Origin: Paremcibacter congregatus
GTDB taxonomy: Bacteria > Pseudomonadota > Alphaproteobacteria > Sphingomonadales > Emcibacteraceae
Assembly (NCBI RefSeq): GCF_006385135.1
Contig: NZ_CP041025.1
Coordinates: 3,317,501 to 3,381,500, forward strand
Length of the DNA: 64,000 nucleotides
Direction of reading: 5' to 3'
The notes beneath the pieces were generated by a model, which was given only the letters and a program-made list of their open reading frames with translations, did not search any database and was not told the DNA's origin. This document shows positions 1-64,000 of this stretch, piece after piece. The translations under genes were made by a program, and so were the position numbers. How positions within the stretch are numbered: the stretch's first letter is position 1; every line of letters starts with the position of its first letter.

Positions 1-1193
1 TCAGCCGCACGCGCCGTATGCTTTACTCTGCTCTTCAAAGACCGTTCCGCAGACAGGGCATTTTCAACTTCCTGAAAAGCCGCCAGAACTGTTTGAGCAA
101 AAACCTGTTTCTCGGCTTCAAACAGTTCCTGTTGCGCACGGGCCGCATTGCGCAGCTTGCCGCCCTGGAAAATGGGCTGGGTAATACTGCCCATCAAATT
201 CCAGAAAACATGATCAAATTTCAGGAGGTCGCTAAAAGTCGAGCTGCTGTTGCCGGTCCGGGCCGTGAGTGACAGGCTGGGCAGAAGGTCTTTTTCCGCC
301 GATTGCTGACTGTAGCCCGCCTGCAACAGCCGCGCCTTCGCGGCCCGCAGGTCGGGGCGTTGTTCCAGCAAATTCATCGGCAGACCGAGCGGAATATCCT
401 CATACTGATCCGGCAGAGCGCCGGCAGTCTTGATGCCTGCCGCCGGATAACGTCCGGCAAGAATTTCCAGTTTCCGCTTGTTGCTGTCCAGCACATCGCG
501 TTGACGGCTGGCATTGGCGCGTTCCGCCTCCAGGCTGCTGGTGATCAGGCGCAGATCCAGCCCCGTTTCCAGCCCGCGTTCATAGCGGTTGGAAACAACC
601 CGTACCGCCTGCTCATAACTCTCCACCGTCTGCTTCGACAATTCCAGTTGCGCTTCGGCTTCCACCACATCGAACCAGGCCTGGGCCACCTGGGCCGCAA
701 GCGACAGGCGCGCCGCCCTCAGGTCCTGGTAGGTGGCCTGAAAACCTGCATCCGCCCCGGCGCGATCCGCCGCAAGCTTGCCCCAGATGTCGGCTTCCCA
801 CCGGGCGTCTAGTCCGAGGGACAGTTCGTTCTCCGGACTTGAGCCTGCTGTTTTCTGGCGCTGGGCGTCGAAACTGGCGTCCAGGGTCGGGAAACGGTTG
901 CCCCGGGTTACATCACGGGTGTACCCCGCGGCCGCAAGCCGAAAGGACGTTGCTTTGAAATCCGGATTATTCGCCAACACCTCATCGACAAATTCTGTCA
1001 GGGCGCCGTTGTTCATATCATCCAACCAGCCATGCTGCACACCAGCAGGCGTCTGATCCGTTTTTGAATCAGTCGCCACCCAGTTTGCTGCAATATCGGG
1101 GGTTGGAAGCGTCGCATCTGTCACCGGAACCGCCGCACAGGAACTGAGGGCGATCAACGAGACAGAAAGGACCAAATACTTGGGTCTTCTCAT
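1..1193 (-). CDS. RND efflux outer membrane lipoprotein, NodT family (3' end outside window)
   Basis: Outer membrane channel of a tripartite efflux pump, the TolC-like partner of an RND pump and periplasmic adaptor. The reading frame starts at the ATG complementary to 1191-1193 and stays open to the left edge, giving 397 visible residues. It begins with a lipoprotein signal (lipobox LSSC, lipidated Cys19). Family hallmarks follow: NPDFKA near residue 60, RWEADIWGKL near 125, the LEQRPDLRAA segment, and a second repeat ending VENALSAERSL. The C terminus is off the window, so the pump genes, if downstream, cannot be seen. A palindrome about 55 bases upstream may be its operator. The family is clear; the exported substrate is unknown. 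Confidence 0.9.
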   Translation of the reverse strand, partial: MRRPKYLVLSVSLIALSSCAAVPVTDATLPTPDIAANWVATDSKTDQTPAGVQHGWLDDMNNGALTEFVDEVLANNPDFKATSFRLAAAGYTRDVTRGNRFPTLDASFDAQRQKTAGSSPENELSLGLDARWEADIWGKLAADRAGADAGFQATYQDLRAARLSLAAQVAQAWFDVVEAEAQLELSKQTVESYEQAVRVVSNRYERGLETGLDLRLITSSLEAERANASRQRDVLDSNKRKLEILAGRYPAAGIKTAGALPDQYEDIPLGLPMNLLEQRPDLRAAKARLLQAGYSQQSAEKDLLPSLSLTARTGNSSSTFSDLLKFDHVFWNLMGSITQPIFQGGKLRNAARAQQELFEAEKQVFAQTVLAAFQEVENALSAERSLKSRVKHTARAA

Positions 1194-1245
1194 TTTTATT
1201 AAGTATCCTTAACCTGCTCTTATTTTTATATGCAGGATCCGTAGT

Positions 1246-1264
1246 TCACAATTATAGTTTGTGA
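1246..1264. promoter_or_regulatory. Inverted repeat upstream of the NodT-family gene, possible operator
   Basis: TCACAA and TTGTGA arms flank 7 AT-rich bases, 53 bases before the efflux lipoprotein start. Size and position suit a dimeric repressor such as a TetR-type efflux regulator. No regulator gene lies next to it, so the role is inferred. Confidence 0.3.
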
Positions 1265-1394
1265 TATCTTCCAAAGATTAATTTATATGAAATAATTGCA
1301 AAAAGCGATAGCTTCACCTGAAACTGATCTCAAAATTGCGTTCCTTTATCGCAAAAGTAACGGCGGCAAAGAAACATGGTCTTGAAAAATGAAA

Positions 1395-2237
1395 TCAACC
1401 GGCTTCCGTCTGCACGGAAATATGGTCCGCGACATCACCATCCGGCGTGAAACAAACCGCATTAAGCGCCCCGCCCCGCCCGCAGCCCCCGTCAAGCGTC
1501 GCCGTATGCGGGCTGTTCAGCCGCAACCCCTTGTTGCTATGGTCATAACCGCGCACGATTCGGGCAAAACCGCTGTAGGGTGATGTGATCTGGTCGAAGC
1601 GCCCATTATCCCACCAAAAGTTATCCTTCTGCATGGTGACCGGTCGGTTCACATCAATTGAGGCGTGAACAAACAACATCTTACCATCCCGACTGAAGCC
1701 GGCCCGCCGCAGGTTGCTCAGAAAAACCGAATGCCCCGGATGATTATGAATGGCGCGGCGCAAGCTGCTGGTCCAGCGCGATATGGACAGGGTGCCTTCG
1801 CGGGAAATCGCCCGCGCCACATGTTCGGGGGTGCCATAACTGGCGACCACCGCCCCGATATTATGATCGACCAGCCAGTCCATGACCTCCCCTGGATTAG
1901 GGGCAAACTGCAGTTCCAGCAGCTTGGTCAGCATTTCTTCACGGGCGCCGCGCAGATATACAAAGGCTTCGGGTTTCGAGGTGCCGCCCAGGGCCATAAG
2001 TTTGCGGCGCGTCTCCAGAAGTTCGTTGAGCGTCGCCACCACCGTCGGGCGATTGCCGAAATAATTCCCCAGATATACCAACTGGTCGCCAGGGCGAAAC
2101 CGCGTCAGCAGGTCTTCATGCAACGTCGCCAACGCCCCGGTCTCGCCGTGAATCGCCGCAACCGCCCAAATCCGGCGCGCCTGGTCAAGACAACCGAATT
2201 TTTCCATATCCATGTTTGACAGGTCCGTCACAGTCAT
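1395..2237 (-). CDS. Degenerate PPP-type metallophosphoesterase-like protein
   Basis: 280 residues laid out like a PPP phosphatase, with an AIHGE segment near residues 28-32 in place of GDxHG, LGNYFGNR at 56-63 in place of GDxVDRG, RGAREE at 97-101 in place of GNHE, HAS at 191-193 in place of HAG, and DGGCGRGG near 249-256 like the C-terminal DTGC box. Several metal ligands expected in the family (the motif I and II Asp, the motif III Asn and His) are replaced, so catalysis may be lost or altered. From memory, similar proteins are annotated as metallophosphoesterases in other alphaproteobacteria, so this may be a conserved pseudoenzyme subfamily. It sits alone between carD and the efflux gene, on the same strand. 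Confidence 0.7.
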   Translation of the reverse strand: MTVTDLSNMDMEKFGCLDQARRIWAVAAIHGETGALATLHEDLLTRFRPGDQLVYLGNYFGNRPTVVATLNELLETRRKLMALGGTSKPEAFVYLRGAREEMLTKLLELQFAPNPGEVMDWLVDHNIGAVVASYGTPEHVARAISREGTLSISRWTSSLRRAIHNHPGHSVFLSNLRRAGFSRDGKMLFVHASIDVNRPVTMQKDNFWWDNGRFDQITSPYSGFARIVRGYDHSNKGLRLNSPHTATLDGGCGRGGALNAVCFTPDGDVADHISVQTEAG

Positions 2238-2342
2238 ACCCCTGATTTTATTCTCTCGATTTTCGTGAAAATGCCCTGTGACGCAGAATAGCCCAGATTA
2301 AATAATTGCGCTACAGGAAGGCGATAAAAAATACCCGCAAAC

Positions 2343-2376
2343 AAAAAAAGAGCCCGATCTGACATCAGGCTCTTTT
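2343..2376 (-). terminator. Rho-independent terminator downstream of carD
   Basis: On the minus strand, an AAAAGAGCC stem with a GAT/ATC inner stem and a CTGAC-type loop is followed by an uninterrupted T run (the A run at 2343-2349 on the plus strand). It lies about 60 bases after the carD stop. Confidence 0.85.
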
Positions 2377-2434
2377 CAAAATGTTTATGTGGAAACTTGT
2401 CGTTTACATCCTACGGCTCAACGTCCCCGGACAG

Positions 2435-2938
2435 TCAGGCGGCCGCCATAACTTCCGTCAACTTGACCATGGCTTCCTTTTCCGCAATTTCTTCCACTGC
2501 GGCCACTTCACGGGCCAGACGGCTGATGGCGGACTCATAAATCTGCCGCTCGCTGTAAGACTGCTCTGTCTGGTCGCCCCCGCGATGCAGATCCCGCACC
2601 ACTTCGGCCAGATGTATCAGATTGCCGGAATTGATCTTGGTTTCATATTCCTGCGCCCGACGGCTCCACATGGTCCGTTTAACCCGTGCCCGACCCTTCA
2701 GGGTCGTATAGGCCTTGTCCATAATTGTCGGACTGGACAGAGACCGCATGCCGGACATTTCGGCCTTGTTGGTCGGCACCCGCAAGGTCATTTTTTCACT
2801 TTCGAAGCGGATCACATATAGCTCCAGCTTCATGCCGGAAATTTCCTGCTCGCCGATTTCTGTGATGATTCCTACGCCATGTTTTGGGTAGACGATATGC
2901 TCATTAACTGAAAAGCCCAATTTATTCTCTTTCACCAT
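2435..2938 (-). CDS. carD: CarD family transcriptional regulator
   Basis: 167-residue RNA-polymerase-binding regulator. The CarD/CdnL N-terminal Tudor-like domain is visible at about residues 8-70 (NEHIVYPKHGVGIITEIGEQ, then ELYVIRF and MTLRVP), which contacts the beta subunit. The helical C-terminal domain (WSRRAQEYETKINSGNLIHL to the end) contacts promoter DNA near the upstream edge of the bubble. In alphaproteobacteria CarD stabilises open complexes at rRNA and growth promoters. Length and motifs fit the family. It is monocistronic, with a strong terminator just downstream and about 700 bases of non-coding DNA upstream. Confidence 0.95.
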   Translation of the reverse strand: MVKENKLGFSVNEHIVYPKHGVGIITEIGEQEISGMKLELYVIRFESEKMTLRVPTNKAEMSGMRSLSSPTIMDKAYTTLKGRARVKRTMWSRRAQEYETKINSGNLIHLAEVVRDLHRGGDQTEQSYSERQIYESAISRLAREVAAVEEIAEKEAMVKLTEVMAAA

Positions 2939-3636
2939 ATTACGATAACAACTCCAACCTGATATACGAACCCCGTGCCTTCCGAAAAACTCCTGGCGAC
3001 AACTCTCGCCTCAAAACTTCCGGCTTCGTAATGTTTGCCCAAAACATCCCGTATCTGCGGTTACGTTATCTTCAGAACTTCGTCACAACGAAGTTTCTTC
3101 AAAACGAACGCTTGGCGATCACCCTTGTTTTCGGAGCGTGGCCTTGTCATCGTTTCGTCACCATAATAACATAAAGTATGTATATTTTATGGTTAACAAA
3201 CTCTTAAAAAAGGCACGAATCGCAAACAGGACATATACCAGATCTCTATAAATCTGGCATCGTTCAAGCCCGGACCGGGATTAATCATTTGAAACAAAGC
3301 TTTAAAAAAACACGCTCAAATACTAATCAACGCGGATATTATAACATATTTTTCACTTAAAAACACCCATAAAGCAATAGGTCCCCGGCCACTTTGATAG
3401 AATATTCAATTATTACGGTAGATTATCATTGAAAAATTTATTGTCCGTCCCTCTCTTCAGACCGGGGGGAGCATCTATTTTCCCCGCGAAAGTAGCATTC
3501 CCCATAATTCTGCAACATTTTATCTTTATGTTACGCCTCCTGTCATATAAGCCGCCTGTGCCTGGTTTTCCAGTATGCGGTAGTATGACAAAATTCCATA
3601 AAAAACATGCCCCAGGCATATCACGGAGGACTTTCC
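2939..3636. other. Long intergenic region between carD and the PEP-CTERM gene
   Basis: About 700 bases without a credible gene, AT-rich between 3180 and 3420. It must hold the divergent promoters of carD and the PEP-CTERM gene. Visible structure: a perfect 8-base inverted repeat, AACTTCGT / ACGAAGTT, at 3076-3095, and CCAGAT / ATCTGG at 3238-3257. I found no tRNA or recognisable riboswitch. Confidence 0.5.
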
Positions 3637-4338
3637 ATGCGATCTTTATTCGCGCACATACTGCGCAACAGTTTTCATAAATTCAGCCCTTTTCTCATTG
3701 CAGGTTTCTGTACAGCGTTACTGATACCAACGGCTTCCGCCAACCTGATTACCGATCCGGACGGCATCAACATCGCTTATCTCGAGGGCGGCTTTGGCAC
3801 GGACGCCGGCAGCCCTCTCAATCCGGATATCGGCCTTATGGTCAGCGACCCCGGCGTCGAAATCGTCGGTAACGGCTCCAAGGACAACAGTTTCGCCGGC
3901 TTTTTATTCGCAGGAGAATCTGTGGATTTTCTCGCAAATTCCATCACCTTTATCACAACAGGAGCGATTGAAGGATATATTATCATCAGCAATATCCAAG
4001 CCACCCTGTTGTCCGTCACCTCCAGCGGCGATGACATCCTGGATTCAATCACCCTTATCGACGAACATTCTTTCAGCTTTCGCCTCTCCGCCAGTGAAAA
4101 TACGTCAAACCCCGGCTCACCAGGCTCCCCGACGACACCAATCCGCATTCGCAGCCTTGACCCCTTCACCGCCGACAGCGGGCAAAGTATGGCTTCCTTG
4201 CTTCTGGTGTTTGCAGACGAGCAAACCGCACCGCCCGTCACAGACGTATCGGAACCTGCTTCGCTCGCCTTGCTGCTGATCGGCGCGGGAGGTTTTCTCT
4301 ATAGTCGTCGACGTCAGGTGGCTGCCCCTGTGGCATAA
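3637..4338 (+). CDS. Secreted PEP-CTERM sorting-domain protein
   Basis: 233 residues. I chose the ATG at 3637 because GGAGGA lies 6 bases before it and a signal peptide follows at once (hydrophobic FLIAGFCTALLI, cleavage near ASA-N). An ATG 30 bases upstream has no ribosome site. The mature part is Thr/Ser/Gly-rich with a beta-like pattern and no recognisable enzyme domain. The C terminus is a PEP-CTERM tripartite signal: SEPAS, a hydrophobic helix LALLLIGAGGFLY, then SRRRQ, with Ser in place of the first Pro. Such proteins are processed by exosortase and linked to extracellular polysaccharide and biofilm matrix. No exosortase gene is in the window. Confidence 0.85.
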   Translation: MRSLFAHILRNSFHKFSPFLIAGFCTALLIPTASANLITDPDGINIAYLEGGFGTDAGSPLNPDIGLMVSDPGVEIVGNGSKDNSFAGFLFAGESVDFLANSITFITTGAIEGYIIISNIQATLLSVTSSGDDILDSITLIDEHSFSFRLSASENTSNPGSPGSPTTPIRIRSLDPFTADSGQSMASLLLVFADEQTAPPVTDVSEPASLALLLIGAGGFLYSRRRQVAAPVA

Positions 4339-4365
4339 GACACCACAAATAGAAGACCAGAATCA

Positions 4366-4397
4366 CCAAAGGGGCACTCGGTTGAGTGCCCCTTTGG
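4366..4397. terminator. Strong hairpin between convergent genes (probable bidirectional terminator)
   Basis: A perfect 14-base stem, CCAAAGGGGCACTC, with a GGTT loop lies between the PEP-CTERM gene (+) and fdxA (-). Neither side has a clean T tract, but strength and location fit termination. Confidence 0.7.
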
Positions 4398-4438
4398 CGT
4401 TAATAATTCTTATAGCGCAAACGCGCCTGTGTCTTAAA

Positions 4439-4774
4439 TCAGGTTCCGGCGCCTGGCTTTTCGCTCAGATCGGCAAGCTTGTTCGCTTCGCCAACGGCAT
4501 CATCGGCGCCCGGCAAGGCGTCAACCTTCTCGGTAATATTCGGCCAGACCGCAGAGAATTTCTCATTGATCTCCAGCCACTGCTCCAATCCGTCTTCCGT
4601 ATCAGGCAGAATGGCTTCGGCCGGACATTCCGGCTCACAAACGCCGCAATCAATACATTCATCGGGGTTAATCACCAGCATGTTCTCACCTTCGTAAAAA
4701 CAATCCACCGGACAGACTTCCACACAATCTGTATATTTACACTTGATACAAGCCTCAGTGACGACGTAAGTCAT
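4439..4774 (-). CDS. fdxA: Ferredoxin FdxA, 7Fe [3Fe-4S][4Fe-4S] type
   Basis: 111-residue low-potential electron carrier. By homology with Azotobacter ferredoxin I, Cys9, Cys17, Cys21 and Cys50 would hold the 3Fe-4S cluster, and Cys25, Cys40, Cys43 and Cys46 the 4Fe-4S cluster. The sequence runs [16 protein letters not shown] near the start and [13 protein letters not shown] at 39-51. The C-terminal extension of about 55 residues is typical of FdxA, common in alphaproteobacteria. A ribosome site (AGGAGA) precedes the start. It is a single gene; its redox partner is not indicated by neighbours. Confidence 0.96.
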
Positions 4775-4900
4775 AGAGTTCTCCTTATACTTTCCACCTT
4801 GACGGAATCCACATCACATCTCTTGTGTTTGGATATAGCATCTCTAAAACAGGATACAACAAAAAAAACCAAAACTTTCAATTATGTCCGGAAGTTTCCA

Positions 4901-4920
4901 CCGCGGCGCGACAGCCGCGG
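4901..4920 (-). terminator. GC-rich hairpin downstream of the TerB-like gene
   Basis: CCGCGGC and GCCGCGG arms with a 6-base loop, 15-35 bases after the TerB-like stop. There is no strong T tract, so termination is only probable. Confidence 0.4.
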
Positions 4921-4935
4921 AGGCCCCACGGGCCG

Positions 4936-5391
4936 TTAGTCGGCGTGTCTGACCTGGACCGTTTTGCGGATCTGGCCACTTCTCAGGTCAGAAATATACA
5001 GAAGACCCGCCACCCGGCGCATCAGATTGCTTTCATAGGCATCTTCCTTGCCGTCGGCAAAGACCACTTCCCACATCAATTCCAGAATATTTTCGCGTCC
5101 GGCGTCATCGAAATGATCCTTGATCCGGCGGGTAAAGCCGAGAATATGGTTGGCCTCACTCTGGGCCGCCAAAGCCTCGACAAACAGCTCCAGCGCCTCT
5201 TCCTGGCTCAATCCCAATCGGTGTTCCAGCAAATGTAGGATGCGCTCCCTCTCGACCCGTGAAACCTCCCCGTCATGGGCCGCCACTTCAACCATCAGGG
5301 CCGCCGCTGCCAGCTTCTCGCATTCCTTGTCCGGGGTCTCGCCCGCAGCAGGTCCCTGCAGCATGGCAGAGATCTTCTTTAAAATTGACAC
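4936..5391 (-). CDS. TerB family (tellurite resistance-like) protein
   Basis: 151-residue helical protein of the cytoplasmic TerB/DjlA-like fold (COG4103 type). The typical start is present (LAAAALMVEVAAHDGEVSRVERERI, residues about 28-51), with the acidic HDGE segment that in TerB binds divalent metal, and a second half with VFADGKED near 110-117 as the pseudo-repeat. The family was named for tellurite resistance, but most members are general stress proteins of unknown function. It begins 34 bases after the TetR gene on the same strand, so the two are probably co-transcribed. Confidence 0.8.
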   Translation of the reverse strand: MSILKKISAMLQGPAAGETPDKECEKLAAAALMVEVAAHDGEVSRVERERILHLLEHRLGLSQEEALELFVEALAAQSEANHILGFTRRIKDHFDDAGRENILELMWEVVFADGKEDAYESNLMRRVAGLLYISDLRSGQIRKTVQVRHAD

Positions 5392-5425
5392 GTATTATAC
5401 CCTTTAAATTTGATTTCTTGTTTAG

Positions 5426-6070
5426 TCAGGAGGAAATGACCAGAGACTGCGTGAAAAGTTTCGTCACCTGCTCCGCCATTTCTGTGCGCCCCCCCATATC
5501 CATTTTATGATCCGATTTCATATGTTCCATCAGGCTCTCGTTCATCAACAGCACCGAAAGTCCATGCACCACGGACCAGGCGCTCATCAGAGCCACCGCC
5601 GGATCAATCTTCCGGGCGTTGGGCAAGGCCAGACATTCCATCACTGTTGCCTGAAAACAGGAAAAAGTGTTGTCTGCCGTATTATGCAGTTCTTCATATT
5701 TATCGTCACATAATTCATATTCAAACATGACCTTGAAATGCGCCGGATACTTACCGGCGAACTGTACATACTGCAGGCCAATCTTCTCCAGCCGCGCCAA
5801 CGGATCTTTTTCTGTCTCAATCAGGCCGCGCATGCCTTCGCCAAGCTTTGCCATACCATCGGCCTTCAGAACCGCAATCAGGGCTTCTTTATCCTCGAAA
5901 TGGCGATAGGGCGCCGTTTGAGACACACCGGCCCTGCGCGCCAGCGCCCGGAGGCTCAGGTCATCCAAACTGCCTTCTTTAAGAATTTCCAGCGCAGACT
6001 CAATCAACGTCTCGCGTAAATTCCCATGATGATATGATTTTTTGCCCTTTGGGCAACACCATTTGTTCAA
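5426..6070 (-). CDS. TetR/AcrR family regulator with WHG-type C-terminal domain
   Basis: 214 residues. The N terminus has the family entry sequence SYHHGNLRETLIESAL and a helix-turn-helix at about residues 40-60 (LSLRALARRAGVSQTAPYRHF). The C-terminal part (QYVQFAGKYPAHFKVMF, then AWSVVHGLSVLLMNE) matches the WHG/TetR_C_13 ligand-binding domain. It is first in a probable two-gene unit with the TerB-like gene. A TTGAC-GGC-GTCAA palindrome 75 bases upstream is a plausible autoregulatory operator. The ligand is unknown. Confidence 0.9.
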   Translation of the reverse strand: MNKWCCPKGKKSYHHGNLRETLIESALEILKEGSLDDLSLRALARRAGVSQTAPYRHFEDKEALIAVLKADGMAKLGEGMRGLIETEKDPLARLEKIGLQYVQFAGKYPAHFKVMFEYELCDDKYEELHNTADNTFSCFQATVMECLALPNARKIDPAVALMSAWSVVHGLSVLLMNESLMEHMKSDHKMDMGGRTEMAEQVTKLFTQSLVISS

Positions 6071-6144
6071 AAGTAACTCCTACACACCCCAATCCGTTTT
6101 CCAAGCCTACCCATACCCTGGAAACACAATTATCGCCGTTCATG

Positions 6145-6157
6145 TTGACGGCGTCAA
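6145..6157. promoter_or_regulatory. Candidate TetR operator
   Basis: TTGAC-GGC-GTCAA is a perfect short palindrome, overlapped by a second inverted repeat (CGCCGT / ACGGCG). It lies in the gap upstream of the TetR gene start at 6070. Size and placement fit TetR self-repression; this is inference. Confidence 0.4.
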
Positions 6158-6247
6158 TATTATTTTATTTATCCATGAAATACAGATGTCATAGCATGAA
6201 AGCCTGACAATATAAAGGCGAATGCCGGAAAAACTCACCCATGAAAG

Positions 6248-6790
6248 TCATGGGGTCAGCAGCAACTCGCCCCCTTCAAACTTGAAGCTCGACAGGCGAC
6301 TGAGGAAATTCATCCCCAGCAGGGACACATCCAGCCGACCAGCCTGGGAAACTGATGCCGGGATGCTGGAAAATGGCATGCCTTCCAACGCCATCCGGTC
6401 CAGCAGAACAACCGCCATGTTGCTCTTGCCGTTGGCGGTCCGGAATACCCGGTCAAAGGACAGACCCGCAGGGTCCAGCCCCGCCGCAAGGGCATCTTCA
6501 TACCGCAACGAAACATGGCTTGCGCCGGTATCAACGACAAAATGCACCGGCGTACCGTTGACTTCCAATGTAATCCGGTAATGGCCGTCCCGTGAAACAG
6601 GAATGCGGATGGGCTGGGTGTTGTCGGCCATTCGTGTTGTGCCATACACCAGCTTGCCGGAGGCGCTCTCCATCTGCGCCCCATCCCGTTCCGCTACCGC
6701 GTCTGTGGTGTCCAAAATCTGCTCGCCAAAATAGGCCACCACCGCGGCAACACAGAGAGCAAACAAAAGAATCATCGACGGACTGTTCAT
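6248..6790 (-). CDS. Membrane-anchored retropepsin-like aspartic protease (TIGR02281 type)
   Basis: 180 residues. An N-terminal membrane segment (about 5-21) is followed by a linker and a single retropepsin lobe with the catalytic motif VVDTGASHVSL (Asp87). Further hallmarks are NGTPVHF before it, the FRTANGKSNMAVVLLD flap region, and a C-terminal LLGMNFLSRLSSFKFEGGELLL, the conserved G-MNFL segment of clan AA single-lobe proteases. The active form must be a dimer. The single N-terminal segment suggests the protease lobe faces the periplasm. Substrates are unknown. It stands alone, with about 110 bases to the next gene. Confidence 0.9.
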   Translation of the reverse strand: MNSPSMILLFALCVAAVVAYFGEQILDTTDAVAERDGAQMESASGKLVYGTTRMADNTQPIRIPVSRDGHYRITLEVNGTPVHFVVDTGASHVSLRYEDALAAGLDPAGLSFDRVFRTANGKSNMAVVLLDRMALEGMPFSSIPASVSQAGRLDVSLLGMNFLSRLSSFKFEGGELLLTP

Positions 6791-6899
6791 GAGAGCGACC
6801 TACCTTCATCTTGAAAAACCGGATCAGGGTAGCGGCAATCATTTAAAATCAGCTTAAAGAATAGATATAATATGATCCATTCTTCAGCCGGCGGGCGGC

Positions 6900-8189
6900 T
6901 TATTCCCGCCGGAAAACTTTACCGGATTTCATGACAAAAACCACTTTTTCGATATTCTCGATCTGGGTCAGCGGATTGCCGTCAAGCGCGATGATATCGG
7001 CATATTTTCCCTGTTCCAGCGTTCCCAGCTCATCGCTCCTGCCCAGAAGATCGGCGCCATTCACGGTCGCCATCTTCAATGCCTGCGCCGCCGGAATGCC
7101 CAAGGCCACGAAACGCTCGATCTCGCGATAGTTCTTGCCGTGCGGCACGACACCTGCATCACTGCCGGTCGCGATCTGCACGCCCATTTTATAAGCCCGC
7201 AATATGGTGTCAGGATGTTGGGCAAGGAAGGCGTCATTATGGGCCAGCATCTTTCCCTCGACCTTGCCGTCAGCCTTTAGTTTTTCCAGCATGTCATGTA
7301 CGGAAACCGTCGGGACAAAATAGGTGCCCTGCTTTTTCATGGCGCGCAAGGCCTTGTCATCCATAAAAGAACCATGCTCAATCGAGGACACCCCGTATTT
7401 CAGCACGAACAGGGCGCTGTTACGGGGGTGACTGTGCGCCGCGACCTTGACGCCGTATTTGGCCGCCACCTGGGTCACCGCTTCAATCTCGTCAGCAAAG
7501 AACACCGGGGCTCCGTTTTCATTGGAACACAGCTGGCTACCGCTGCAGGAAGAATATATTTTGATCCAGTCCGCTCCGGCTTTGATCAGGTCGCGGGTCG
7601 TGCGGCGACAGCTTTCCGGGCCATTGCACTCCAGTCCCCCGTCTTTGCTCCCAACCCCGATGATCTGCCCGGCGGCGAAAATACGCGGCCCATCAATCTC
7701 GCCGGCCTGCACTTTTTTGCGCAGTTTAAAAATCGTATTTCCCCAGGCGCCAATATCCCGCACGGTCGTATAGCCGGCCATCAGGGTTTTTCGGGCATTG
7801 ACCACCCCAACGAGCGCCATGTCATCAGCCTTGCTATCATGGTCCTTGGTCATGGTCAGGTGAACATGTAAATCCATCAGACCCGGCATGACAAATTTGT
7901 CTTTCAGGTCGATGAGCCGGGCATCCGGAAAATCAAGATCTTCAGGAGTCTGGTACCCGGCATGAACGGCCTTGATCTTATCGCCTTCCACCACAATGGT
8001 TTGCTGCGTCAGCGGGGCTTGCCCCGGCACCGCCAACAGCTCTCCCACTTGCAATAGCAAGATCGGCTTGCTGTCGTCCGCCTGTTCAGATTTTTGTTCT
8101 TTTTTCGTGTCGTCAGACGCGCCATAAGACAGCGGGGCTGACAAAACAAGCCCCATCAGAATCACCAAAATAGCCGATAAATGTCTCAT
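6900..8189 (-). CDS. Secreted amidohydrolase family protein (imidazolonepropionase / prolidase-like)
   Basis: 429 residues from the ATG at 8189, chosen because GGGAGAGAAG precedes it and a signal peptide (LSAILVILMGLVLSAPLSYGA) starts there; a longer frame adds 14 unlikely residues. It is a metal-dependent hydrolase of the COG1228 group. Likely ligands are HVH at 108-110, Lys210 (DWIKIYSS, the carbamylated Lys position), His252/His254 (AAHSHP), His272 (IEHG) and Asp344 (TGSDAG). It is periplasmic and probably acts on Xaa-Pro-like dipeptides or other amides; specificity cannot be read from sequence. It has a short acidic/Lys-rich linker (about 24-41) after the signal. Monocistronic. Confidence 0.9.
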   Translation of the reverse strand: MRHLSAILVILMGLVLSAPLSYGASDDTKKEQKSEQADDSKPILLLQVGELLAVPGQAPLTQQTIVVEGDKIKAVHAGYQTPEDLDFPDARLIDLKDKFVMPGLMDLHVHLTMTKDHDSKADDMALVGVVNARKTLMAGYTTVRDIGAWGNTIFKLRKKVQAGEIDGPRIFAAGQIIGVGSKDGGLECNGPESCRRTTRDLIKAGADWIKIYSSCSGSQLCSNENGAPVFFADEIEAVTQVAAKYGVKVAAHSHPRNSALFVLKYGVSSIEHGSFMDDKALRAMKKQGTYFVPTVSVHDMLEKLKADGKVEGKMLAHNDAFLAQHPDTILRAYKMGVQIATGSDAGVVPHGKNYREIERFVALGIPAAQALKMATVNGADLLGRSDELGTLEQGKYADIIALDGNPLTQIENIEKVVFVMKSGKVFRRE

Positions 8190-8288
8190 ACTTCTCTCCC
8201 AGATACATATCATTTTGCCGCAGCATGGCACAGGAGAACAAAAATAGGAATAAAATTCAGTTCCTAAATCATGACTTATTCTAATAGG

Positions 8289-8690
8289 TTAATCAGGAAA
8301 AATATTACGCAGGCGGTCCGTGGCGCGGCGTTCGGACTTTGTCGGGCGCCCCGCGCCCCTGTTGCGCGGCGCCACTTGCGCCTTGCGGTTGGCCGCGGTG
8401 ACTTCTGGCGCCGGAGTCCGGTCCTCATACAGGGCCTGGGCCTCGGGCGCCGGGCCGCGGCGCTGACTTAACGCCAGCACCTTGACGATGCGAATGGTCT
8501 TTGCCTGGGGAAAGGTCAGCACATCGCCGACCGTCACCGCCGTTTTGGCTTTGGTGAATTTTTCCCCGTTCAGCCGTACCTTACCCGCCCGGCAAACCTT
8601 GGTTGACAAGGACCGGGTTTTAAAAAAACGCGCATGCCAGAGCCAGATATCAATCCGTTGCGAGAGCTCTTCCGGCTGCGGCTGCGCCAT
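8289..8690 (-). CDS. S4-domain RNA-binding protein, Hsp15 family
   Basis: 133 residues. The S4 domain occupies about residues 10-70, with RIDIWLWHARFFKTRSLSTK and CRAGKVRLNG as the classic S4 signature. A basic, disordered tail rich in Arg, Ala and Pro follows. Relatives such as Hsp15 bind free 50S subunits carrying nascent chains after heat shock. It lies just 3 bases downstream of the helicase stop on the same strand, a pairing that fits shared RNA metabolism and probable translational coupling. Confidence 0.9.
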   Translation of the reverse strand: MAQPQPEELSQRIDIWLWHARFFKTRSLSTKVCRAGKVRLNGEKFTKAKTAVTVGDVLTFPQAKTIRIVKVLALSQRRGPAPEAQALYEDRTPAPEVTAANRKAQVAPRNRGAGRPTKSERRATDRLRNIFPD

Positions 8691-8693
8691 GGT

Positions 8694-11600
8694 TTATTTC
8701 TTTGTTTTCAGCTGATCTTTCAGACCAGCCAGAGCGGCAAAGGGACTATGCGGATCAATCGGCGCGGCTTTGCGTTGCGGTTTGCGCCCGGCCATTCCTG
8801 GCTTGCCATGTGACTTGCCGTTTGGCTTGCCCGCCCCCGGTTTCCCCTGTGGCTTGCCCCGATGCGGGGCGCCCGTGGTTTTCGGTTTTGGCTTACCCTG
8901 AAACGATTTCCGAGGCCCCCGGTTCTGGGTGGCCTGATAAGGCTGATGGCTGAACAGGAAAATCTTTTCCGGGCCCGCCTTCTCTTCTGCCTTCTCTTCC
9001 TGCTTGGCATCCGCCGGCGTTGCCGCTGCCGTGTCCACCGGATTGGTCGGCAGTTCCTGCGGGGTTTCCACCGGTACTTCTGCCGGGGCTTCAACAGGCG
9101 CTTCGACCGGGGCTTCCTGCGGAGCTTCCACCGGTGTCTCCTGTGGCGTTTCCGTCGGAATTTCAGTCGGGATTTCAGTTGGCTTCTGATCCGGCTCTGC
9201 GGTCTTTTCTGTTGGCTGAGTTTCCTCTGTCACCGTTTCCTTGGCCGCAACGTCCTGATTTTCCGCAGCCTGTTTGGCTGCAGCTTCCTGATCTTCCGCA
9301 GCCTGTTTGGCTGCAGCTTCCTGATCTTCCGCAGCCTGTTTGGCTGCAGTTTCCTGATCTTCCCCAGCCTGTTTGGCTGCAGTTTCCTGATCTTCCGCAG
9401 CCTGTTTGGCTGCTCGGGCTTCAGCAATCTTCGCCGCCTCATCCGGCGCATATTCCTTATGGACATAACCCAGATAAGCCATGATCTCGGTGAAATCATC
9501 GCCGCTGGTGCCCACCAGGCTCATCAGATCGGGGTCGGCCGGAAATGGCCCTTTCAGCGACACTTCACGGGCGGCGTTGGCCAGCCGTTCCAGCATATCA
9601 AGACGCACGGCGTTCTTGCCCACCACCCGGTAACCGGACATTTCATAGAAGGTGCGCGGGGCTTTGGGATCAATCGGAATGGTGCAGAGTCCCGCCACCG
9701 GCACGTCCGGCAGCTGATCCATATCATTGAACAGGGCCCAGAGGAACAGGCGCAGCTGCGCCGGGGCCGGTTTCAAAAGGCTCGGGATGTAAAGACTGGC
9801 GGAGCCGAGCCAGATGCCGAGCTGTTTCATCTGGAAACGGCCTTCGCGGTCGACATCGCGGAAATCGCGGGCGATCATGCGGCGGGGGATGGTGCCAAGT
9901 TTTTCCAGCATCTGAAAAGCGATACCCCGGGCCATGCCGGTAATGATTTCCTTGCCGGCCCCGTCCTTGGCGCCGTTCACGGCTTCCTGCATCGCAAATA
10001 ATGGCGCGAGAATTTCACCCACATGATTGGCGAGCCAGCGGTCGACGCGGGCCTGAACCAACGCCTGGGAGTCGCCTTGCAAAACCGGAGTTGGATTGAC
10101 AATGGCTTTCGGGGCGAGCGCGGTTGGTCCCTTTTCCACCCGGGCAATGGCCACACCACGCCAGTTGATGGTCGAGCGGGTCAGCGGATCGCCGAGGATC
10201 AGGCTTAGTTCGCCGTCTTCGGCCTGAGCCAGTTCTTCGGCTTTGTTTTTGATTTCCTCGGACAGCACCTTGTCGGCGGCGGCGCGCAAGATCTTGCTGT
10301 CTTCCCCAAAGGCGGATGCGTCTTCTTTAAATTGGAACCCTTCCAGGGTACCGATAAAATGGCCCTCTACGTATATACTGCCATCTGTATCAATATTAGC
10401 CATTAAACTTCCTTTTAGGCGTAATTCTCTCATAAGAACCGACATCCGTCGATCCACAAAACGATGTGTCAGGCTTTCATGTAGCGCATCTGATAGCCTG
10501 TCTTCAATATCTCTTGTCAATTCCTGCCAATATTTTGCATCATCGAACCAGATCGCACGGTGGGAAATATAAGTCCAGGTACGGATATGGGCGATGCGCG
10601 ACGACAGAGTATCCACATCCCCGTCCGTCCGGTCAAGCGGACTGATCTGACTGTTCAGCCAGTCCGGATCAAGCACCCCGTTATCCGCAGAAGTCTGCCG
10701 ATAAATCTCTGATAATATTCGGATATGTTCGTCATCCGAAGTGCGGCGAAAGTCCGGAATCTGACAAACTTCCCACAACCGTTTCAGGCTCGCCGGGCCG
10801 GCAGCCAGCGCGCGGATATCGGCCATTTCAACCATTTGACGCAAGGCGGCCAAATCAATATTTTCCAGCGTCCGGCTGAGACCTTTCCGCCCTGGCACGG
10901 CGTCAAGCGAGCGAATCAGCGCCGAAGCATGACTATAATCCAGCGTCGTATTGCGCCATTGCAGCACGGTCAGTGGTGCGAACTGATGATTTTCCACCGC
11001 ATAGACCATCGCATCATCAAGTCCCGCACTGTAAGCCCCGCTGTCGGCAAGGCAGCCGAAAGTACCGTTATTCATATGCCGCCCGGCGCGGCCGGCGATC
11101 TGGGCTACTTCCGACGGGGTAAGTTCCCGCATGCGCCGCCCGTCAAATTTCGCGGTACCGGCGAAACACACATGGTCAATATCCATATTGAGCCCCATGC
11201 CGATGGCGTCCGTCGCCACCCCCAATGGTTCGTTCGTGTCTGGGTCACCGATATTGAGCCCCATGCCGATGGCGTCCGTCGCCACCAGATAATCCACATC
11301 GCCGTTCTGGTAAAGCTCGACCTGCTTGTTGCGGGTGCGGGGACTGAGAGAGCCCATCACCACCGCGACGCCGCCCTTCTGCCGCCGGAGCATCTCGGCA
11401 TAGCCATAAACATTATGGGCCGAGAAGGTCACCAGCGCCGTGCGCCGGTGCAGGCGGCTGAGTTTTTTTGGATCGGTGTAAATCAGTTCGGAAAAGCGCG
11501 GCCGTGTACTGAATTCCACATCGGGGACAAAACGCCGGATCAGGGAGGCGATGGTCTCGGACCCGAGAAACATGGTTTCCTGCCGCCCGCGCGCCCGGAT

Positions 11601-11987
11601 CAGCCGGTCGGTAAACACATGCCCCCGGTCGAAATCCGCCGCCAGCTGTATCTCGTCCACCGCCAGAAAATCCACCGTCTTTTCAATCGGCATGCTTTCG
11701 ACAGTACAGACCCACCAACGCGGGTTCTTCGGGATGATTTTCTCTTCGCCCGTGACCAGCGCCACGGCATTTCGGCCCGCCGGATTTTGCGGCGAATTCA
11801 CCACCCGGTCATAAATCTCCCGCGCCAGCAGCCTAAGCGGCAGACCGATCATGCCGGTCTGATGGCCGAGCATCCGCTCCACCGCCAGATGGGTCTTGCC
11901 CGTGTTGGTCGGCCCCAGCACCGCCCGCACCCGACTGGAGGTCTGGATCGCCTGGTTTGAAATATGTTGCATACCACGTGTCGTCAT
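8694..11987 (-). CDS. SUV3-like DExH-box RNA helicase with duplicated motif V and repeat-rich tail
   Basis: 1097 residues. Superfamily 2 helicase related to mitochondrial SUV3: Walker A GPTNTGKT at 25-32, DEIQ at 111-114, LGSETIA near 141-147, motif V, then motif VI QIAGRAGR at 296-303. Motif V (VATDAIGMGLN) is present twice, at 235-245 and 257-267, separated by GDPDTNEPLG-type sequence, where one copy is expected. Central parts follow (about 330-850), then a tail of about 200 residues: five 11-residue A-K-Q-A-A-E-D-Q-E repeats (about 857-915), Pro/Glu/Thr repeats (about 930-980), and a basic Lys/Gly/Pro C terminus likely to bind RNA. The S4 gene follows at 3 bases. It probably acts in RNA turnover. 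Confidence 0.92.
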   Translation of the reverse strand: MTTRGMQHISNQAIQTSSRVRAVLGPTNTGKTHLAVERMLGHQTGMIGLPLRLLAREIYDRVVNSPQNPAGRNAVALVTGEEKIIPKNPRWWVCTVESMPIEKTVDFLAVDEIQLAADFDRGHVFTDRLIRARGRQETMFLGSETIASLIRRFVPDVEFSTRPRFSELIYTDPKKLSRLHRRTALVTFSAHNVYGYAEMLRRQKGGVAVVMGSLSPRTRNKQVELYQNGDVDYLVATDAIGMGLNIGDPDTNEPLGVATDAIGMGLNMDIDHVCFAGTAKFDGRRMRELTPSEVAQIAGRAGRHMNNGTFGCLADSGAYSAGLDDAMVYAVENHQFAPLTVLQWRNTTLDYSHASALIRSLDAVPGRKGLSRTLENIDLAALRQMVEMADIRALAAGPASLKRLWEVCQIPDFRRTSDDEHIRILSEIYRQTSADNGVLDPDWLNSQISPLDRTDGDVDTLSSRIAHIRTWTYISHRAIWFDDAKYWQELTRDIEDRLSDALHESLTHRFVDRRMSVLMRELRLKGSLMANIDTDGSIYVEGHFIGTLEGFQFKEDASAFGEDSKILRAAADKVLSEEIKNKAEELAQAEDGELSLILGDPLTRSTINWRGVAIARVEKGPTALAPKAIVNPTPVLQGDSQALVQARVDRWLANHVGEILAPLFAMQEAVNGAKDGAGKEIITGMARGIAFQMLEKLGTIPRRMIARDFRDVDREGRFQMKQLGIWLGSASLYIPSLLKPAPAQLRLFLWALFNDMDQLPDVPVAGLCTIPIDPKAPRTFYEMSGYRVVGKNAVRLDMLERLANAAREVSLKGPFPADPDLMSLVGTSGDDFTEIMAYLGYVHKEYAPDEAAKIAEARAAKQAAEDQETAAKQAGEDQETAAKQAAEDQEAAAKQAAEDQEAAAKQAAENQDVAAKETVTEETQPTEKTAEPDQKPTEIPTEIPTETPQETPVEAPQEAPVEAPVEAPAEVPVETPQELPTNPVDTAAATPADAKQEEKAEEKAGPEKIFLFSHQPYQATQNRGPRKSFQGKPKPKTTGAPHRGKPQGKPGAGKPNGKSHGKPGMAGRKPQRKAAPIDPHSPFAALAGLKDQLKTKK
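9241..9417. repeat. 33-bp in-frame tandem repeat in the helicase tail
   Basis: The unit containing GCCTGTTTGGCTGC recurs exactly every 33 bases at 9268, 9301, 9334, 9367 and 9400, with a few substitutions. It encodes five 11-residue Ala/Gln/Glu/Lys repeats that should form a helix or coiled coil. Confidence 0.9.
11185..11286. repeat. 36-bp direct repeat duplicating helicase motif V
   Basis: A 36-base sequence is exactly repeated at 11185-11220 and 11251-11286 with a 30-base spacer. The 66-base period is 22 codons, so the frame is kept and VATDAIGMGLN is encoded twice. Both copies are identical at the DNA level, which suggests recent origin or an assembly artefact. Confidence 0.9.
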
Positions 11988-12115
11988 GACAGGGCATTAG
12001 CATATCACAGCCGAAAGGTCATGAAGAAAGCGACCCCGCCCGGGCCGCCTGACAAAAAAAATCTCCCCCGATACGAACAGGTCTTGATTTTTCGGTGTTC
12101 GTTTGCTACATAATA

Positions 12116-12129
12116 ATTGAATATTCAAT
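12116..12129. promoter_or_regulatory. Perfect palindrome upstream of the nitroreductase gene
   Basis: ATTGAATATTCAAT is a perfect 14-base palindrome, 24 bases before the nitroreductase start and 129 bases before the helicase start on the other strand. It may be an operator; no binding protein can be named. Confidence 0.3.
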
Positions 12130-12152
12130 CATATTAAGGAAAGACCCGCTTG

Positions 12153-12866
12153 ATGACCGACCGCAAAAACGCCCCCTCCACAATGCCCCAGGGTGAAGAG
12201 TATCAAGCGCTGCCCCTGCCGCATCGCTGGACCCTGACCAACACGGAAATGGCCGAACGCGCCACGGACTTCCTGGACCTGATGAAAAAACGCCACACCA
12301 TCCGCGACTTTACGGATCGGCCTGTGCCGCGCCAGATTATTGAGGATTGCCTGCTCACCGCCGGGCTCGCCCCCAGCGGCGCCAATCATCAACCCTGGCA
12401 TTTCGCGGTGATTGAGAACCCTGACGCCAAGAGGCAGATCCGCGCGGCGGCGGAGGAAGAAGAACGCACCTTCTATGCCGGACGCGCCGGGGATGAATGG
12501 CTGTCGGCGCTGGAACCCATCGGCACCAACGATCAGAAGCCTTTTCTTGAAATCGCCCCCTATCTGATCGTGATTTTCGCCCAGCGCTACGGCGTCACGC
12601 CGTCGGGGGAGAAATTTAAACATTATTATGTGCCGGAATCCGTCGGCATCGCCACCGGCATGCTGATCACGGCATTGCATAACGCGGGGCTCTCGACCCT
12701 GACCCACACGCCGAACCCGATGAAGTTTCTCAATAAATTGTGCGGCAGACCAGATGCGGAGAAACCTGAAATGATTTTGGTGGTTGGCCACCCGGCGGAA
12801 AACGCCACCGTGCCCAAACATGCCAAATGGAAGAAGTCCCTGGAAGAAATCGCGACGTTTATTTAG
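12153..12866 (+). CDS. Nitroreductase family protein (iodotyrosine deiodinase-like)
   Basis: 237 residues from the ATG at 12153, which has AAGGAAAG upstream; a TTG one codon earlier is less likely. FMN-dependent NAD(P)H oxidoreductase. [20 protein letters not shown] is the FMN-binding RRSxRxF-like start, followed by [18 protein letters not shown], the canonical PSGxNxQPW segment. [26 protein letters not shown] and the terminal [11 protein letters not shown] follow. The length and N-terminal extension resemble the iodotyrosine deiodinase/BluB branch rather than NfsB. Substrate unknown. Divergent from the helicase, monocistronic. Confidence 0.9.
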
Positions 12867-12895
12867 CCGCGTCAGTGGTCCGGGCCGGACACAAA

Positions 12896-13732
12896 TTACA
12901 ATATTTTATATGTTGTGATCCGGCCCCGCCAATATGCGGCATAACCCGTATCATAAATATACCCTACTTCTCCGCAGGTCGGAATGCGCCGACCATCCCT
13001 GATCTCATAAGCGGAAAAACGCCCGATCCAGGGACGCGCTGTTGCTCCCTCTACCGCCCCGCCCCGGGCATCTGCCTGAATCTCGCAAATATCACCGGCC
13101 TCATTGAAATATAACCGTACAGATACCGGCGTTCCCCGACTGTCAGCACTGACTTCCACTGTGCGTTCGTCAAGCCTGCGCCAGCCCAGCGCTTTATTAT
13201 GCAATACCGCATCTGGTGCCCATGCCAATTCCGCCAAATAACGCATTAATTCATCCCTGTCCGCCTCCCCCTGAGACAGGTCTGCCACCGGAATTGACCC
13301 AAACAGGCGCGCCTTCAGAACCCCGGCCCCGTTCAGGTAAGCGTCCATAATCCGGATTATGGTCATCGGCCCCAGAACCTGTCGCGCATCCCAGACAAAT
13401 CCAGGCTGAAAAACCGCGATGCTCTGCCGCGCCCTGACCCGACGCCAGGGTTTATCCGGCCCCATGCGCAATTCCGCATCCTGCTCTAAATATATCCCCC
13501 GAACAGGAATATCATCCGACGCTCCGGATTTCCGGGCGAATTGACGCACCAGCTCTGGAAGGTGAACCGATATTTCTTCTGATCCTGACATTACCCTGAC
13601 GTCGCCGTCAACTGCCGCCGTAACATCCTGCAAGGCCTGCGCGATCTCCTGATCAAAACGCATGCAGGCCCGGACATGCAGAAGCACGATCACCCCGGAC
13701 AAAATCAGAATACTCCCAAGAAAAAAAGCCAT
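12896..13732 (-). CDS. DUF6544/DUF6920-like membrane-anchored protein
   Basis: 278 residues: one N-terminal membrane segment (about 2-19), then a mostly beta periplasmic or cytosolic domain. The segment LKARLFGSIPVADLSQGEADRDEL followed by RYLAELAWAPDAVLHN is what I recall as the core of the DUF6544 family, with WRRLDERTVEVSADSRGTPVSV and IPTCGEVGY further on. No catalytic role is known. It is the last gene of an apparent operon with lemA and the DUF3137 gene (gaps of 17 and 20 bases). Confidence 0.6.
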   Translation of the reverse strand: MAFFLGSILILSGVIVLLHVRACMRFDQEIAQALQDVTAAVDGDVRVMSGSEEISVHLPELVRQFARKSGASDDIPVRGIYLEQDAELRMGPDKPWRRVRARQSIAVFQPGFVWDARQVLGPMTIIRIMDAYLNGAGVLKARLFGSIPVADLSQGEADRDELMRYLAELAWAPDAVLHNKALGWRRLDERTVEVSADSRGTPVSVRLYFNEAGDICEIQADARGGAVEGATARPWIGRFSAYEIRDGRRIPTCGEVGYIYDTGYAAYWRGRITTYKIL

Positions 13733-13752
13733 CCAATACCCCTCTTGCAGCT

Positions 13753-14745
13753 CTACACCCGACTGTCCATATCCAGTTTCAGCTTCTGAACGATATCATA
13801 GATCAGCGCCAGCTCCTGAATGGTTTGCTGGATATGCTTGGTATCCGCCAGATTGGCGAAGACCGAACCAGCTTCAAAGCTGTTTTTATCCTTCTTGATC
13901 GCCAGCAACAAATGGCCGCGATGAAACGCCAGTTGCAGGTTGCCGCGCCCCACCTGCCCCGACAACCGGCACAGCCGTTCCATAAAGGTCGGCGTCAGCA
14001 GGTAACGCGCCTCGACCTGATCGGTGGCATAGACCTCGAACAGGCTTTCGAAGGTGGGGTCTTCCAACGCCACCCGTTCGCCCTGCTTGCCCCATTGCCC
14101 GAAAAAATTACCAAACGCGCTATAGTCACGGGTGATGATCGTCGTGCCGGCGAAATTCTTGTGAAAATCAAATTCCGCCAACAGGCCGCGAAACACTGTC
14201 GACTTGCGCCGTCGGCCCTTGCTGTCGTGACTGATTTTAATCAGTTTGGCTTCGAACAGGTCAAACCCGACCTCATCGACGGCGCCGGTGATCTGGTCTT
14301 CGAGCTTGCTTTCATCATAGGAGGGGATCAGCGACAATTCCCGAAGTCGTGTCAAGGACACATTCAGCGGCTTTAATCGATAGGTCATGCCAAGATAATC
14401 ACACAGATGATGCATGACCACCATCTTGGTTCTGGTTTTCAGGGCCGCCAGGGGGCGATACCCCCAGTAGCCGATAAAGATGCAGCCAATCCCGACAAAA
14501 ATCACCATCTGCGGTTCCGTTGCCTGGGTCGCCAGAATAAAACCCGTCCCCAGAATGAACAACACCGCCGCAACCCCCGCCACCATAAAGAATCTTTTCA
14601 CGGCCTTGGGGCGATCGGCCTCAAGCTTTTCCAGAGCCGGTTTCAGAACAGTCTCGAAATGCCGGTCAAAGCCATCAAGCCCGGCCAGGGCGCCCTCAAG
14701 ACTTCCCGTAGAGATTTCGTCTGCCCTTTTACGATAATCCGACAT
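13753..14745 (-). CDS. DUF3137 family membrane protein
   Basis: 330 residues. Two adjacent membrane segments at about 52-70 and 78-95 (FFMVAGVAAVLFILGTGFIL, then MVIFVGIGCIFIGYWGY) separate an N-terminal cytoplasmic stretch from a long C-terminal domain. The latter holds DUF3137 features: FGQWGKQGERVALEDPTFE, FEVYATDQVEARYLLTP, and AFHRGHLLLAI near the end. Function is unknown. DUF3137 genes commonly sit beside lemA, as here with a 17-base gap, suggesting a joint membrane or envelope function. Confidence 0.85.
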   Translation of the reverse strand: MSDYRKRADEISTGSLEGALAGLDGFDRHFETVLKPALEKLEADRPKAVKRFFMVAGVAAVLFILGTGFILATQATEPQMVIFVGIGCIFIGYWGYRPLAALKTRTKMVVMHHLCDYLGMTYRLKPLNVSLTRLRELSLIPSYDESKLEDQITGAVDEVGFDLFEAKLIKISHDSKGRRRKSTVFRGLLAEFDFHKNFAGTTIITRDYSAFGNFFGQWGKQGERVALEDPTFESLFEVYATDQVEARYLLTPTFMERLCRLSGQVGRGNLQLAFHRGHLLLAIKKDKNSFEAGSVFANLADTKHIQQTIQELALIYDIVQKLKLDMDSRV

Positions 14746-14762
14746 CCGCCTTCTCCCTCATT

Positions 14763-15326
14763 TTACAGATAGTCCGCCGCGTCCACCGGTTTTTTCTCGA
14801 TCTCTTCCATTTCAAAATAGGGCATGGCGGTAATGTTGGCCATATTGGCGATAAGATTGCCCGGGAAGATTTCCACCGCATTATTGAGCGACGTCACCGC
14901 AGCATTATAAAAACGCCGCGCGGCAGAGATATGACCTTCGACTTCCTCAAAGGTTTCCTGGGCCCGGATCATATTCTCGTTGGCCTTCAGTTCCGGATAA
15001 TTTTCCGCCACCGCGAAAAACTGCATCATCGCCGATTGCAGGCCCTGTTCGGCTTCCAGATGGGCGCTGACGTCATCCGGGTTGGTTCGGTCATAACTAC
15101 GGTGCGCCAGATTGCGCATCTCCGTCACCTTGCTCAGAACCTCACGCTCATGATCCATGAATTTCTTGGCGATCTTTAAGATGTTCGGCAACAGGTCATG
15201 GCGCTTTTTTAACTGTACATCAATGGACGACAGCGCCTCCAGCGCCCGGTTTTTCTTGCCCACCAATGACACATACCAAAAATACATCAGCAGCAAAAGG
15301 CCGCCCAAAACTGCAAAAACAATCAT
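14763..15326 (-). CDS. lemA: LemA family protein
   Basis: 187 residues. An N-terminal membrane segment (VFAVLGGLLLLMYFWYVSLV) is followed by the LemA helical domain: RALEALSSIDVQLKKRHDLLPNILKI, then AVAENYPELKANENM and ARRFYNAAVTSLNNAVEIFPGN, all strongly conserved in the family. Its function is not established. First gene of the lemA-DUF3137-DUF6544-like operon. Confidence 0.95.
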   Translation of the reverse strand: MIVFAVLGGLLLLMYFWYVSLVGKKNRALEALSSIDVQLKKRHDLLPNILKIAKKFMDHEREVLSKVTEMRNLAHRSYDRTNPDDVSAHLEAEQGLQSAMMQFFAVAENYPELKANENMIRAQETFEEVEGHISAARRFYNAAVTSLNNAVEIFPGNLIANMANITAMPYFEMEEIEKKPVDAADYL

Positions 15327-15456
15327 ATCAATTCCCCTTTGGGTCTTTTTCTAAAACAGGACTGTGCCAAATATTCTTTGGCAATACAAACGGATAAGGC
15401 CGTCACGAATCCACCCGGAACCCGCAACGGCCTTAAAATACATCCCCCATCCCGGC

Positions 15457-16158
15457 TTACTTAAAGATATCGCCGAGCTTTTTCTTCACATCGCCAAGGG
15501 CATTATCGAGCATATCCTTGGTAATGATCTTGCCGAGACCTTTATTAATGGCGCTAAAGGTTGCTGTCGCCACTTCACCGGCTGTGGCGGCCTTGTCTTC
15601 GGTCCCGATATTTTTCAGATGGATATCCGGCAATGTCAACCCGGCCCCTTTCCCCGCCATCAGGTCGGACGCCAGCTTTACCTTGGTTCCGTTGATATAG
15701 ATATGATCAACAATAAATTTTGCCTGACTTTCCGATTCAGAGGATTTGACCCCCAGGCTTTCGGTATAGGCCTCAATATTTTTCTGAATTTTTGAAATAT
15801 TGTTGCCCTTGGTGCCGATTTCATAGATCAGGTCGGCGCCCTCGATACGGATTTCCTTGATACGGATGACATCTTTCAGCAGGGACCCCACATCAAGCTC
15901 CACGGAAACATCATCAACCTTGAAAGCATGAGGCGCCTTAAAGCCGGACGGGTTACCCACGGTTAAACCCGACAGACCGGCCTTGCCACCACGAATGGCC
16001 ACATTGACCTTGTCCAGGGTCACCGGCGCCCCCGTCGCCTTTGGGGCATATTCCAGAACCGCGTCCCGGATCAGGGTTTCCGATTGAGATGCGCCGTAAA
16101 CAACGACACCGATCACGATTACAATGAGGGCCACCAGGCCGATTAGAATTTTCTTCAT
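15457..16158 (-). CDS. AsmA-like / DUF748-like membrane-anchored protein
   Basis: 233 residues. One N-terminal membrane segment (ILIGLVALIVIVIGVVVYGA) is followed by an alternating beta-strand domain with LSGLTVGNPSGFKAPHAFKVD, VSVELDVGSL and RIKEIRIEGADLIYE, the repeated pattern of AsmA/DUF748 proteins. The C-terminal 35 residues are amphipathic, Lys-rich helices. Large AsmA proteins help phospholipid transport across the periplasm; this short version may be a fragment-sized relative. Monocistronic; 130 bases separate it from lemA. Confidence 0.7.
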   Translation of the reverse strand: MKKILIGLVALIVIVIGVVVYGASQSETLIRDAVLEYAPKATGAPVTLDKVNVAIRGGKAGLSGLTVGNPSGFKAPHAFKVDDVSVELDVGSLLKDVIRIKEIRIEGADLIYEIGTKGNNISKIQKNIEAYTESLGVKSSESESQAKFIVDHIYINGTKVKLASDLMAGKGAGLTLPDIHLKNIGTEDKAATAGEVATATFSAINKGLGKIITKDMLDNALGDVKKKLGDIFK

Positions 16159-16362
16159 AAGTTTGATCCCCTTGAGGTTTCACATTTTATTCCCCCGGAG
16201 TGTCCCCCATTCCGCGCCTGAATGCAACAGGCAGATCCCACATCACACAGAAAAAACGGCGTTACGGCCGCCGCGCCGCCCTGCCTGTGGGCCGCGTCCA
16301 TTTTTTCCTGAACCAGCGGATGCGCCCTGAATGATCACCGCCCGATATCCGGATCATTGCTT

Positions 16363-16773
16363 TTATTTCGCGCGTCCTGTCATTTTTTCCGCCGTGCGTA
16401 ATCCGCCAAGCCCGAGCAGCGCCAGCACCAGTTCCATCATGTGGTCGGTAACGATCACCGGCGGTTCCACCTGTAATCCCCAGACCACCACCGTCCAGAC
16501 GAACAGGGGGTGCAACAAAAAAGCCCACAAAAATCCAATGCCGCACACCCAGCCGATAAAGGGCCGCCAGCCGGCAACAAACAACGATCTGTGCCCGGCT
16601 TCGATCTTGTTGATTTCCGCCTGCAGCAGATGCGGCTTCTGGCGCAGTTTCGCCATCAGCAAAGCCGCCTGCGCCCGTTCTTCATCACTGGTGAACAGCT
16701 GATCGACCACTTTGCCCACCGCTGACACCGCATCCCCCGCCGCACTGCCGAACAGTTTGCCCAAAAATCCCAT
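16363..16773 (-). CDS. Holin of the 3-TM gene-transfer-agent type
   Basis: 136 residues from the ATG at 16773, which has GGGAG 8 bases upstream and lies directly after the peptidase stop; a 10-residue longer frame overlaps that gene. It matches the GTA_holin_3TM pattern: MGFLGKLFGSAAGDAVSAV at the start, then SDEERAQAALLMAKL and INKIEAGHRSLFVAGWRPFI (about 53-73), with membrane segments around 72-90, 90-107 and 112-126. Holins permeabilise the inner membrane so an endolysin can reach peptidoglycan. It is the last gene of a three-gene cassette with an M15 peptidase. No phage structural genes are near. Confidence 0.88.
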   Translation of the reverse strand: MGFLGKLFGSAAGDAVSAVGKVVDQLFTSDEERAQAALLMAKLRQKPHLLQAEINKIEAGHRSLFVAGWRPFIGWVCGIGFLWAFLLHPLFVWTVVVWGLQVEPPVIVTDHMMELVLALLGLGGLRTAEKMTGRAK

Positions 16774-16774
16774 G

Positions 16775-17224
16775 TTAAAACTCCCTATAGCTGCGTCCGT
16801 CAAAAATCAGGCTCATCTGACGATTATTCCCCTGCCGGTAAGAGCAATGCACCCATCCGCTGTCAGGCACGTCAGGATTGTGAAATTCCAGAATCAACTG
16901 GTCAAAGATAAGAGTGTCCCGGATCCAGCCCGCCAGATCCCGGTTGGCAATCCCGGGCAACTCGAAATCCACCGCCTCACCACGAATATGCTGAGAAGCC
17001 GGCGACGATTTCACCAATGCATTCAACGCCGGGCAACGATAACCGCTGGACGGCGTGAAAGGCCGTTCGAACCGGGTCCGCACCGGTTCCAGAATATGCG
17101 TCGCCAGCCTGGCCAGCCGCGCAACTTCCCGGGGTCCGGGACGATTGTCCATCCCATGCCGTCGGGCCAGAGGACTATGGATCAGCTCCCGCAGGGTGAA
17201 ATGCGGTGATAAAATCCTATTCAT
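16775..17224 (-). CDS. M15-family peptidoglycan peptidase (D-Ala-D-Ala carboxypeptidase-like, phage endolysin type)
   Basis: 149 residues from the ATG at 17224 (MNRILSPHFTLREL), which overlaps the end of the upstream gene; the longer frame reads into that gene. Zinc peptidase of the M15_3 fold: SSGYRCPALNALV at 59-71, SQHIRGEAVDFEL with ligands His79 and Asp86, and GWVHCSYR with ligand His126. All three ligands are present, so it should be active. It has no signal peptide, as expected for an endolysin released through the holin encoded just downstream. Second gene of the putative lysis cassette. Confidence 0.9.
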   Translation of the reverse strand: MNRILSPHFTLRELIHSPLARRHGMDNRPGPREVARLARLATHILEPVRTRFERPFTPSSGYRCPALNALVKSSPASQHIRGEAVDFELPGIANRDLAGWIRDTLIFDQLILEFHNPDVPDSGWVHCSYRQGNNRQMSLIFDGRSYREF

Positions 17225-17819
17225 GCCTATTGACTCGGCCATAAGTCGCCCCGTACAGATTAAGCCCCGCCTGCAGATGGGATTTCGCCCAGCCCTTGCG
17301 CCGGGCCCATTTGCGGTCCACGGCACTAAACGACAGCTCGTCCAGGATGATGTCAAGGATCGGCCCCACCGGCAGCCGGTCCGCCGTCATCCGGTCCACC
17401 CAATCGCTATAGGATTCTTTCAGTTGAATTTCATGATCCCGTTCCCCCGTATCGGCACAGCGGCTGGTCTGCACCACCACGTCGGCCAGGCGGGAAATCC
17501 GCACCTGGGTACCTGCGGTAATCATCTGTAACGCCCGCCGCAAACATCGAAAAGCCCATAACTGCCTGTCGTTGAGGATGTTCCTGCGTTCCATGACCAG
17601 AAGCGGGTCAGGCGTCAACTTGGCCCGTGTTTCAGGTGTCGGCCCCACTGATCCCGGCTCTGCCGGTCCCTGCCCGGGTCGCACGGGCCTTAACGCCTTA
17701 TCCCGCCTGTTCTGCAGGCGCCCCAGACGACGGGCCTTGCGGATTTTACGGAACGACTGGCCTGCGCGACCCGGCGGGGGGCAGGAGTGATCACACATGA
17801 TTTTCATCTCTGTCGTCAT
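17217..17819 (-). CDS. Unknown protein, first gene of the lysis cassette (remote DUF6456-like C terminus)
   Basis: 200 residues, not confidently recognised. The first 75 residues are basic and low-complexity (many Arg, Pro, Gly). The rest is helical: RNILNDRQLWAFRCLRRAL, then SYSDWVDRMTADRL and KWARRKGWAKSHLQAGLNLYG near the end. The final layout vaguely resembles DUF6456, a small family seen near HTH regulators. It could be a DNA-binding regulator or phage-derived factor. It is the first gene after the LexA-box promoter, and its stop overlaps the M15 start by 8 bases, so translation is probably coupled. AGGAAAA precedes its ATG. Confidence 0.65.
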   Translation of the reverse strand: MTTEMKIMCDHSCPPPGRAGQSFRKIRKARRLGRLQNRRDKALRPVRPGQGPAEPGSVGPTPETRAKLTPDPLLVMERRNILNDRQLWAFRCLRRALQMITAGTQVRISRLADVVVQTSRCADTGERDHEIQLKESYSDWVDRMTADRLPVGPILDIILDELSFSAVDRKWARRKGWAKSHLQAGLNLYGATYGRVNRHE

Positions 17820-17904
17820 CTTGTTTTCCTGTTCAGTGTTGCGGGCGCGTTAATCTGGAAACACTGCGACCCCGGTGGTGCATTCAACGCGACTCAATGG
17901 TCCT

Positions 17905-17932
17905 ATTATAGGATAAAATAAGAACATATCAA
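17905..17932 (-). promoter_or_regulatory. Sigma-70 type promoter of the lysis cassette
   Basis: On the minus strand TTGATA (17927-17932) and TATAAT (17905-17910, perfect consensus) are 16 bases apart, about 86 bases before the first cassette gene. The -35 lies entirely inside the LexA-like box at 17922-17936. Confidence 0.75.
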
Positions 17933-17936
17933 GAAC
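17922..17936 (-). promoter_or_regulatory. LexA (SOS) box, GTTC-N7-GTTC
   Basis: Minus strand GTTC-TTGATAT-GTTC, an exact match to the alphaproteobacterial LexA consensus. It overlaps the -35 of the cassette promoter, the ideal position for repression by LexA and release on DNA damage. Confidence 0.75.
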
Positions 17937-18063
17937 AAATATGGAAAAACATCGAAATCTATCGCGATAGGGTTGTAAAATCACCGCTTGACCTGCCGGG
18001 GATAAAACAGGACAATCGCCACAGTCAAACAACGAACACAACAGATTCAGGAGAGAGCGGAAC

Positions 18064-19122
18064 ATGGGCGTGTTATCCTATGCGGGAGGATTGGGGCTTA
18101 TCACCCTGTTGGTCTATATCATGGTCATCGGTCGCGACCTGATTGTGCCTTTTTTGATTGCTGTGGTGATCTGGTATCTGATCAATATCCTGTCCGACAC
18201 CTACCATAAAATCCGCATCGGCACCTGGCAACTGCCCAAGGCGGTCAGCTACGGCGCCTCTCTGCTGACCATTGGCGGGGCGCTGAATTTCCTGATCGGC
18301 ATGATCAATCACAATATTCTTGAGGTCAAGAAAGCCGCGCCGCTGTATCAGGAAAATTTCACCCGCCTGACCGCCAAACTCTATCAGATGATCGGCATTG
18401 AACAGGAACCGAGCTTCAACGAGATCATCAGCCAAATCAATCTGACCACATTTGCCACCGATGTGGCCGGCACGCTGGCCTCTCTGGTTGGCAGCGCCAG
18501 CCTGATCCTGATTTACGTCTTGTTCCTGATGCTGGAACAGAAATATTTCACGGGCAAGCTCGAACGACTGGTCGAAGGCTCGCCCCTGAAAAATACGGTG
18601 TTTGAAATCATCGATCATATTTCCACCGACGTCAAAACCTATCTCGGGGTCAAGACCTTCGTCAGTGCGCTGACCGGCGGGGCCTGTTATCTGGTGCTGA
18701 TCGCGGTCGGGGTGAACAACGCCAGCTTCTGGGCTTTCGTGATTTTCCTGCTGAATTTCATTCCCACCGTCGGTTCCATGCTGGCGGTATTATTTCCGGC
18801 CCTGCTGAGCCTGGTGCAGTTTGACAGTTTCACGCCATTTCTCATCGTCATCACCGCTCTTGTCGCCATCCAGGTCACCATGGGCAATATTCTGGAACCG
18901 AAAATGATGGGCAGCTCCCTCAACCTCAGTCCTCTGGTCGTGATGCTGTCTCTGGCGCTCTGGGGCAGCATCTGGGGGATTGCCGGCATGTTCTTGAGCG
19001 TCCCCTTCACGGTAATTCTCATGATCATCTTCGCCCAGTTTCCCAAAACCAAACCGATCGCCATTCTGCTGTCCCAGGACGGCAACATCAAACCCCGGGA
19101 TGCGGTCATGACAGCGGATTAA
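18064..19122 (+). CDS. AI-2E family permease (PerM/YhhT-like membrane protein)
   Basis: 352 residues with about eight membrane segments. AI-2E/UPF0118 family features: FLIAVVIWYLINILS near the start, a long central cytoplasmic or periplasmic helical segment, HISTDVKTYLGVKTFVSALTGG, FWAFVIFLLNFIPTVGSMLA, and MGNILEPKMMGSSLNLSPLVV near the C terminus, the family signature. Members include the TqsA autoinducer-2 exporter and sodium/proton antiporters; the substrate here is unknown. It is preceded by AGGAGAG and divergent from the lysis cassette, so the 240-base gap holds both promoters. Confidence 0.92.
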   Translation: MGVLSYAGGLGLITLLVYIMVIGRDLIVPFLIAVVIWYLINILSDTYHKIRIGTWQLPKAVSYGASLLTIGGALNFLIGMINHNILEVKKAAPLYQENFTRLTAKLYQMIGIEQEPSFNEIISQINLTTFATDVAGTLASLVGSASLILIYVLFLMLEQKYFTGKLERLVEGSPLKNTVFEIIDHISTDVKTYLGVKTFVSALTGGACYLVLIAVGVNNASFWAFVIFLLNFIPTVGSMLAVLFPALLSLVQFDSFTPFLIVITALVAIQVTMGNILEPKMMGSSLNLSPLVVMLSLALWGSIWGIAGMFLSVPFTVILMIIFAQFPKTKPIAILLSQDGNIKPRDAVMTAD

Positions 19123-19242
19123 CCCTGATCCGCCTCCCCTCTGTGGGGACCCCAAAAAACAGGCGCCGTGCCCTCTTGAAAAGCGCCACGGCGATAGACA
19201 TCTTGTAAGGCTGTATTCTTCACAACAGGCCTTTAAATAGTT

Positions 19243-20013
19243 ATGAGCAAACTCCGCGACCTGATCCAGTCCGAAACCTTTAACCGCTTTATCATCGCCG
19301 TCATCATCCTCAATGCCATCGTGATCGGTCTGGAAACTTCCGTGACCATGCGGGAAAAAATCGGCGGAGTTTTAAAATTCCTTGATGGCATGGCGCTGAC
19401 GATCTTTATCGTAGAGGTGATCCTGAAACTCGCGGTTTATCGTCTGTCTTATTTCAAGACCTTTTGGAATTTGTTCGACTTTTCCATTGTCGCGGTGTCC
19501 CTGATGCCGTTCGGCGGCAGCGTCACCGTGGTCCGCGCCATCCGCATTTTCCGGGCCTTCCGCCTGATTTCAACCGTGCCAACCATGCGCAATGTCGCCT
19601 ATGCCCTGATGAACGCCATTCCCGCGATGGGGTCTGTGATGATGATCCTCGGGTTGATTTATTATGTCTTTAGCGTTCTGGCGACCAATATCTTCGGCGA
19701 AGCCTACCCCGAATGGTTCGGCACGATCGGCGCATCGCTCTATTCCCTGTTTCAGATCATGACGTTGGAAAGCTGGTCGATGGGGATGGTGCGGCCTATC
19801 ATGGAAACCCACCCCCAGGCCTGGATGGTGTTTGTCCCCTTCATCATCATCACCACATTTGCCGTGGTCAACAGCTTCGTCGCCATCATCGTCAACAGCA
19901 TGCAAAAAGTCACGGAAGAGGAAATCCAGGCGGAACGGCAGGAAATTCACATTCTGATCGACGAAGTGCGTAAATTACAAAAAGACATTCAGGACCTGAA
20001 AGCCAGAAGCTGA
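19243..20013 (+). CDS. Bacterial voltage-gated sodium channel (NavAb/NaChBac-like)
   Basis: 256 residues, one-domain six-helix ion channel that assembles as a tetramer. S4 carries four gating arginines spaced by three (Arg98, 101, 104, 107 in VRAIRIFRAFRLIS). The pore loop has the sodium selectivity filter TLESWSM at 174-180, the same sequence as in NavAb. S6 is PFIIITTFAVVNSFVAIIVNSM, followed by a C-terminal helix/coiled coil (about 222-256) that holds the tetramer. Such channels are known from marine and alkaliphilic bacteria, where they influence motility and pH. Single gene, 120 bases after the permease. Confidence 0.95.
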   Translation: MSKLRDLIQSETFNRFIIAVIILNAIVIGLETSVTMREKIGGVLKFLDGMALTIFIVEVILKLAVYRLSYFKTFWNLFDFSIVAVSLMPFGGSVTVVRAIRIFRAFRLISTVPTMRNVAYALMNAIPAMGSVMMILGLIYYVFSVLATNIFGEAYPEWFGTIGASLYSLFQIMTLESWSMGMVRPIMETHPQAWMVFVPFIIITTFAVVNSFVAIIVNSMQKVTEEEIQAERQEIHILIDEVRKLQKDIQDLKARS

Positions 20014-20016
20014 TTT

Positions 20017-20670
20017 TCAGGCTTCAATATCAGTTGCAGGCACTGTTTCCGTTTCTTCGTCCACCGACGGCAGTGCATCCGGTGTGTCCGGTGTGTCCGG
20101 TGTATCGCTGCTCTTCAGACCTTCCAGAATTTCCGTAGTGCGCAGGGCAAATTCGCGCAAACTTTCAAGCCGCGCGGAAAGCTCAATAAAATGAATCAGG
20201 CTCTCATCGACCAGCACGGAGCTATGCTGCTTACGGAAGAATTCATTAAGCTCTTTACGGCTGCTGCGCACCTCTTCCCGGGCCTCCAGATCAAGTTCAC
20301 CGAGCTTGGTATCGGTGCCACGGGCTGTATTCAGGGCGCTCACAATTTTAAATAACCGCTTGGCGACCTTACCGGTCAGACCCTGATTTTCTTTCACTTC
20401 TGCCAAGATATTCTGCAGCGCCGTTTCCAGCCCCCCGGCCCGGGTTTTGGCGGGTACAGTCGCGTCATCCTCGACGTTTTCCTCCGGCTGCTCGGTGGTC
20501 AGAAGTTCACCGGTCACCCGAATGGCATTGATCGACAGGGAAATGGAAACCGCCGGACCATAAGTGGCTTCGGACGCGCCCGCGGGGGTTCCCGCTGCGC
20601 CATAAAGGCTTTTTGATGAGGCATAATCCGGACGATATCCGGCATAAGATGCGATGGCTGAGGTTGCCAT
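20017..20670 (-). CDS. Conserved-looking hypothetical protein
   Basis: 217 residues from the ATG at 20670, chosen for GGAGTAAATTTC before it; a longer frame adds 26 atypical residues. The N terminus is Ala/Ser/Gly/Tyr-rich with a short hydrophobic stretch AVSISLSINAIRV; the middle (about 75-185) is helical and charged, possibly coiled coil (LNEFFRKQHSSVLVDESLIHF). The C terminus is acidic and includes a D-T-P x3 repeat. There is no signal peptide or known domain that I recognise. Its stop lies 4 bases from the sodium channel stop, convergent. Confidence 0.65.
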   Translation of the reverse strand: MATSAIASYAGYRPDYASSKSLYGAAGTPAGASEATYGPAVSISLSINAIRVTGELLTTEQPEENVEDDATVPAKTRAGGLETALQNILAEVKENQGLTGKVAKRLFKIVSALNTARGTDTKLGELDLEAREEVRSSRKELNEFFRKQHSSVLVDESLIHFIELSARLESLREFALRTTEILEGLKSSDTPDTPDTPDALPSVDEETETVPATDIEA

Positions 20671-20847
20671 GAAATTTACTCCTGCTTTCTGCAAAAACGT
20701 CCGGCGCATTTTGCACCATGAATGAGCATAGCGTAAATTGGTTAACAAATCATTCTAAATGTTCGATGGGACGGAAACCCGATATTTAAAGAGAACAGCA
20801 ATTTCACCTCGGCCATTCCGGACAATCATCGCGCGATATCAAAACAG

Positions 20848-20868
20848 ACCCCGGATCGGGTCCGGGGT
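20848..20868. repeat. REP-like intergenic palindrome
   Basis: ACCCCGGA-TCGGG-TCCGGGGT, 8-base arms, embedded in CAGACC...TGACAATGG. From memory, similar GACCCCGGATC...TCCGGGGTGAC palindromes are dispersed in many alphaproteobacterial genomes. It lies 57 bases downstream of the ivd stop and could also end the liu transcript. Confidence 0.55.
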
Positions 20869-20924
20869 GACAATGGTGGTGAGAAGGGGACGCCCTGGTA
20901 ATCCGGCACGCCCCCTAAAATCTT

Positions 20925-22091
20925 TTAAGCCGTTTCGCCAAACAGTTCACGGCCGATCAGCATGCGACGCACTTCGCTGGTGCCCGCGCCGATCTCATAG
21001 AGTTTGGCGTCGCGCAACAGACGACCGGTGGGAAATTCATTGATATAGCCGTTGCCGCCCAGAGCCTGTATCGCCTGCAGCGCCATTTGCGTGGCGCGCT
21101 CGGCGGAATAGAGAATGCAGCCCGCCGCATCCTTACGGGTGGTCTCGCCCCGATCGCAGGCCGCCGCCACCGCATAGACATAGGCGCGGGAGGCATTGAG
21201 TTCGGTATACATATCGGCGATCTTGCCCTGCATCAGCTGAAATTCGCCGATGCTCTGGCCGAACTGCTTGCGGTCATGAATATAGGGCAACACCACATCG
21301 AGGCAGGCCTGCATGATGCCCAGCGGGCCGCCGCTGAGCACGACGCGTTCATAATCAAGGCCGGACATCAGCACCCGGACCCCGCCATTTTCGGCCCCGA
21401 GGATATTTTCTTCCGGCACTTCGCAGTCTTCAAACACCAGTTCGCAGGTGTTGGAGCCGCGCATGCCCAGCTTGTCAAGTTTCTGGGCGGTACTGAAACC
21501 TTTAAATCCTTTTTCGATCAGGAAGGCGGTAATGCCGCGCGACCCGGCGGCGATATCCGTCTTGGCATAGACCACCAGCGTATCGGCGTTCGGGCCGTTG
21601 GTGATCCACATTTTATTGCCGTTCAAGACATAATGATCGCCTTTTTTATCGGCGCGCAGCTTCATGCTGACCACGTCAGATCCGGACCCCGGCTCGCTCA
21701 TCGCCAATGCGCCCACATGTTCACCGGTCAGGAGTTTCGGCAGATATTTACGTTTCTGGGCCTCGGTGCCATTCTTGCGGATCTGGTTGACGCAGAGATT
21801 GGAATGCGCGCCGTAGCTGAGGCCGACACTGGCCGACGCGCGGGAAATTTCCTCCATACAGATGGTGTGGGCGAGATAGCCCATATCGACGCCGCCGAAC
21901 TCTTCCTCGACGGTGACGCCGAGAATGCCGAGATCGCCCATCTTGCGCCACATGTCGGCAGGGAATTCATTGCTGGCGTCGATCTCTTCGGCGCGCGGAG
22001 CGAGTTCCTTGGCGGCGAAATTAGCGATACTTTCGCGCAGCATGTCGATGTCTTCGCCAAGGTTGAAATTCAATGAGGGATAGCTGACCAT
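20925..22091 (-). CDS. ivd: Isovaleryl-CoA dehydrogenase
   Basis: 388 residues, FAD-dependent acyl-CoA dehydrogenase oxidising isovaleryl-CoA to 3-methylcrotonyl-CoA in leucine breakdown and passing electrons to ETF. Family signatures are [20 protein letters not shown] (about 131-150), [19 protein letters not shown] and [20 protein letters not shown]. The catalytic Glu is in [16 protein letters not shown] (about 245-260), the helix position typical of isovaleryl-CoA dehydrogenase rather than of short-chain enzymes. Last gene of the liu operon, 40 bases after mvaB. ETF genes are at 57.8 kb in this window. Confidence 0.95.
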
Positions 22092-22131
22092 TTCTGCGGT
22101 CCTTTCGTTTTGTTAATTCTGGCGGTTAAAT

Positions 22132-23040
22132 CTATGTCTGTTGTTGCGGCCGGCGGGCAATGGCGACTTTCGACGCTGGCGGACGCCTAAGAAAATCGGA
22201 GATGGCCCAGGCGGCGGCGATGACCTTACCCAGATCGACACCGGTTTCAATGCCAAGCCCGTCCAGCATATAAAGCACGTCTTCGGTCGCCACATTGCCG
22301 CTGGCGCCCTTGGCATAGGGACAGCCGCCTAGCCCCGCGACGCTGCTGTCGATCACCGTGATGCCCCGCCCCAGCCCGGCGTAGATATTGGCCAGCGCCT
22401 GACCGTAGGTATCGTGACAATGCAGCGCCAACTGCGCCACCGGCAGTTTCGTCAGCACCGCATCCAGCATCAGATTGATGTCTTTCGGGGTGCCGACGCC
22501 GATGGTGTCGCCGAGGGAAATCTCATAGCAGCCCATATCGCCCATTTTTGCCGCCACGTCGGCGACCACGGCGGGATCAATCCAGCCCTCATAAGGACAG
22601 CCCACGACGCAGGAGACATAACCGCGCACGGCAATCTGATCCTTTTTCGCCCGGTCCATGATCGGCTCGAAACGGGCCAGACTTTCGGCGATGGAGCAAT
22701 TGATATTCTTCTGGCTGAAGCTCTCTGACGCCGCACCAAAGATCGCGACCTCGGTGGCCCCGGCGGCAACGGCGGCTTCATAGCCCTGCATATTCGGGGT
22801 TAGCACCGGATAGGTGACACCGGCTTTGCGGCTGATTGCCGCCATGACCTGTGCGTTATCCGCCATCTGCGGCACCCATTTGGGCGACACGAAACTGGTG
22901 GCCTCGATCTTGGGAATGCCCGCCGCGCTCAGGCGGTTGATCAGGTCGACCTTGACCTCTGTCGGCACGGTCTGTTTTTCATTCTGCAACCCGTCGCGGG
23001 GGCCGACCTCATAAAGGGTGACATGTGTGGGGAAGCTCAT
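22132..23040 (-). CDS. mvaB: Hydroxymethylglutaryl-CoA lyase
   Basis: 302 residues. Cleaves HMG-CoA to acetyl-CoA and acetoacetate, the last step of leucine breakdown. TIM-barrel HMGL-like domain: [13 protein letters not shown] at 10-22 (catalytic Arg-Asp), [16 protein letters not shown], the metal-binding [10 protein letters not shown], and the diagnostic [20 protein letters not shown] with the catalytic Cys. Its start overlaps the mccA stop (ATGA), so translation is coupled. Equivalent to liuE. Confidence 0.95.
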
Positions 23041-25031
23041 TCTGCGGCCTCCTCCGCTGCGGTGATGCGGATCAGCACCTGACCGTCGGCGACCTGATCT
23101 CCGGCCTTCAGGGTCAGGCCTTCGATGGTGCCGGTGACCTGCGCCTTGATGGTATGTTCCATTTTCATGGCTTCCAAAATCATCAGCGCCTGGCCCTGAC
23201 TGACCAGTTCGCCGTCAGTCACCAAGACCTGCGTCACCTTGCCGGGCATCGGGGTGATGATCACGCCGCTGCCGCCGGCTTCATCCTCGCCTTCCGCCCC
23301 CGGCAGATAATGATGCAGGTAACTGACCTTGCCATCGCGGAACAGGGTGAAGTCCTGACCGTCCTGAATGATCCGGGCCGTGACCTTATGGCCGTCAATC
23401 ATCAGCGCATGATCATCGCCCTGCTGGCTGAGGATCTGCACCTGCAGGGTGTCGTCTTCAATCTCGAGCGCGAAGCCGTCTTCGAGATACGTCACCGTGA
23501 TATCGCGTTTCTCCTCATGATCAACGAAGGTGAGTTTGGTTTTCAGATCAAGGTTCATCCGCCAGCCGTCTGAGCTGTCCCAGGGATCACAGGCCGCCAC
23601 CCGCGGGCGTAATTCCGCCAAGGCAACCAGCGCCAGGGTCTGCGGCCCGGCCAAATTGCCCGTCGGCATCAAATCATCCCGGTAACGTTCGATAAAGCCC
23701 GTATCCAGATCCGCCGCCGCGAAGGTCGGGTGATCAATGATCTTGGCAAGAAACGCCAGGTTACATTTCAGGCCCGCCACGGCGGTCTGACGCAGGGCTT
23801 TGCGCATCTGACGCAGCGCCCCTTCCCGGTCGCGGTCCCAGACAATCAGCTTGGCGATCATCGGATCATAATAGATACTGACCACATCACCAGTCTCGAC
23901 CCCGGTATCACAGCGGAAATGTTGGCTCGGGCGCGGGGTGGAAAAATGGCGCAGCGTGCCGGTCTGCGGCATGAAATTATTTTCCGGGTCTTCCGCATAG
24001 AGCCTGACTTCAAAGGCGTGGCCCATGAGCGGGATGTCCGCCTGCGCCAGGGGCAGCGGCTCCCCCGCCGCGACCCGCAACTGCCATTCCACCAGGTCCT
24101 GCCCGGTGATCAGTTCGGTCACCGGATGCTCCACCTGGAGGCGGGTGTTCATCTCCATAAAATAGAAAGGCGCCTTGTCGAGGCCGTTCGAGACATCGAC
24201 GATAAATTCGATGGTGCCCGCCCCGGCATAGCCGATGGCTTTGGCGGCGCGCACGGCGGCGTCGCCCATTTCGGCGCGCATCCGGTCCGACATGCCGGGG
24301 GCCGGGGCCTCCTCGACCACTTTCTGATGGCGACGCTGCAGGGAACAGTCGCGTTCATACAGGTAAACCGCCTCGCCGTGGGTATCGCCAAAGACCTGAA
24401 CCTCGATATGGCGCGGCTTGGTGAGATATTTCTCGATCAGCACATGAGCGTTGCCGAAAGACGCCTGCGCTTCCCGCTGACAGCTTTCCAATGACGGGAT
24501 AAAGTCCGTCGCCGCATCCACCAGCCGCATGCCCTTGCCGCCGCCCCCGGCGACCGCCTTGATCAGCACGGGGTAGCCGATGTCGTCCGCGGCTTTCTGC
24601 AAAACTTTCGGGTCCTGATCCGCGCCCTGATAGCCGGGCACAATCGGCACCCCGGCGGCGTCCATGATATCCTTGGCCTTGTCCTTCAGACCCATGGAGC
24701 GGATGCTGTCGGGGCTCGGCCCGATAAAGGCGATCCCGGCCTTGGCGCAGGCTTCGGAAAATTCGGCATTCTCGGACAGGAAGCCATAGCCCGGATGAAT
24801 GGCCTCGGCGCCACATTTCTGCGCGACCTCGAGGATCACGTCCGGCTTGAGATAGCTGTCCCGGGCTTCCGCGCCGCCGATATGATAGGCTTCGTCGGCG
24901 AGGCGCACGTGACGGGCGTTTTGATCGGCGTCGGAATAGACGGCCACCGCCGTGATGCCATTTTTCTGCGCTGTTTCGATCACCCGACAGGCAATCTCGC
25001 CCCGATTGGCAATGAGAATCTTACTGAACAT
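23037..25031 (-). CDS. mccA: Methylcrotonoyl-CoA carboxylase alpha (biotin) subunit
   Basis: 664 residues, biotin-dependent subunit that carboxylates biotin and delivers CO2 to 3-methylcrotonyl-CoA on the beta subunit. The biotin carboxylase part covers about 1-450: [13 protein letters not shown] at 5-17, the Gly-rich [16 protein letters not shown]-grasp loop, [17 protein letters not shown], and [15 protein letters not shown] central linker domain follows, and the C terminus is the biotinyl domain with EAMKMEH, whose Lys is biotinylated. Length matches MccA/LiuD. Its start overlaps the liuC stop by one base. Its partner is encoded by mccB two genes upstream. Confidence 0.95.
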
Positions 25032-25846
25032 TAGCTGTTGTCACTTTCTTCGTCTCTGGTGCTCCAGGAGGGCTTGCGTTTTTCGAGAAATGCACCGAGG
25101 CCTTCCCGGGCTTCCGGGCGGGCGCGAATGGCGGCGATCCGCTCGGCGCTGTCTTCCATGATCTTGCTGCTCAGCGGTTGCCCCGCATAATCCATCACCA
25201 GCCGCTTGGCTTCGCGCACCGCCAGCGGGCCGTTGCTGCGCAAATGGGTAAGCAATTGATCAAGCTCGGCCTGCATTTCTTCCGCTGTCGTCACCACCTC
25301 ATGCACCAGGCCAATGTCATAGGCTTTCTGGCCATCAAACCGTTCGCCGGTCTGGAAATAGCGCCGCGCCTGACGCCCGCCAATGGCGGCGAGCACGTAA
25401 GGCGAAATCGTCGCCGGGATCAGGCCGATTTTCACTTCCGACAGGGCAAATTTTGACGCCACATCGGCGATCACAATATCACAACAGCTCACCAGCCCGA
25501 GGCCCCCGCCCATGGCCGCGCCCTGCACACAGGCGATGGTCAGTTTGTTGAGGCTATAGAGGCTGTTCAGCATAGCGGCGAGATATTCCGCATCGGCGAG
25601 ATTCTGGTTATGGGAAAAATCCCCGGCCCGCTTCATCCACTCGAGATCGGCCCCGGCGGAAAAGCTCTTGCCCTCGCCGTGCAGCACCACCGCCCGGCAG
25701 GCGTTGTCTTTCGCCAGAATATCAAATATCTCGCGCAATTCCTTGATCATCACTTCGTCAAAGGCGTTATGGACGTGGGGCCGGTTGAGGGTCACCCAGG
25801 CGATACCATCCGGGTCCTGCTGCAACAATACTCTGGGGTCTGTCAT
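25031..25846 (-). CDS. liuC: Methylglutaconyl-CoA hydratase (enoyl-CoA hydratase family)
   Basis: 271 residues from the ATG at 25846, which has AAGGA 7 bases upstream; a frame six codons longer lacks one. Crotonase-fold enzyme hydrating 3-methylglutaconyl-CoA to HMG-CoA. FSAGADLEWMKRAGD matches the family branch found in leucine operons, and CVQGAAMGGGLGLVSCCDIVIA is the oxyanion hole region; SEVKIGLIPATISPYV follows. Function is supported by its position between mccB and mccA. The paralogous enoyl-CoA hydratases of beta-oxidation are the alternative. Confidence 0.93.
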   Translation of the reverse strand: MTDPRVLLQQDPDGIAWVTLNRPHVHNAFDEVMIKELREIFDILAKDNACRAVVLHGEGKSFSAGADLEWMKRAGDFSHNQNLADAEYLAAMLNSLYSLNKLTIACVQGAAMGGGLGLVSCCDIVIADVASKFALSEVKIGLIPATISPYVLAAIGGRQARRYFQTGERFDGQKAYDIGLVHEVVTTAEEMQAELDQLLTHLRSNGPLAVREAKRLVMDYAGQPLSSKIMEDSAERIAAIRARPEAREGLGAFLEKRKPSWSTRDEESDNS

Positions 25847-25878
25847 CTTTCGTCCTTCTCTCAAAAAATTCGTCAGGA

Positions 25879-27486
25879 TTACATTCTGAACACGCCGTAG
25901 GTGGTCGGCCCGAACGGCGCATTGAGGCTCGCCGACAGGCCAAGCCCCAGCACCCGCCGGGTATCTTTCGGATCAATCACCCCGTCATCCCACAGCCGTG
26001 CCGAGGCGTAATAGGGATGGCCCTGGGCCTCATATTGGTCCTCGATCGGCTTCTTGAACTGGGCTTCTTCTTCGGCGCTCCAGTCGACGCCCTGCCGCTC
26101 AAATCCGTCGCGGCGCACCGTGGCCAGCACATTGGCCGCCTGCTCGCCACCCATCACCGACACCCGGGCGTTGGGCCACATCCACAGGAAGCGCGGATTA
26201 TAGGCCCGGCCACACATGCCATAGTTGCCCGCCCCGAAGGAGCCGCCGACAATGACGGTGAATTTCGGCACCTGGGCGCAGGACACCGCCGTCACCAGCT
26301 TGGCCCCGTCGCGGGCGATGCCGCCGCTTTCGTATTTCTCCCCGACCATAAAGCCGGTGATATTCTGCAGGAAAACCAGTGGGATGCCGCGATGGTTACA
26401 CAGCTCGACGAAATGCGCGCCCTTCAGGGCCGATTCCGAGAAGATCACGCCATTGTTGGCGACAATCCCCACCGGCATGCCGTAAATATGGGCAAAGCCA
26501 CAGACGATGGTGGTGCCGTAACGTTTCTTGAATTCATCAAATTCGCTGCCGTCGACAATGCGGGCAATCACCTCGCGCACATCATAAGGGGTCTTCAGGT
26601 CCGGCGGCACGACGCCGTGCAGCTCCGCCGGATCATACAGCGGTTCGCAAGGGTCGCGCAGGTCGAGCTGAATGTCTTTCTTGCGGTTGAGATTGCCGAC
26701 GATGGTGCGGGCGATTTCCAGCGCGTGATTATCGTCCTGGGCCAGATGATCGGCTACGCCGGACACCCGGGTATGCACATCACCACCGCCGAGATCCTCG
26801 GCCGTCACCACTTCCCCGGTCGCGGCTTTCACCAGCGGCGGCCCGGCGAGGAAGATGGTGCCCTGTTCCTTGACGATGACATTCTCGTCGCTCATCGCCG
26901 GCACGTAAGCGCCGCCAGCGGTGCAGCTGCCCATAACCACGGCGATCTGGGGGATGCCCTTGGCCGACATATTGGCCTGATTATAGAAGATGCGCCCGAA
27001 ATGATTTTTGTCGGGGAAGACCTCATCCTGGGTCGGCAGGTTGGCGCCGCCGCTGTCGACCAGATAGACGCAGGGCAGGTTATTCTGCTCGGCCACTTCC
27101 TGGGCCCGCAGATGTTTCTTCACCGACAGGGGAAAATAGCTGCCGCCCTTGACGGTGGCGTCATTACAGACGATGACGCATTCCTGACCGGCGATGCGGC
27201 CGATGCCGGTGATCACCCCGGCGGCCGCCACATCCTTGCTGTACATATCATAGGCCGCGAGCTGGGAGAATTCGAGAAAGGCCGAGCCTTTGTCCAGCAG
27301 GCGATTGACCCGGTCCCTCGGCAGCAGCTTGCCGCGCTCCAGATGGCGGGCGCGGTATTTCTCGCCGCCGCCTTGCTCGATCACGGCAATTTTCTGCTGC
27401 AGATCGGCCACCAGATCGGCCATGGCCTGTTGATTGGCGAGATATTGCGAAGAGCTCTTGTCGATCGCGGTTGGAAGTATCGTCAT
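25879..27486 (-). CDS. mccB: Methylcrotonoyl-CoA carboxylase beta (carboxyltransferase) subunit
   Basis: 535 residues from the ATG at 27486; a GTG nine bases upstream is possible and the ribosome site is weak. Carboxyltransferase transferring CO2 from biotin to 3-methylcrotonyl-CoA. Signatures include [39 protein letters not shown] near 145, [16 protein letters not shown], and the C-terminal [20 protein letters not shown] typical of MCC rather than propionyl-CoA carboxylase. First gene of the liu operon. A CATAGA-N5-TCTATG palindrome lies about 85 bases upstream. Confidence 0.95.
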
Positions 27487-27570
27487 GGAAAGCACCCACC
27501 CTGAAATTTACATTTCCCGCATCATAGCCGAAATAACCTCATAGACAAAATCACTTGTTTTTATCGAACA

Positions 27571-27587
27571 CATAGATAATTTCTATG
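27571..27587. promoter_or_regulatory. Palindrome CATAGA-N5-TCTATG upstream of the liu operon
   Basis: Perfect 6-base arms with an AT-rich 5-base centre, 85-101 bases before mccB. The core ATAGA-N5-TCTAT (T-N11-A, a LysR-type pattern) recurs just upstream of the lysR gene at 30316-30330, so it may be the operator by which that LysR controls leucine breakdown. Confidence 0.45.
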
Positions 27588-27687
27588 ATAAGGAAGGGGC
27601 AGCAGGAGAAACCCAAAATGAAAAGCAGAATATTCCTGATCAGTCTCATCGCGCATACCCCCATAACATTGCGTTTTCGATATATAC

Positions 27688-27939
27688 CTATTTCTGAAGC
27701 CCCAACCGCACCCCGGCCCCGCGCCCTTCATCGGGGAGAAACTCTATGCCTGCTTCGGTGAAGGCCCGTTCTATGGCCTGAAGCGTGACGAGATTGGCAG
27801 ATATCTTCCCCGTCATCTTCTCCAACCGCTTAATGGTCGCCAGCGATACACCGGATTTTTCTGTCAGAACGGCCTGTTCCCAGCGCAACATGGCGCGCGC
27901 CGCGCGTATTTGAGCAGAAGTCAAATGACCTGTCTTCAT
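27688..27939 (-). CDS. XRE family helix-turn-helix regulator
   Basis: 83 residues, a single Cro/C1-type DNA-binding domain: LTSAQIRAARAMLRWEQAVL, then SGVSLATIKRLEK as recognition helix and LVTLQAIERAFTEAGIEFLP as the closing helix, the common compact form in alphaproteobacteria. No sensor domain. Divergent from a small-ORF module whose promoter lies 39-67 bases from its start, so it may regulate that module and itself. Confidence 0.9.
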   Translation of the reverse strand: MKTGHLTSAQIRAARAMLRWEQAVLTEKSGVSLATIKRLEKMTGKISANLVTLQAIERAFTEAGIEFLPDEGRGAGVRLGLQK

Positions 27940-27977
27940 TAAAGTGACCCTTCAGGTACCATAAAAGCCATTAAGTA

Positions 27978-28006
27978 TTGCATATCTTCACAACTTATAC
28001 TATACT
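27978..28006 (+). promoter_or_regulatory. Sigma-70 promoter of the small-ORF module
   Basis: TTGCAT (27978-27983) and TATACT (28001-28006) are separated by 17 bases. The predicted start near 28013 leaves a leader of about 105 bases before the first small ORF. Confidence 0.6.
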
Positions 28007-28056
28007 GTAGGAACTATTACAAAGAACGCAAGAATTTCCCTGTATAGAGTAGAACA

Positions 28057-28088
28057 GGCCATAAAGGTGCAGCAACACCCTCATGGCC
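28057..28088 (+). other. Structured 5' leader hairpin
   Basis: GGCCAT pairs with ATGGCC, then a symmetric 3x3 internal loop, then GGTG pairs with CACC around CAGCAA. It lies in the untranslated leader, 20 bases before the ribosome site of the 36-residue ORF. Function unknown; it does not match a riboswitch I know. Confidence 0.4.
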
Positions 28089-28119
28089 CTGACCACATCA
28101 CCCTAACCAGGAGGCTGAC

Positions 28120-28230
28120 ATGGCTACCCCACGTTTTAGCATAATTTACCCCCCTTTGTATCCCAACATCTTGTTTCCCCGTAAAAAATCCGCCACCTGT
28201 CACAGGACACACGGGGGAGAGGGCGCATGA
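28120..28230 (+). CDS. 36-residue small ORF with perfect ribosome site, coupled to the next gene
   Basis: Starts at 28120 after AGGAGG with 6 bases spacing. The peptide is rich in Pro, Arg, Lys and aromatic residues (MATPRFSIIYPPLYP at the start) with no membrane segment. Its stop overlaps the next ATG as ATGA (28227-28230), which suggests translational coupling and a leader-peptide role. It may be a leader for the 82-residue protein or a small protein in its own right. Conservation would decide. Confidence 0.45.
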   Translation: MATPRFSIIYPPLYPNILFPRKKSATCHRTHGGEGA

Positions 28231-28475
28231 ACGAGGACACCCCGCCCCTGCCCGCGCCTTCGCGGGAGGCATTGCAGAGCGCCCTGCGCCATCTGGAAGG
28301 CACCTGTTCGGAACTGTATACTATTGCCGATATCCTCTGTTCCCTGACCGATCTCACCGCCGGGCAGGCCAGCAGCTGCGAATTCGCCCTGATGGCCCAA
28401 TTCCTGACGGAGCGCACCGCCACGATCGAAGGAATTTATGATGTGATGTACGACAGCCTCGACGATAAACCGTAA
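28227..28475 (+). CDS. Small hypothetical protein
   Basis: 82 residues, not recognised. A Pro-rich start is followed by two predicted helices (REALQSALRHLEGTCSELYTI and SSCEFALMAQFLTERTATIE) with Cys residues at about 27, 38 and 51, then an acidic end. GGGGAG precedes the start. It is divergent from the XRE gene and coupled to the 36-residue ORF. Size and context are like small accessory or phage-type proteins; no function can be given. Confidence 0.6.
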   Translation: MNEDTPPLPAPSREALQSALRHLEGTCSELYTIADILCSLTDLTAGQASSCEFALMAQFLTERTATIEGIYDVMYDSLDDKP

Positions 28476-28596
28476 TCCTCCGCCGGTCCTGTCGGCCTCA
28501 TCGCAGAAACAAAACTCTTCACCGCAGGGATATTGCCCGCCGCCCGACCCTCATTTAGGATAGCCTTGACCACAACTTCATTTCAAAGGGGGCTTC

Positions 28597-29220
28597 ATGA
28601 CGGACAACGCGAAATTCTGGGACAAACACGCCAAGGGCTACGCCAAATCACGCGTCAAGAATATGGCCGCCTATCAGACCACGCTCGACCGCAGCAAGGC
28701 GCATCTTTCCCCGGAAGACCAGGTGCTTGAGATCGGCTGCGGCACCGGCACCACCGCCCTGAAACTCGCGGGCAGCGTCGCCGGGATCACCGGGACCGAT
28801 ATCTCGGCCAACATGATTGACATCGCACAAGACAAAGCCCGGGCGGAGGGGGTGGAAAATGTCACCTTCTTTCAGGCAGACCTGTTCGACAAGAGATTGA
28901 CGCCCGGATCTTTCGATGTGATCCTGGCCTATAATGTGCTGCATCTGCTGGCAGATACCCCGGTGGCTCTCGACCGTATTCAGACGTTGTTAAAACCAAA
29001 GGGTCGGCTTATTTGCAAGACCCCCTGCCTCGGGGAAATGAATATTTTTGTCAGGGCGCTGGTCCCCGTCCTGATGAAGCTCGGGCTTGCGCCCTCCCCG
29101 GTTCAGTCTTTCAAAAAAGCGGCCCTGGAAGATCATATTGCCAAGGCCGGTTTTGAAATTGTGGAAACCGGGCTCTATCCCGCGCCGGCGAGCTTTTTTG
29201 TCGTCGCCAGACAGCCGTAA
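28597..29220 (+). CDS. Class I SAM-dependent methyltransferase
   Basis: 207 residues. AdoMet-binding motif I is VLEIGCGTGTTALKLA (about 43-58), followed by GTDISANMIDIAQDKA as the acidic motif II and FDVILAYNVLHLLAD as motif III. The N terminus FWDKHAKGYAKSRVKN and C terminus resemble ubiquinone/menaquinone or phospholipid-type small-molecule methyltransferases. Substrate is unknown. AAAGGGGG precedes the ATG. It is not clearly in an operon. Confidence 0.92.
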   Translation: MTDNAKFWDKHAKGYAKSRVKNMAAYQTTLDRSKAHLSPEDQVLEIGCGTGTTALKLAGSVAGITGTDISANMIDIAQDKARAEGVENVTFFQADLFDKRLTPGSFDVILAYNVLHLLADTPVALDRIQTLLKPKGRLICKTPCLGEMNIFVRALVPVLMKLGLAPSPVQSFKKAALEDHIAKAGFEIVETGLYPAPASFFVVARQP

Positions 29221-29348
29221 CGCTGCCCCCCGGTCAGAAGGCCGGGCCCCGCCCTTCCCTGATCTCACATCCGACGGCGAAAAAAACTGAACCTGCCGGG
29301 GATCAAAACCGACTATAGTCAGGACCGTAAAATAAATTCAGGGCCGTC

Positions 29349-29891
29349 ATGACGTCACGTACACCACAACAGATTTACACCGAATGGCTGGTTCTGCGCT
29401 GTCAGGACCGGGAAGAAGAGGCCTTCGCGGCGCTCTATCGCCTGTGGTCGCCAAAACTGTTGCGCCATATTCGCCAGTTGATCCGGGCGGAAGACGCGGC
29501 CCGCGACGTCCTACAGGACGGCTGGATCGCGATTATTCGCGGCATCGGGAAATTGCGCGATCCGGCGACTTTCCCGGCCTGGGCTTACCGGATCATGACC
29601 AATAAATCCCGCGACTGGCAGCGCAAACATATCCGCGAGGAACGGCGGGACAGCGAAGCCATGGAAACCGAGGAGCTTGCCCCCGCGCCCGCCCCGCAGG
29701 ATCAAACCGATCTCGTGCGCCGAGCTGTGGACAGGCTAACCCCGGACCAGCAAAAGCTCATTCAATTGTTCTATTACGCGGAACTGGAACTCACGGAGAT
29801 CGCCGCGACGCTGCAGATTCCGGCGGGCACCGTCAAATCCCGACTGTTCACCGCCCGCAAAAAACTCAAATTTATACTGGAAAGGATGTAA
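29349..29891 (+). CDS. ECF-type RNA polymerase sigma factor
   Basis: 180 residues. Region 2 is at about 25-85 (FAALYRLWSPKLLRHIRQ, AARDVLQDGWIAIIRGI, FPAWAYRIMTNKSRDWQRK), and region 4 at about 120-178 (LTPDQQKLIQLFYYAELELT, then GTVKSRLFTARKKL as the -35 recognition helix). One base separates it from the next gene, a two-membrane-segment protein of the DUF6768 type that may act as its partner. The regulated genes are not evident here. Confidence 0.94.
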   Translation: MTSRTPQQIYTEWLVLRCQDREEEAFAALYRLWSPKLLRHIRQLIRAEDAARDVLQDGWIAIIRGIGKLRDPATFPAWAYRIMTNKSRDWQRKHIREERRDSEAMETEELAPAPAPQDQTDLVRRAVDRLTPDQQKLIQLFYYAELELTEIAATLQIPAGTVKSRLFTARKKLKFILERM

Positions 29892-29892
29892 C

Positions 29893-30303
29893 ATGTCCCC
29901 TTCTGATGACAAAAGAACCCCCGATCAGAAAATATTTGATGATATTTTTCGAAAAGGGTTCCTTCATGACAAAAACGAAGCAGATAAAAGCATTAGCGAC
30001 CGCGCCATTGCCTTGTTGGGAACAAAGTCTCGGGCAGTTTATCTTGCTCTTATCATTCCCTATGTAATCTTCACTGGGGTCACTTTGTGGGTGGTTTATA
30101 AGTTCTTTTGGGCTTATTTGTCCGCGGCAGACATCAGAACCCTTGTATTCTGGGGCGCAAGCGCCGTTCTGTGCGGCCTGGTGATTGTCGGCACGGAACT
30201 GTGGTTCTGGATGGAGATGAACCGCAACAGCCTGCTGCGGGAAGTGAAACGCCTGGAACTGCAGGTCAGTCTTTTACGGGAAGAGAATAAACCTGACGCT
30301 TGA
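29893..30303 (+). CDS. DUF6768-like membrane protein, probable ECF sigma partner
   Basis: 136 residues with a charged N-terminal region (about 1-45), two membrane segments (ALIIPYVIFTGVTLWVVYK and FWGASAVLCGLVIVGTELWF), and a C-terminal helix WMEMNRNSLLREVKRLELQ which is the signature I associate with DUF6768 proteins encoded next to ECF sigma factors. The N-terminal cytoplasmic part could bind the sigma factor. It lacks the zinc-binding anti-sigma motif. Role as anti-sigma factor is inferred from coupling to the sigma gene. Confidence 0.75.
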   Translation: MSPSDDKRTPDQKIFDDIFRKGFLHDKNEADKSISDRAIALLGTKSRAVYLALIIPYVIFTGVTLWVVYKFFWAYLSAADIRTLVFWGASAVLCGLVIVGTELWFWMEMNRNSLLREVKRLELQVSLLREENKPDA

Positions 30304-30315
30304 TCCGGCTTTTCA

Positions 30316-30330
30316 ATAGATATATTCTAT
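30316..30330. promoter_or_regulatory. LysR-type palindrome ATAGA-N5-TCTAT upstream of lysR
   Basis: Perfect 5-base arms, centred 37 bases before the LysR start, with a second inverted repeat (CTCAAA / TTTGAG) at 30331-30347. The first palindrome recurs upstream of the liu operon at 27572-27586. Confidence 0.5.
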
Positions 30331-30359
30331 CTCAAACTGATTTTGAGTAGAACCTGTCT

Positions 30360-31274
30360 ATGATTGAACTGTATCAGCTGAAATATTTCCTCGCCGTGGT
30401 CGAGACCGGCAGTTTCACCAAGGCGGCCGAGCGGGTTTATGTCACCCAGCCCACCCTGTCGGCCGGCATCAAGAAACTGGAAAGCGGCCTCGGCACCATC
30501 CTGTTTGACCGGTCCGGCAAGCGGGTGTTCCTGACCGAGAATGGCACCCGTTTTGTGGAACGCGCCAAGGCGGTGCTGCATCAGCTGAACCTCGCCGAGA
30601 GCGCCATGCGCAGCGAAGATACGCCGAAACTGCTGCGCCTCGGCCTGCTGATGACCATCCCGAGCCACACCATTCAGCAGATCCTGCAACCTTTTCAGCG
30701 CCAGGAAGCCGGGCTGGTGATTGAACTGTTCGAAGGTACGGAGCAGGAAATCCAGAACCGGCTTGATGAAGGCCGTATTGATCTGGCTCTGTCAATTCTG
30801 CGACCAGGGCGGCGACAGGACTCGGTATCGCTGTATCATGAACCCTATTCTCTCGCGCTCGCCAGTCATCATCCCCTGGCCGCCGCCCGCACCATTGATC
30901 CGATCCAGCTCGCCAATGAACCGACCATTGTCCGCTCCCGCTGCGAAGTATTGAGCGAAACCAGCCGGTTCTTCACCAGCCATAATGTGCGACCGCGTCT
31001 GGTTTATCGCACGGCCCAGGACGAGCGCGCCCTGGCCATGGTCGCCGCCGGGGTCGGCTTCACCACCATGCCGGACCATTACCGGGCCGAGGGCATCGTC
31101 CGCCGTCCCATGACCGGCTACAATTTCACCCGGGAAATCGGCCTGATGTGGGGGGATCAGCACGCCAGTCCTGAAAAGGATGCTCTGCTGCAGCGGTTTG
31201 TCGCCGCGACCCAGGACACGTTGCCCGACATCATTTATCCATCCGAAAGCCTGTATCAGAAAGCGCCCCTATGA
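30360..31274 (+). CDS. LysR family transcriptional regulator
   Basis: 304 residues. The N-terminal winged helix-turn-helix (LYQLKYFLAVVETGSFTKAAERV and PTLSAGIKKLESGLGTILF) is followed by a two-lobe periplasmic-type sensor domain (about 90-295). It overlaps the AEC transporter gene by ATGA and is transcribed with it, unlike the usual divergent arrangement. The same palindrome lies before this gene and before the liu operon, so it may respond to a branched-chain intermediate. The effector is not known. Confidence 0.93.
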   Translation: MIELYQLKYFLAVVETGSFTKAAERVYVTQPTLSAGIKKLESGLGTILFDRSGKRVFLTENGTRFVERAKAVLHQLNLAESAMRSEDTPKLLRLGLLMTIPSHTIQQILQPFQRQEAGLVIELFEGTEQEIQNRLDEGRIDLALSILRPGRRQDSVSLYHEPYSLALASHHPLAAARTIDPIQLANEPTIVRSRCEVLSETSRFFTSHNVRPRLVYRTAQDERALAMVAAGVGFTTMPDHYRAEGIVRRPMTGYNFTREIGLMWGDQHASPEKDALLQRFVAATQDTLPDIIYPSESLYQKAPL

Positions 31275-32146
31275 TCGCCGAGTTGTTTAATGTTGTCGCC
31301 CCGGTATTTATGATTGCCGCCATCGGATTTCTCTGGGTTCGGCGGGGCTATGAATTCCCGACGGAGTTCGTCACCCGGATGAACATGAATATCGGCGCGC
31401 CCTGTCTGGTGTTCAGTGGCATCATGAAGCTCGGCGGCGGCCTGACAGAGGCCGTCGGTTTTCTCACCGCTTCTCTTGTATCGATCCTTGCGCTTCTGCT
31501 GGTCAGCGCCCTGTTCGCGGTAATTTTCCGCCTGCCGAAACGCGCCTATATCGTGTCCCTGTTTTCGACCAATTCCGGCAATATGGGCCTGCCGTTGTGC
31601 CTGTTTGCCTTTGGCGAGCAGGGCATGGCGCTGGCGATCGCCTATTTCACCGTCAGCGTGGTGTTTCAGTTCACCGTGGCACTGTTTATCTCCCACGGTC
31701 AGCTCACCGCAGGAAGCCTGACCCGCATCACCATGCTCTATGGCATCGCCGGGGCCCTGGTCTTCAACCTCGGCGACATTCCGCCGCCCACCTGGCTGAT
31801 GAACACCACCAGCCTGCTCGGTGGGGTGACCATTCCGCTGATGCTTCTGACCCTCGGCGCGTCCCTGGCGCGATTGAAACTGGAAAAATCCGGCAAACTG
31901 GTCCTGATTTCGGGGTTCAAGCTCGCCATGGGGGTGTCAGTGGGGCTTCTCGTCACCTCATTGTTCGGCCTGACCGGGCTGGAGCGCAATGTGCTGATCC
32001 TGCAGAACAGCATGCCAGTGGCGGTGTTCAGCTATCTGCTGGCCAGCCAGTATAACCGCAGCCCGGACGAGGTCGCGAGCCTGATCTTCATCACCACCCT
32101 GATGTCGCTGATCACCGTGCCGCTGATGCTAACCTATTTATTTTGA
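31271..32146 (+). CDS. AEC (auxin efflux carrier) family transporter
   Basis: 291 residues with about ten membrane segments in two inverted halves. Family features: FNVVAPVFMIAAIGFLWVRRG at the start, NMNIGAPCLVFSGI, STNSGNMGLPLCLFAFG (the unwound Asn/Gly segment of the transport site), and LQNSMPVAVFSYLLASQYN near the C terminus. Bacterial AEC proteins carry small organic acids such as malonate or malate. Its gene starts within the lysR stop, so the two are co-regulated; the cargo could be related to the LysR effector. Confidence 0.92.
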   Translation: MIAELFNVVAPVFMIAAIGFLWVRRGYEFPTEFVTRMNMNIGAPCLVFSGIMKLGGGLTEAVGFLTASLVSILALLLVSALFAVIFRLPKRAYIVSLFSTNSGNMGLPLCLFAFGEQGMALAIAYFTVSVVFQFTVALFISHGQLTAGSLTRITMLYGIAGALVFNLGDIPPPTWLMNTTSLLGGVTIPLMLLTLGASLARLKLEKSGKLVLISGFKLAMGVSVGLLVTSLFGLTGLERNVLILQNSMPVAVFSYLLASQYNRSPDEVASLIFITTLMSLITVPLMLTYLF

Positions 32147-32166
32147 TTATTTAAGAAGGGGATGAA

Positions 32167-32538
32167 ATGTCGACGCATTGGAAGTTGAAAGTTTGGTACT
32201 GGTTGTCCTTGTGCAAGAGGGGCGTCATCGCTCTCGCCGGATTTTTGGGATTCATAGGCATTGCCCTCCTCTTAATATATTCAATGAAGCTAGAACCCAA
32301 GGGAGATGCCATTTCCACACTCGGCATACTCACCAAAGCCCACTATTATCAAAGTGATGAAGGTTCGAAACTCAACATGTGGACCCTTGAACTCCCTGAC
32401 AAAACGACGATCTCGATCCCGCACACCCGTTGGTGGACCATAAAAGAGGGAGATTGTGTCGCCATCACCTATCGTGAGGCAAAATGGACAAAAAGAAACG
32501 TCGTAGATTCCCTCAAAAAATCAACCCTCTGTCAATAA
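32167..32538 (+). CDS. Small membrane-anchored hypothetical protein
   Basis: 123 residues. A single N-terminal membrane segment (GVIALAGFLGFIGIALLLIYS, about 19-39) is followed by a soluble part with a beta-rich pattern (WTLELPDKTTISIPHTRWW, EGDCVAITYREAKW). Not recognised. GAAGGGG lies just upstream. The base composition is less GC-rich than its neighbours, a possible sign of acquisition. Confidence 0.6.
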   Translation: MSTHWKLKVWYWLSLCKRGVIALAGFLGFIGIALLLIYSMKLEPKGDAISTLGILTKAHYYQSDEGSKLNMWTLELPDKTTISIPHTRWWTIKEGDCVAITYREAKWTKRNVVDSLKKSTLCQ

Positions 32539-32542
32539 CACC

Positions 32543-33184
32543 TCACGCCCCGTCACGGACGAAGGGATTTGTCGCGCGTTCCTGACCGAAGGTGGAGACC
32601 GGACCGTGGCCAGAGACAAAGGTCGTGTCATCGCCCAGGGGCCAGAGCTGTTCGCGGATCGACTTCAACAGGGTCGCATGATCGCCACGCGGAAAGTCGG
32701 TGCGGCCGATGGAGCCGTGAAACAGCACATCACCCACTTGGGCGAATTTTGCTTCCTTGTTGTGAAAGATCACATGGCCGGGGGTATGGCCGGGGCAATA
32801 GTATACATCAAGTGTTACATTGCCGACCATGACCTGATCGCCGCCCTCCAGCCACTGATCCGGATTGAAGGATCGGCCCACCGGAATGCCGTACGTGCGG
32901 CAATTGTCCGGGATCTGGTCAATCCAGAATTTATCTTCCTTCTGCGGCCCGATAATCGGAATATGCAACCGTTCGGCAAGCTCCGCCGCGCCGCCCGCAT
33001 GGTCGAGATGGCCGTGGGTGATGAGGATTTTCTCCACCTCCACCCCTTGCGCCTTGATGGCGTCGAGAATCACATCCACCTCGCCCCCGGCGTCGACCAC
33101 AGCGCCCTTCATGGTTTCATCGCACCACAGCAGGGTGCAATTCTGCTGAAAAGGCGTCACGGGAATGATCTTGGCTTTAAGCAT
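32543..33184 (-). CDS. MBL-fold metallo-hydrolase (glyoxalase II-like)
   Basis: 213 residues from the ATG at 33184; a longer frame adds 18 residues without support. Metallo-beta-lactamase fold with ligand motif THGHLDH at 56-62, PGHTPGHVIF with the next His, GDVLFHGSIGRTDFP with the Asp ligand, and VSGHGP with the last His. It resembles YcbL-type glyoxalase II-like hydrolases. Substrate is likely a thioester such as S-lactoylglutathione. It follows bolA on the same strand with a 31-base gap. Confidence 0.92.
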   Translation of the reverse strand: MLKAKIIPVTPFQQNCTLLWCDETMKGAVVDAGGEVDVILDAIKAQGVEVEKILITHGHLDHAGGAAELAERLHIPIIGPQKEDKFWIDQIPDNCRTYGIPVGRSFNPDQWLEGGDQVMVGNVTLDVYYCPGHTPGHVIFHNKEAKFAQVGDVLFHGSIGRTDFPRGDHATLLKSIREQLWPLGDDTTFVSGHGPVSTFGQERATNPFVRDGA

Positions 33185-33215
33185 GGCGAATCTCTTTCTT
33201 GTTATTCCGGCTTTA

Positions 33216-33479
33216 TTATTCCGGCGCGCGGGCGTCAAGGGACAGGGCGTGCACCGGGCCGGCGAGTTCGTCTTTCAGCACCCGGTAGATGTCCCGCTGA
33301 CGGGCAACACGATTCTTGCCTACAAAATCGGGCGAGACCACCAGCAGTTTGAAATGGCTGTTGCCATGGCCCGGCGAACCGGCATGCCCGGCATGTTTGT
33401 GAGATTCATTTTCAAGCTGAAAATCCGTTACATCGAAAGCTGCACGTATTTTCTGCTCTATGGTTTCCGCTACTGTCAT
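33216..33479 (-). CDS. bolA: BolA family protein
   Basis: 87 residues from the ATG at 33479; AAGGGTAG precedes it and a longer TTG frame is less likely. BolA fold with TVAETIEQKIRAAF at the start, the NESHKHAGH loop with the His that helps bind [2Fe-2S] clusters with monothiol glutaredoxins, and HFKLLVVSPDFVGKNRVARQR as the conserved strand-helix. BolA proteins act in iron-sulfur trafficking and stress. It opens the bolA / J-domain / cobS / cobT neighbourhood. Confidence 0.94.
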   Translation of the reverse strand: MTVAETIEQKIRAAFDVTDFQLENESHKHAGHAGSPGHGNSHFKLLVVSPDFVGKNRVARQRDIYRVLKDELAGPVHALSLDARAPE

Positions 33480-33615
33480 TTTCACTACCCTTGTCAATTA
33501 CCCCCTTTAATTAATCTATTTACCGTAGTATTTAAAGGGCTGTGAGTGAATTAATGCGAAAGGCCGCCCCATTCCCCAAAGTCCGAAACGCAAAAAACCG
33601 GTCAATCTGGACCGG

Positions 33616-34188
33616 TTGACCCTGAAACCGACCGTCAGCCTGCGCCCCTGCGACGCCGATCAATGTGCGGAAGAAGGACTGTTCCGCGCGCCGAAAGAAC
33701 CTCATAACCTGAATGATTTCTACTATTTCTGCAAACCCCATGCCCGGGCCTACAACGAGCAATGGGATTTTTTCAGCAATATGACCGCCGATGAAATTCA
33801 GAAGTATCAAAAATCCAGTCGCACCTGGCATCGCCCGACATGGATGTCCGGCGCAAGCCCGACCAGAGAAGGCGCCGCCAACCCGGATATTCATGACCCC
33901 GCCGGCCTGTTTCGCGCCGCCGGTTTTGGCGCCTTTTATGCACAGGATCTGCGTAAAAAGGCCCCAAAAAGCCTATACTCACGTAAAACCATTGCCAACT
34001 TACGGATTCTGGGGCTTGACGAAACGGCCACAATGAACGACATAAAGGAATGCTATAAAAAGCTGGTCAAAACATACCACCCGGACAAGACCGGCAGCGA
34101 CCGGAAATCGGAAGAAAAATTCAAGATCATCACCGCCGCTTATCAGGACATACTAAAACAGATACGAAAAGACGGAACCACATCATGA
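33616..34188 (+). CDS. J-domain (DnaJ-like) protein
   Basis: 190 residues from a TTG at 33616; the true start is unclear, as no ribosome site is visible and the frame is open upstream to 33550. An ATG at 33554 lies in another frame and ends after 21 codons, which might reflect an indel near 33590. The C-terminal J domain (about 128-185) has [20 protein letters not shown] and the HPD motif in TYHPDKTG, so it should stimulate Hsp70. The N-terminal part has [18 protein letters not shown] and [16 protein letters not shown], a Cys-containing segment seen in the family. ATGA overlap couples it to cobS. Confidence 0.88.
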
Positions 34189-35183
34189 CGAAAACGGAAA
34201 CCACCGCCCCCAATTATGACATGCCCGACATTGAGGTCAATGTCCGGCAGATCTTTGGGATCGACAGTGATATGCAGGTTCCGGGATTTGCCGAGCCTAA
34301 TGAACATGTGCCGGAAATCGATTCCACTTACATCTTTGACCATGACACCACCCTCGCCCTGCTGGCCGGATTTGCTTTTAATCGCCGGGTGATGGTGCAG
34401 GGCTATCACGGCACCGGCAAGTCCACCCATATCGAACAGGTCGCCGCCCGGCTCAACTGGCCTTGTGTGCGGGTCAATCTGGACAGTCACATCAGCCGTA
34501 TTGATCTGGTGGGCAAAGACGCCATCGTGCTTCAGGACGGCGTGCAGATCACCGAATTTCAGGAAGGCATCCTGCCCTGGGCGCTGCAAAGCCCGACCGC
34601 TCTGGTGTTTGATGAATATGACGCCGGACGTCCCGATGTGATGTTCGTCATCCAGCGGGTGCTGGAAGTATCCGGCAAGCTGACCCTGCTTGACCAGAAT
34701 AAAGTGATCCACCCGCACCCGGCTTTCCGCCTGTTTTCCACCACCAACACCATTGGTCTGGGTGATACGTCCGGCCTTTACCACGGCACCCAGCAGATCA
34801 ACCAGGGCCAGATGGACCGCTGGAACATCGTCACGACGCTGAATTATCTCGCCCATGAGGTGGAAGAAAATATCGTCAGCGCCAAACTACCGAGCCTTCA
34901 GACCAAGGAAGGTCAGACCCTGATCCGCCAGATGGTGCAGGTCGCCGACCTGAGCCGCAGCGGCTTTATCAACGGCGATATTTCCACCGTCATGAGCCCC
35001 CGCACCGTGCTGACCTGGGCGGAAAACGCCGAAATCTTCAAGGATGTCGCCTTCGCTTTCCGGGTCACCTTTCTCAATAAATGTGACGAGCTTGAACGCC
35101 CGGTGGTCGCGGAATATTACCAGCGCTGTTTCGGAGAAGACCTGCCGGAAGCGGCCATCTCCCCCGTGGTGCAACGCAGCTAA
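34185..35183 (+). CDS. cobS: Cobaltochelatase subunit CobS
   Basis: 332 residues. AAA+ ATPase of the aerobic cobaltochelatase CobNST, which inserts Co2+ into hydrogenobyrinic acid a,c-diamide. Walker [10 protein letters not shown] at 73-81, Walker B ALVFDEYD near 140-150, and [17 protein letters not shown], the sensor region typical of CobS. CobN is not in this window. Coupled to the upstream J-domain gene by ATGA and followed by cobT 24 bases on. Context with the B12-dependent mutase at 46-48 kb is consistent with B12 use. Confidence 0.96.
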
Positions 35184-35207
35184 GCGATTACAGGCAGCAG
35201 ACCCCTT

Positions 35208-37082
35208 ATGACCAGAAAAGCCAGCCATAAACTCGATCAGTTCAAGCACGCCGTGACCAGCACGGTGCGGGCCATGGCCCATGCGCCGGAGCTGGAAGTG
35301 AGCTTTGGCGCGAAAAAGGTCGATATCTCCGGCACCTCCAGCCGCCTGCCGATGCTGTCGGTGGATCTGCCGGCCAAAGAAGTCGCCCGGGTGCGCGGGG
35401 TCGCCGACGCCCATGCCCTGCGCCTGCGGCATCACAACCCGAAACTGCACATGAAATATCAGCCCGGTGGTACCATGGCCCAAGCGGTCTTTGAGGCCGT
35501 CGAACAGGCCCGGGTCGAGGCCATTGGCGCCAACCATATGCCGGGCGTGGCGCAAAATCTTGCCGCCACACTGGAAGATCATTACCACCAACAACATCTG
35601 CACTTGCCTGAAAATCCGATGGACACACCGGAAGACACCCCTTATGGCGACATCCTGCGTCTGTTGGTGCGCGAACGTCTGACCCACGCCCATCCGCCCG
35701 AAACCGCCGGAGAAGCCGTAAATCAATTGCGCACCCACATTGAAGCCAAAACCGCCCGCCATCTTGACGCATTGAGCCAGTGTCTCGAAGACCAAGAGGC
35801 GTTTAGCCGTCTGAGCCGTAAAATCATCGCTGATCTTGAGCTGGCGGAAGATTTTATCGGCGATGATGCGGATCAGGATTCCGCCCCTCAGGACAGCCCC
35901 GACGATCAAGAGGGAGACGATGAAGACAGCGACGGCGCGCAGGACGGCACCGACGAGAGCGGCGAAAGCGAAGAAGGCGACGACCCGTCCGACAGCAGCG
36001 ACGGCGCCAGCCAGGCCGGTGAAAGCGGTACAGAACTGAACGAACAAATGATCGATGACATGATGGCCGAGGAAAGCATGGCCAAGGCCCGGACCGAGTT
36101 CAACCCCAATGACCTCGCCACCGATCAGGCCCAAGGGCCGCAATACAGGGTCTATACCACCCGGTATGACGAGATCATCGGCGCAGAAGACCTGTGCGAT
36201 CCGGAAGAACTCGCCTTCCTGCGGCGCAATCTTGATCAACAATTAAGTGGTCTGCACGGGGTGATTTCAAAACTCGCCAACCGGCTGCAACGCATGCTGA
36301 TGGCGCAGCAGATGCGGTCCTGGGACTTTGACCTGGAAGAAGGCATGCTCGACACCAGCCGCCTGACCCGGGTCGTGACCAACCCGCTGCACGCCCTGTC
36401 CTTCAAGGTGGAAAACGAGACCGACTTCAAGGATACGGCAGTGACCCTGCTGATTGACAATTCCGGCTCCATGCGCGGCCGCCCGATCACCATCGCCGCC
36501 ATGTGCGCCGACATTCTCGCCCGTACTTTGGAGCGTTGCGGCGTCAAAGTCGAAATCCTCGGCTTCACCACCCGGGCGTGGAAGGGCGGCAAAAGCCGGG
36601 CCGACTGGCTGGAAAATGGCAAACCCGCCAACCCGGGACGCCTTAACGATCTGCGGCATATCATTTACAAGACCGCCGACGCCCCCTGGCGGCGCACCCG
36701 CAATAACCTCGGGCTGATGCTGCGCGAAGGGTTGTTGAAAGAAAATATCGACGGCGAGTCCCTGCTCTGGGCCCATAGCCGCCTGGTCAACCGTACGGAA
36801 GAGCGCCGCATTCTGATGGTGATTTCCGACGGCGCGCCGGTGGATGACAGCACTCTGTCAACCAACAGCGCCAATTATCTTGAGGATCATCTACGGTCGG
36901 TGATTGGCTGGATAGAAAAACGCTCGCCCGTCGAGCTGCTCGCCATCGGCATCGGCCATGACGTGACCCGCTACTATCAAAACGCCATCACCATTATGGA
37001 TGCCGATCAGCTTGGCGGGGCCATCACCGAACAGCTGTCAGATTTGTTTGAAAGTAAAAGCCGGTCGCGGAGAAAACCATAA
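35208..37082 (+). CDS. cobT: Cobaltochelatase subunit CobT
   Basis: 624 residues. The N-terminal region (about 1-215) is helical; a highly acidic stretch (about 222-280, many Asp/Glu/Ser) follows. The C-terminal von Willebrand A domain (about 405-620) has the metal site DNSGSMRG near 415-422, and [11 protein letters not shown] near 545, which let it chaperone the CobS ring. CobT and CobS form the complex that remodels CobN. Length matches the family. The stop is followed by a candidate bidirectional hairpin and a convergent TetR gene. Confidence 0.95.
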
Positions 37083-37089
37083 CCCGACC

Positions 37090-37115
37090 AAAGATTGCGG
37101 CCTGGCCCGATCTTT
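37090..37115. terminator. Hairpin between cobT and tetR (probable bidirectional terminator)
   Basis: AAAGAT / ATCTTT arms with an inner GC-rich stem, in the 34-base gap between convergent stops. The ends supply short A/T tracts in both directions. Confidence 0.45.
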
Positions 37116-37116
37116 A

Positions 37117-37776
37117 TTACATGGAGCGAATCCAGGATTTCAACTGAATTATCTGGCTGCGGATCAGCCGCGTGTCACCGGTAACCTGCGCCATGATAAT
37201 AATGCCATGCAGCGCACTGACCAGCCGTTCCGGCTGATCGGAGACTTCCGCCACCCGGGTGATCAGCACAAATTGTTGTTTGGTCCAGTTCAAACGATGC
37301 TGCAGCAATTTTGCCGCATGATCCGCCAGGGCCGCGTTGCCCCGCTTGACATCCATATACAGATTTGTCATCGGACAGCCTTCTTTGATCAGATTTTCGG
37401 CGTCCGCGGAAAAACTGTCAAGATACAGGCTCAGACGTTGGCGGGGATTGCTCTCACGAGAAAAGCCTTCAAAGGCATCGGCCTGCTGATCAAGATAGTC
37501 AGATATCACCGCATGGCAAATGTCTTCCAGATCAGGGAAATAATCCTTGATCTGCTGGGCGCTAATTCCCATAGCCTTGGCGATATCACTGTACGTCGTT
37601 TTACCAAACCCCTGGGCCTGAAACAGGCGCCGGGCCACCTGGACCACAATATGTTTTTGATGGCGGTCTTCCCGGGCTTCATTCCCGTCACCAGAAGAGA
37701 TATCAATCATTTCGGCTGTCTCTGCACGCACATCTTTATCTTCTAATTGTTGAGCTTCTTCTCGAATCGTCCCCAT
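37117..37776 (-). CDS. TetR family transcriptional regulator
   Basis: 219 residues with an unusually long acidic N-terminal extension (about 35 residues) before the helix-turn-helix (VARRLFQAQGFGKTTYSDIAKAMGISAQQIKDYF). The C-terminal part (LIKEGCPMTNLYMDVKRGNAALA) matches the TetR_C domain of the TetR/YbiH-like group. Divergent from the phytase-like gene, with direct and inverted repeats in the 94-base gap, so it may control that gene. It interrupts an otherwise co-directional cobS-cobT-phytase-like series. Confidence 0.88.
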   Translation of the reverse strand: MGTIREEAQQLEDKDVRAETAEMIDISSGDGNEAREDRHQKHIVVQVARRLFQAQGFGKTTYSDIAKAMGISAQQIKDYFPDLEDICHAVISDYLDQQADAFEGFSRESNPRQRLSLYLDSFSADAENLIKEGCPMTNLYMDVKRGNAALADHAAKLLQHRLNWTKQQFVLITRVAEVSDQPERLVSALHGIIIMAQVTGDTRLIRSQIIQLKSWIRSM

Positions 37777-37784
37777 TTTTCCAC

Positions 37785-37827
37785 CATATTGTTAACATAT
37801 TGTTATGACAAACATCACTTTTGATGT
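37785..37827. promoter_or_regulatory. Candidate TetR operators between tetR and the phytase-like gene
   Basis: CATATTGTTA is repeated at 37785 and 37796 (11-base period), and ACATCA-CTTT-TGATGT is an inverted repeat at 37812-37827. They lie in the divergent gap and fit dimer binding sites. Confidence 0.4.
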
Positions 37828-37870
37828 AGTGATAAACACGCCTGTAACTCAAATAGCGTATGATTGACTT

Positions 37871-38953
37871 ATGAAGACGATATCCTTACGGCCTGCGGCC
37901 GCCCTATTCGCCCTCTGCATGGCATCGACTGCACTGATCAGCGGCATGCCCGCCTTTGCCGCTGCCAGCGCGACAACGCCGCCGCCCGAAAAAGTCAAAC
38001 TTCCAGAAGCCTCGACGGAAATCGTTCCTCTGACTACAAACGCCATCCCTTTGAGCCATAATGATAAAAACCTTGTTCAGGTGGGAAAACTACACTATAT
38101 GGGCGGCTTAAAAATCACCAGCACCACCAGCCATTTTGGCGGCATATCCGGCTTTGAAGTCAGCCGTGACGGCCGTCAGTTGCTCGGCATATCTGACAGC
38201 AGCCGCTGGTGGATCGCCGATATTGAATATGATCAGAAAGACCGTCTGGTCGACTTGAAAAACGGTCGCATGGCCAAACTTAAAAATATAAAAGACCAAA
38301 AAGAATCTTTCGCCCAGGATGCCGAAGCCGTCACCGCAGTCGCCGGCGCCGGTTATGTTGTGTCCTTTGAAAGCCCGCACAGTCTGCAATATTTTCAGGC
38401 GCAAAAGCCAGATCACTATGCCTCTCTTCTGACCGCGGACGCCCAGAAAATTTCTTTCGCCCCCGACCTGCCAGAATCCTATGCCACCCTTCCGGCCAAT
38501 CAGGGCATCGAAGCCCTGACCACCCTGGCCGACGGACGCATGCTGGCCTTCTCTGAAAATACTGTCCCCCATGGGGAGCGCACTCTGGCCCAGGGATGGC
38601 TTATCGGACACGGTAAGATTACCGATCTCTCCTATGACATCAACCCGGCTTACAGGCCCACCGACATGGCGACATTGCCCAATGGTGACATCCTGGTGCT
38701 GGAGCGGCATTTCTCAATTGCCCAAGGCATGGCCGCCCGCCTGACCCGCCTGCCGGCAATGGCGATCAAAACCGGGGAAATAATCAAAGGCGAGCTGATT
38801 GCCGAACTGGCCTTCCCGCTCAATATGGACAATATGGAAGCCTTGGCCGTACGCCAGAATGCCCAGGGTGAGATTTTTGTCTATATCATGTCAGATGATA
38901 ATTATAACCGGATGCAGCGCAATCTGCTGATGATGTTCCGGCTCGACGGGTAA
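37871..38953 (+). CDS. Secreted esterase-like/phytase-like protein (PF13449 type)
   Basis: 360 residues. A signal peptide (AALFALCMASTALISGMPAFA, cut near residue 31) leads to a six-bladed beta-propeller-like domain: GGISGFEVSRDGRQLLGISDSSRW near 95-115, then QDAEAVTAVAGAGYVVSFES, NQGIEALTTLADGRMLAFSE and FPLNMDNMEALAVRQN, the repeating pattern of the esterase-like activity of phytase family. Activity is not proven in the family. It lies in the conserved block near rpmB. The TetR next to it may regulate it. Confidence 0.88.
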   Translation: MKTISLRPAAALFALCMASTALISGMPAFAAASATTPPPEKVKLPEASTEIVPLTTNAIPLSHNDKNLVQVGKLHYMGGLKITSTTSHFGGISGFEVSRDGRQLLGISDSSRWWIADIEYDQKDRLVDLKNGRMAKLKNIKDQKESFAQDAEAVTAVAGAGYVVSFESPHSLQYFQAQKPDHYASLLTADAQKISFAPDLPESYATLPANQGIEALTTLADGRMLAFSENTVPHGERTLAQGWLIGHGKITDLSYDINPAYRPTDMATLPNGDILVLERHFSIAQGMAARLTRLPAMAIKTGEIIKGELIAELAFPLNMDNMEALAVRQNAQGEIFVYIMSDDNYNRMQRNLLMMFRLDG

Positions 38954-38990
38954 TAACCAAAACCTCTTCCTCCTGATCCCCTCCAGACGC

Positions 38991-39019
38991 AAAAAAGCCG
39001 CTGAAATCTTCAGCGGCTT
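38991..39019 (-). terminator. Rho-independent terminator of rpmB
   Basis: On the minus strand an 11-base perfect stem AAGCCGCTGAA, loop GAT, then a T run, 27 bases after the rpmB stop. Confidence 0.92.
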
Positions 39020-39045
39020 GACTGCACAAACATGGCGTTTGAAAT

Positions 39046-39339
39046 TTAGGCGGCTTGCGCGGCCAATTTCTGTTTAACCAGTTTCTTCAGGCGACGGGCC
39101 TTCAGGGACAGGTTAACGTCACGGGCTTTGACCAGGAAGTTATCCAGACCACCGTTATGCTCAACCGTACGCAGGGCGCTGGTTGAGATTTTCAAAGCAA
39201 CGGACTGACCGAGCACGTCGCTCAACAGGCTGGCTTTAATCAGGTTAGGCCGGAAAACCCGACGGGTTCTGTTCAGGGCGTGACTGACATTGTTACCGCT
39301 CATTACGGCTTTACCGCTTAATTCACATACGCGAGACAT
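39046..39339 (-). CDS. rpmB: 50S ribosomal protein L28
   Basis: 97 residues. [21 protein letters not shown] at the start and [15 protein letters not shown] are the family signature; Lys/Arg-rich throughout, with the alphaproteobacterial C-terminal extension [22 protein letters not shown] ribosomal large-subunit protein. Preceded by a good sigma-70 promoter and ended by a strong terminator. Confidence 0.98.
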
Positions 39340-39436
39340 AATCTTGTCCTTAATCTTTTAATTTCTTAAACGTTGGCTTCGGTCCGTCACTAGTGAAGAT
39401 AGAATCAATAGGAGGTCCCTTAAAATATGAAAGCGG

Positions 39437-39465
39437 TATATATGGCATAAGACGGAAGACGTCAA
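39437..39465 (-). promoter_or_regulatory. Promoter of rpmB
   Basis: On the minus strand TTGACG (39460-39465) and TATATA (39437-39442) are 17 bases apart, leaving a leader of about 90 bases. A 10-base palindrome, TCACTAGTGA, lies in the leader at 39387-39396 and might be a regulatory element. Confidence 0.6.
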
Positions 39466-39570
39466 GGGGTTTTCCCATAATCATCACAACAGACAGAGCT
39501 CACTTTGAATCCGGTTCGACTGCATATCCACCCCCTGTTTATAAAACACCAAAGTGACCGTGCAAACCGG

Positions 39571-40044
39571 CTATTTCTTCGCCGCACACCAGGCCCTGAA
39601 AAGCTCGCCAATAATCAGATCCCAGCCGCCTTCATGGTCCCTCCGCTCTTTCGGTCCCCGCGCGCCCAGTTTTTCCCATCCCCTGTGCACAAGGTCAAGC
39701 CGGGTTGCCGATCCCTCTGCGGTGAAGCTCACCTCGACCTCTGTCGCCTCTGTCGGCTCCCACCCCCAGTGCCAGGTGAACAGAATACGCCTGGGTTCCT
39801 CGAAATGGCGCAGGCGGCCAATGACAAACCCCGTCCCGTCCGCATATTCACCGCGGATTTCCTGACCGATTTCACGTGGAAAAACGATGCGGGCCAACGG
39901 TTTGTTATCGGTGGCATCGCAGCTTTCCTCCAGCGGCCACCATTCCGACATATGATCAACAAAAAAACGGAATACCGCGTCCGGTGACTTGTCGATCACC
40001 ACGCTTTTGAGAATTGGATCTATGTCATTTGCAATTTCAGTCAT
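39571..40044 (-). CDS. SRPBCC (AHSA1-like) domain protein
   Basis: 157 residues. START-like helix-grip fold: VVIDKSPDAVFRFFVDHMSEWWP near the start, ILFTWHWGWEPTEATEVEVSF, and HRGWEKLGARGPKERRDHEGGWDLIIGEL at the end, the AHSA1/YndB pattern. It likely binds a hydrophobic ligand. The start overlaps the ArsR stop by 8 bases. ArsR-AHSA1 pairs of this kind are widespread, though the regulated signal is usually not known. Confidence 0.9.
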   Translation of the reverse strand: MTEIANDIDPILKSVVIDKSPDAVFRFFVDHMSEWWPLEESCDATDNKPLARIVFPREIGQEIRGEYADGTGFVIGRLRHFEEPRRILFTWHWGWEPTEATEVEVSFTAEGSATRLDLVHRGWEKLGARGPKERRDHEGGWDLIIGELFRAWCAAKK

Positions 40045-40387
40045 CCTGTGTCTCCATCAGATGTTTCATATTGTCAAGCGCCTGATCCCAGAAGCCATCC
40101 AGCCAACGGCGCAAAACGGCGAGCTGCCGGGGATCCGCCCGAAAGATATGCCGCACCCCGTCAACTTCCTCCTGCACCAGTCCCACATCTTTCAGGATTT
40201 TCAGATGTTGAGACACCGCCGGACGGCTGACCGGCATCAGACGGGCTATCTCGCCCACGGAATAGGCGCGCCGGGTAACATGCTCAAAAATTTCCCAACG
40301 GGTGCGGGGCGCCAAAGCCTCGATAACCTTGTGAGCGTCCCGGGACAGCGCGCCTGATATGTCGATATGTGGTTTTTGGTAAGTCAT
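40037..40387 (-). CDS. ArsR family winged-helix regulator
   Basis: 116 residues. HTH region EIFEHVTRRAYSVGEIARLMPVSRPAVSQHLKILKDVGLV followed by the wing. No Cys-based metal-sensing motif is present. Co-transcribed with the SRPBCC gene (8-base overlap). A perfect 8-base inverted repeat just upstream is a strong candidate for its operator, so autoregulation is likely. Confidence 0.94.
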   Translation of the reverse strand: MTYQKPHIDISGALSRDAHKVIEALAPRTRWEIFEHVTRRAYSVGEIARLMPVSRPAVSQHLKILKDVGLVQEEVDGVRHIFRADPRQLAVLRRWLDGFWDQALDNMKHLMETQDD

Positions 40388-40410
40388 AACTTACCTATAT
40401 AGAGATTCTT

Positions 40411-40432
40411 TTGGTAAGTCAATTCTTACCAA
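40411..40432. promoter_or_regulatory. ArsR operator candidate TTGGTAAG-N6-CTTACCAA
   Basis: Perfect 8-base arms, 24 bases before the ArsR start, with another TAACTTACC half-site adjoining the start codon. The architecture is that of an autorepressed ArsR promoter. Confidence 0.7.
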
Positions 40433-40447
40433 ATAAAAATAACCAGA

Positions 40448-41455
40448 TTATTTTTTAAGAAAATCCCTGAGCAGCTCCCGTGCGGCAGCGGTGGGCGGGA
40501 TCTCGCCGCGTTTTACGGCATCCTCCACTTGTGACAGCTTCGTGGGCAGGTGATCGCGGAAGGCATCCATCATCTGGTCATGAATTTCCGACCACATCCA
40601 GGCCCTGGCCTGTTCCGCCCGCATCCGATCCAGCTCTCCCCCTTCTTTCAGGGCCGCCTCAAAAGACTGAACCTGGGCCCAGACCTTGTCCAGACCTTGC
40701 TGTTTCAGGGCAGATGCCAGAACCACCCCGGCAGTCCAGCCGCTATATTTGGGCCGCATCAGGTGAAGAGCGCCTTTATAGTCCGCCGCCGCGCGCCCCG
40801 CCGCCGCCTTCAGGTCACCGTCGGCTTTGTTGATGATCACCAGATCAGCGAGTTCCATGATGCCGCGTTTGATGCCCTGCAGGTCATCCCCGCCCCCCGG
40901 CGACAGCATCAGCAGGAACATGTCCACCATGTCGGCAACCGCAATCTCCGATTGGCCGACGCCGACTGTCTCGATCAGGACCACGTCATAGCCCGCCGCC
41001 TCACAGAGCAGCATGGCTTCCCGGGTGCGCCGCGCCACCCCGCCGAGAGTGCCACCGGACGGCGAGGGGCGGATATAGGCGTTGGGGTCTTTGGACAGCA
41101 ATTCCATGCGGGTTTTGTCGCCCAGGATGGAGCCGCCGGTACGGGTCGAAGAGGGGTCCACGGCCAGCACCGCTACCTTGTAACCCTGCCCGGTGAGATA
41201 CAGTCCGAAGGCTTCAATAAAGGTGGATTTCCCCACCCCCGGCGTGCCGGTGAAGCCGAGCCGGATCGATTTTCCGGTATGGGGCAGGATATCGGCCAGC
41301 AAGGCCTGCGCCGCGGCCTGATGGTCGGCGCGGGTGCTTTCGGTAAGCGTGATCGCCTTGGCCAACGCCCGCCGCTCGCCGTTGAGTATTTTATCTTTCA
41401 GATGGGTCACGGTATCTGCTTTTCTTACTTTATAAATATGCGCCGATACTATCAT
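40448..41455 (-). CDS. meaB: Methylmalonyl-CoA mutase-associated GTPase MeaB
   Basis: 335 residues from the ATG at 41455, chosen for GGGAAAAGC upstream; an ATG 30 bases earlier is possible. G3E-family P-loop GTPase that protects and reloads methylmalonyl-CoA mutase with adenosylcobalamin. Walker [13 protein letters not shown] at 67-78, [37 protein letters not shown] and [12 protein letters not shown] (NKxD). Its partner mutase lies about 5 kb to the right on the same strand. Confidence 0.94.
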
Positions 41456-41625
41456 GCTTTTCCCAATAGGCCAGACCAACTCCATATTTTTTTCAGAGAA
41501 AACGACGCCGGTTCACCCCTGCGCCAACCCGTCGCCTGTCTACATTAGCCTTGCATCATAGGGGATCATGCGGTATCAGCGGGCACAACAAGGGTAAACC
41601 AAGTATTTCATCAGGGTTAAATATC

Positions 41626-43236
41626 ATGACAGAGCAGGCAACATCAGAACCGACGAAACCGACGCGGGGCTGGGTCGAGGAATTCGGCTTTAACAGCTTC
41701 AGCCGCATCAAGACAGAGAGCTTTTCCGGCCTGACAGTCGCCCTCGCCCTGGTGCCGGAAGCCGTGGCTTTCGCCTTCGTCGCCCAGGTCAATCCGCTGG
41801 TCGGGCTCTATGCTGCTTTTATCGTCGGTCTGGTCACCGCCCTGTTCGGCGGACGACCGGGGATGATTTCCGGCGCCACCGGCGCCCTCGCCGTGGTCAT
41901 GGTCAGTCTGGTGGTCAGTCACGGGGTCGAGTATCTCTTCGCCACCGTCGTCCTGATGGGCATTATACAGATCATCGCCGGGATTACCCATCTCGGCAAA
42001 TTCATCCGCATGGTGCCCCATCCGGTGATGCTGGGTTTCGTCAATGGCCTGGCGATCGTGATCTTCCTCGCCCAGATGGGACAGTTCAAGACCAGCAGCG
42101 GCGAATGGCTGAACGGCCTGCCACTGTTTCTGATGCTGGGTTTCGTCGCCCTGACCATGGGGATCATCTATGTCATGCCGAAAATCACCAAAGCGGTCCC
42201 CGGTCCCCTGGCCGCGATTGTCATCGTCACCCTGATCGTGATCGGGTTTAATCTCGACATCCCGCGGGTCGGCGATCTGGCCTCCATCGCCGGTGGTCTG
42301 CCGACGTTCCATATCCCGGAAATCCCGCTCACCCTCGACAGCCTGTGGATCATCCTGCCTTACGCGATCATTCTCGCCGCCATTGGCCTGATCGAATCTT
42401 TGCTGACCCTTAATCTGGTCAGCGAGATCACCGAACAGCACGGCCCCGGCGCCAGCAAGGAATGCGCGGCCCAGGGCGCGGCCAATCTGATCACCGGCTT
42501 TTTCGGTGGCATGGGCGGCTGCGCCATGATCGGCCAGAGCATGATCAATGTAAAATCCGGCGGCCGGGCGCGGCTCAGCGGCATTGTCGCCGCCCTGAGC
42601 CTGCTGGCCTTTATCCTGTTCGCCTCCGGCCTGATCGAACAGATCCCCCTCGCCGCCCTGATCGGCGTGATGTTTATGGTGGTGATCGGCACCTTCGCCT
42701 GGAACAGCCTGAAACTGATCGGCAAGATCCCGCGCCACGATATCTTCGTCATTGTTTTCGTGACCGGCATTACGGTGGCCTATGACCTGGCGATTGCCGT
42801 GGTCGCCGGGGTGATTATCTCGGCCCTGGTGTTCGCCTGGGAGACGTCGAAACATATTTATGCGACACGGGAAATTGACGCGCAAGGCTCTAAAATATAC
42901 CGTCTGTCCGGGCCGCTGTTCTTCGGTTCTGTCGCGAGCTTTATGGAACTGTTCGATCCCAAGCAGGACCCCGATGACGTGATCGTCGATTTCCTCGATT
43001 CCCGGGTGCTGGACCATTCCGGCCTGCAGGCCATTGACGCGCTTGCCATCCGCTATGATGACGCCGGCAAGACATTGCATCTGCGCCATTTGAGCGCCGA
43101 TTGCCGCCGCCTGCTGCATAAGGCCCGCAAGATCGTAGAAGTTTCGGTGATTGAAGATCCGGAATATGGTGTGGCCGTCGATTATGAAGGCAATTACACC
43201 CTGATGCGCGCCCAACCGGAAGAAGGACGGTCTTAA
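41626..43236 (+). CDS. SulP family anion transporter with STAS domain
   Basis: 536 residues from the ATG at 41626; a longer frame adds 25 residues without a ribosome site. The transporter domain has about 12 membrane segments: [20 protein letters not shown] (TM1), [20 protein letters not shown] with the SulP signature, and [20 protein letters not shown] near residue 300. The C-terminal STAS domain covers about 410-520. SLC26/SulP proteins carry sulfate, bicarbonate or dicarboxylates; the substrate is not decided by sequence. 11 bases before the GNAT gene, so likely co-transcribed. Confidence 0.94.
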
Positions 43237-43246
43237 GGAGGACCCC

Positions 43247-43669
43247 GTGAGCTATCGTTTAAGTTTTGACCACGCCGATCAACAGCTGGATGTTATTCAC
43301 GCCTATCTGGCCCAGACCTATTGGTCACCGGGCATCCCGCGTGAAACAGTAGCGAAAGCCATCAAAGGGTCGCTTTGTATAGGCGTCTTCGCGGAAGACG
43401 GAGCACAGGTGGGCTTTGCCCGGGTGATCACCGATCGCGCCACCTTCGCCTATCTGGCGGATGTGTTCATAGTGGACGGTCATGGTGGTCAGGGGCTCGC
43501 GCAGAAAATGGTCCGCGCGCTTCTGGATCACTCCGAGATGCAGGGCCTGCGCCGCTGGATGCTGGCGACCTCGGACGCCCATGGGGTGTATGAAAAATGT
43601 GGCTTCACGGCCCTGGCCAATCCCGACATCATGATGGAAATCAACCGCCCGGATATTTATCAGGGGTGA
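43247..43669 (+). CDS. GNAT family N-acetyltransferase
   Basis: 140 residues, GTG start with AAGGAGG 6 bases before it. GNAT core: VGFARVITDRATFAYLADVFIVDGHGGQGLAQKMV, with the acetyl-CoA pyrophosphate loop GHGGQGLA at about 77-84, and YEKCGFTAL toward the end. Small-molecule or protein acetyltransferase of unknown target. Follows sulP closely on the same strand. Confidence 0.92.
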   Translation: MSYRLSFDHADQQLDVIHAYLAQTYWSPGIPRETVAKAIKGSLCIGVFAEDGAQVGFARVITDRATFAYLADVFIVDGHGGQGLAQKMVRALLDHSEMQGLRRWMLATSDAHGVYEKCGFTALANPDIMMEINRPDIYQG

Positions 43670-43741
43670 GTATTATCCGCTGGCTCAAATCAGGCCTGAA
43701 ACTTTTTTAAACCAGCCGCGAAATTGATCTTTTGCTGTCCC

Positions 43742-45699
43742 CTATTTGGCGCCTTTCAAATGTTTTTCCAGAAATTTCTCCATGGCGGCAAGCATGTCTA
43801 TACGGGCGGCTTCTGTGTCCATATGATGGTCACCGTCCTTCAAGGTCACCAGCGTCACATCTTTTTTCTGTTTCTTCATTTTCTTAGCCATTTTTTCCGC
43901 CTGGCGATAGCGCACCCGATGGTCGTCTTCCGCATGGATGATGAGCAGCGGCTTGGTGATTTCATCAGCTCGATGATAGGGCGATACCTCATCCGGATCG
44001 ACACCATTAAGTCCCATCGATTTTGTCCAGACGGTGCCACCGATATATTTTCTATCATGGGCAATCAACCCCGGCATGTTCAACACGGCGCTAATGCTGA
44101 TGCCGCAACGGAACAGTCCGGGGTTTTGATCAAGCCCATAGCTGCGGCATAGCCGCCGTAGGAGGCCCCAGCGATACAGATGCGCTTAGGGTCGGCGATG
44201 CCTTGTGCGATCAGCCACTGCGCACTATCAGTCACGTCATCCTGCATACGCCCACCCCACTGTTGCCGTCCGGCATTTTCGAAAGCTTTGCCAAACCCTT
44301 CAGAGCCCCGAAAATTTGATTGCAGAACAGCATAACCCCGGTTGGCCAAGAATTGCACCATATAATCGAACATCTGGGTATCTCTGGCATGAGGGCCGCC
44401 ATGAACAAGGACAATAGCGGGGAGGTTCTTGGTGTCCCGCCCTTTGGGAAGTGTCAAATAACCCGGTATCGGCACGCCAATGCGGTTCTTGTAACTCACA
44501 ACTTGTACCGGCGCCATCTCTTTGGGGGTAATCCCTGGCATGGTTTCGGCAATAAACTGAAGTTCCTTGCTCTTCATATCCAGGAGGTAATATACGCCCG
44601 GATCAACGTCACTCATCGCATGGATCAGATAGAGCTTCTTTCCTTCATGCAGCCCAACCACTCTGTTTATCGTCTTGGGCAAAGCATGATCGACCGTAGC
44701 CTGTATTCGCGTTAGTTTATCGTCAAAATAGATGATTTTCGGCTGATCTATGGTATATTGTACGCCGACAGGCTTTCCGGTTACCGGATGTTTGACAATA
44801 TGGTCATAATCAACCTGATCGTGAGAGAATATCGGGTCAAGAACTTCATCTGTTTCCAGATTGATCTGGAAAATCGCTTTACGACCCCTCTCGTTGTATC
44901 CGCTGACATAGGCTATTTTCGGGTCAGGGGAGAACCCGACAATATCAATGCCCTTTCCTCCCCAAGGCGTGTCGCTGATTGAACGCCAATAGCCTTTTGC
45001 AGAGGATTTATATCTGTTTTGAAAGCTATTGCGATCATATCCCCACGCCAGGCGGATTTCATTTTGTTGGTCGGTACCATAATTCTGGATACCGTCATTG
45101 CCCCTAATGACCTCGCTGAAATGCCCGCTTCCGACATCAATGAGACGCACCTCGCTATTACCATCAAGATCTGAGTCCAAAGAAAGTAGAATATGATCCG
45201 GGTCCTCCGGCAGCCAATCGACGACTTTATCCTGTATTTGCGCGGGCACTTTTTCCGTGCCGAGACGCGTGCCAATGGTTTGCTTCTTTCGGGGGCGAAT
45301 CAAATTAATCATATTCTTGCCATCGAGATCAAAACCGTATAACCGCGTTTCCCGGGTTGTCGTGAGATAACGTTTGCTGGTGTAGGCATAGGATACCGCC
45401 AGGCGCGTTTTGTTGATCCAGCGAAACCAAGAGATTTCGGCACCTTCCCCAGTCGGAATAACGCCAGCGGTTTTCCCCTGAAGGGGCTGAATAATAATTA
45501 CCTGCCGTCCTTCGTGGACCACAAAAAAGGCCAGATGTGTACCGTCGGGGGAAAGCTGCATACCGCTGGCGGTTTTAAGTTGGGCAAAGGCTTCTATCGG
45601 AATATGTGATGATTTCTGCGCGTCTTCCGCATGGCTCAGAGAGACTAACCCGCCGTTCAAGGCCAAAGCCACTGTTATCGCGAAGACTAAATTTAACAT
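43742..45699 (-). pseudogene. Secreted S9 family prolyl oligopeptidase-like, broken by a frameshift
   Basis: One gene split into two frames. The first frame (45699 to 44080) has a signal peptide (LVFAITVALALNGGLVSLSHA), the beta-propeller half, and the nucleophile motif GASYGGYAAAMGL, then runs to a premature stop. The second frame (to 43742) supplies the rest: NMPGLIAHDRKYIGG, HAEDDHRVRYRQAEKM with the catalytic Asp, and GDHHM with the catalytic His. Near 44115-44118 the sequence reads PD then jumps by one base to LFRCGISISAVLNMPG, so a single-base deletion explains the break. It is either a recent pseudogene, programmed frameshift, or sequencing error. Intact, it would be about 650 residues and periplasmic. 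Confidence 0.85.
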
Positions 45700-45882
45700 G
45701 TTATTCCCCCAAAGTGTTGTTGTTATTCAAAAAACATAGACAAAGCTGCGTAATTTTTCAACCTAAATCCATACGCGTGAGCAGCTTACCCCTCCCCGGA
45801 TCATCACTGTTTGCCACAGGAGGAAAGAGCATTCCACTCCTGAGTCATCTGAGAGACAGCCTTCCACTTTCTGGCCCTGTGA

Positions 45883-46194
45883 TTAAACGCTGCCAGCGGC
45901 CTCAATAACCAGAAGGCGCGCTTCCCCGACAGGGTGAGCCACATGTTCGGTGCCGATGGTGGCATGGAAAATATCTCCGGCCCCCAACCGGACAATTTGA
46001 ATGTCACCGGCTTGTTTATAATGCATGTCGACCGCGCCATCCAACACAACAAACACCTCTTCCCCATCATTGACATGCCAGATGTAAGGCTGGTCCGTCC
46101 AATGCAGGCGGGTGGTGATGCCGTTCATTTCAGCGATATCCAGAGCGCCCCAGGCCGTGTCCGCCGTATAATCTTTTGATCGGATAATTTTCAT
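45883..46194 (-). CDS. Cupin domain protein
   Basis: 103 residues. Single small beta-barrel: YIWHVNDGEEVFVVLDGAVDMHY is the first cupin motif (H-x-N-x-E-E pattern), and LGAGDIFHATIGTEHVAHP the second with His residues, a mononuclear metal site. The product may be an isomerase or a sensor; no specific role can be read. Single gene between the S9 pseudogene and the mutase, on the same strand. Confidence 0.88.
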   Translation of the reverse strand: MKIIRSKDYTADTAWGALDIAEMNGITTRLHWTDQPYIWHVNDGEEVFVVLDGAVDMHYKQAGDIQIVRLGAGDIFHATIGTEHVAHPVGEARLLVIEAAGSV

Positions 46195-46374
46195 TCAGTC
46201 TCTCCTTCAATGTCCGCACGCCACCCTAGACGTTTTCAGAATTGAAGGAAACAGCCTAATAATCTGCGCCGTTCCCTTGCACAGGTAAGGATCCTTATGG
46301 ACATCCCCATGAGAATCGCCATCAGACGAACTTTGGGTTCCCCCTACGATATAGTGCCACAGAAAGGCAAGGTA

Positions 46375-48513
46375 TTACCCCCGCTTATTCAGCACTTCCA
46401 GCACCCGGGCGGCGGCTTCGGGGATGTTGGTACCCGGGCCAAAGATGGCGGCGACACCGGCGTCGTGAAGGAAATCATAATCCTGCGCCGGAATCACCCC
46501 GCCGCAAACCACGATAATGTCATCCGCGTCCTGGGATTCCAGCTCGGCGATCAATTGCGGGATCAGGGTCTTATGCCCTGCCGCCAGCGACGAGACACCG
46601 ATGATATGCACATCGTTTTCGATGGCTTCCCGCGCCGCTTCCGCCGGGGTCTGGAACAAAGGCCCCACATCCACATCAAAGCCGATATCGGCAAAGGCGG
46701 TGGCGATCACTTTCGCGCCCCGGTCATGGCCATCCTGGCCCATCTTTACCACCAGCATCCGCGGCCGGCGGCCCTGCTTTTCAGCAAAGTCTTCGATGTC
46801 TTTCTGAATCTTGGCGAAGCCCGCATCGCCCTGATAGGCAGAGCCATATACGCCGGAAATGCTTTTCACTTCGGCCCGGTGGCGGTTGAATATTTTTTCC
46901 ATGGCGTCTGAAATCTCTCCAAGGCTGGCGCGGGCGCGGGCCGCTTCCACGGCTTTCTCCAGTAGATTATCACCGCCTTTGGCCGCGTCTGTCAAGGCGG
47001 TGAGCGCCGCCTGACATTTGGCTTCGTCTCGGCTGGCTTTCATCTTCTTCAGGCGGGCGATCTGGGACTCCCGCACTGCATCATTATCCACATCGAGAAT
47101 ATCGATCGGGTCTTCTCTCTCCAGCCGGTATTTATTGACCCCGACCACCACTTCGTCGCCCCGGTCGATACGGGCCTGTTTCAGGGCGGCGGCTTCCTCA
47201 ATGCGCAGTTTCGGCATGCCGCTCTCGACCGCCTTGGTCATGCCACCGAGTTCTTCCACCTCATGGATTAGTTTCCAGGCTTCCTGCACCAGATCATTGG
47301 TCAGGCTTTCCACATAATAGGACCCGCCGAGCGGATCAACCACATTGCAGATACCGGTTTCTTCCTGCAGCACGATCTGGGTGTTGCGGGCAATGCGGGC
47401 CGAGAAATCCGTCGGCAGGGCAATCGCTTCATCCAGCGCGTTGGTATGCAGCGACTGGGTGCCCCCGAGGGTCGCCGCCATGGCCTCGACCGTGGTACGG
47501 ATCACATTATTATAAGGGTCTTTTTCGGTCAATGACACGCCGGAGGTCTGGCAATGGGTGCGCAGCATCATGCTCTTCGGGTCCTTGGCACCGAAATTCT
47601 CCATAATCTGGGCCCAGATGGTGCGGGCGGCGCGCAGCTTGGCAACCTCCATAAAGAAATTCATCCCAATGGCGAAGAAAAAGCTCAGCCGCGGCGCGAA
47701 GGCGTCGATATCAAGACCTTTGGCCATGGCGGTGCGAACATATTCCATGCCGTCGGCCAGGGTGAAGGCCAGTTCCTGCAACTGGGTCGCGCCCGCTTCC
47801 TGCATATGATAGCCGGAAATGGAAATCGAATTGAATTTCGGCATTTCTTTCGAGGTAAATTCGATGATGTCACCGATAATCCGCATGCTTGGTGCGGGCG
47901 GATAGATATAGGTGTTGCGCACCATGAATTCTTTCAGAATATCATTCTGGATCGTGCCCGACAGCTTGTCGCGGCTCACGCCCTGCTCCTCGGCGGCGAC
48001 GATATAGAACGCAAGACAGGGGATCACGGCGCCGTTCATGGTCATGCTGACCGACATCTGGTCAAGGGGGATCTGGTCGAACAGGATCTTCATATCCTCG
48101 ACACTGTCGATCGCCACCCCGGCCTTGCCGACATCGCCCTGAACCCGGGGATGGTCACTGTCATAGCCCCGGTGGGTCGCAAGATCAAAGGCGACGGAGA
48201 GCCCTTTTTGTCCGGCGGCGAGATTGCGGCGGTAAAAGGCGTTCGAGGCCTCGGCGGTGGAGAACCCGGCATATTGCCGCACGGTCCAGGGCCGCCCGGC
48301 ATACATGCTGCCCTTGACGCCGCGGGTGAAGGGGAAAAAGCCCGGCAGATTATCGATATGGGGAATGTCTGCGACATCTTCGGCGGTATAGAGCGGCTTG
48401 ACATCAATGCCTTCCGGCGTCGCCCAGGTCAGGTCTTCAAGAGGTCTGCCGCGCAGCTCCTTCGTCACCAGATTTTGCCAATCCGAAATGCTTTTCCGCT
48501 TACCATCCGTCAT
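46375..48513 (-). CDS. scpA: Methylmalonyl-CoA mutase, adenosylcobalamin-dependent
   Basis: 712 residues from the ATG at 48513 (alternatives at 48522 or a TTG at 48531). Interconverts methylmalonyl-CoA and succinyl-CoA in propionate/odd-chain and branched-chain catabolism. The catalytic TIM barrel is about 40-540 ([66 protein letters not shown]). The C-terminal B12 domain has [16 protein letters not shown] near 590, the D-x-H-x-x-G cobalt-ligand motif. Homodimeric large-subunit type. MeaB, encoded 5 kb to the left, is its chaperone; CobS/CobT belong to B12 synthesis. Confidence 0.96.
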
Positions 48514-48618
48514 CGTCTTCATCCACCTCAAAAAATAGGACCTTATATCTTGTGCAGTGCAGAATACATAAATGTTACTGACGAGTAAAGTTTTTTTAAA
48601 CCTGAAGACTGCGCTTGC

Positions 48619-50340
48619 TCAGGACACAGGTTTCCGGCACCAAAAATGATACATAAAGCCAAAGCTATCGGGGTTATCCTGATCAAACCGATCCCAATTA
48701 CCTAAATCCCGTTGTAATTTATCGCCGGGGTAGGCCGTGGCATAGCGACCAGAAAGTGCCGGATCCATATGATCAAAGCCCAGAAAGATCAGGCCCGCGC
48801 GCTCCAGCATTAATTTAAGCTGCTGCGGCGTGTAGCGGTTCTCATTGACGTTAAAGACCAGATCATGCAGGCCGCTAATACTGTAAAAATCCTGATTCTG
48901 CGCAACCTTGGCCACCGGATGATCGGGTGGCAAGCTCAGCACCGCTTGGCGGAAATCCCGTACGCCCTCGGCGCTGTCAGGGAAGCCTTCTGCTGCGATA
49001 TAATCCCGCGCTTTAATCACATCCTGACGGCCTCTTTCGCTGTATAGGGCCAGGCGCATATACCCTCCCGGCCGCAAAAGACGGGTCAAAATGGCAAGTC
49101 CCTGTTCCGGCGCCCCCAGATGGTGCAATACGCCGGTGCAATCAATATAATCGCTCTCTAGGTTCGGCGCATCAAGCGCCAGAATATCGGCATGATAATA
49201 GCAAATTTTATGTTTGCGAAAACCATTTTCCGCCACCGCCCGTTTGGCATAAGCGAGACTGGTGTAACTAATATCAAGGGCTGTGATCCTGGCGGGCGCA
49301 ATACCCGAGGCCAGACGACATATCTGCAGCCCGGTTCCACAGCCGGGGATAAGCAGGTCTATGGGCCCCTTGGCGCGGGCATAGGGCGCCTGATCAGGAA
49401 ACCGGCTTTGAAGGAATTTATCAAAAGATTGAGCGCTGGACTTAGATGTATTGATCCAACGGGGATAGGGATAACGCTCATATTGCTGCTGTACTTTCTT
49501 CGATGTTTCATCCGATACGGTGGTCAGAGAGGAAATCTGATTGCGCAAACCGGCCTCATCATGAGAATCAAACCATTGGCGTTTAAGGAGAAATTTTATC
49601 GGCGGGGATTGATTTTTGTTATAGCTGGGCGCGGATTGCAAGACTTCATGCAGGGGACGATACGCCCCGAGCACGGCCCATTTAAGCGGACCTTCAACTG
49701 CGGTTTGCACCAACTGATCCACCAGAGCCATTTCTTCCGCCGTCACCGCATAGGCATATTCTGTATTGAAACATTGATTGGCGAGCGCCGCAAGAAAATC
49801 TACCCGCGTGGCCATGGCATGATCAGATAACCCCTTCTCTATACTCTGCTCGAGCACATGTCGGCGTAAACGGGTCAAAACTGTCTCCAGCAGAGGGGTT
49901 ATGACAATCGCCCTTGTCATGACCGCCAGCAACAAGGCATCCTGAAAAAAAGCGTCGAAGTGATCACTGGCGAGAATCGTCTCCCGGTCCTGTTCGGATG
50001 CATCAAGCACATTGAGCAGAGTACCAAGCAGTGGCGCCGCGCTATATTGATTATGAACCACCATGCTCAGATCCTGAACATTGATCTCATCATGCTCCGC
50101 CCAGCGCGCCAAAATATGCAGAATACCATCAGGCAATTGGTAACCGCTGGTTTGCCCCAGAACGTGGAGAGTATTTTTGGCAAAAGCCAGGTTTTTCGGC
50201 TTCAGAATCAACGCCGTGAGGAAAGACCCCAACGCCCCACTCAGGTCTCCATTCTGATAGAGCAGACTGCCCAGATTATGGTGCAGCACCGCGTTCTTTG
50301 GTGTTTTCTGGAGCCGTGCCCTGAGCTCTGGTTCGGTCAT
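48619..50340 (-). CDS. TPR-methyltransferase fusion protein
   Basis: 573 residues. The N terminus carries a tetratricopeptide-like helical region (ALHHNLGSLL-type repeats: NAVLHHNLGSLLYQNGDLSG and ALGSFLTALILKPKNLAFA, about 12-60). A long helical middle region follows, and a class I SAM methyltransferase domain spans about 325-480 with LLIPGCGTGLQICRLASG at about 327-344, LDISYTSLAYAKRAVAENG, and DYIDCTGVLHHLGAPEQGLA. The C-terminal part is a further helical cap. The methyl acceptor is not known; TPR often implies a protein substrate. 87 bases after the PhyH gene on the same strand. Confidence 0.85.
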   Translation of the reverse strand: MTEPELRARLQKTPKNAVLHHNLGSLLYQNGDLSGALGSFLTALILKPKNLAFAKNTLHVLGQTSGYQLPDGILHILARWAEHDEINVQDLSMVVHNQYSAAPLLGTLLNVLDASEQDRETILASDHFDAFFQDALLLAVMTRAIVITPLLETVLTRLRRHVLEQSIEKGLSDHAMATRVDFLAALANQCFNTEYAYAVTAEEMALVDQLVQTAVEGPLKWAVLGAYRPLHEVLQSAPSYNKNQSPPIKFLLKRQWFDSHDEAGLRNQISSLTTVSDETSKKVQQQYERYPYPRWINTSKSSAQSFDKFLQSRFPDQAPYARAKGPIDLLIPGCGTGLQICRLASGIAPARITALDISYTSLAYAKRAVAENGFRKHKICYYHADILALDAPNLESDYIDCTGVLHHLGAPEQGLAILTRLLRPGGYMRLALYSERGRQDVIKARDYIAAEGFPDSAEGVRDFRQAVLSLPPDHPVAKVAQNQDFYSISGLHDLVFNVNENRYTPQQLKLMLERAGLIFLGFDHMDPALSGRYATAYPGDKLQRDLGNWDRFDQDNPDSFGFMYHFWCRKPVS

Positions 50341-50427
50341 GATGGTACATCCCGGTCTGTCGGTTTACAGTTACTGCTCGCCAGCTTAGCCAAAATAAGT
50401 CTTACATGCAAAACCTTAACCGGCGTC

Positions 50428-51210
50428 CTATCCCGCCCGGGACAGGGCCTTGCTGGTGGGGCTGCCTTTGTTGCTGGTGGCTTTGTCGCGGAAGTAAGCG
50501 GCGTAATAGTCGCCGTCCGCCGCTTTATTATAGGTGTAATAAATGATCCGGCGGCTGCGATCCGTGGCATTGACGGCGCTTTGGTGCGGGCAGCGGTGGC
50601 TGAAAATCACCACATCACCAGGAGAGAGCAGAATTTTCTCGAAATCAACCTGCGCCGCCACCCTCTCCGTCAGTTCCGGGGTGCCGTTCCGCCGGGTGTT
50701 CCTAAGCAGTGTCTCGAAACCCCCGTCATGCCGGGCCGCCACTTCCAGCGGGCCATTGTCCGGGGTGCATGGATCGAGCGCCAGCAGCACATTATAAAAT
50801 TCCTCAGCATATTCATACCAGCCGCGCCGCACCCGGTCCGCCCCGTCCCGCCACTGGAAAATGCCGTCATAATGAGCGTAAAACCCTTCGCCCCCCGGCG
50901 GTTTGACATTGTACTTATCCTTGAAGATCGTCATTTCGCTTCCGAAAAGGTTTTTCAGCAACCCCGCCATACGCCCATTCATCTCTCTCAGGTGGGGCGC
51001 CTTATTATAAAGCCGTTCCATCCGGCGCAGTAACCCTGTATCGTCACGGTAACGGTCAATGTCCGCACCGCCCCCCGCCTGCTGCAAAATATCCAGCTCC
51101 TGAAGAAGCGCCGAAACCTCCTCCGGTGTGAGAATTTGCGGCAGAACACAATAGCCTCTGTCCTGATACTGGTGCCGTCCCCTTTTAAAGTCATACATCT
51201 GTGTATTCAT
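50428..51210 (-). CDS. Phytanoyl-CoA dioxygenase (PhyH) family protein
   Basis: 260 residues. Fe(II)/2-oxoglutarate-dependent oxygenase: the iron ligands HYD at 113-115 and His209 in SHRCPHQSAVN, and Arg221 (RSRRIIYYTYN) for 2-oxoglutarate. Substrate of bacterial PhyH homologues is varied, including secondary metabolites and amino acid derivatives. The adjacent TPR-methyltransferase gene on the same strand suggests the two work on the same target, perhaps modification of a small molecule. MYDFKRGRHQYQDRGYCVLP is the family start. Confidence 0.9.
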   Translation of the reverse strand: MNTQMYDFKRGRHQYQDRGYCVLPQILTPEEVSALLQELDILQQAGGGADIDRYRDDTGLLRRMERLYNKAPHLREMNGRMAGLLKNLFGSEMTIFKDKYNVKPPGGEGFYAHYDGIFQWRDGADRVRRGWYEYAEEFYNVLLALDPCTPDNGPLEVAARHDGGFETLLRNTRRNGTPELTERVAAQVDFEKILLSPGDVVIFSHRCPHQSAVNATDRSRRIIYYTYNKAADGDYYAAYFRDKATSNKGSPTSKALSRAG

Positions 51211-51540
51211 CTGTCATACCCCTGTCGTGATATCTTCCTCCGCCCTCATCTGATGCGCTACCCTGAGTGGCGTTCGCATAATATAAGTAGCCCTAAAAGG
51301 AGATCAACGCAGTGATCCTTCACATTTTTGTCATTTTTATTTACAGATTTATTTGCTGAGCGTTTCGGTGTTTTTCCACCCCCGATCTTCTGCCCGGCCC
51401 CGGCAAAACATTCACTCTGAAATAATCGACTGTATATTATATAAAATTAGGCAGAAAATATCGTCATCTGGACTTGTTGCCGTCTGGTAAACCCGATAGT
51501 CTACTTCCCAACAACACATTCAGATAATTGGGAAAAAATA
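51211..51540. other. Divergent promoter region between phyH and the DUF885 genes
   Basis: 330 bases without a credible gene. AT-rich around 51310-51450, with possible promoters for both genes (for example TTCACT and TATATT 16 bases apart before DUF885). No RNA gene or repeat noticed. Confidence 0.5.
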
Positions 51541-53337
51541 ATGAAGAAAGCTGTTCTGTCCGCCGCCTTATGGGTCACATTAGGCCTCGCATCGACACCC
51601 TCCGCCTGGGCTGACGATACGCAGGATTTCAAGAAAATTCTCGATGACCACTGGCACCAAAGCCTGACGGAAAGCCCGACGTTTGCCTCCGAACTCGGTG
51701 ATCGCAGCGCCAATGGGCGATTGAGCGAAAATTCTCCGCTGGCGCGGCAGCGGCGCCAGGATTTCAATGACGCCCTTCTTACCCGCCTCGCCGGCGTCAA
51801 AGCCACAGAACTTAACCCCCAGGACCAGGTGAATTACAAGGTTTTCCTGCGCCTGCGCCAGATGGAAAAGGAAAGCTATCGTCACCCGGATTATCTGTTT
51901 CCGATCACCAACCGCGAAGGTTGGCACATGTTTTTTGCCCAGACCCCGGCCAGCCTGCCCTTTATGGAAGCCGCCGACTATGAGCATTATCTCGGTCTTC
52001 TGGCCGACTATCCCCGCTATAACGCAGAAAACATGGCGGTTCTGGCAGAAGCCGTGGAAAAGGGATACACCCATTATTGCACGTCCATGAAAGGCTATGA
52101 GACCTCCATCTCGACCCATATTGTCGAAGATGTCACCACGAGCGCTTTTTATAGTCCTTTCACCCGGTTTCCGGCCAACATGTCGGAAGCCCGGCAAAAG
52201 AAAGTCACCGAACGCGGCATCGCCCTGATTACGGAAAAAGTCATTCCCGCCTATCAACTTCTCTATAAATTATATACAGAAAAATACGCCCCCGCCTGCC
52301 GCAAGACCGTCGGCATCACCAGCCTGCCCGGCGGCAAGGATTATTACAGCTATCTGATCCGCAATTTCACCACCACCGATCTCACCCCACAGCAGATTCA
52401 CGACACCGGTCTCAGTGAAGTCAAGCGTCTGCGCGGCGAAATGGATAAAATCATCAAGAAAGTCGGCTTCAAAGGCACTTTCCCCGAATTTCTCGTCTTC
52501 CTGCGCACGGACCCGCGCTTCTATGCCGAAAGCCCGACGGACCTGATGGAGAAAGCGGCCCTGATCACCAAGCGCATGGATGGGCAATTGCCGAAACTCT
52601 TTGGCTACCTGCCGCGCAACCCTTATGGCTTGATGGAAATTCCGTCCGATATTGCCGAAAAAACCACCGCTGCCTATTATATGCCGTCACAGGGGGATGG
52701 CAGCAAATCCGCCGGCAATTACTATATCAATACATCCTTGCTGAAAAGCCGCCCGCTTTATACTCTGGAAGCCCTGAGCTATCACGAGGCGGTGCCGGGC
52801 CATCACCTGCAGGGCGCGATCCAGAAAGAAATGGAGTTGCCCAATTTCCGCAAATATCATTATTTCAACGCCTACGGCGAAGGCTGGGCACTTTATTCGG
52901 AACGGCTTGGGCTTGAGGTGGGCTTCTATACCGATCCTTATAGCGATTTTGGCCGCCTGACCTACGAGATGTGGCGCGCCTGTCGCCTGGTGGTCGACAC
53001 CGGCATGCATGCCTTCGGCTGGTCGCGCCAGCAGGCCATCGATTTCATGGCCGAAAATACCTCTCTCAGCCTGCATGAAATCACCACCGAGGTCGACCGT
53101 TACATCACCTGGCCGGGACAGGCGCTGGCCTACAAGCTTGGTGAGCTGAGCATCACCGCCTTGCGCCGTGAAGCGGAGCAGCGGTTGGGGGATCAGTTTG
53201 ACATTCGCGCCTTCCACGATATGATTCTCGGCAATGGTTCCCTGCCCATCGCCGTGATGGAAGATCTGGCGCGGGACTGGATGGCTGCCCAGGAAGCTAA
53301 GAATATAAAACACGCTCAAAACAACAAACAAAATTAA
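51541..53337 (+). CDS. DUF885 family secreted protein, first of a tandem pair
   Basis: 598 residues. Signal peptide (AVLSAALWVTLGLASTPSAWA, cut near residue 24), then a helical zinc-peptidase-like domain. YHEAVPGHHLQGAIQKE near 413-430 is the HE-x4-H motif, with EGWALYSERLGLEVGF (Glu ligand) about 35 residues on; the whole resembles M32/M3-like DUF885 peptidases. Length and domain match. Starts a pair with the next gene 10 bases downstream, related in sequence over their whole length, so a tandem duplication. Function likely peptidase; substrate unknown. Confidence 0.92.
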   Translation: MKKAVLSAALWVTLGLASTPSAWADDTQDFKKILDDHWHQSLTESPTFASELGDRSANGRLSENSPLARQRRQDFNDALLTRLAGVKATELNPQDQVNYKVFLRLRQMEKESYRHPDYLFPITNREGWHMFFAQTPASLPFMEAADYEHYLGLLADYPRYNAENMAVLAEAVEKGYTHYCTSMKGYETSISTHIVEDVTTSAFYSPFTRFPANMSEARQKKVTERGIALITEKVIPAYQLLYKLYTEKYAPACRKTVGITSLPGGKDYYSYLIRNFTTTDLTPQQIHDTGLSEVKRLRGEMDKIIKKVGFKGTFPEFLVFLRTDPRFYAESPTDLMEKAALITKRMDGQLPKLFGYLPRNPYGLMEIPSDIAEKTTAAYYMPSQGDGSKSAGNYYINTSLLKSRPLYTLEALSYHEAVPGHHLQGAIQKEMELPNFRKYHYFNAYGEGWALYSERLGLEVGFYTDPYSDFGRLTYEMWRACRLVVDTGMHAFGWSRQQAIDFMAENTSLSLHEITTEVDRYITWPGQALAYKLGELSITALRREAEQRLGDQFDIRAFHDMILGNGSLPIAVMEDLARDWMAAQEAKNIKHAQNNKQN

Positions 53338-53347
53338 GGAAATAACT

Positions 53348-55090
53348 GTGTCTTTGAAAAAACATATGGCGACTGCTCTGGCGTTGATCATTTTACCTGT
53401 GAGCGGCGCATGGGCCGATGCCGGTTCCGACTTTAAAGAACTGCTGAGCGAGCATTGGGCAGAAGCGAGCAAGGAACGGGTCTTCTTCCGCACCGATCCG
53501 GACACCTTCCGCATGAACGGCAGGCTGCCGGAATTCAGCAAGGCCGCCCGCGACCGGCGGCAGGCGTTTAATGAAACAATCCTCACCCGTCTGAAGAGTA
53601 TCCCGGAAGCCGCGCTTTCACCGACTGATCAGGTGAGCTACAAGCTGTTTAAATATGAACGCCAGACCGAGGCCAAGAGCTATAGCCAACCGGGCCACCG
53701 CTTCCCGATCACCAAACTATTCGGCTATCACACCTATTTCGCCGACGCGCCCGCCAATATGTCCTTTTTGGAGGCAGCCGATTATGACCGTTACCTGATA
53801 AGCCTCGCCGACTTCCCGCGCTATAACCGAGAAATGATCGCCCTCCTGCAGGAGGGCATCGACACCGGCTATACCCACTATTGCCAATCGATGGAGGATT
53901 ATGAAACCTCCATCAGCCAACATATTGTCGCCGATCCAGAAGACAGCGCGCTTTACGGCCCCTTTGTCAAAATGCCGGCGCAAATGCCAGAAGACAAAAA
54001 AGCCACCTACCGGGCGCAGGGCGCAAAACTGGTCGCGGAAAAAGTCATTCCCGAGTTCCAGGCGCTCTATGATTTCTATACCCAGAAATATATGGAAAAC
54101 TGCCGCATGGAAGTGGCGATTTCCGCCCTGCCCGGCGGCGCGGCCTACTATCAGGCGGAGATCGAATATTTCACCACCACCCGCATGACCGCCCAGGAAA
54201 TCCATGACCTTGGCCTGAAAGAAGTTGCGCGCATCCGCGGTGAGATGACCGCCATCATGAAAGAAGTCGGCTTCACCGGCGATCTGAAGGCCTTCCTCAC
54301 CTACTTGCGCGATGAACCACGCTTCTATGCCACGTCAGAAGAAGAATTGCTCGGTCGCGCCGCCCTGATCGCTAAGAATGTGGAAGGAGAATTGCCGAAA
54401 TTCTTCGCCACCCTGCCGCGCGGCACCTATAAAATCAAACCGGGCGCACGGGGAGCTTATTACATGGCCTCCACCGGGGACGGCAAGACGTCGGGCACTT
54501 ATTTCCTCGGCACCTCCAACCTCAAGGCCCAGCCGCTCTATGCGCTGGAAGCTTTGACCTTCCACGAAGGCGTCCCCGGCCATCACCTGCAATCGGCCAT
54601 CGCTATGGAGCAGAACGTGCCCGAATTCCGCAAAACCCTCTCCCATTCCGCCTATACGGAAGGCTGGGGCCTCTATTCAGAGTTTTTAGGTAAGGAAATG
54701 GGCTTCTATCAGGACCCCTATAGCGACTTTGGCCGCCTGACCTACGAGACCTGGCGAGCGGTGCGCCTGGTGGTCGATACCGGCATGCATGCCTTCGGCT
54801 GGTCGCGGGACAAGGCGATCCAGTATATGCTCGACAATACAGGATTGAGTGAGGCCGGCGTCATTGCCCAGATTGACCGTTATATCACCTGGCCGGCCCA
54901 GGCACTGTCCTATAAAATTGGCGAGATCAAGATCCGCGCCCTGCGTCAAAAAGCCGAAGACACGCTGGGTGAAAATTTCGACCTGCGCGCCTTCCACGAC
55001 ATGATCATCGGCAACGGATCACTGCCCATCGCCATTCTCGAAGAGGTGGTTAACCAGTGGATCGCAGACCAGAAGAAAGCCAGTTCGTAA
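53348..55090 (+). CDS. DUF885 family secreted protein, second of a tandem pair
   Basis: 580 residues, GTG start with AAGGAAAT upstream. Signal peptide (MATALALIILPVSGAWA), and the same domain as its neighbour: FHEGVPGHHLQSAIAME, then TEGWGLYSEFLGKEMGF and PYSDFGRLTYETWRAVRLVVDTGMHAFGWSRDKAIQYM in the same positions as in the first copy. The two have diverged in the middle. Its 3' end overlaps the convergent aminotransferase gene by 41 bases. Confidence 0.92.
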   Translation: MSLKKHMATALALIILPVSGAWADAGSDFKELLSEHWAEASKERVFFRTDPDTFRMNGRLPEFSKAARDRRQAFNETILTRLKSIPEAALSPTDQVSYKLFKYERQTEAKSYSQPGHRFPITKLFGYHTYFADAPANMSFLEAADYDRYLISLADFPRYNREMIALLQEGIDTGYTHYCQSMEDYETSISQHIVADPEDSALYGPFVKMPAQMPEDKKATYRAQGAKLVAEKVIPEFQALYDFYTQKYMENCRMEVAISALPGGAAYYQAEIEYFTTTRMTAQEIHDLGLKEVARIRGEMTAIMKEVGFTGDLKAFLTYLRDEPRFYATSEEELLGRAALIAKNVEGELPKFFATLPRGTYKIKPGARGAYYMASTGDGKTSGTYFLGTSNLKAQPLYALEALTFHEGVPGHHLQSAIAMEQNVPEFRKTLSHSAYTEGWGLYSEFLGKEMGFYQDPYSDFGRLTYETWRAVRLVVDTGMHAFGWSRDKAIQYMLDNTGLSEAGVIAQIDRYITWPAQALSYKIGEIKIRALRQKAEDTLGENFDLRAFHDMIIGNGSLPIAILEEVVNQWIADQKKASS

Positions 55091-56867
55091 CACTGGTCCA
55101 CAGGCCAGGCTTTTCAGTTTTCAGGGCAGAGGGATCATCGTCTCTCTGCCAATTTTCATCCCAATCTTCCGGCAGACCAAACCAGCGCAGTTCCGCATAG
55201 CCTTGCGGCAGAGGAGCCATAGGTCGCGCGGTTTTAAAGCCCGCCATATCGCCACCCTCGTCCTGCAACAACTTTTCCGCCACATCGATATAGTGGCTCA
55301 GGGCTTCACGGGCCCCAAGGTCGCAGCAATGCGGGGCCGAAAATAGCCCGCCCGTAAAGGAAATGTCATTCAGATCGGCGCAACAGGTGGCCGACTGCCG
55401 CTGACAGACCCACAGACTGCGTTTCTTGTCATAGGCATAATGCGGCATCAGTTTCCAGCCATGATCGGCAATCAGCTCTACGGCGCGCAACAGATACTCA
55501 AACGTTTCCTCGCCGATGAAATAATTGAAGTTCAGCCGCACCCAACCCGGCTTCAGGGCATTATGCCCCGCTTCCACCGCGTCGGTGATCGCCCGGCTGT
55601 GATTACGATCGATATGCAGCAGTTCATGACCATAAGGCCCGGCGCAGGAACAGCCGCCCCGCACCTGAATGCCGAACAGATCGTTGATCAGCGCATCAAC
55701 AAAGCCGAAATGCAACGGTTTGCCCTGCCACAGGATCAGAAACGACAGGATCGAGGTGCGCGGCGCCTTCAGATCACCGAGGATCTGGATATTGGGGTGC
55801 CGGGACCAGCGGGCAATCGCCCGGGTGATCATGTCATGCTCCAACGCCTCGATATTCTTTGGCCCGACAGCGTCTTTTAGCTGAAAGACCATGCCGGCGC
55901 GGATCGATTCGACGATCGCCGGCGTGCCGCCTTCTTCGCGGGCTTCCCCGGATTTATGATACTGGTGTCCTTCCGGCGAAACATAGGATACCGTGCCGCC
56001 GCCCGGCACCGACGGCACCCGGTTGGTCAGCAACCTGCGTTTGATCACCAAAACCCCCGGCGTGCCCGGCCCGCCGATAAACTTGTGGGGCGAAATAAAA
56101 ATCGCATCCAGCGAACTGTTCCCTTTTTCGTCCTGCGCCCCCGTGACATCAATTTCAACATATGGCCCCGCCGCGGCATAGTCCCAGAAGGCCAGCGCCC
56201 CATGGTCATGCAACAGACGGGTCAACCCCGCCACATCACTGAGCAATCCCGTTACATTAGACGCGGCCGAGAAACTTCCGATTATCAGACGCCGTCCTGC
56301 ATACCGTTCAAGCTCCTGCGCCAGAACCGCCTGATCAATATCGCCATTCTTTGACAAAGGGATCGCCACCACATCAACTGTGCTTTCCCGCCAGGCCAGC
56401 TCGTTGGAATGATGTTCATACGGCCCGACGAAAACCACCGGACGATCTTCTGGCGCAATCTGGTGAGAGAAGCCATGTCGATCATCCATATTTGCCGGAA
56501 TGCGGATATTAAGGATATCAACGATTTTCTGTATCGCCGCCGTCGCGCCGGAGCCGCAGAAGATAATCGCGTCCTCGTCACTGGCGTTAATGGATTTGCG
56601 GATCAGAGCCCGGGACTGCTCGCGGAAAGCCGTTGACTGCCGCCCGGTGGCGGAGGCCTCCGAATGGGTATTGGCGTAAAAGGGCAGAACCTGATCGCGT
56701 ATATAATCCTCCAGAAAGCTCAACGCCCGACCGGAAGCGGTATAATCGGAATAGATCAATGGTTTCTGTCCGAAAGGTGTCCCAAACAGTTTTCCTTCGC
56801 CGATCACCGATGTGCGAATCTGCCCGATCAGTTTCTCTGTTGCCGTTCCCTGTAATTCTTCTAACAC
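55050..56867 (-). CDS. Class V aminotransferase (PLP-dependent; cysteine desulfurase-like fold)
   Basis: 605 residues. Fold type I PLP enzyme. The PLP Lys is in FISPHKFIGGPGTPGVL (about 260-276); HHSNELAWRESTVDVVAIPL and FSAASNVTGLLSDVAGLTRLLHDH precede it; IQVRGGCSCAGPYGHELLH has a Cys-containing loop typical of desulfurase-like members. The extra length (C-terminal about 130 residues) is unusual. Activity may be on a small amino acid or sulfur carrier. Downstream of the Lrp gene on the same strand with a 60-base gap; overlaps the convergent DUF885 gene by 41 bases. Confidence 0.88.
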   Translation of the reverse strand: MLEELQGTATEKLIGQIRTSVIGEGKLFGTPFGQKPLIYSDYTASGRALSFLEDYIRDQVLPFYANTHSEASATGRQSTAFREQSRALIRKSINASDEDAIIFCGSGATAAIQKIVDILNIRIPANMDDRHGFSHQIAPEDRPVVFVGPYEHHSNELAWRESTVDVVAIPLSKNGDIDQAVLAQELERYAGRRLIIGSFSAASNVTGLLSDVAGLTRLLHDHGALAFWDYAAAGPYVEIDVTGAQDEKGNSSLDAIFISPHKFIGGPGTPGVLVIKRRLLTNRVPSVPGGGTVSYVSPEGHQYHKSGEAREEGGTPAIVESIRAGMVFQLKDAVGPKNIEALEHDMITRAIARWSRHPNIQILGDLKAPRTSILSFLILWQGKPLHFGFVDALINDLFGIQVRGGCSCAGPYGHELLHIDRNHSRAITDAVEAGHNALKPGWVRLNFNYFIGEETFEYLLRAVELIADHGWKLMPHYAYDKKRSLWVCQRQSATCCADLNDISFTGGLFSAPHCCDLGAREALSHYIDVAEKLLQDEGGDMAGFKTARPMAPLPQGYAELRWFGLPEDWDENWQRDDDPSALKTEKPGLWTSVTNWLSSGLRSTG

Positions 56868-56927
56868 GCCGATACCCTTCGTTTATAATATTGCTTCGGG
56901 TGAAGAGACGCGGCGTACGGTTTCGGA

Positions 56928-57395
56928 TCAGATCATATTCCCGAGAAAAATCTCGGTGGAGTTTTTGATCTCTTCCATCGCGAAATTGGAGGTCACATCC
57001 GTGAGACTCGTGGCCTCGATAAAGCGCCGATAAAAATCATCATAGGCCGCAATATCCCGGACAATCACCCGCAGCAGATAGTCATATTCACCGGACATGC
57101 GATAGAAGCTCGCCACTTCCGGAAAATCACACACCGTGCGGGAGAAATTCTCCAGCCATGCCCGGTTATGCTGGCTGGTCTTCACCTGGACGAAAACCGA
57201 AACCTTGCGGTCCAGCATATCCCCGTCCAGCAGAGCAACCCTGCCCTTGATGACACCACTCTTTTCCAATTTCTGAACCCGTCGCCAACAGGGGGTTTTG
57301 GTCAACCCGACCCGTCGCGCCAATTCATCGATAGAAATACTAATATCTTTCTGCAGCAAGTCAAGAAGTGCCAAATCTGTCTTATCAAAGTTCAT
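56928..57395 (-). CDS. Lrp/AsnC family transcriptional regulator
   Basis: 155 residues. The N-terminal helix-turn-helix (ALLDLLQKDISISIDELARRVGLTKTPCWRRVQKLEKSGVIKG, in pieces) and C-terminal RAM domain (FVQVKTSQHNRAWLENF, SGEYDYLLRVIVRD) match Lrp/AsnC. Effectors are normally amino acids. Lies upstream of the aminotransferase on the same strand, so it may control it in response to an amino acid. Confidence 0.93.
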   Translation of the reverse strand: MNFDKTDLALLDLLQKDISISIDELARRVGLTKTPCWRRVQKLEKSGVIKGRVALLDGDMLDRKVSVFVQVKTSQHNRAWLENFSRTVCDFPEVASFYRMSGEYDYLLRVIVRDIAAYDDFYRRFIEATSLTDVTSNFAMEEIKNSTEIFLGNMI

Positions 57396-57850
57396 TTTGT
57401 GCTCTTTTAATAGATTTATTAGAATTTAATTCCTATTTGTATCATGAAAATTTACGCCAAAACAACTTAATTCCGCCTTCCGCCTTATGGCGAAAAAACA
57501 TTCCTTCCCGGCGGGACAAAAAAAGTGAAAAAAATCGCCTTTTGGGCGAAAATCAGGCTTTTTTCAAACCTCCTGGCCAGAGGTTTCCGTCTCCTGGCAC
57601 CAGCCTGACTGCTTTCATATTTCTTTTGGAGGGTGATTCTTATCATCGCCCTCCCGGAAAAATGTCAAACAGCCGTTTATTTTTCTTCCTGCTGCTGTAT
57701 CATAACGCCTGATTCAATTGACAGCGCCTTTTGCATGGGTTAACTGTCTATATATTGCGCTGCAACAAACCGCATAGATAACGGCATAAAAGGAAATAAA
57801 AACCAGGATATGCCTCATATTCTTGCTCAAACAATGGGAGAAGTACCCCA
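57396..57850. other. Divergent intergenic region between lrp and etfB
   Basis: 455 bases without a credible gene; AT-rich near 57400-57480 and 57660-57800. A hairpin GGAGGG(T)GAT-N7-ATC(G)CCCTCC lies at 57628-57654 (one mismatch). A TTGACA at 57718 is a possible -35 for etfB, with only a weak -10 downstream. No RNA gene seen. Confidence 0.45.
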
Positions 57851-58600
57851 ATGAAGATTTTGGTCCCGGTCAAACGGGTTATTGACTATAACGTCAAGGT
57901 TCGCGTCAAGGCGGACAACAGTGGTGTGGAATTGGCCAACGTCAAAATGTCCATGAACCCTTTCGATGAAATCGCTGTCGAAGAAGCCCTGCGCCTTAAA
58001 GAAGCCGGCAAGGCGGAAGAAGTCGTTGTCGTTTCCATCGGACCGGCCCAGGCTCAGGAAACCCTGCGCACCGGCCTCGCCATGGGCGCCGATCGCGCGA
58101 TCCTGGTGAAAACCGACGAAGCAGTCGAACCGCTGGCGGTCGCCAAAATCCTTAAAGCCATCGTGACGGAAGAAAACCCCGGCATCGTGATGCTCGGTAA
58201 ACAGGCCATCGACGATGACTGTAACCAGACCGGTCAGATGCTGGCCGCCCTGCTCGGCTGGCCCCAGGGCACCTTTGCTTCCGAAGTCGCTCTTGACGAC
58301 GGTTCTGTCAATGTCACCCGTGAAGTCGATGGCGGCCTTGAAACAGTGAAGCTCACCCTTCCGGCTGTTGTGACCACCGACCTGCGCCTCAATGAGCCGC
58401 GCTACGCCTCTCTTCCGAACATCATGAAAGCCAAACGCAAGCCGCTCGACACGAAAGAGCCCGGCGATTACGGCGTCGATATCGCCCGCCGCCTGACCAC
58501 CCTGAAAGTGGAAGAGCCCCCAAAACGCGAAGCCGGCATCAAAGTCGAAAGCGTCGCCGAACTGGTCGAAAAATTGCGTAACGAAGCAGGAGTAATCTGA
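57851..58600 (+). CDS. etfB: Electron transfer flavoprotein beta subunit
   Basis: 249 residues. [20 protein letters not shown] at the start, [18 protein letters not shown], and [26 protein letters not shown] are ETF-beta signatures; AMP binds here. Accepts electrons from acyl-CoA dehydrogenases such as Ivd (20.9 kb) and, as the ETF dimer, passes them via ETF-QO to ubiquinone. Two bases before etfA. Confidence 0.97.
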
Positions 58601-58602
58601 TC

Positions 58603-59532
58603 ATGACATCTCTCGTAATTGCCGATCATGATAACGGCAGCTTGAAAGACAGCACCCTGAACACCGTCACCGCCGCTCTGGCGCTGGGCGATGTTGATAT
58701 TCTGATCGCCGGCAGCGATTGTTCCGGCGCGGCAGACGCCGCCGCGAAAGTCGCGGGCGTGTCCAAAGTCCTTGTTGCCGACAGCGCCGACTACGCCCAT
58801 CCTCTGGCCGAAGTCATCGCCCCGCTGGTGGTCCGGCTCGCCGACGGCTATGACGCCGTATTGGTTGCCGCCACCACCACGGGCAAGAACTTCATGCCCC
58901 GGGTTGCCGCGCTACTTGATATGGCGCAGATTTCAGACATCATCTCAGTTGAGAGCGCCGACACCTTCAAACGGCCGATTTATGCCGGTAACGCCATTGC
59001 CACCGTGCAGTCCAGCGACGCCAAGAAGCTGATCACCGTACGCACCACGGCCTTCGCCGCCGCTGCGACCGAAGGCGGTTCCGCCGCCATCGAGACAATT
59101 GACGCCGCCGAAAATCCTGGCATCTCCAGCTTTGTCAGCGCCGAACTGTCCAAATCGGAACGGCCGGAACTGACCAGCGCCAAAATCATCATTTCAGGTG
59201 GCCGCGGCATGGGCAATGGCGAGAATTTCGCTCTCGTCGATGCGGTTGCCGATAAGCTCGGCGCCGCCGTGGGCGCCTCCCGTGCCGCCGTCGATGCAGG
59301 CTTCGTTCCCAATGACTATCAGGTCGGCCAGACCGGCAAGATCGTCGCGCCTGAACTCTATATCGCGGTGGGCATTTCCGGGGCGATCCAGCATCTCGCC
59401 GGGATGAAGGACAGCAAGGTGATTGTCGCCATCAACAAGGACGAGGAAGCCCCTATTTTCCAGGTGGCGGACTATGGTCTTGTCGCGGATTTATTTCAGG
59501 CTTTGCCTGAGCTCGAAAAAGAGTTATCTTAA
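58603..59532 (+). CDS. etfA: Electron transfer flavoprotein alpha subunit
   Basis: 309 residues. The N-terminal half binds EtfB; the C-terminal FAD domain carries [20 protein letters not shown] near 195-215, [22 protein letters not shown] and [20 protein letters not shown], the ETF-alpha hallmark. Co-transcribed with etfB (2-base gap), and followed by hbd about 78 bases later, forming an acyl-CoA oxidation set. Confidence 0.97.
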
Positions 59533-59610
59533 GTTAGATTTACACTTGGGGGCCCTCTCGTTCAGGGAAGGTCTCCAACATTGTTTTAAGATTAAAGGAA
59601 GTTAGCCTTA

Positions 59611-60483
59611 ATGGTACAACATGTCGGAATTATTGGCGCAGGTCAGATGGGCAACGGAATTGCCCATGTCTTCGCCGTGGCAGGTTATGATGTTCTGCTC
59701 AGCGACATCAATGAAGAAGCCCTGAACAAGGCCAAGGCCAAAATTGAAATCAATCTGCAGCGTCAGGTCAGCAAAGGCCTCATCACCGCGGATGTCGCCG
59801 CCGCTGCTCAAAGCCGGATCACCACCACTACCGGGCTTGACGGATTTGGAGAGGTTGATCTCGCCATCGAAGCCGCGACCGAAAATGAACAGGTTAAAAT
59901 TGCGATCTTCAAGGAACTGTGTCCGAAACTGAAACCGGAAGCAATCCTCGCCACCAATACCTCGTCCATTTCCATCACGCGTCTGGCGTCAACCACCGAC
60001 CGCCCGGAAAAATTCATCGGCCTGCATTTCATGAACCCTGTGCCGGTGATGAAGCTGGTCGAACTGATCCGCGGCATCGCCACCAGCGAAGAAACCTATC
60101 ACACGGCAGAAATCTTCATTGAAAAAATTGGCAAACTGACCGCCAATTCCGAAGACTTCCCGGCCTTTATCGTTAACCGTCTGCTGCTGCCGATGATCAA
60201 CGAAGCCATCTATACCCTCTATGAAGGTGTCGGCTCCGTCGAATCCATTGACAAGGCCATGCGGCTTGGCGCCAACCATCCCATGGGACCGTTGCAGCTC
60301 GCCGACTTTATCGGGCTTGATACCTGCCTGTCGATCATGCAGGTGTTGTACGAAGGCCTGGCGGACACCAAATATCGTCCCTGCCCGCTGCTGGTTAAAT
60401 ATGTCGAAGCCGGCTGGATCGGCCGCAAGGTTGGACGCGGGTTTTATGATTATCGCGGTGATGAGCCGGTGCCCACCCGCTAA
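59611..60483 (+). CDS. hbd: 3-hydroxybutyryl-CoA dehydrogenase
   Basis: 290 residues. The N-terminal Rossmann motif GAGQMGNGIAHVFAVAGYDV starts at residue 7 (GxGxMG). LATNTSSISITRLAS, PEKFIGLHFMNPVPVMKLVE, and the 3HCDH C-terminal domain (NRLLLPMINEAIYTLYEGV and GANHPMGPLQLADFIGLD) follow. Oxidises 3-hydroxybutyryl-CoA to acetoacetyl-CoA with NAD(P)+. Third gene of the etfBA-hbd series, ending in a terminator. Confidence 0.96.
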   Translation: MVQHVGIIGAGQMGNGIAHVFAVAGYDVLLSDINEEALNKAKAKIEINLQRQVSKGLITADVAAAAQSRITTTTGLDGFGEVDLAIEAATENEQVKIAIFKELCPKLKPEAILATNTSSISITRLASTTDRPEKFIGLHFMNPVPVMKLVELIRGIATSEETYHTAEIFIEKIGKLTANSEDFPAFIVNRLLLPMINEAIYTLYEGVGSVESIDKAMRLGANHPMGPLQLADFIGLDTCLSIMQVLYEGLADTKYRPCPLLVKYVEAGWIGRKVGRGFYDYRGDEPVPTR

Positions 60484-60504
60484 ATCAGGGCCAGACCCTA
60501 TTTT

Positions 60505-60538
60505 AAGCGCATTTTCCGAAAGGGCGATGCGCTTTTTT
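60505..60538 (+). terminator. Rho-independent terminator after hbd
   Basis: AAGCGCAT / ATGCGCTT stem with a 14-base loop then TTTT, 22 bases after the hbd stop. Confidence 0.85.
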
Positions 60539-60604
60539 ATGTCTTGAAGTGTCTTTTTCCCTTAAGATAAACCCGATAACCACCGATGAACCACGGAATA
60601 TTTT

Positions 60605-61168
60605 ATGCTGACCCCTGCAGAACTCACCCGGCTCGCCGCCATATACAGTTTCTGGTTTGAAGAACTGACGCCTCAGGACTGGTTCACCTCCTCTGATCCC
60701 CTCGACGAACAGATCCAGAACAAATTTATGGACAGCTATCAGCATTTCAAAGATATGGATCTGGCGGAAATGGACTTTACCGCACAGCAGGTCCTTTCTC
60801 TCATTCTGCTGCTTGACCAGATGCCCCGCAATATGTTTCGCGGCACCCCCCAGGCCTTCGCCACCGACGCTAAAGCGCTGGAACTCAGCTATGCCGCGCT
60901 GGCCCGACGGCTGGATCTGGCCCTGCCCGATATCGAGAAATCCTTCATCTATCTGCCACTTGAACATAGTGAGGACATCAAGGGCCAGGAGCTTTGCGTC
61001 ACCCTGTTTCAGCAACGCACCACCCTCGAACTGCAAACCGACTATGCCGTGCGTCACTTCAAGGTGATCAGCAGATTTGGCCGTTTCCCACACCGCAACG
61101 CCATCCTCGGCCGCCCCTCGACGACAGAAGAAGAAGCGTATCTCGCCGAGGGCGGCGACGCATTTTAA
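60605..61168 (+). CDS. DUF924 family protein
   Basis: 187 residues. FWFEELTPQDWFTSSDPLDEQI near the start, LSLILLLDQMPRNMFRGTPQAFATDAKAL, and the end RFGRFPHRNAILGRPSTTEEEAYL are the DUF924 landmark motifs; the fold is TPR-like helical. Function unknown, though common in proteobacteria. Stop is 12 bases before the YHS gene. Confidence 0.94.
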   Translation: MLTPAELTRLAAIYSFWFEELTPQDWFTSSDPLDEQIQNKFMDSYQHFKDMDLAEMDFTAQQVLSLILLLDQMPRNMFRGTPQAFATDAKALELSYAALARRLDLALPDIEKSFIYLPLEHSEDIKGQELCVTLFQQRTTLELQTDYAVRHFKVISRFGRFPHRNAILGRPSTTEEEAYLAEGGDAF

Positions 61169-61180
61169 GGACATCAATTC

Positions 61181-61702
61181 ATGAATAACTTCACCAAACT
61201 GATCATGTTGATTTCGACCATTGTACTGATCATCGGCGGCGGGTTTTCCTTTTATTTCACGTATCAGGCCCAGAGTCGGGATGGCCTGAGCGATTATAGT
61301 GATGTCATCGCCATCGACGGTTTTGACGCCGTCGCCTACCACACAGACGGGATCGCGCAACAAGGCAAACATAACTTTCAGGTCACCTGGGCAGGGTTCC
61401 ACTGGTATTTCTCTACTCTGGAAAACCGGCAGATGTTTAACGAGAATCCGGAGAAATATGCGCCGCAGTTTGGCGGCCTTGACCCCTACGCCATGGCGCT
61501 AAATGGCACGCTCCAGCCCGCGACGCCGGAACTGTGGCAAATTGACGATACCGGCAAACTATATCTGTTTTATTCCGGCGAAACCCGAAAACGCTGGCGC
61601 GAAGACATGGAAAAATACAATACCGCCGCCAATCTGCACTGGGAACGCCTGACCCAGCAAATGAAATACAAAGCTGAAATTCTGAAAAAAGACACACAAT
61701 GA
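61181..61702 (+). CDS. YHS domain-containing membrane-anchored protein
   Basis: 173 residues. N-terminal membrane segment (LIMLISTIVLIIGGGFSFYFT), then a YHS-like domain: AIDGFDAVAYHTDGIAQQGKHN and FHWYFSTLENRQMFNENPEKYAPQFGG, which resembles metal-binding YHS proteins (Asp/His-rich region). The usual YHS Cys is absent. Overlaps the next gene by ATGA. Confidence 0.88.
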   Translation: MNNFTKLIMLISTIVLIIGGGFSFYFTYQAQSRDGLSDYSDVIAIDGFDAVAYHTDGIAQQGKHNFQVTWAGFHWYFSTLENRQMFNENPEKYAPQFGGLDPYAMALNGTLQPATPELWQIDDTGKLYLFYSGETRKRWREDMEKYNTAANLHWERLTQQMKYKAEILKKDTQ

Positions 61703-62829
61703 TCCGTACAACCTTCGCTTTTATCCTGTGCTTTGGCCTGTTTGGCGGAGCGTCCCATGCCGCCGACCTGCCGCTTGACAAGCTGCGCCTGCCGCCGGGC
61801 TTTTCCATTTCCATTTATGCGGAAGTTGATAACGCCCGCCAGATGGCTATGGGGAAGGACGGCACCGTATATGTCGGCAGCCGACGCGCTGGCAAGGTCT
61901 ACGCCCTGCTCAATCCCGGTCATGCCCCCGCCGCCCAGCAGGTTGTGGTGCTTGATCAGGGCCTGAGCATGCCTTCTGGGGTCGCCTACCGGGACGGTGA
62001 TCTCTATGTCGCCGATATTGACCGGCTCTATCGCTATCCCGCCATTGCCCGGACATTGGACAATTCTCCCCGCCGGGAATTGGCCACGGACCAGTTTCCT
62101 GACAAAACCCACCACGGCTGGAAATTCATCAAATTCGGCCCTGATGGAAAATTATATGTACCGGTTGGCGCACCCTGTAATATCTGCCTGAGCGACGATC
62201 CCATTTTCGCCACCATCACCCGGCTTGATGTGTCCGCCGCACAGCCTGCACCGGAGATATATGTTAAAGGGGTGCGCAACAGTGTTGGCTTTGACTGGCA
62301 TCCCGGGACGGGCGACCTCTGGTTCACAGACAATGGCGGTGATGGGCTTGGCGATGAAGTGCCGGCTGATGAGCTTAACCACGTGATCCGCAAAAATCAG
62401 CATTTCGGCTATCCCTATATCCATCAAGGCGACATCCGCGACCGAAAATTTGGCCAGGACAAAAACCCGGCAGACTATCAGGAACCAGCACAGAAACTGG
62501 GTGCCCATGTGGCGGCGCTGGGCATGAGTTTTTATACCGGCGACATGTTTCCCGCCGCCTATCACAATCAAATCATTATCCCGGAACATGGCTCCTGGAA
62601 CCGCAGCACGCGGGCCGGCCACGTCGGATACCGGCTGACAATGGTCACTCTGGACGCAGCGGGCAAGGCGGTGCAATACACCCCTTTCATTACCGGCTGG
62701 CTGGATGAAGCGACCAACAAGAGCTGGGGTCGCCCCGCCGCAACCCTGGTAATGCCGGATGGCAGCCTTCTGATCAGCGATGACAAAGCAGGCGTGGTTT
62801 ACCGGGTGACCTACCAGGCGCCGGAGTGA
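61699..62829 (+). CDS. Secreted PQQ-dependent sugar (L-sorbosone) dehydrogenase-like protein
   Basis: 376 residues. Signal peptide (AFILCFGLFGGASHA, near residue 20), then a six-bladed propeller: PPGFSISIYAEVDNARQMAM, DGTVYVGSRRAGKVYAL, VRNSVGFDWHPGTGDLWFTDNG (active-site region with His), DELNHVIRKNQHFGYPY, and PEHGSWNRSTRAGHVGYRL. The pattern is that of GSDH/sorbosone dehydrogenase, but PQQ use is not certain. ATGA overlap couples it to the YHS protein; both are exported or membrane proteins. Confidence 0.88.
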   Translation: MIRTTFAFILCFGLFGGASHAADLPLDKLRLPPGFSISIYAEVDNARQMAMGKDGTVYVGSRRAGKVYALLNPGHAPAAQQVVVLDQGLSMPSGVAYRDGDLYVADIDRLYRYPAIARTLDNSPRRELATDQFPDKTHHGWKFIKFGPDGKLYVPVGAPCNICLSDDPIFATITRLDVSAAQPAPEIYVKGVRNSVGFDWHPGTGDLWFTDNGGDGLGDEVPADELNHVIRKNQHFGYPYIHQGDIRDRKFGQDKNPADYQEPAQKLGAHVAALGMSFYTGDMFPAAYHNQIIIPEHGSWNRSTRAGHVGYRLTMVTLDAAGKAVQYTPFITGWLDEATNKSWGRPAATLVMPDGSLLISDDKAGVVYRVTYQAPE

Positions 62830-62867
62830 ACTTGTTACACCAGGGATATCGCCCGACAATACGTCAT

Positions 62868-62901
62868 GTTAGCCCGCCAGAGATATAATATTCAGGCTAA
62901 C
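62868..62901. terminator. Possible hairpin between convergent genes
   Basis: GTTAGCC / GGCTAAC arms with a 20-base AT-rich loop between two convergent stops; it overlaps the stop of the dehydrogenase gene. Weak. Confidence 0.25.
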
Positions 62902-63898
62902 TATCGTCTGGCCATTCGCAAGAGGCATGATCTTTTTCTTGCATAATCACCACCTTACCCATTGCCTTGGCGGTACCCAGACGAAGAAGTGCTTGGGGGA
63001 TTTGATCAAACGGATAACATCTGTCAATTACGGGATGCAGTTCTCCCGCCACAGATTGCCGCGCCAGTTCCGCCATATCCTGCTGATTCTGTCTGTGCCC
63101 GGTAAGCCCCATTTTCTTGGAGCTTAATAGGGAGATCAGAGGTCCAAGCAACAAAGACTGAAGCAAACATCCCATGGTGCCGCCCAGCATCAGGTAAACC
63201 CCGCCGGGACGCAAAACACGCCAATAAGAGAGAATGGACCGGTGGGCCATGACGTCGACAATCAGGTCAAATTTCGGTCCGCCAACCACGAAATCCTGCG
63301 TTTCATAATCAATCACATGGTCGGCCCCGATCCGCCGCATCACCGCGAGCTTGCCGCCGTGATCGACACCCGTCACCTCGGCCCCCAGACGTTTGGCGAT
63401 CTGGATCGCGAAACACCCGACACTGCCACCACCGCCATTGATCATAACATGCTGGCCCGCACGCAATTTTCCGGCGTTTCCAAGCGCCTGCAAGGCTGCC
63501 ACCCCGGCCTGAGGCAGAGCAGAGGCTTCTGCAAAACTCAATCCTGCAGGAATGGGCGTCACTTCTGTCCGGCGCATACAAACATATTCGGCAAATCCCC
63601 CGAAATGGCCAAAGCTGTCCCCAAAGACCCTGTCCCCCACCTTGAAGCCCGTTACCGTATCGCCTACGGCTTCCACCACACCGGCAATATCCGACCCCAA
63701 TATCGGATGACCCGGTGTAAAGAGCCCGAAGATGCGGGCATAAAAAGGGTTTCCGGTCAAAATTTCCCAGTCCGAAGCATTGAGTGAAGTGGCCTGAATC
63801 CTGATCAGAAGCTCATCGGCTTTTGGTCTTGGCTGCGGCACCTCAACCAGGGTCAATTCTTCCGGCGAACCATATTTATGGTAGGTAAAGGCTTTCAT
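62897..63898 (-). CDS. Medium-chain NAD(P)-dependent alcohol dehydrogenase / quinone reductase-like
   Basis: 333 residues. MDR superfamily: MKAFTYHKYGSPEELTLVEVP at the start, GSDIAGVVEAVGDTVTGFKVGDRVFG, and nucleotide-binding HVMINGGGGSVGCFAIQIAKRLGAEVTGV (Gly-rich, near 152-180). There is no structural Zn Cys cluster, so it is closer to zeta-crystallin / Tmr-type NADPH reductases. ATGA overlap with the next gene, which also encodes an MDR protein. Confidence 0.92.
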   Translation of the reverse strand: MKAFTYHKYGSPEELTLVEVPQPRPKADELLIRIQATSLNASDWEILTGNPFYARIFGLFTPGHPILGSDIAGVVEAVGDTVTGFKVGDRVFGDSFGHFGGFAEYVCMRRTEVTPIPAGLSFAEASALPQAGVAALQALGNAGKLRAGQHVMINGGGGSVGCFAIQIAKRLGAEVTGVDHGGKLAVMRRIGADHVIDYETQDFVVGGPKFDLIVDVMAHRSILSYWRVLRPGGVYLMLGGTMGCLLQSLLLGPLISLLSSKKMGLTGHRQNQQDMAELARQSVAGELHPVIDRCYPFDQIPQALLRLGTAKAMGKVVIMQEKDHASCEWPDDS

Positions 63899-64000
63899 TC
63901 CGTCACCGTAATGGTAATATTGCCGGCCTTGCCGCCGCTGTCGAGATAACGGTGCGCCCCGGCAATATCCGCGAGGGAGTAATCCCGGTCAATCAATGGT
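63895..64000 (-). CDS. C-terminal end of a second MDR (zinc-type/quinone reductase) protein, cut by the window edge
   Basis: Only the last 34 codons are inside: PLIDRDYSLADIAGAHRYLD then a Gly/Lys/Ala segment ending TITVTE and TGA, the typical end of quinone oxidoreductase-like MDR proteins. Stop overlaps the next gene's start as ATGA, so the two are translationally coupled. Confidence 0.8.
   Translation of the reverse strand, partial: PLIDRDYSLADIAGAHRYLDSGGKAGNITITVTE

Follow-up and report, generated by a model that had tools for sequence, protein, structure and literature searches.

The locus analysed here lies in a window of 64,000 nucleotides of the Paremcibacter congregatus chromosome and consists of three minus-strand genes preceded by a common promoter (Table 1). 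They encode g1, an M15 endolysin and a holin of the gene transfer agent (GTA) type. The last 8 nt of g1 are shared with the start of the endolysin gene and only one base separates the endolysin stop from the holin ATG, so that a single transcript is likely. The endolysin start was revised to ATG 17224, and for the holin ATG 16773 was preferred to a longer frame beginning with TTG. Judged by profile comparison, the family calls of both lysis proteins are firm. Indeed, the endolysin frame read from 17218 matches Peptidase_M15_3 (PF08291; E 1.5e-15; 57.6 bits for a curated cut-off of 23.2) and a PHROG endolysin (E 9e-36), and the holin matches GTA_holin_3TM (PF11351; E 1.3e-17; 64.9 bits for a curated cut-off of 24.8) and a PHROG holin (E 5e-31), making each a member of its family. 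The zinc-ligand motifs SQHxxGxAxD and WxHCS are present in 16/16 aligned endolysin sequences. Five of the neighbouring genes belong to housekeeping families, namely AsmA, LemA, DUF3137, AI-2E transporter and ion channel. A family-profile scan of the six flanking genes found no phage family, and the same flanks occur in relatives. No capsid, terminase or integrase gene stands beside the lysis genes, which excludes an intact prophage at the cassette. The initial annotation had described three coupled genes, an M15 endolysin with its zinc ligands, a GTA-type 3-TM holin, a TTGATA/TATAAT promoter with its -35 inside a LexA-type box and surroundings free of phage genes; all of these features were recovered, with two corrected start codons.

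Table 1. Features of the lysis cassette and its promoter, numbered from the first nucleotide of the window.
Feature	Position	Strand	Description
g1	17217..17819 (17819-17217)	minus	200 aa; basic N-terminus and C-terminal sigma-region-4/Q21-like domain; putative remote DUF6456 (GafA/GafZ) relative
M15 endolysin	16775..17224	minus	149 aa from ATG 17224
3-TM holin, GTA type (PF11351)	16363..16773	minus	136 aa
Terminator-like hairpin and T run	16256..16274	minus	3' of the holin gene; pattern match only
Promoter TTGATA-16-TATAAT	17905..17932	minus	11/12 consensus bases
LexA-type box GTTCTTGATATGTTC	17922..17936	minus	covers the -35
Second LexA-like site GTTCTTATTTTATCC	17911..17925	minus	overlaps the box; top matrix score in the window
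Palindrome CCTATAATAGG	17902..17912	minus	around the cassette -10; also at the GTA structural promoter

The endolysin was found in 59 of the 147 genomes of the order. The cassette is present in 18 of the 32 family genomes: 15/16 of the genus, P. congregatus included, as well as G391, G397 and G431. The endolysin is absent from the 13 genomes of the genus g280 and from G489, a genome that is 64% complete. The order g1-endolysin-holin is the same in all 18 cassette genomes, which represent four genera; in G455 the cassette is split over two contigs, and the holin of G446, located at a contig end, is in two fragments. The AI-2E gene is divergent and upstream of the cassette in 17 of them and is located elsewhere in G397. 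Values of dN/dS are 0.05-0.17 (g1), 0.12-0.26 (endolysin) and 0.08-0.46 (holin), most pairs falling within 0.05-0.26 and the 0.46 coming from a single holin pair. These tests used 15/17 g1, 16/17 endolysin and 15/17 holin sequences, those with N or an in-frame stop being dropped; the same rule retained 9/12 capsid, 10/10 portal and 7/8 781-aa protein sequences in the selection tests of the GTA genes described below. The cassette is under purifying selection, in agreement with its earlier description as a host-kept module. All three genes are of phage type, the lysis pair directly and g1 via its relatives, and could be taken for a decaying, functionless prophage remnant, but this reading is contradicted by the selection and by the gene order kept across four genera, and we regard it as extremely improbable.

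The cassette promoter is the best of 7 candidates in the window. The pattern GTTC-N7-GTTC, to which the LexA-type box conforms, occurs twice in the window for 1.74 occurrences expected and is therefore not rare by itself. Since the pattern is at chance level, we examined the LexA operators of the lineage itself. A weight matrix trained only on the lexA, recA and uvrA/ssb operators of the lineage, the cassette being excluded, was applied to 127,972 window positions and ranked the site 17911-17925 first and the box 17922-17936 third. The lexA, recA and ssb operators outscore the cassette sites, but it is these operators that trained the matrix. In 131,902 positions of eight other loci of the same genome, five sites score at least at the level of the box; some of these loci were chosen for holding such boxes and do not provide a neutral background.

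The uvrA/ssb intergenic region of P. congregatus, with genes named by reading their translations, carries GTTCTTATTTTGTTC. The lexA promoters have GTTCTATTTTTATTC-like sites and the recA promoters GTACACATTTTGTTC-like sites, mostly with 7/8 key bases. Upstream of recA, the exact GTTC-N7-GTTC pattern is absent from all 19 loci with the recA motif (3 further loci are without the motif); of 22 lexA loci, only that of G391 has it. The idea that recA and lexA are without boxes was overturned by a scan of both strands allowing one mismatch, which found a conserved site in 19/19 recA promoters and in 16/16 located lexA promoters, three lexA loci not having been located. One mismatch over 8 bases is a lenient rule, and these controls lean on the conserved position as well. 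Most recA promoters (L091-L109) also contain an inverted pair TGTTCTT-N6-AAGAACA besides the GTAC-N7-GTTC site. Elsewhere in the P. congregatus genome, an exact GTTCTTGATTTGTTC box is found at L087 1501 (G000:C1:1320247-1320261), upstream of a gene reading as an RND transporter.

Among the 18 cassette genomes, the box is exact in 9, has one mismatch in 1 (G440) and is missing from 8. Thus, of the conservation of gene order and box that the initial annotation had proposed to compare across relatives, the first holds throughout and the second in part. With the pattern at chance level in the window and the box missing from these eight genomes, it might be a fortuitous match in an AT-rich promoter, the operon being under another signal. 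This seems improbable: the exact box is found in all three outer genera, 9/18 genomes have it in an identical position across the -35, and the two cassette sites rank first and third by the matrix. Because of its overlap with the -35, its matrix rank and its retention in cassette genomes, the box is raised above chance. The box-less genomes are scattered within the genus, where tree support is low at several nodes (17-77). Repeated loss of the box across the tree is the simplest reading, and in box-less strains the operon would be run by another signal. We infer that LexA binds the box in P. congregatus and that the operon is induced by the SOS response.

The initial annotation had suggested seeking a GTA cluster elsewhere in the genome, and a GTA-like cluster was found on the same chromosome. 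This RcGTA-like head-tail cluster is situated at G000:C1:397072-413208, the cassette being at ~3.33 Mb. It comprises TerS, TerL, portal, S78 protease, capsid, connector, head- and tail-completion genes, tail tube, GTA-gp10, TAC, tape measure, a 781-aa protein and baseplate hub, followed, past one inverted gene, by an NlpC/P60 protein, a 752-aa protein with the C-terminal domain of RcGTA gp15, and DUF2793. The order from TerS to gp15 is present together with the GTA-specific domains GTA-gp10 (PF11836) and Rcc01698_C (PF23666). The 781-aa protein (L182 16045-18390) combines non-contractile tail sheath domains (PF23844 and PF23845, with a TIM barrel) with DUF2460. The GTA_TIM domain was found in 0/147 genomes searched, the Caulobacter control being positive, and because of this absence we call the cluster GTA-like. 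An absence of GTAs, at first deduced from the GTA_TIM result, was overturned by the capsid search that revealed the cluster, and an end of the cluster at the baseplate gene was likewise overturned by the gp14- and gp15-like genes past the inverted gene.

Capsid matches were obtained in 15 of 27 family genomes, including a single copy in P. congregatus, and in 0/9 genomes of g280. At least one flanking gene is kept beside the cluster in six relatives (L184, L186, L187, L188, L191 and L195), and its left neighbour is also beside it in G387, which belongs to another family; this check covered 12 loci and L220, several of which end inside the cluster. The cluster thus appears to have been kept vertically at one chromosomal place. 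Elsewhere in the P. congregatus genome, L275 (G000:C1:1836000-1855999) holds two inverted, nearly identical small prophage-like blocks at 5353-10760 and 12123-17587. Besides a PF11351 holin, they have genes that read as packaging-ATPase-, capsid- and cell-wall-hydrolase-like. These blocks explain the other two PF11351 matches of the genome.

The distribution of the cassette follows that of the GTA terminase within the family: of the 18 genomes carrying the cassette, 15 have a TerL match, against 0 of the 14 lacking it (Fisher 1.5e-6, ancestry ignored). The three cassette genomes without a TerL match are G391, G455 and G484. G391, a complete genome with both cassette and box, has only a divergent capsid of 26% identity. 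In the order, TerL was matched in 115/147 genomes; the PF11351 holin and TerL occur together in 105, the holin alone in 14, TerL alone in 10 and neither in 18. Outside the family the co-occurrence is weaker (Fisher 0.0067, ancestry ignored). In G388, an M15 and PF11351 pair lies at the end of a GTA-like cluster. In its family, f178, a further 12 genomes (G394, G400, G405, G409, G426, G435, G441, G444, G450, G456, G459 and G482) have, by coordinates, TerL and the endolysin relative on one strand of the same contig, separated by 9-38 kb; in the other f178 genomes with both, the two are on different contigs. We read this linkage as probably ancestral or at least recurrent, the P. congregatus family being unlinked.

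These data bear on the possibility that the cassette is an SOS lysis module serving the release of DNA, vesicles or bacteriocin-like particles and unrelated to GTAs. Such a role would agree with the LexA-type box, with the distance between cassette and GTA cluster and with the situation in G391; we nevertheless judge it rather improbable, in view of the terminase co-occurrence in the family, the G388 pair and the promoter element described below. The cassette can no longer be called an orphan, as it was initially, since it pairs with the GTA-like cluster. Among the release outlets then listed, the gene transfer agent is the sole one with evidence.

The -10 of the cassette promoter lies within a palindrome, CCTAT-N-ATAGG, that is exact in 15/18 cassette genomes and one base off in the other 3, and is thus kept better than the LexA box. 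Part of this conservation is expected, because the -10 hexamer is inside the palindrome. At the GTA structural promoter the palindrome, with 1-2 central bases (CCTAT-N1-2-ATAGG), stands 9 bp before the -35 TTGACA in 5/8 clusters, and the half-palindrome ATAGG is found in 7/8, G431 having neither form. In the whole P. congregatus genome (4.19 Mb), CCTAT-N1-2-ATAGG occurs at 4 sites, two of which are the cassette and GTA promoters, versus 16 sites for the reversed control pattern. The other two, near dnaB and a TonB receptor, are attributed to chance, given that the additional sites of G475, G481 and G449 adjoin different genes (a judgement that leaves aside the loci of G486, G440, G416, G397, G431 and G391). 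Over ten cassette genomes, 14 of 44 palindrome sites, placed by coordinates, fall within the cassette or GTA promoter, and both promoters carry the palindrome in 5/10; of two g280 genomes, one has a single site and the other none. No LexA-like site was found within 400 bp at the GTA structural promoter. As judged from these promoter sequences, the palindrome is the strongest link between the cassette and the GTA cluster, though the -10 itself forms part of it.

The first gene of the cassette could provide the factor acting at this element. No match to g1 was found in Pfam, PHROG and NCBIfam up to E 1. In particular, the curated DUF6456 model (PF20057) does not match it, and g1 is therefore not counted as a DUF6456 member; nor did a family-profile scan of g1 alone find a GafY or DnaA-like N-terminal domain. 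A comparison of profiles gave a different picture: hhalign of a profile built from 26 g1 relatives against one from 16 DUF6456 proteins, two DUF6456 frames (L256, L264) being left out, yielded E 1.1e-5 over 133 columns. The scores of 43-44 compare with at most 19.8 in 60 shuffles and at most 23.4 among 12 control families. The match is carried by the prophage rows (E 9e-6), the rows of the P. congregatus family alone giving E 0.022, and it is weak when only two DUF6456 sequences are used (E 0.045). The structural models of g1 and DUF6456 have an identical run of six helices and a low-confidence loop, and their predicted C-termini resemble sigma region 4. In VIA-align, the DUF6456 list is led by MarR-type winged helices for the N-terminal part and by sigma region 4 for the C-terminal part (Z 6.5-6.9), Q21 not being listed. 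Foldseek gave no match at E <=0.001 for either protein. Taken together, the C-terminal domain of g1 is probably a remote homologue of DUF6456, the domain of the GafA/GafZ activators. Of the two roles initially proposed for this gene, regulator or lysis timer, the first is the one that its sequence suggests.

Family scans of the 26 g1 relatives returned weak, scattered matches only, including one PHROG Q-like match (1/26, E 0.19). Searches of viral contigs and phage records found no g1 match, and those of viral contigs no confirmed DUF6456. In a sample of the class, g1 homologues were detected in 13 of 384 other genomes. Among the 11 whose wider regions were read, terminase-like genes follow the g1 relative in 4 (L139, L141, L143 and L145; translations read, one Pfam-checked). 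A divergent HTH-S24 repressor adjoins it in two loci, L135 and L144, the latter with a broken g1 copy. In L141 and L143 (G168 and G342, of one genus), the g1 relative is followed at the same place by TerS-, TerL- and portal-like genes; the block adjoins a cysteine-synthase-like gene and could be another kept phage-derived cluster. DUF6456 itself lies ~3 kb or less upstream of the GTA TerL in 13/20 genomes of other families, the same position as that of g1 relatives near terminase, and was not found there in 4/5 genomes of f2 and 3/3 of f178. In G387, a divergent HTH gene is next to DUF6456. Among 25 genomes searched, DUF6456 exceeds the cut-off only in G387 and G393, and in 0/21 genomes of the P. 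congregatus family (12 with the cassette and 9 of g280).

In lambdoid phages, the gene of the regulator Q is next to the lysis genes. The phage 21 antiterminator Q21 is the top VIA-align match of the g1 C-terminal domain (Z 7.7 over 101-105 residues), a value that is not decisive since Z <8 can reflect a common arrangement; g1 thus resembles Q21 in its place beside lysis genes and differs from it in having no sequence-family match. Together with a palindrome on the -10 of its own promoter, this resemblance could mean that g1 regulates its own operon only, as an autorepressor or a Q21-type antiterminator, the GTA being switched on otherwise and the cassette ensuring release alone. We find this unlikely, as the same palindrome precedes the GTA -35 in most clusters, wholly or in half, and a search of 21 family genomes yielded no DUF6456 activator.

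We therefore favour, as the probable interpretation, that the operon serves the RcGTA-like GTA at 397072-413208 as an unlinked module for both control and release. In an undamaged cell, LexA bound over the -35 would keep the operon off, and DNA damage would free the promoter. The g1 protein would then be produced along with the endolysin and the holin. It, or a partner, would act at the common palindrome, activating the GTA structural promoter from a position immediately before the -35 and, in a feedback, covering the -10 of its own promoter. Finally, the holin would open the membrane for the endolysin and the particles would be released. The missing box in 8/18 genomes, G391 without TerL and the lack of a family match for g1 speak against this interpretation. 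So do the E of 0.022 given by the family's own g1 rows, the -10 hexamer inside the cassette palindrome, the GTA promoter free of LexA-like sites, the co-occurrence that ignores ancestry and weakens outside the family, and the absence of GTA_TIM. The most likely reading of the locus remains that this operon, which is under selection and has a LexA-type box, serves to control and release a GTA. The new parts are the assignment of g1 as a regulator and the common palindrome; how the module works is our inference. As to the origin of the module, we tentatively suggest a rewired GTA, a scenario somewhat short of even chances: the family would have lost the GafZ-type regulator that sister families have beside the structural cluster, and a phage-type Q21/GafZ-like activator within the lysis operon would have taken over the GTA promoter and lysis via the palindrome, host LexA replacing a prophage-type repressor.

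If this rewiring is true, DNA damage would directly trigger both production and release of the GTA, supplying repair templates to survivors. In the literature found, GTA control has been worked out in few species. The locus brings together a single operon, operator, candidate activator and common promoter element, so that whether DNA damage directly switches on the production and release of a GTA could be addressed with few deletions and one reporter. A candidate function is also provided for a protein that matches no family, and the locus points to a kinship between phage late-gene regulators and the sigma-like part of GafA. Literature searches on SOS boxes and holins, on Kordiimonadales, and on LexA binding sites, DNA damage and lysis, mostly outside subscription papers, found no paper; the consulted part of the one paper found on gene transfer agents and Emcibacter names Emcibacterales as outgroup (PMC10883770).

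The proposed module can be compared with three known GTA systems, as described in the consulted parts of the papers cited. In Rhodobacter capsulatus, the promoters of RcGTA and of the lysis cassette are both bound by GafA (PMC6363796), which matches the domain DUF6456, and LexA is reported to act through CckA (PMC9638019). Both systems would thus rely on an activator with a sigma-like domain whose targets are the GTA promoter and an endolysin/holin cassette that is unlinked (PMC6363796, PMC9638019). However, GafA is encoded outside the lysis operon and carries DUF6456, whereas here a LexA-type box precedes an operon that unites regulator and lysis genes, and no DUF6456 gene was detected in the family genomes searched. 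In Dinoroseobacter shibae, LexA sites are predicted at GTA genes (PMC6473078), making it a similarly LexA-linked GTA network; there the predicted site is at the structural cluster, whereas here it is at the activator-lysis operon. In Caulobacter, GafYZ and RogA control a GTA that helps cells to survive DNA damage (PMC9632790). GafYZ is a two-part GafA relative repressed by the LexA-like RogA, in place of which P. congregatus would use a LexA operator. Release of the Caulobacter GTA needs LypABC, and the part consulted reports no holin-endolysin homologue there (PMC13236601), in contrast to the endolysin/holin pair that would lyse the cell here.
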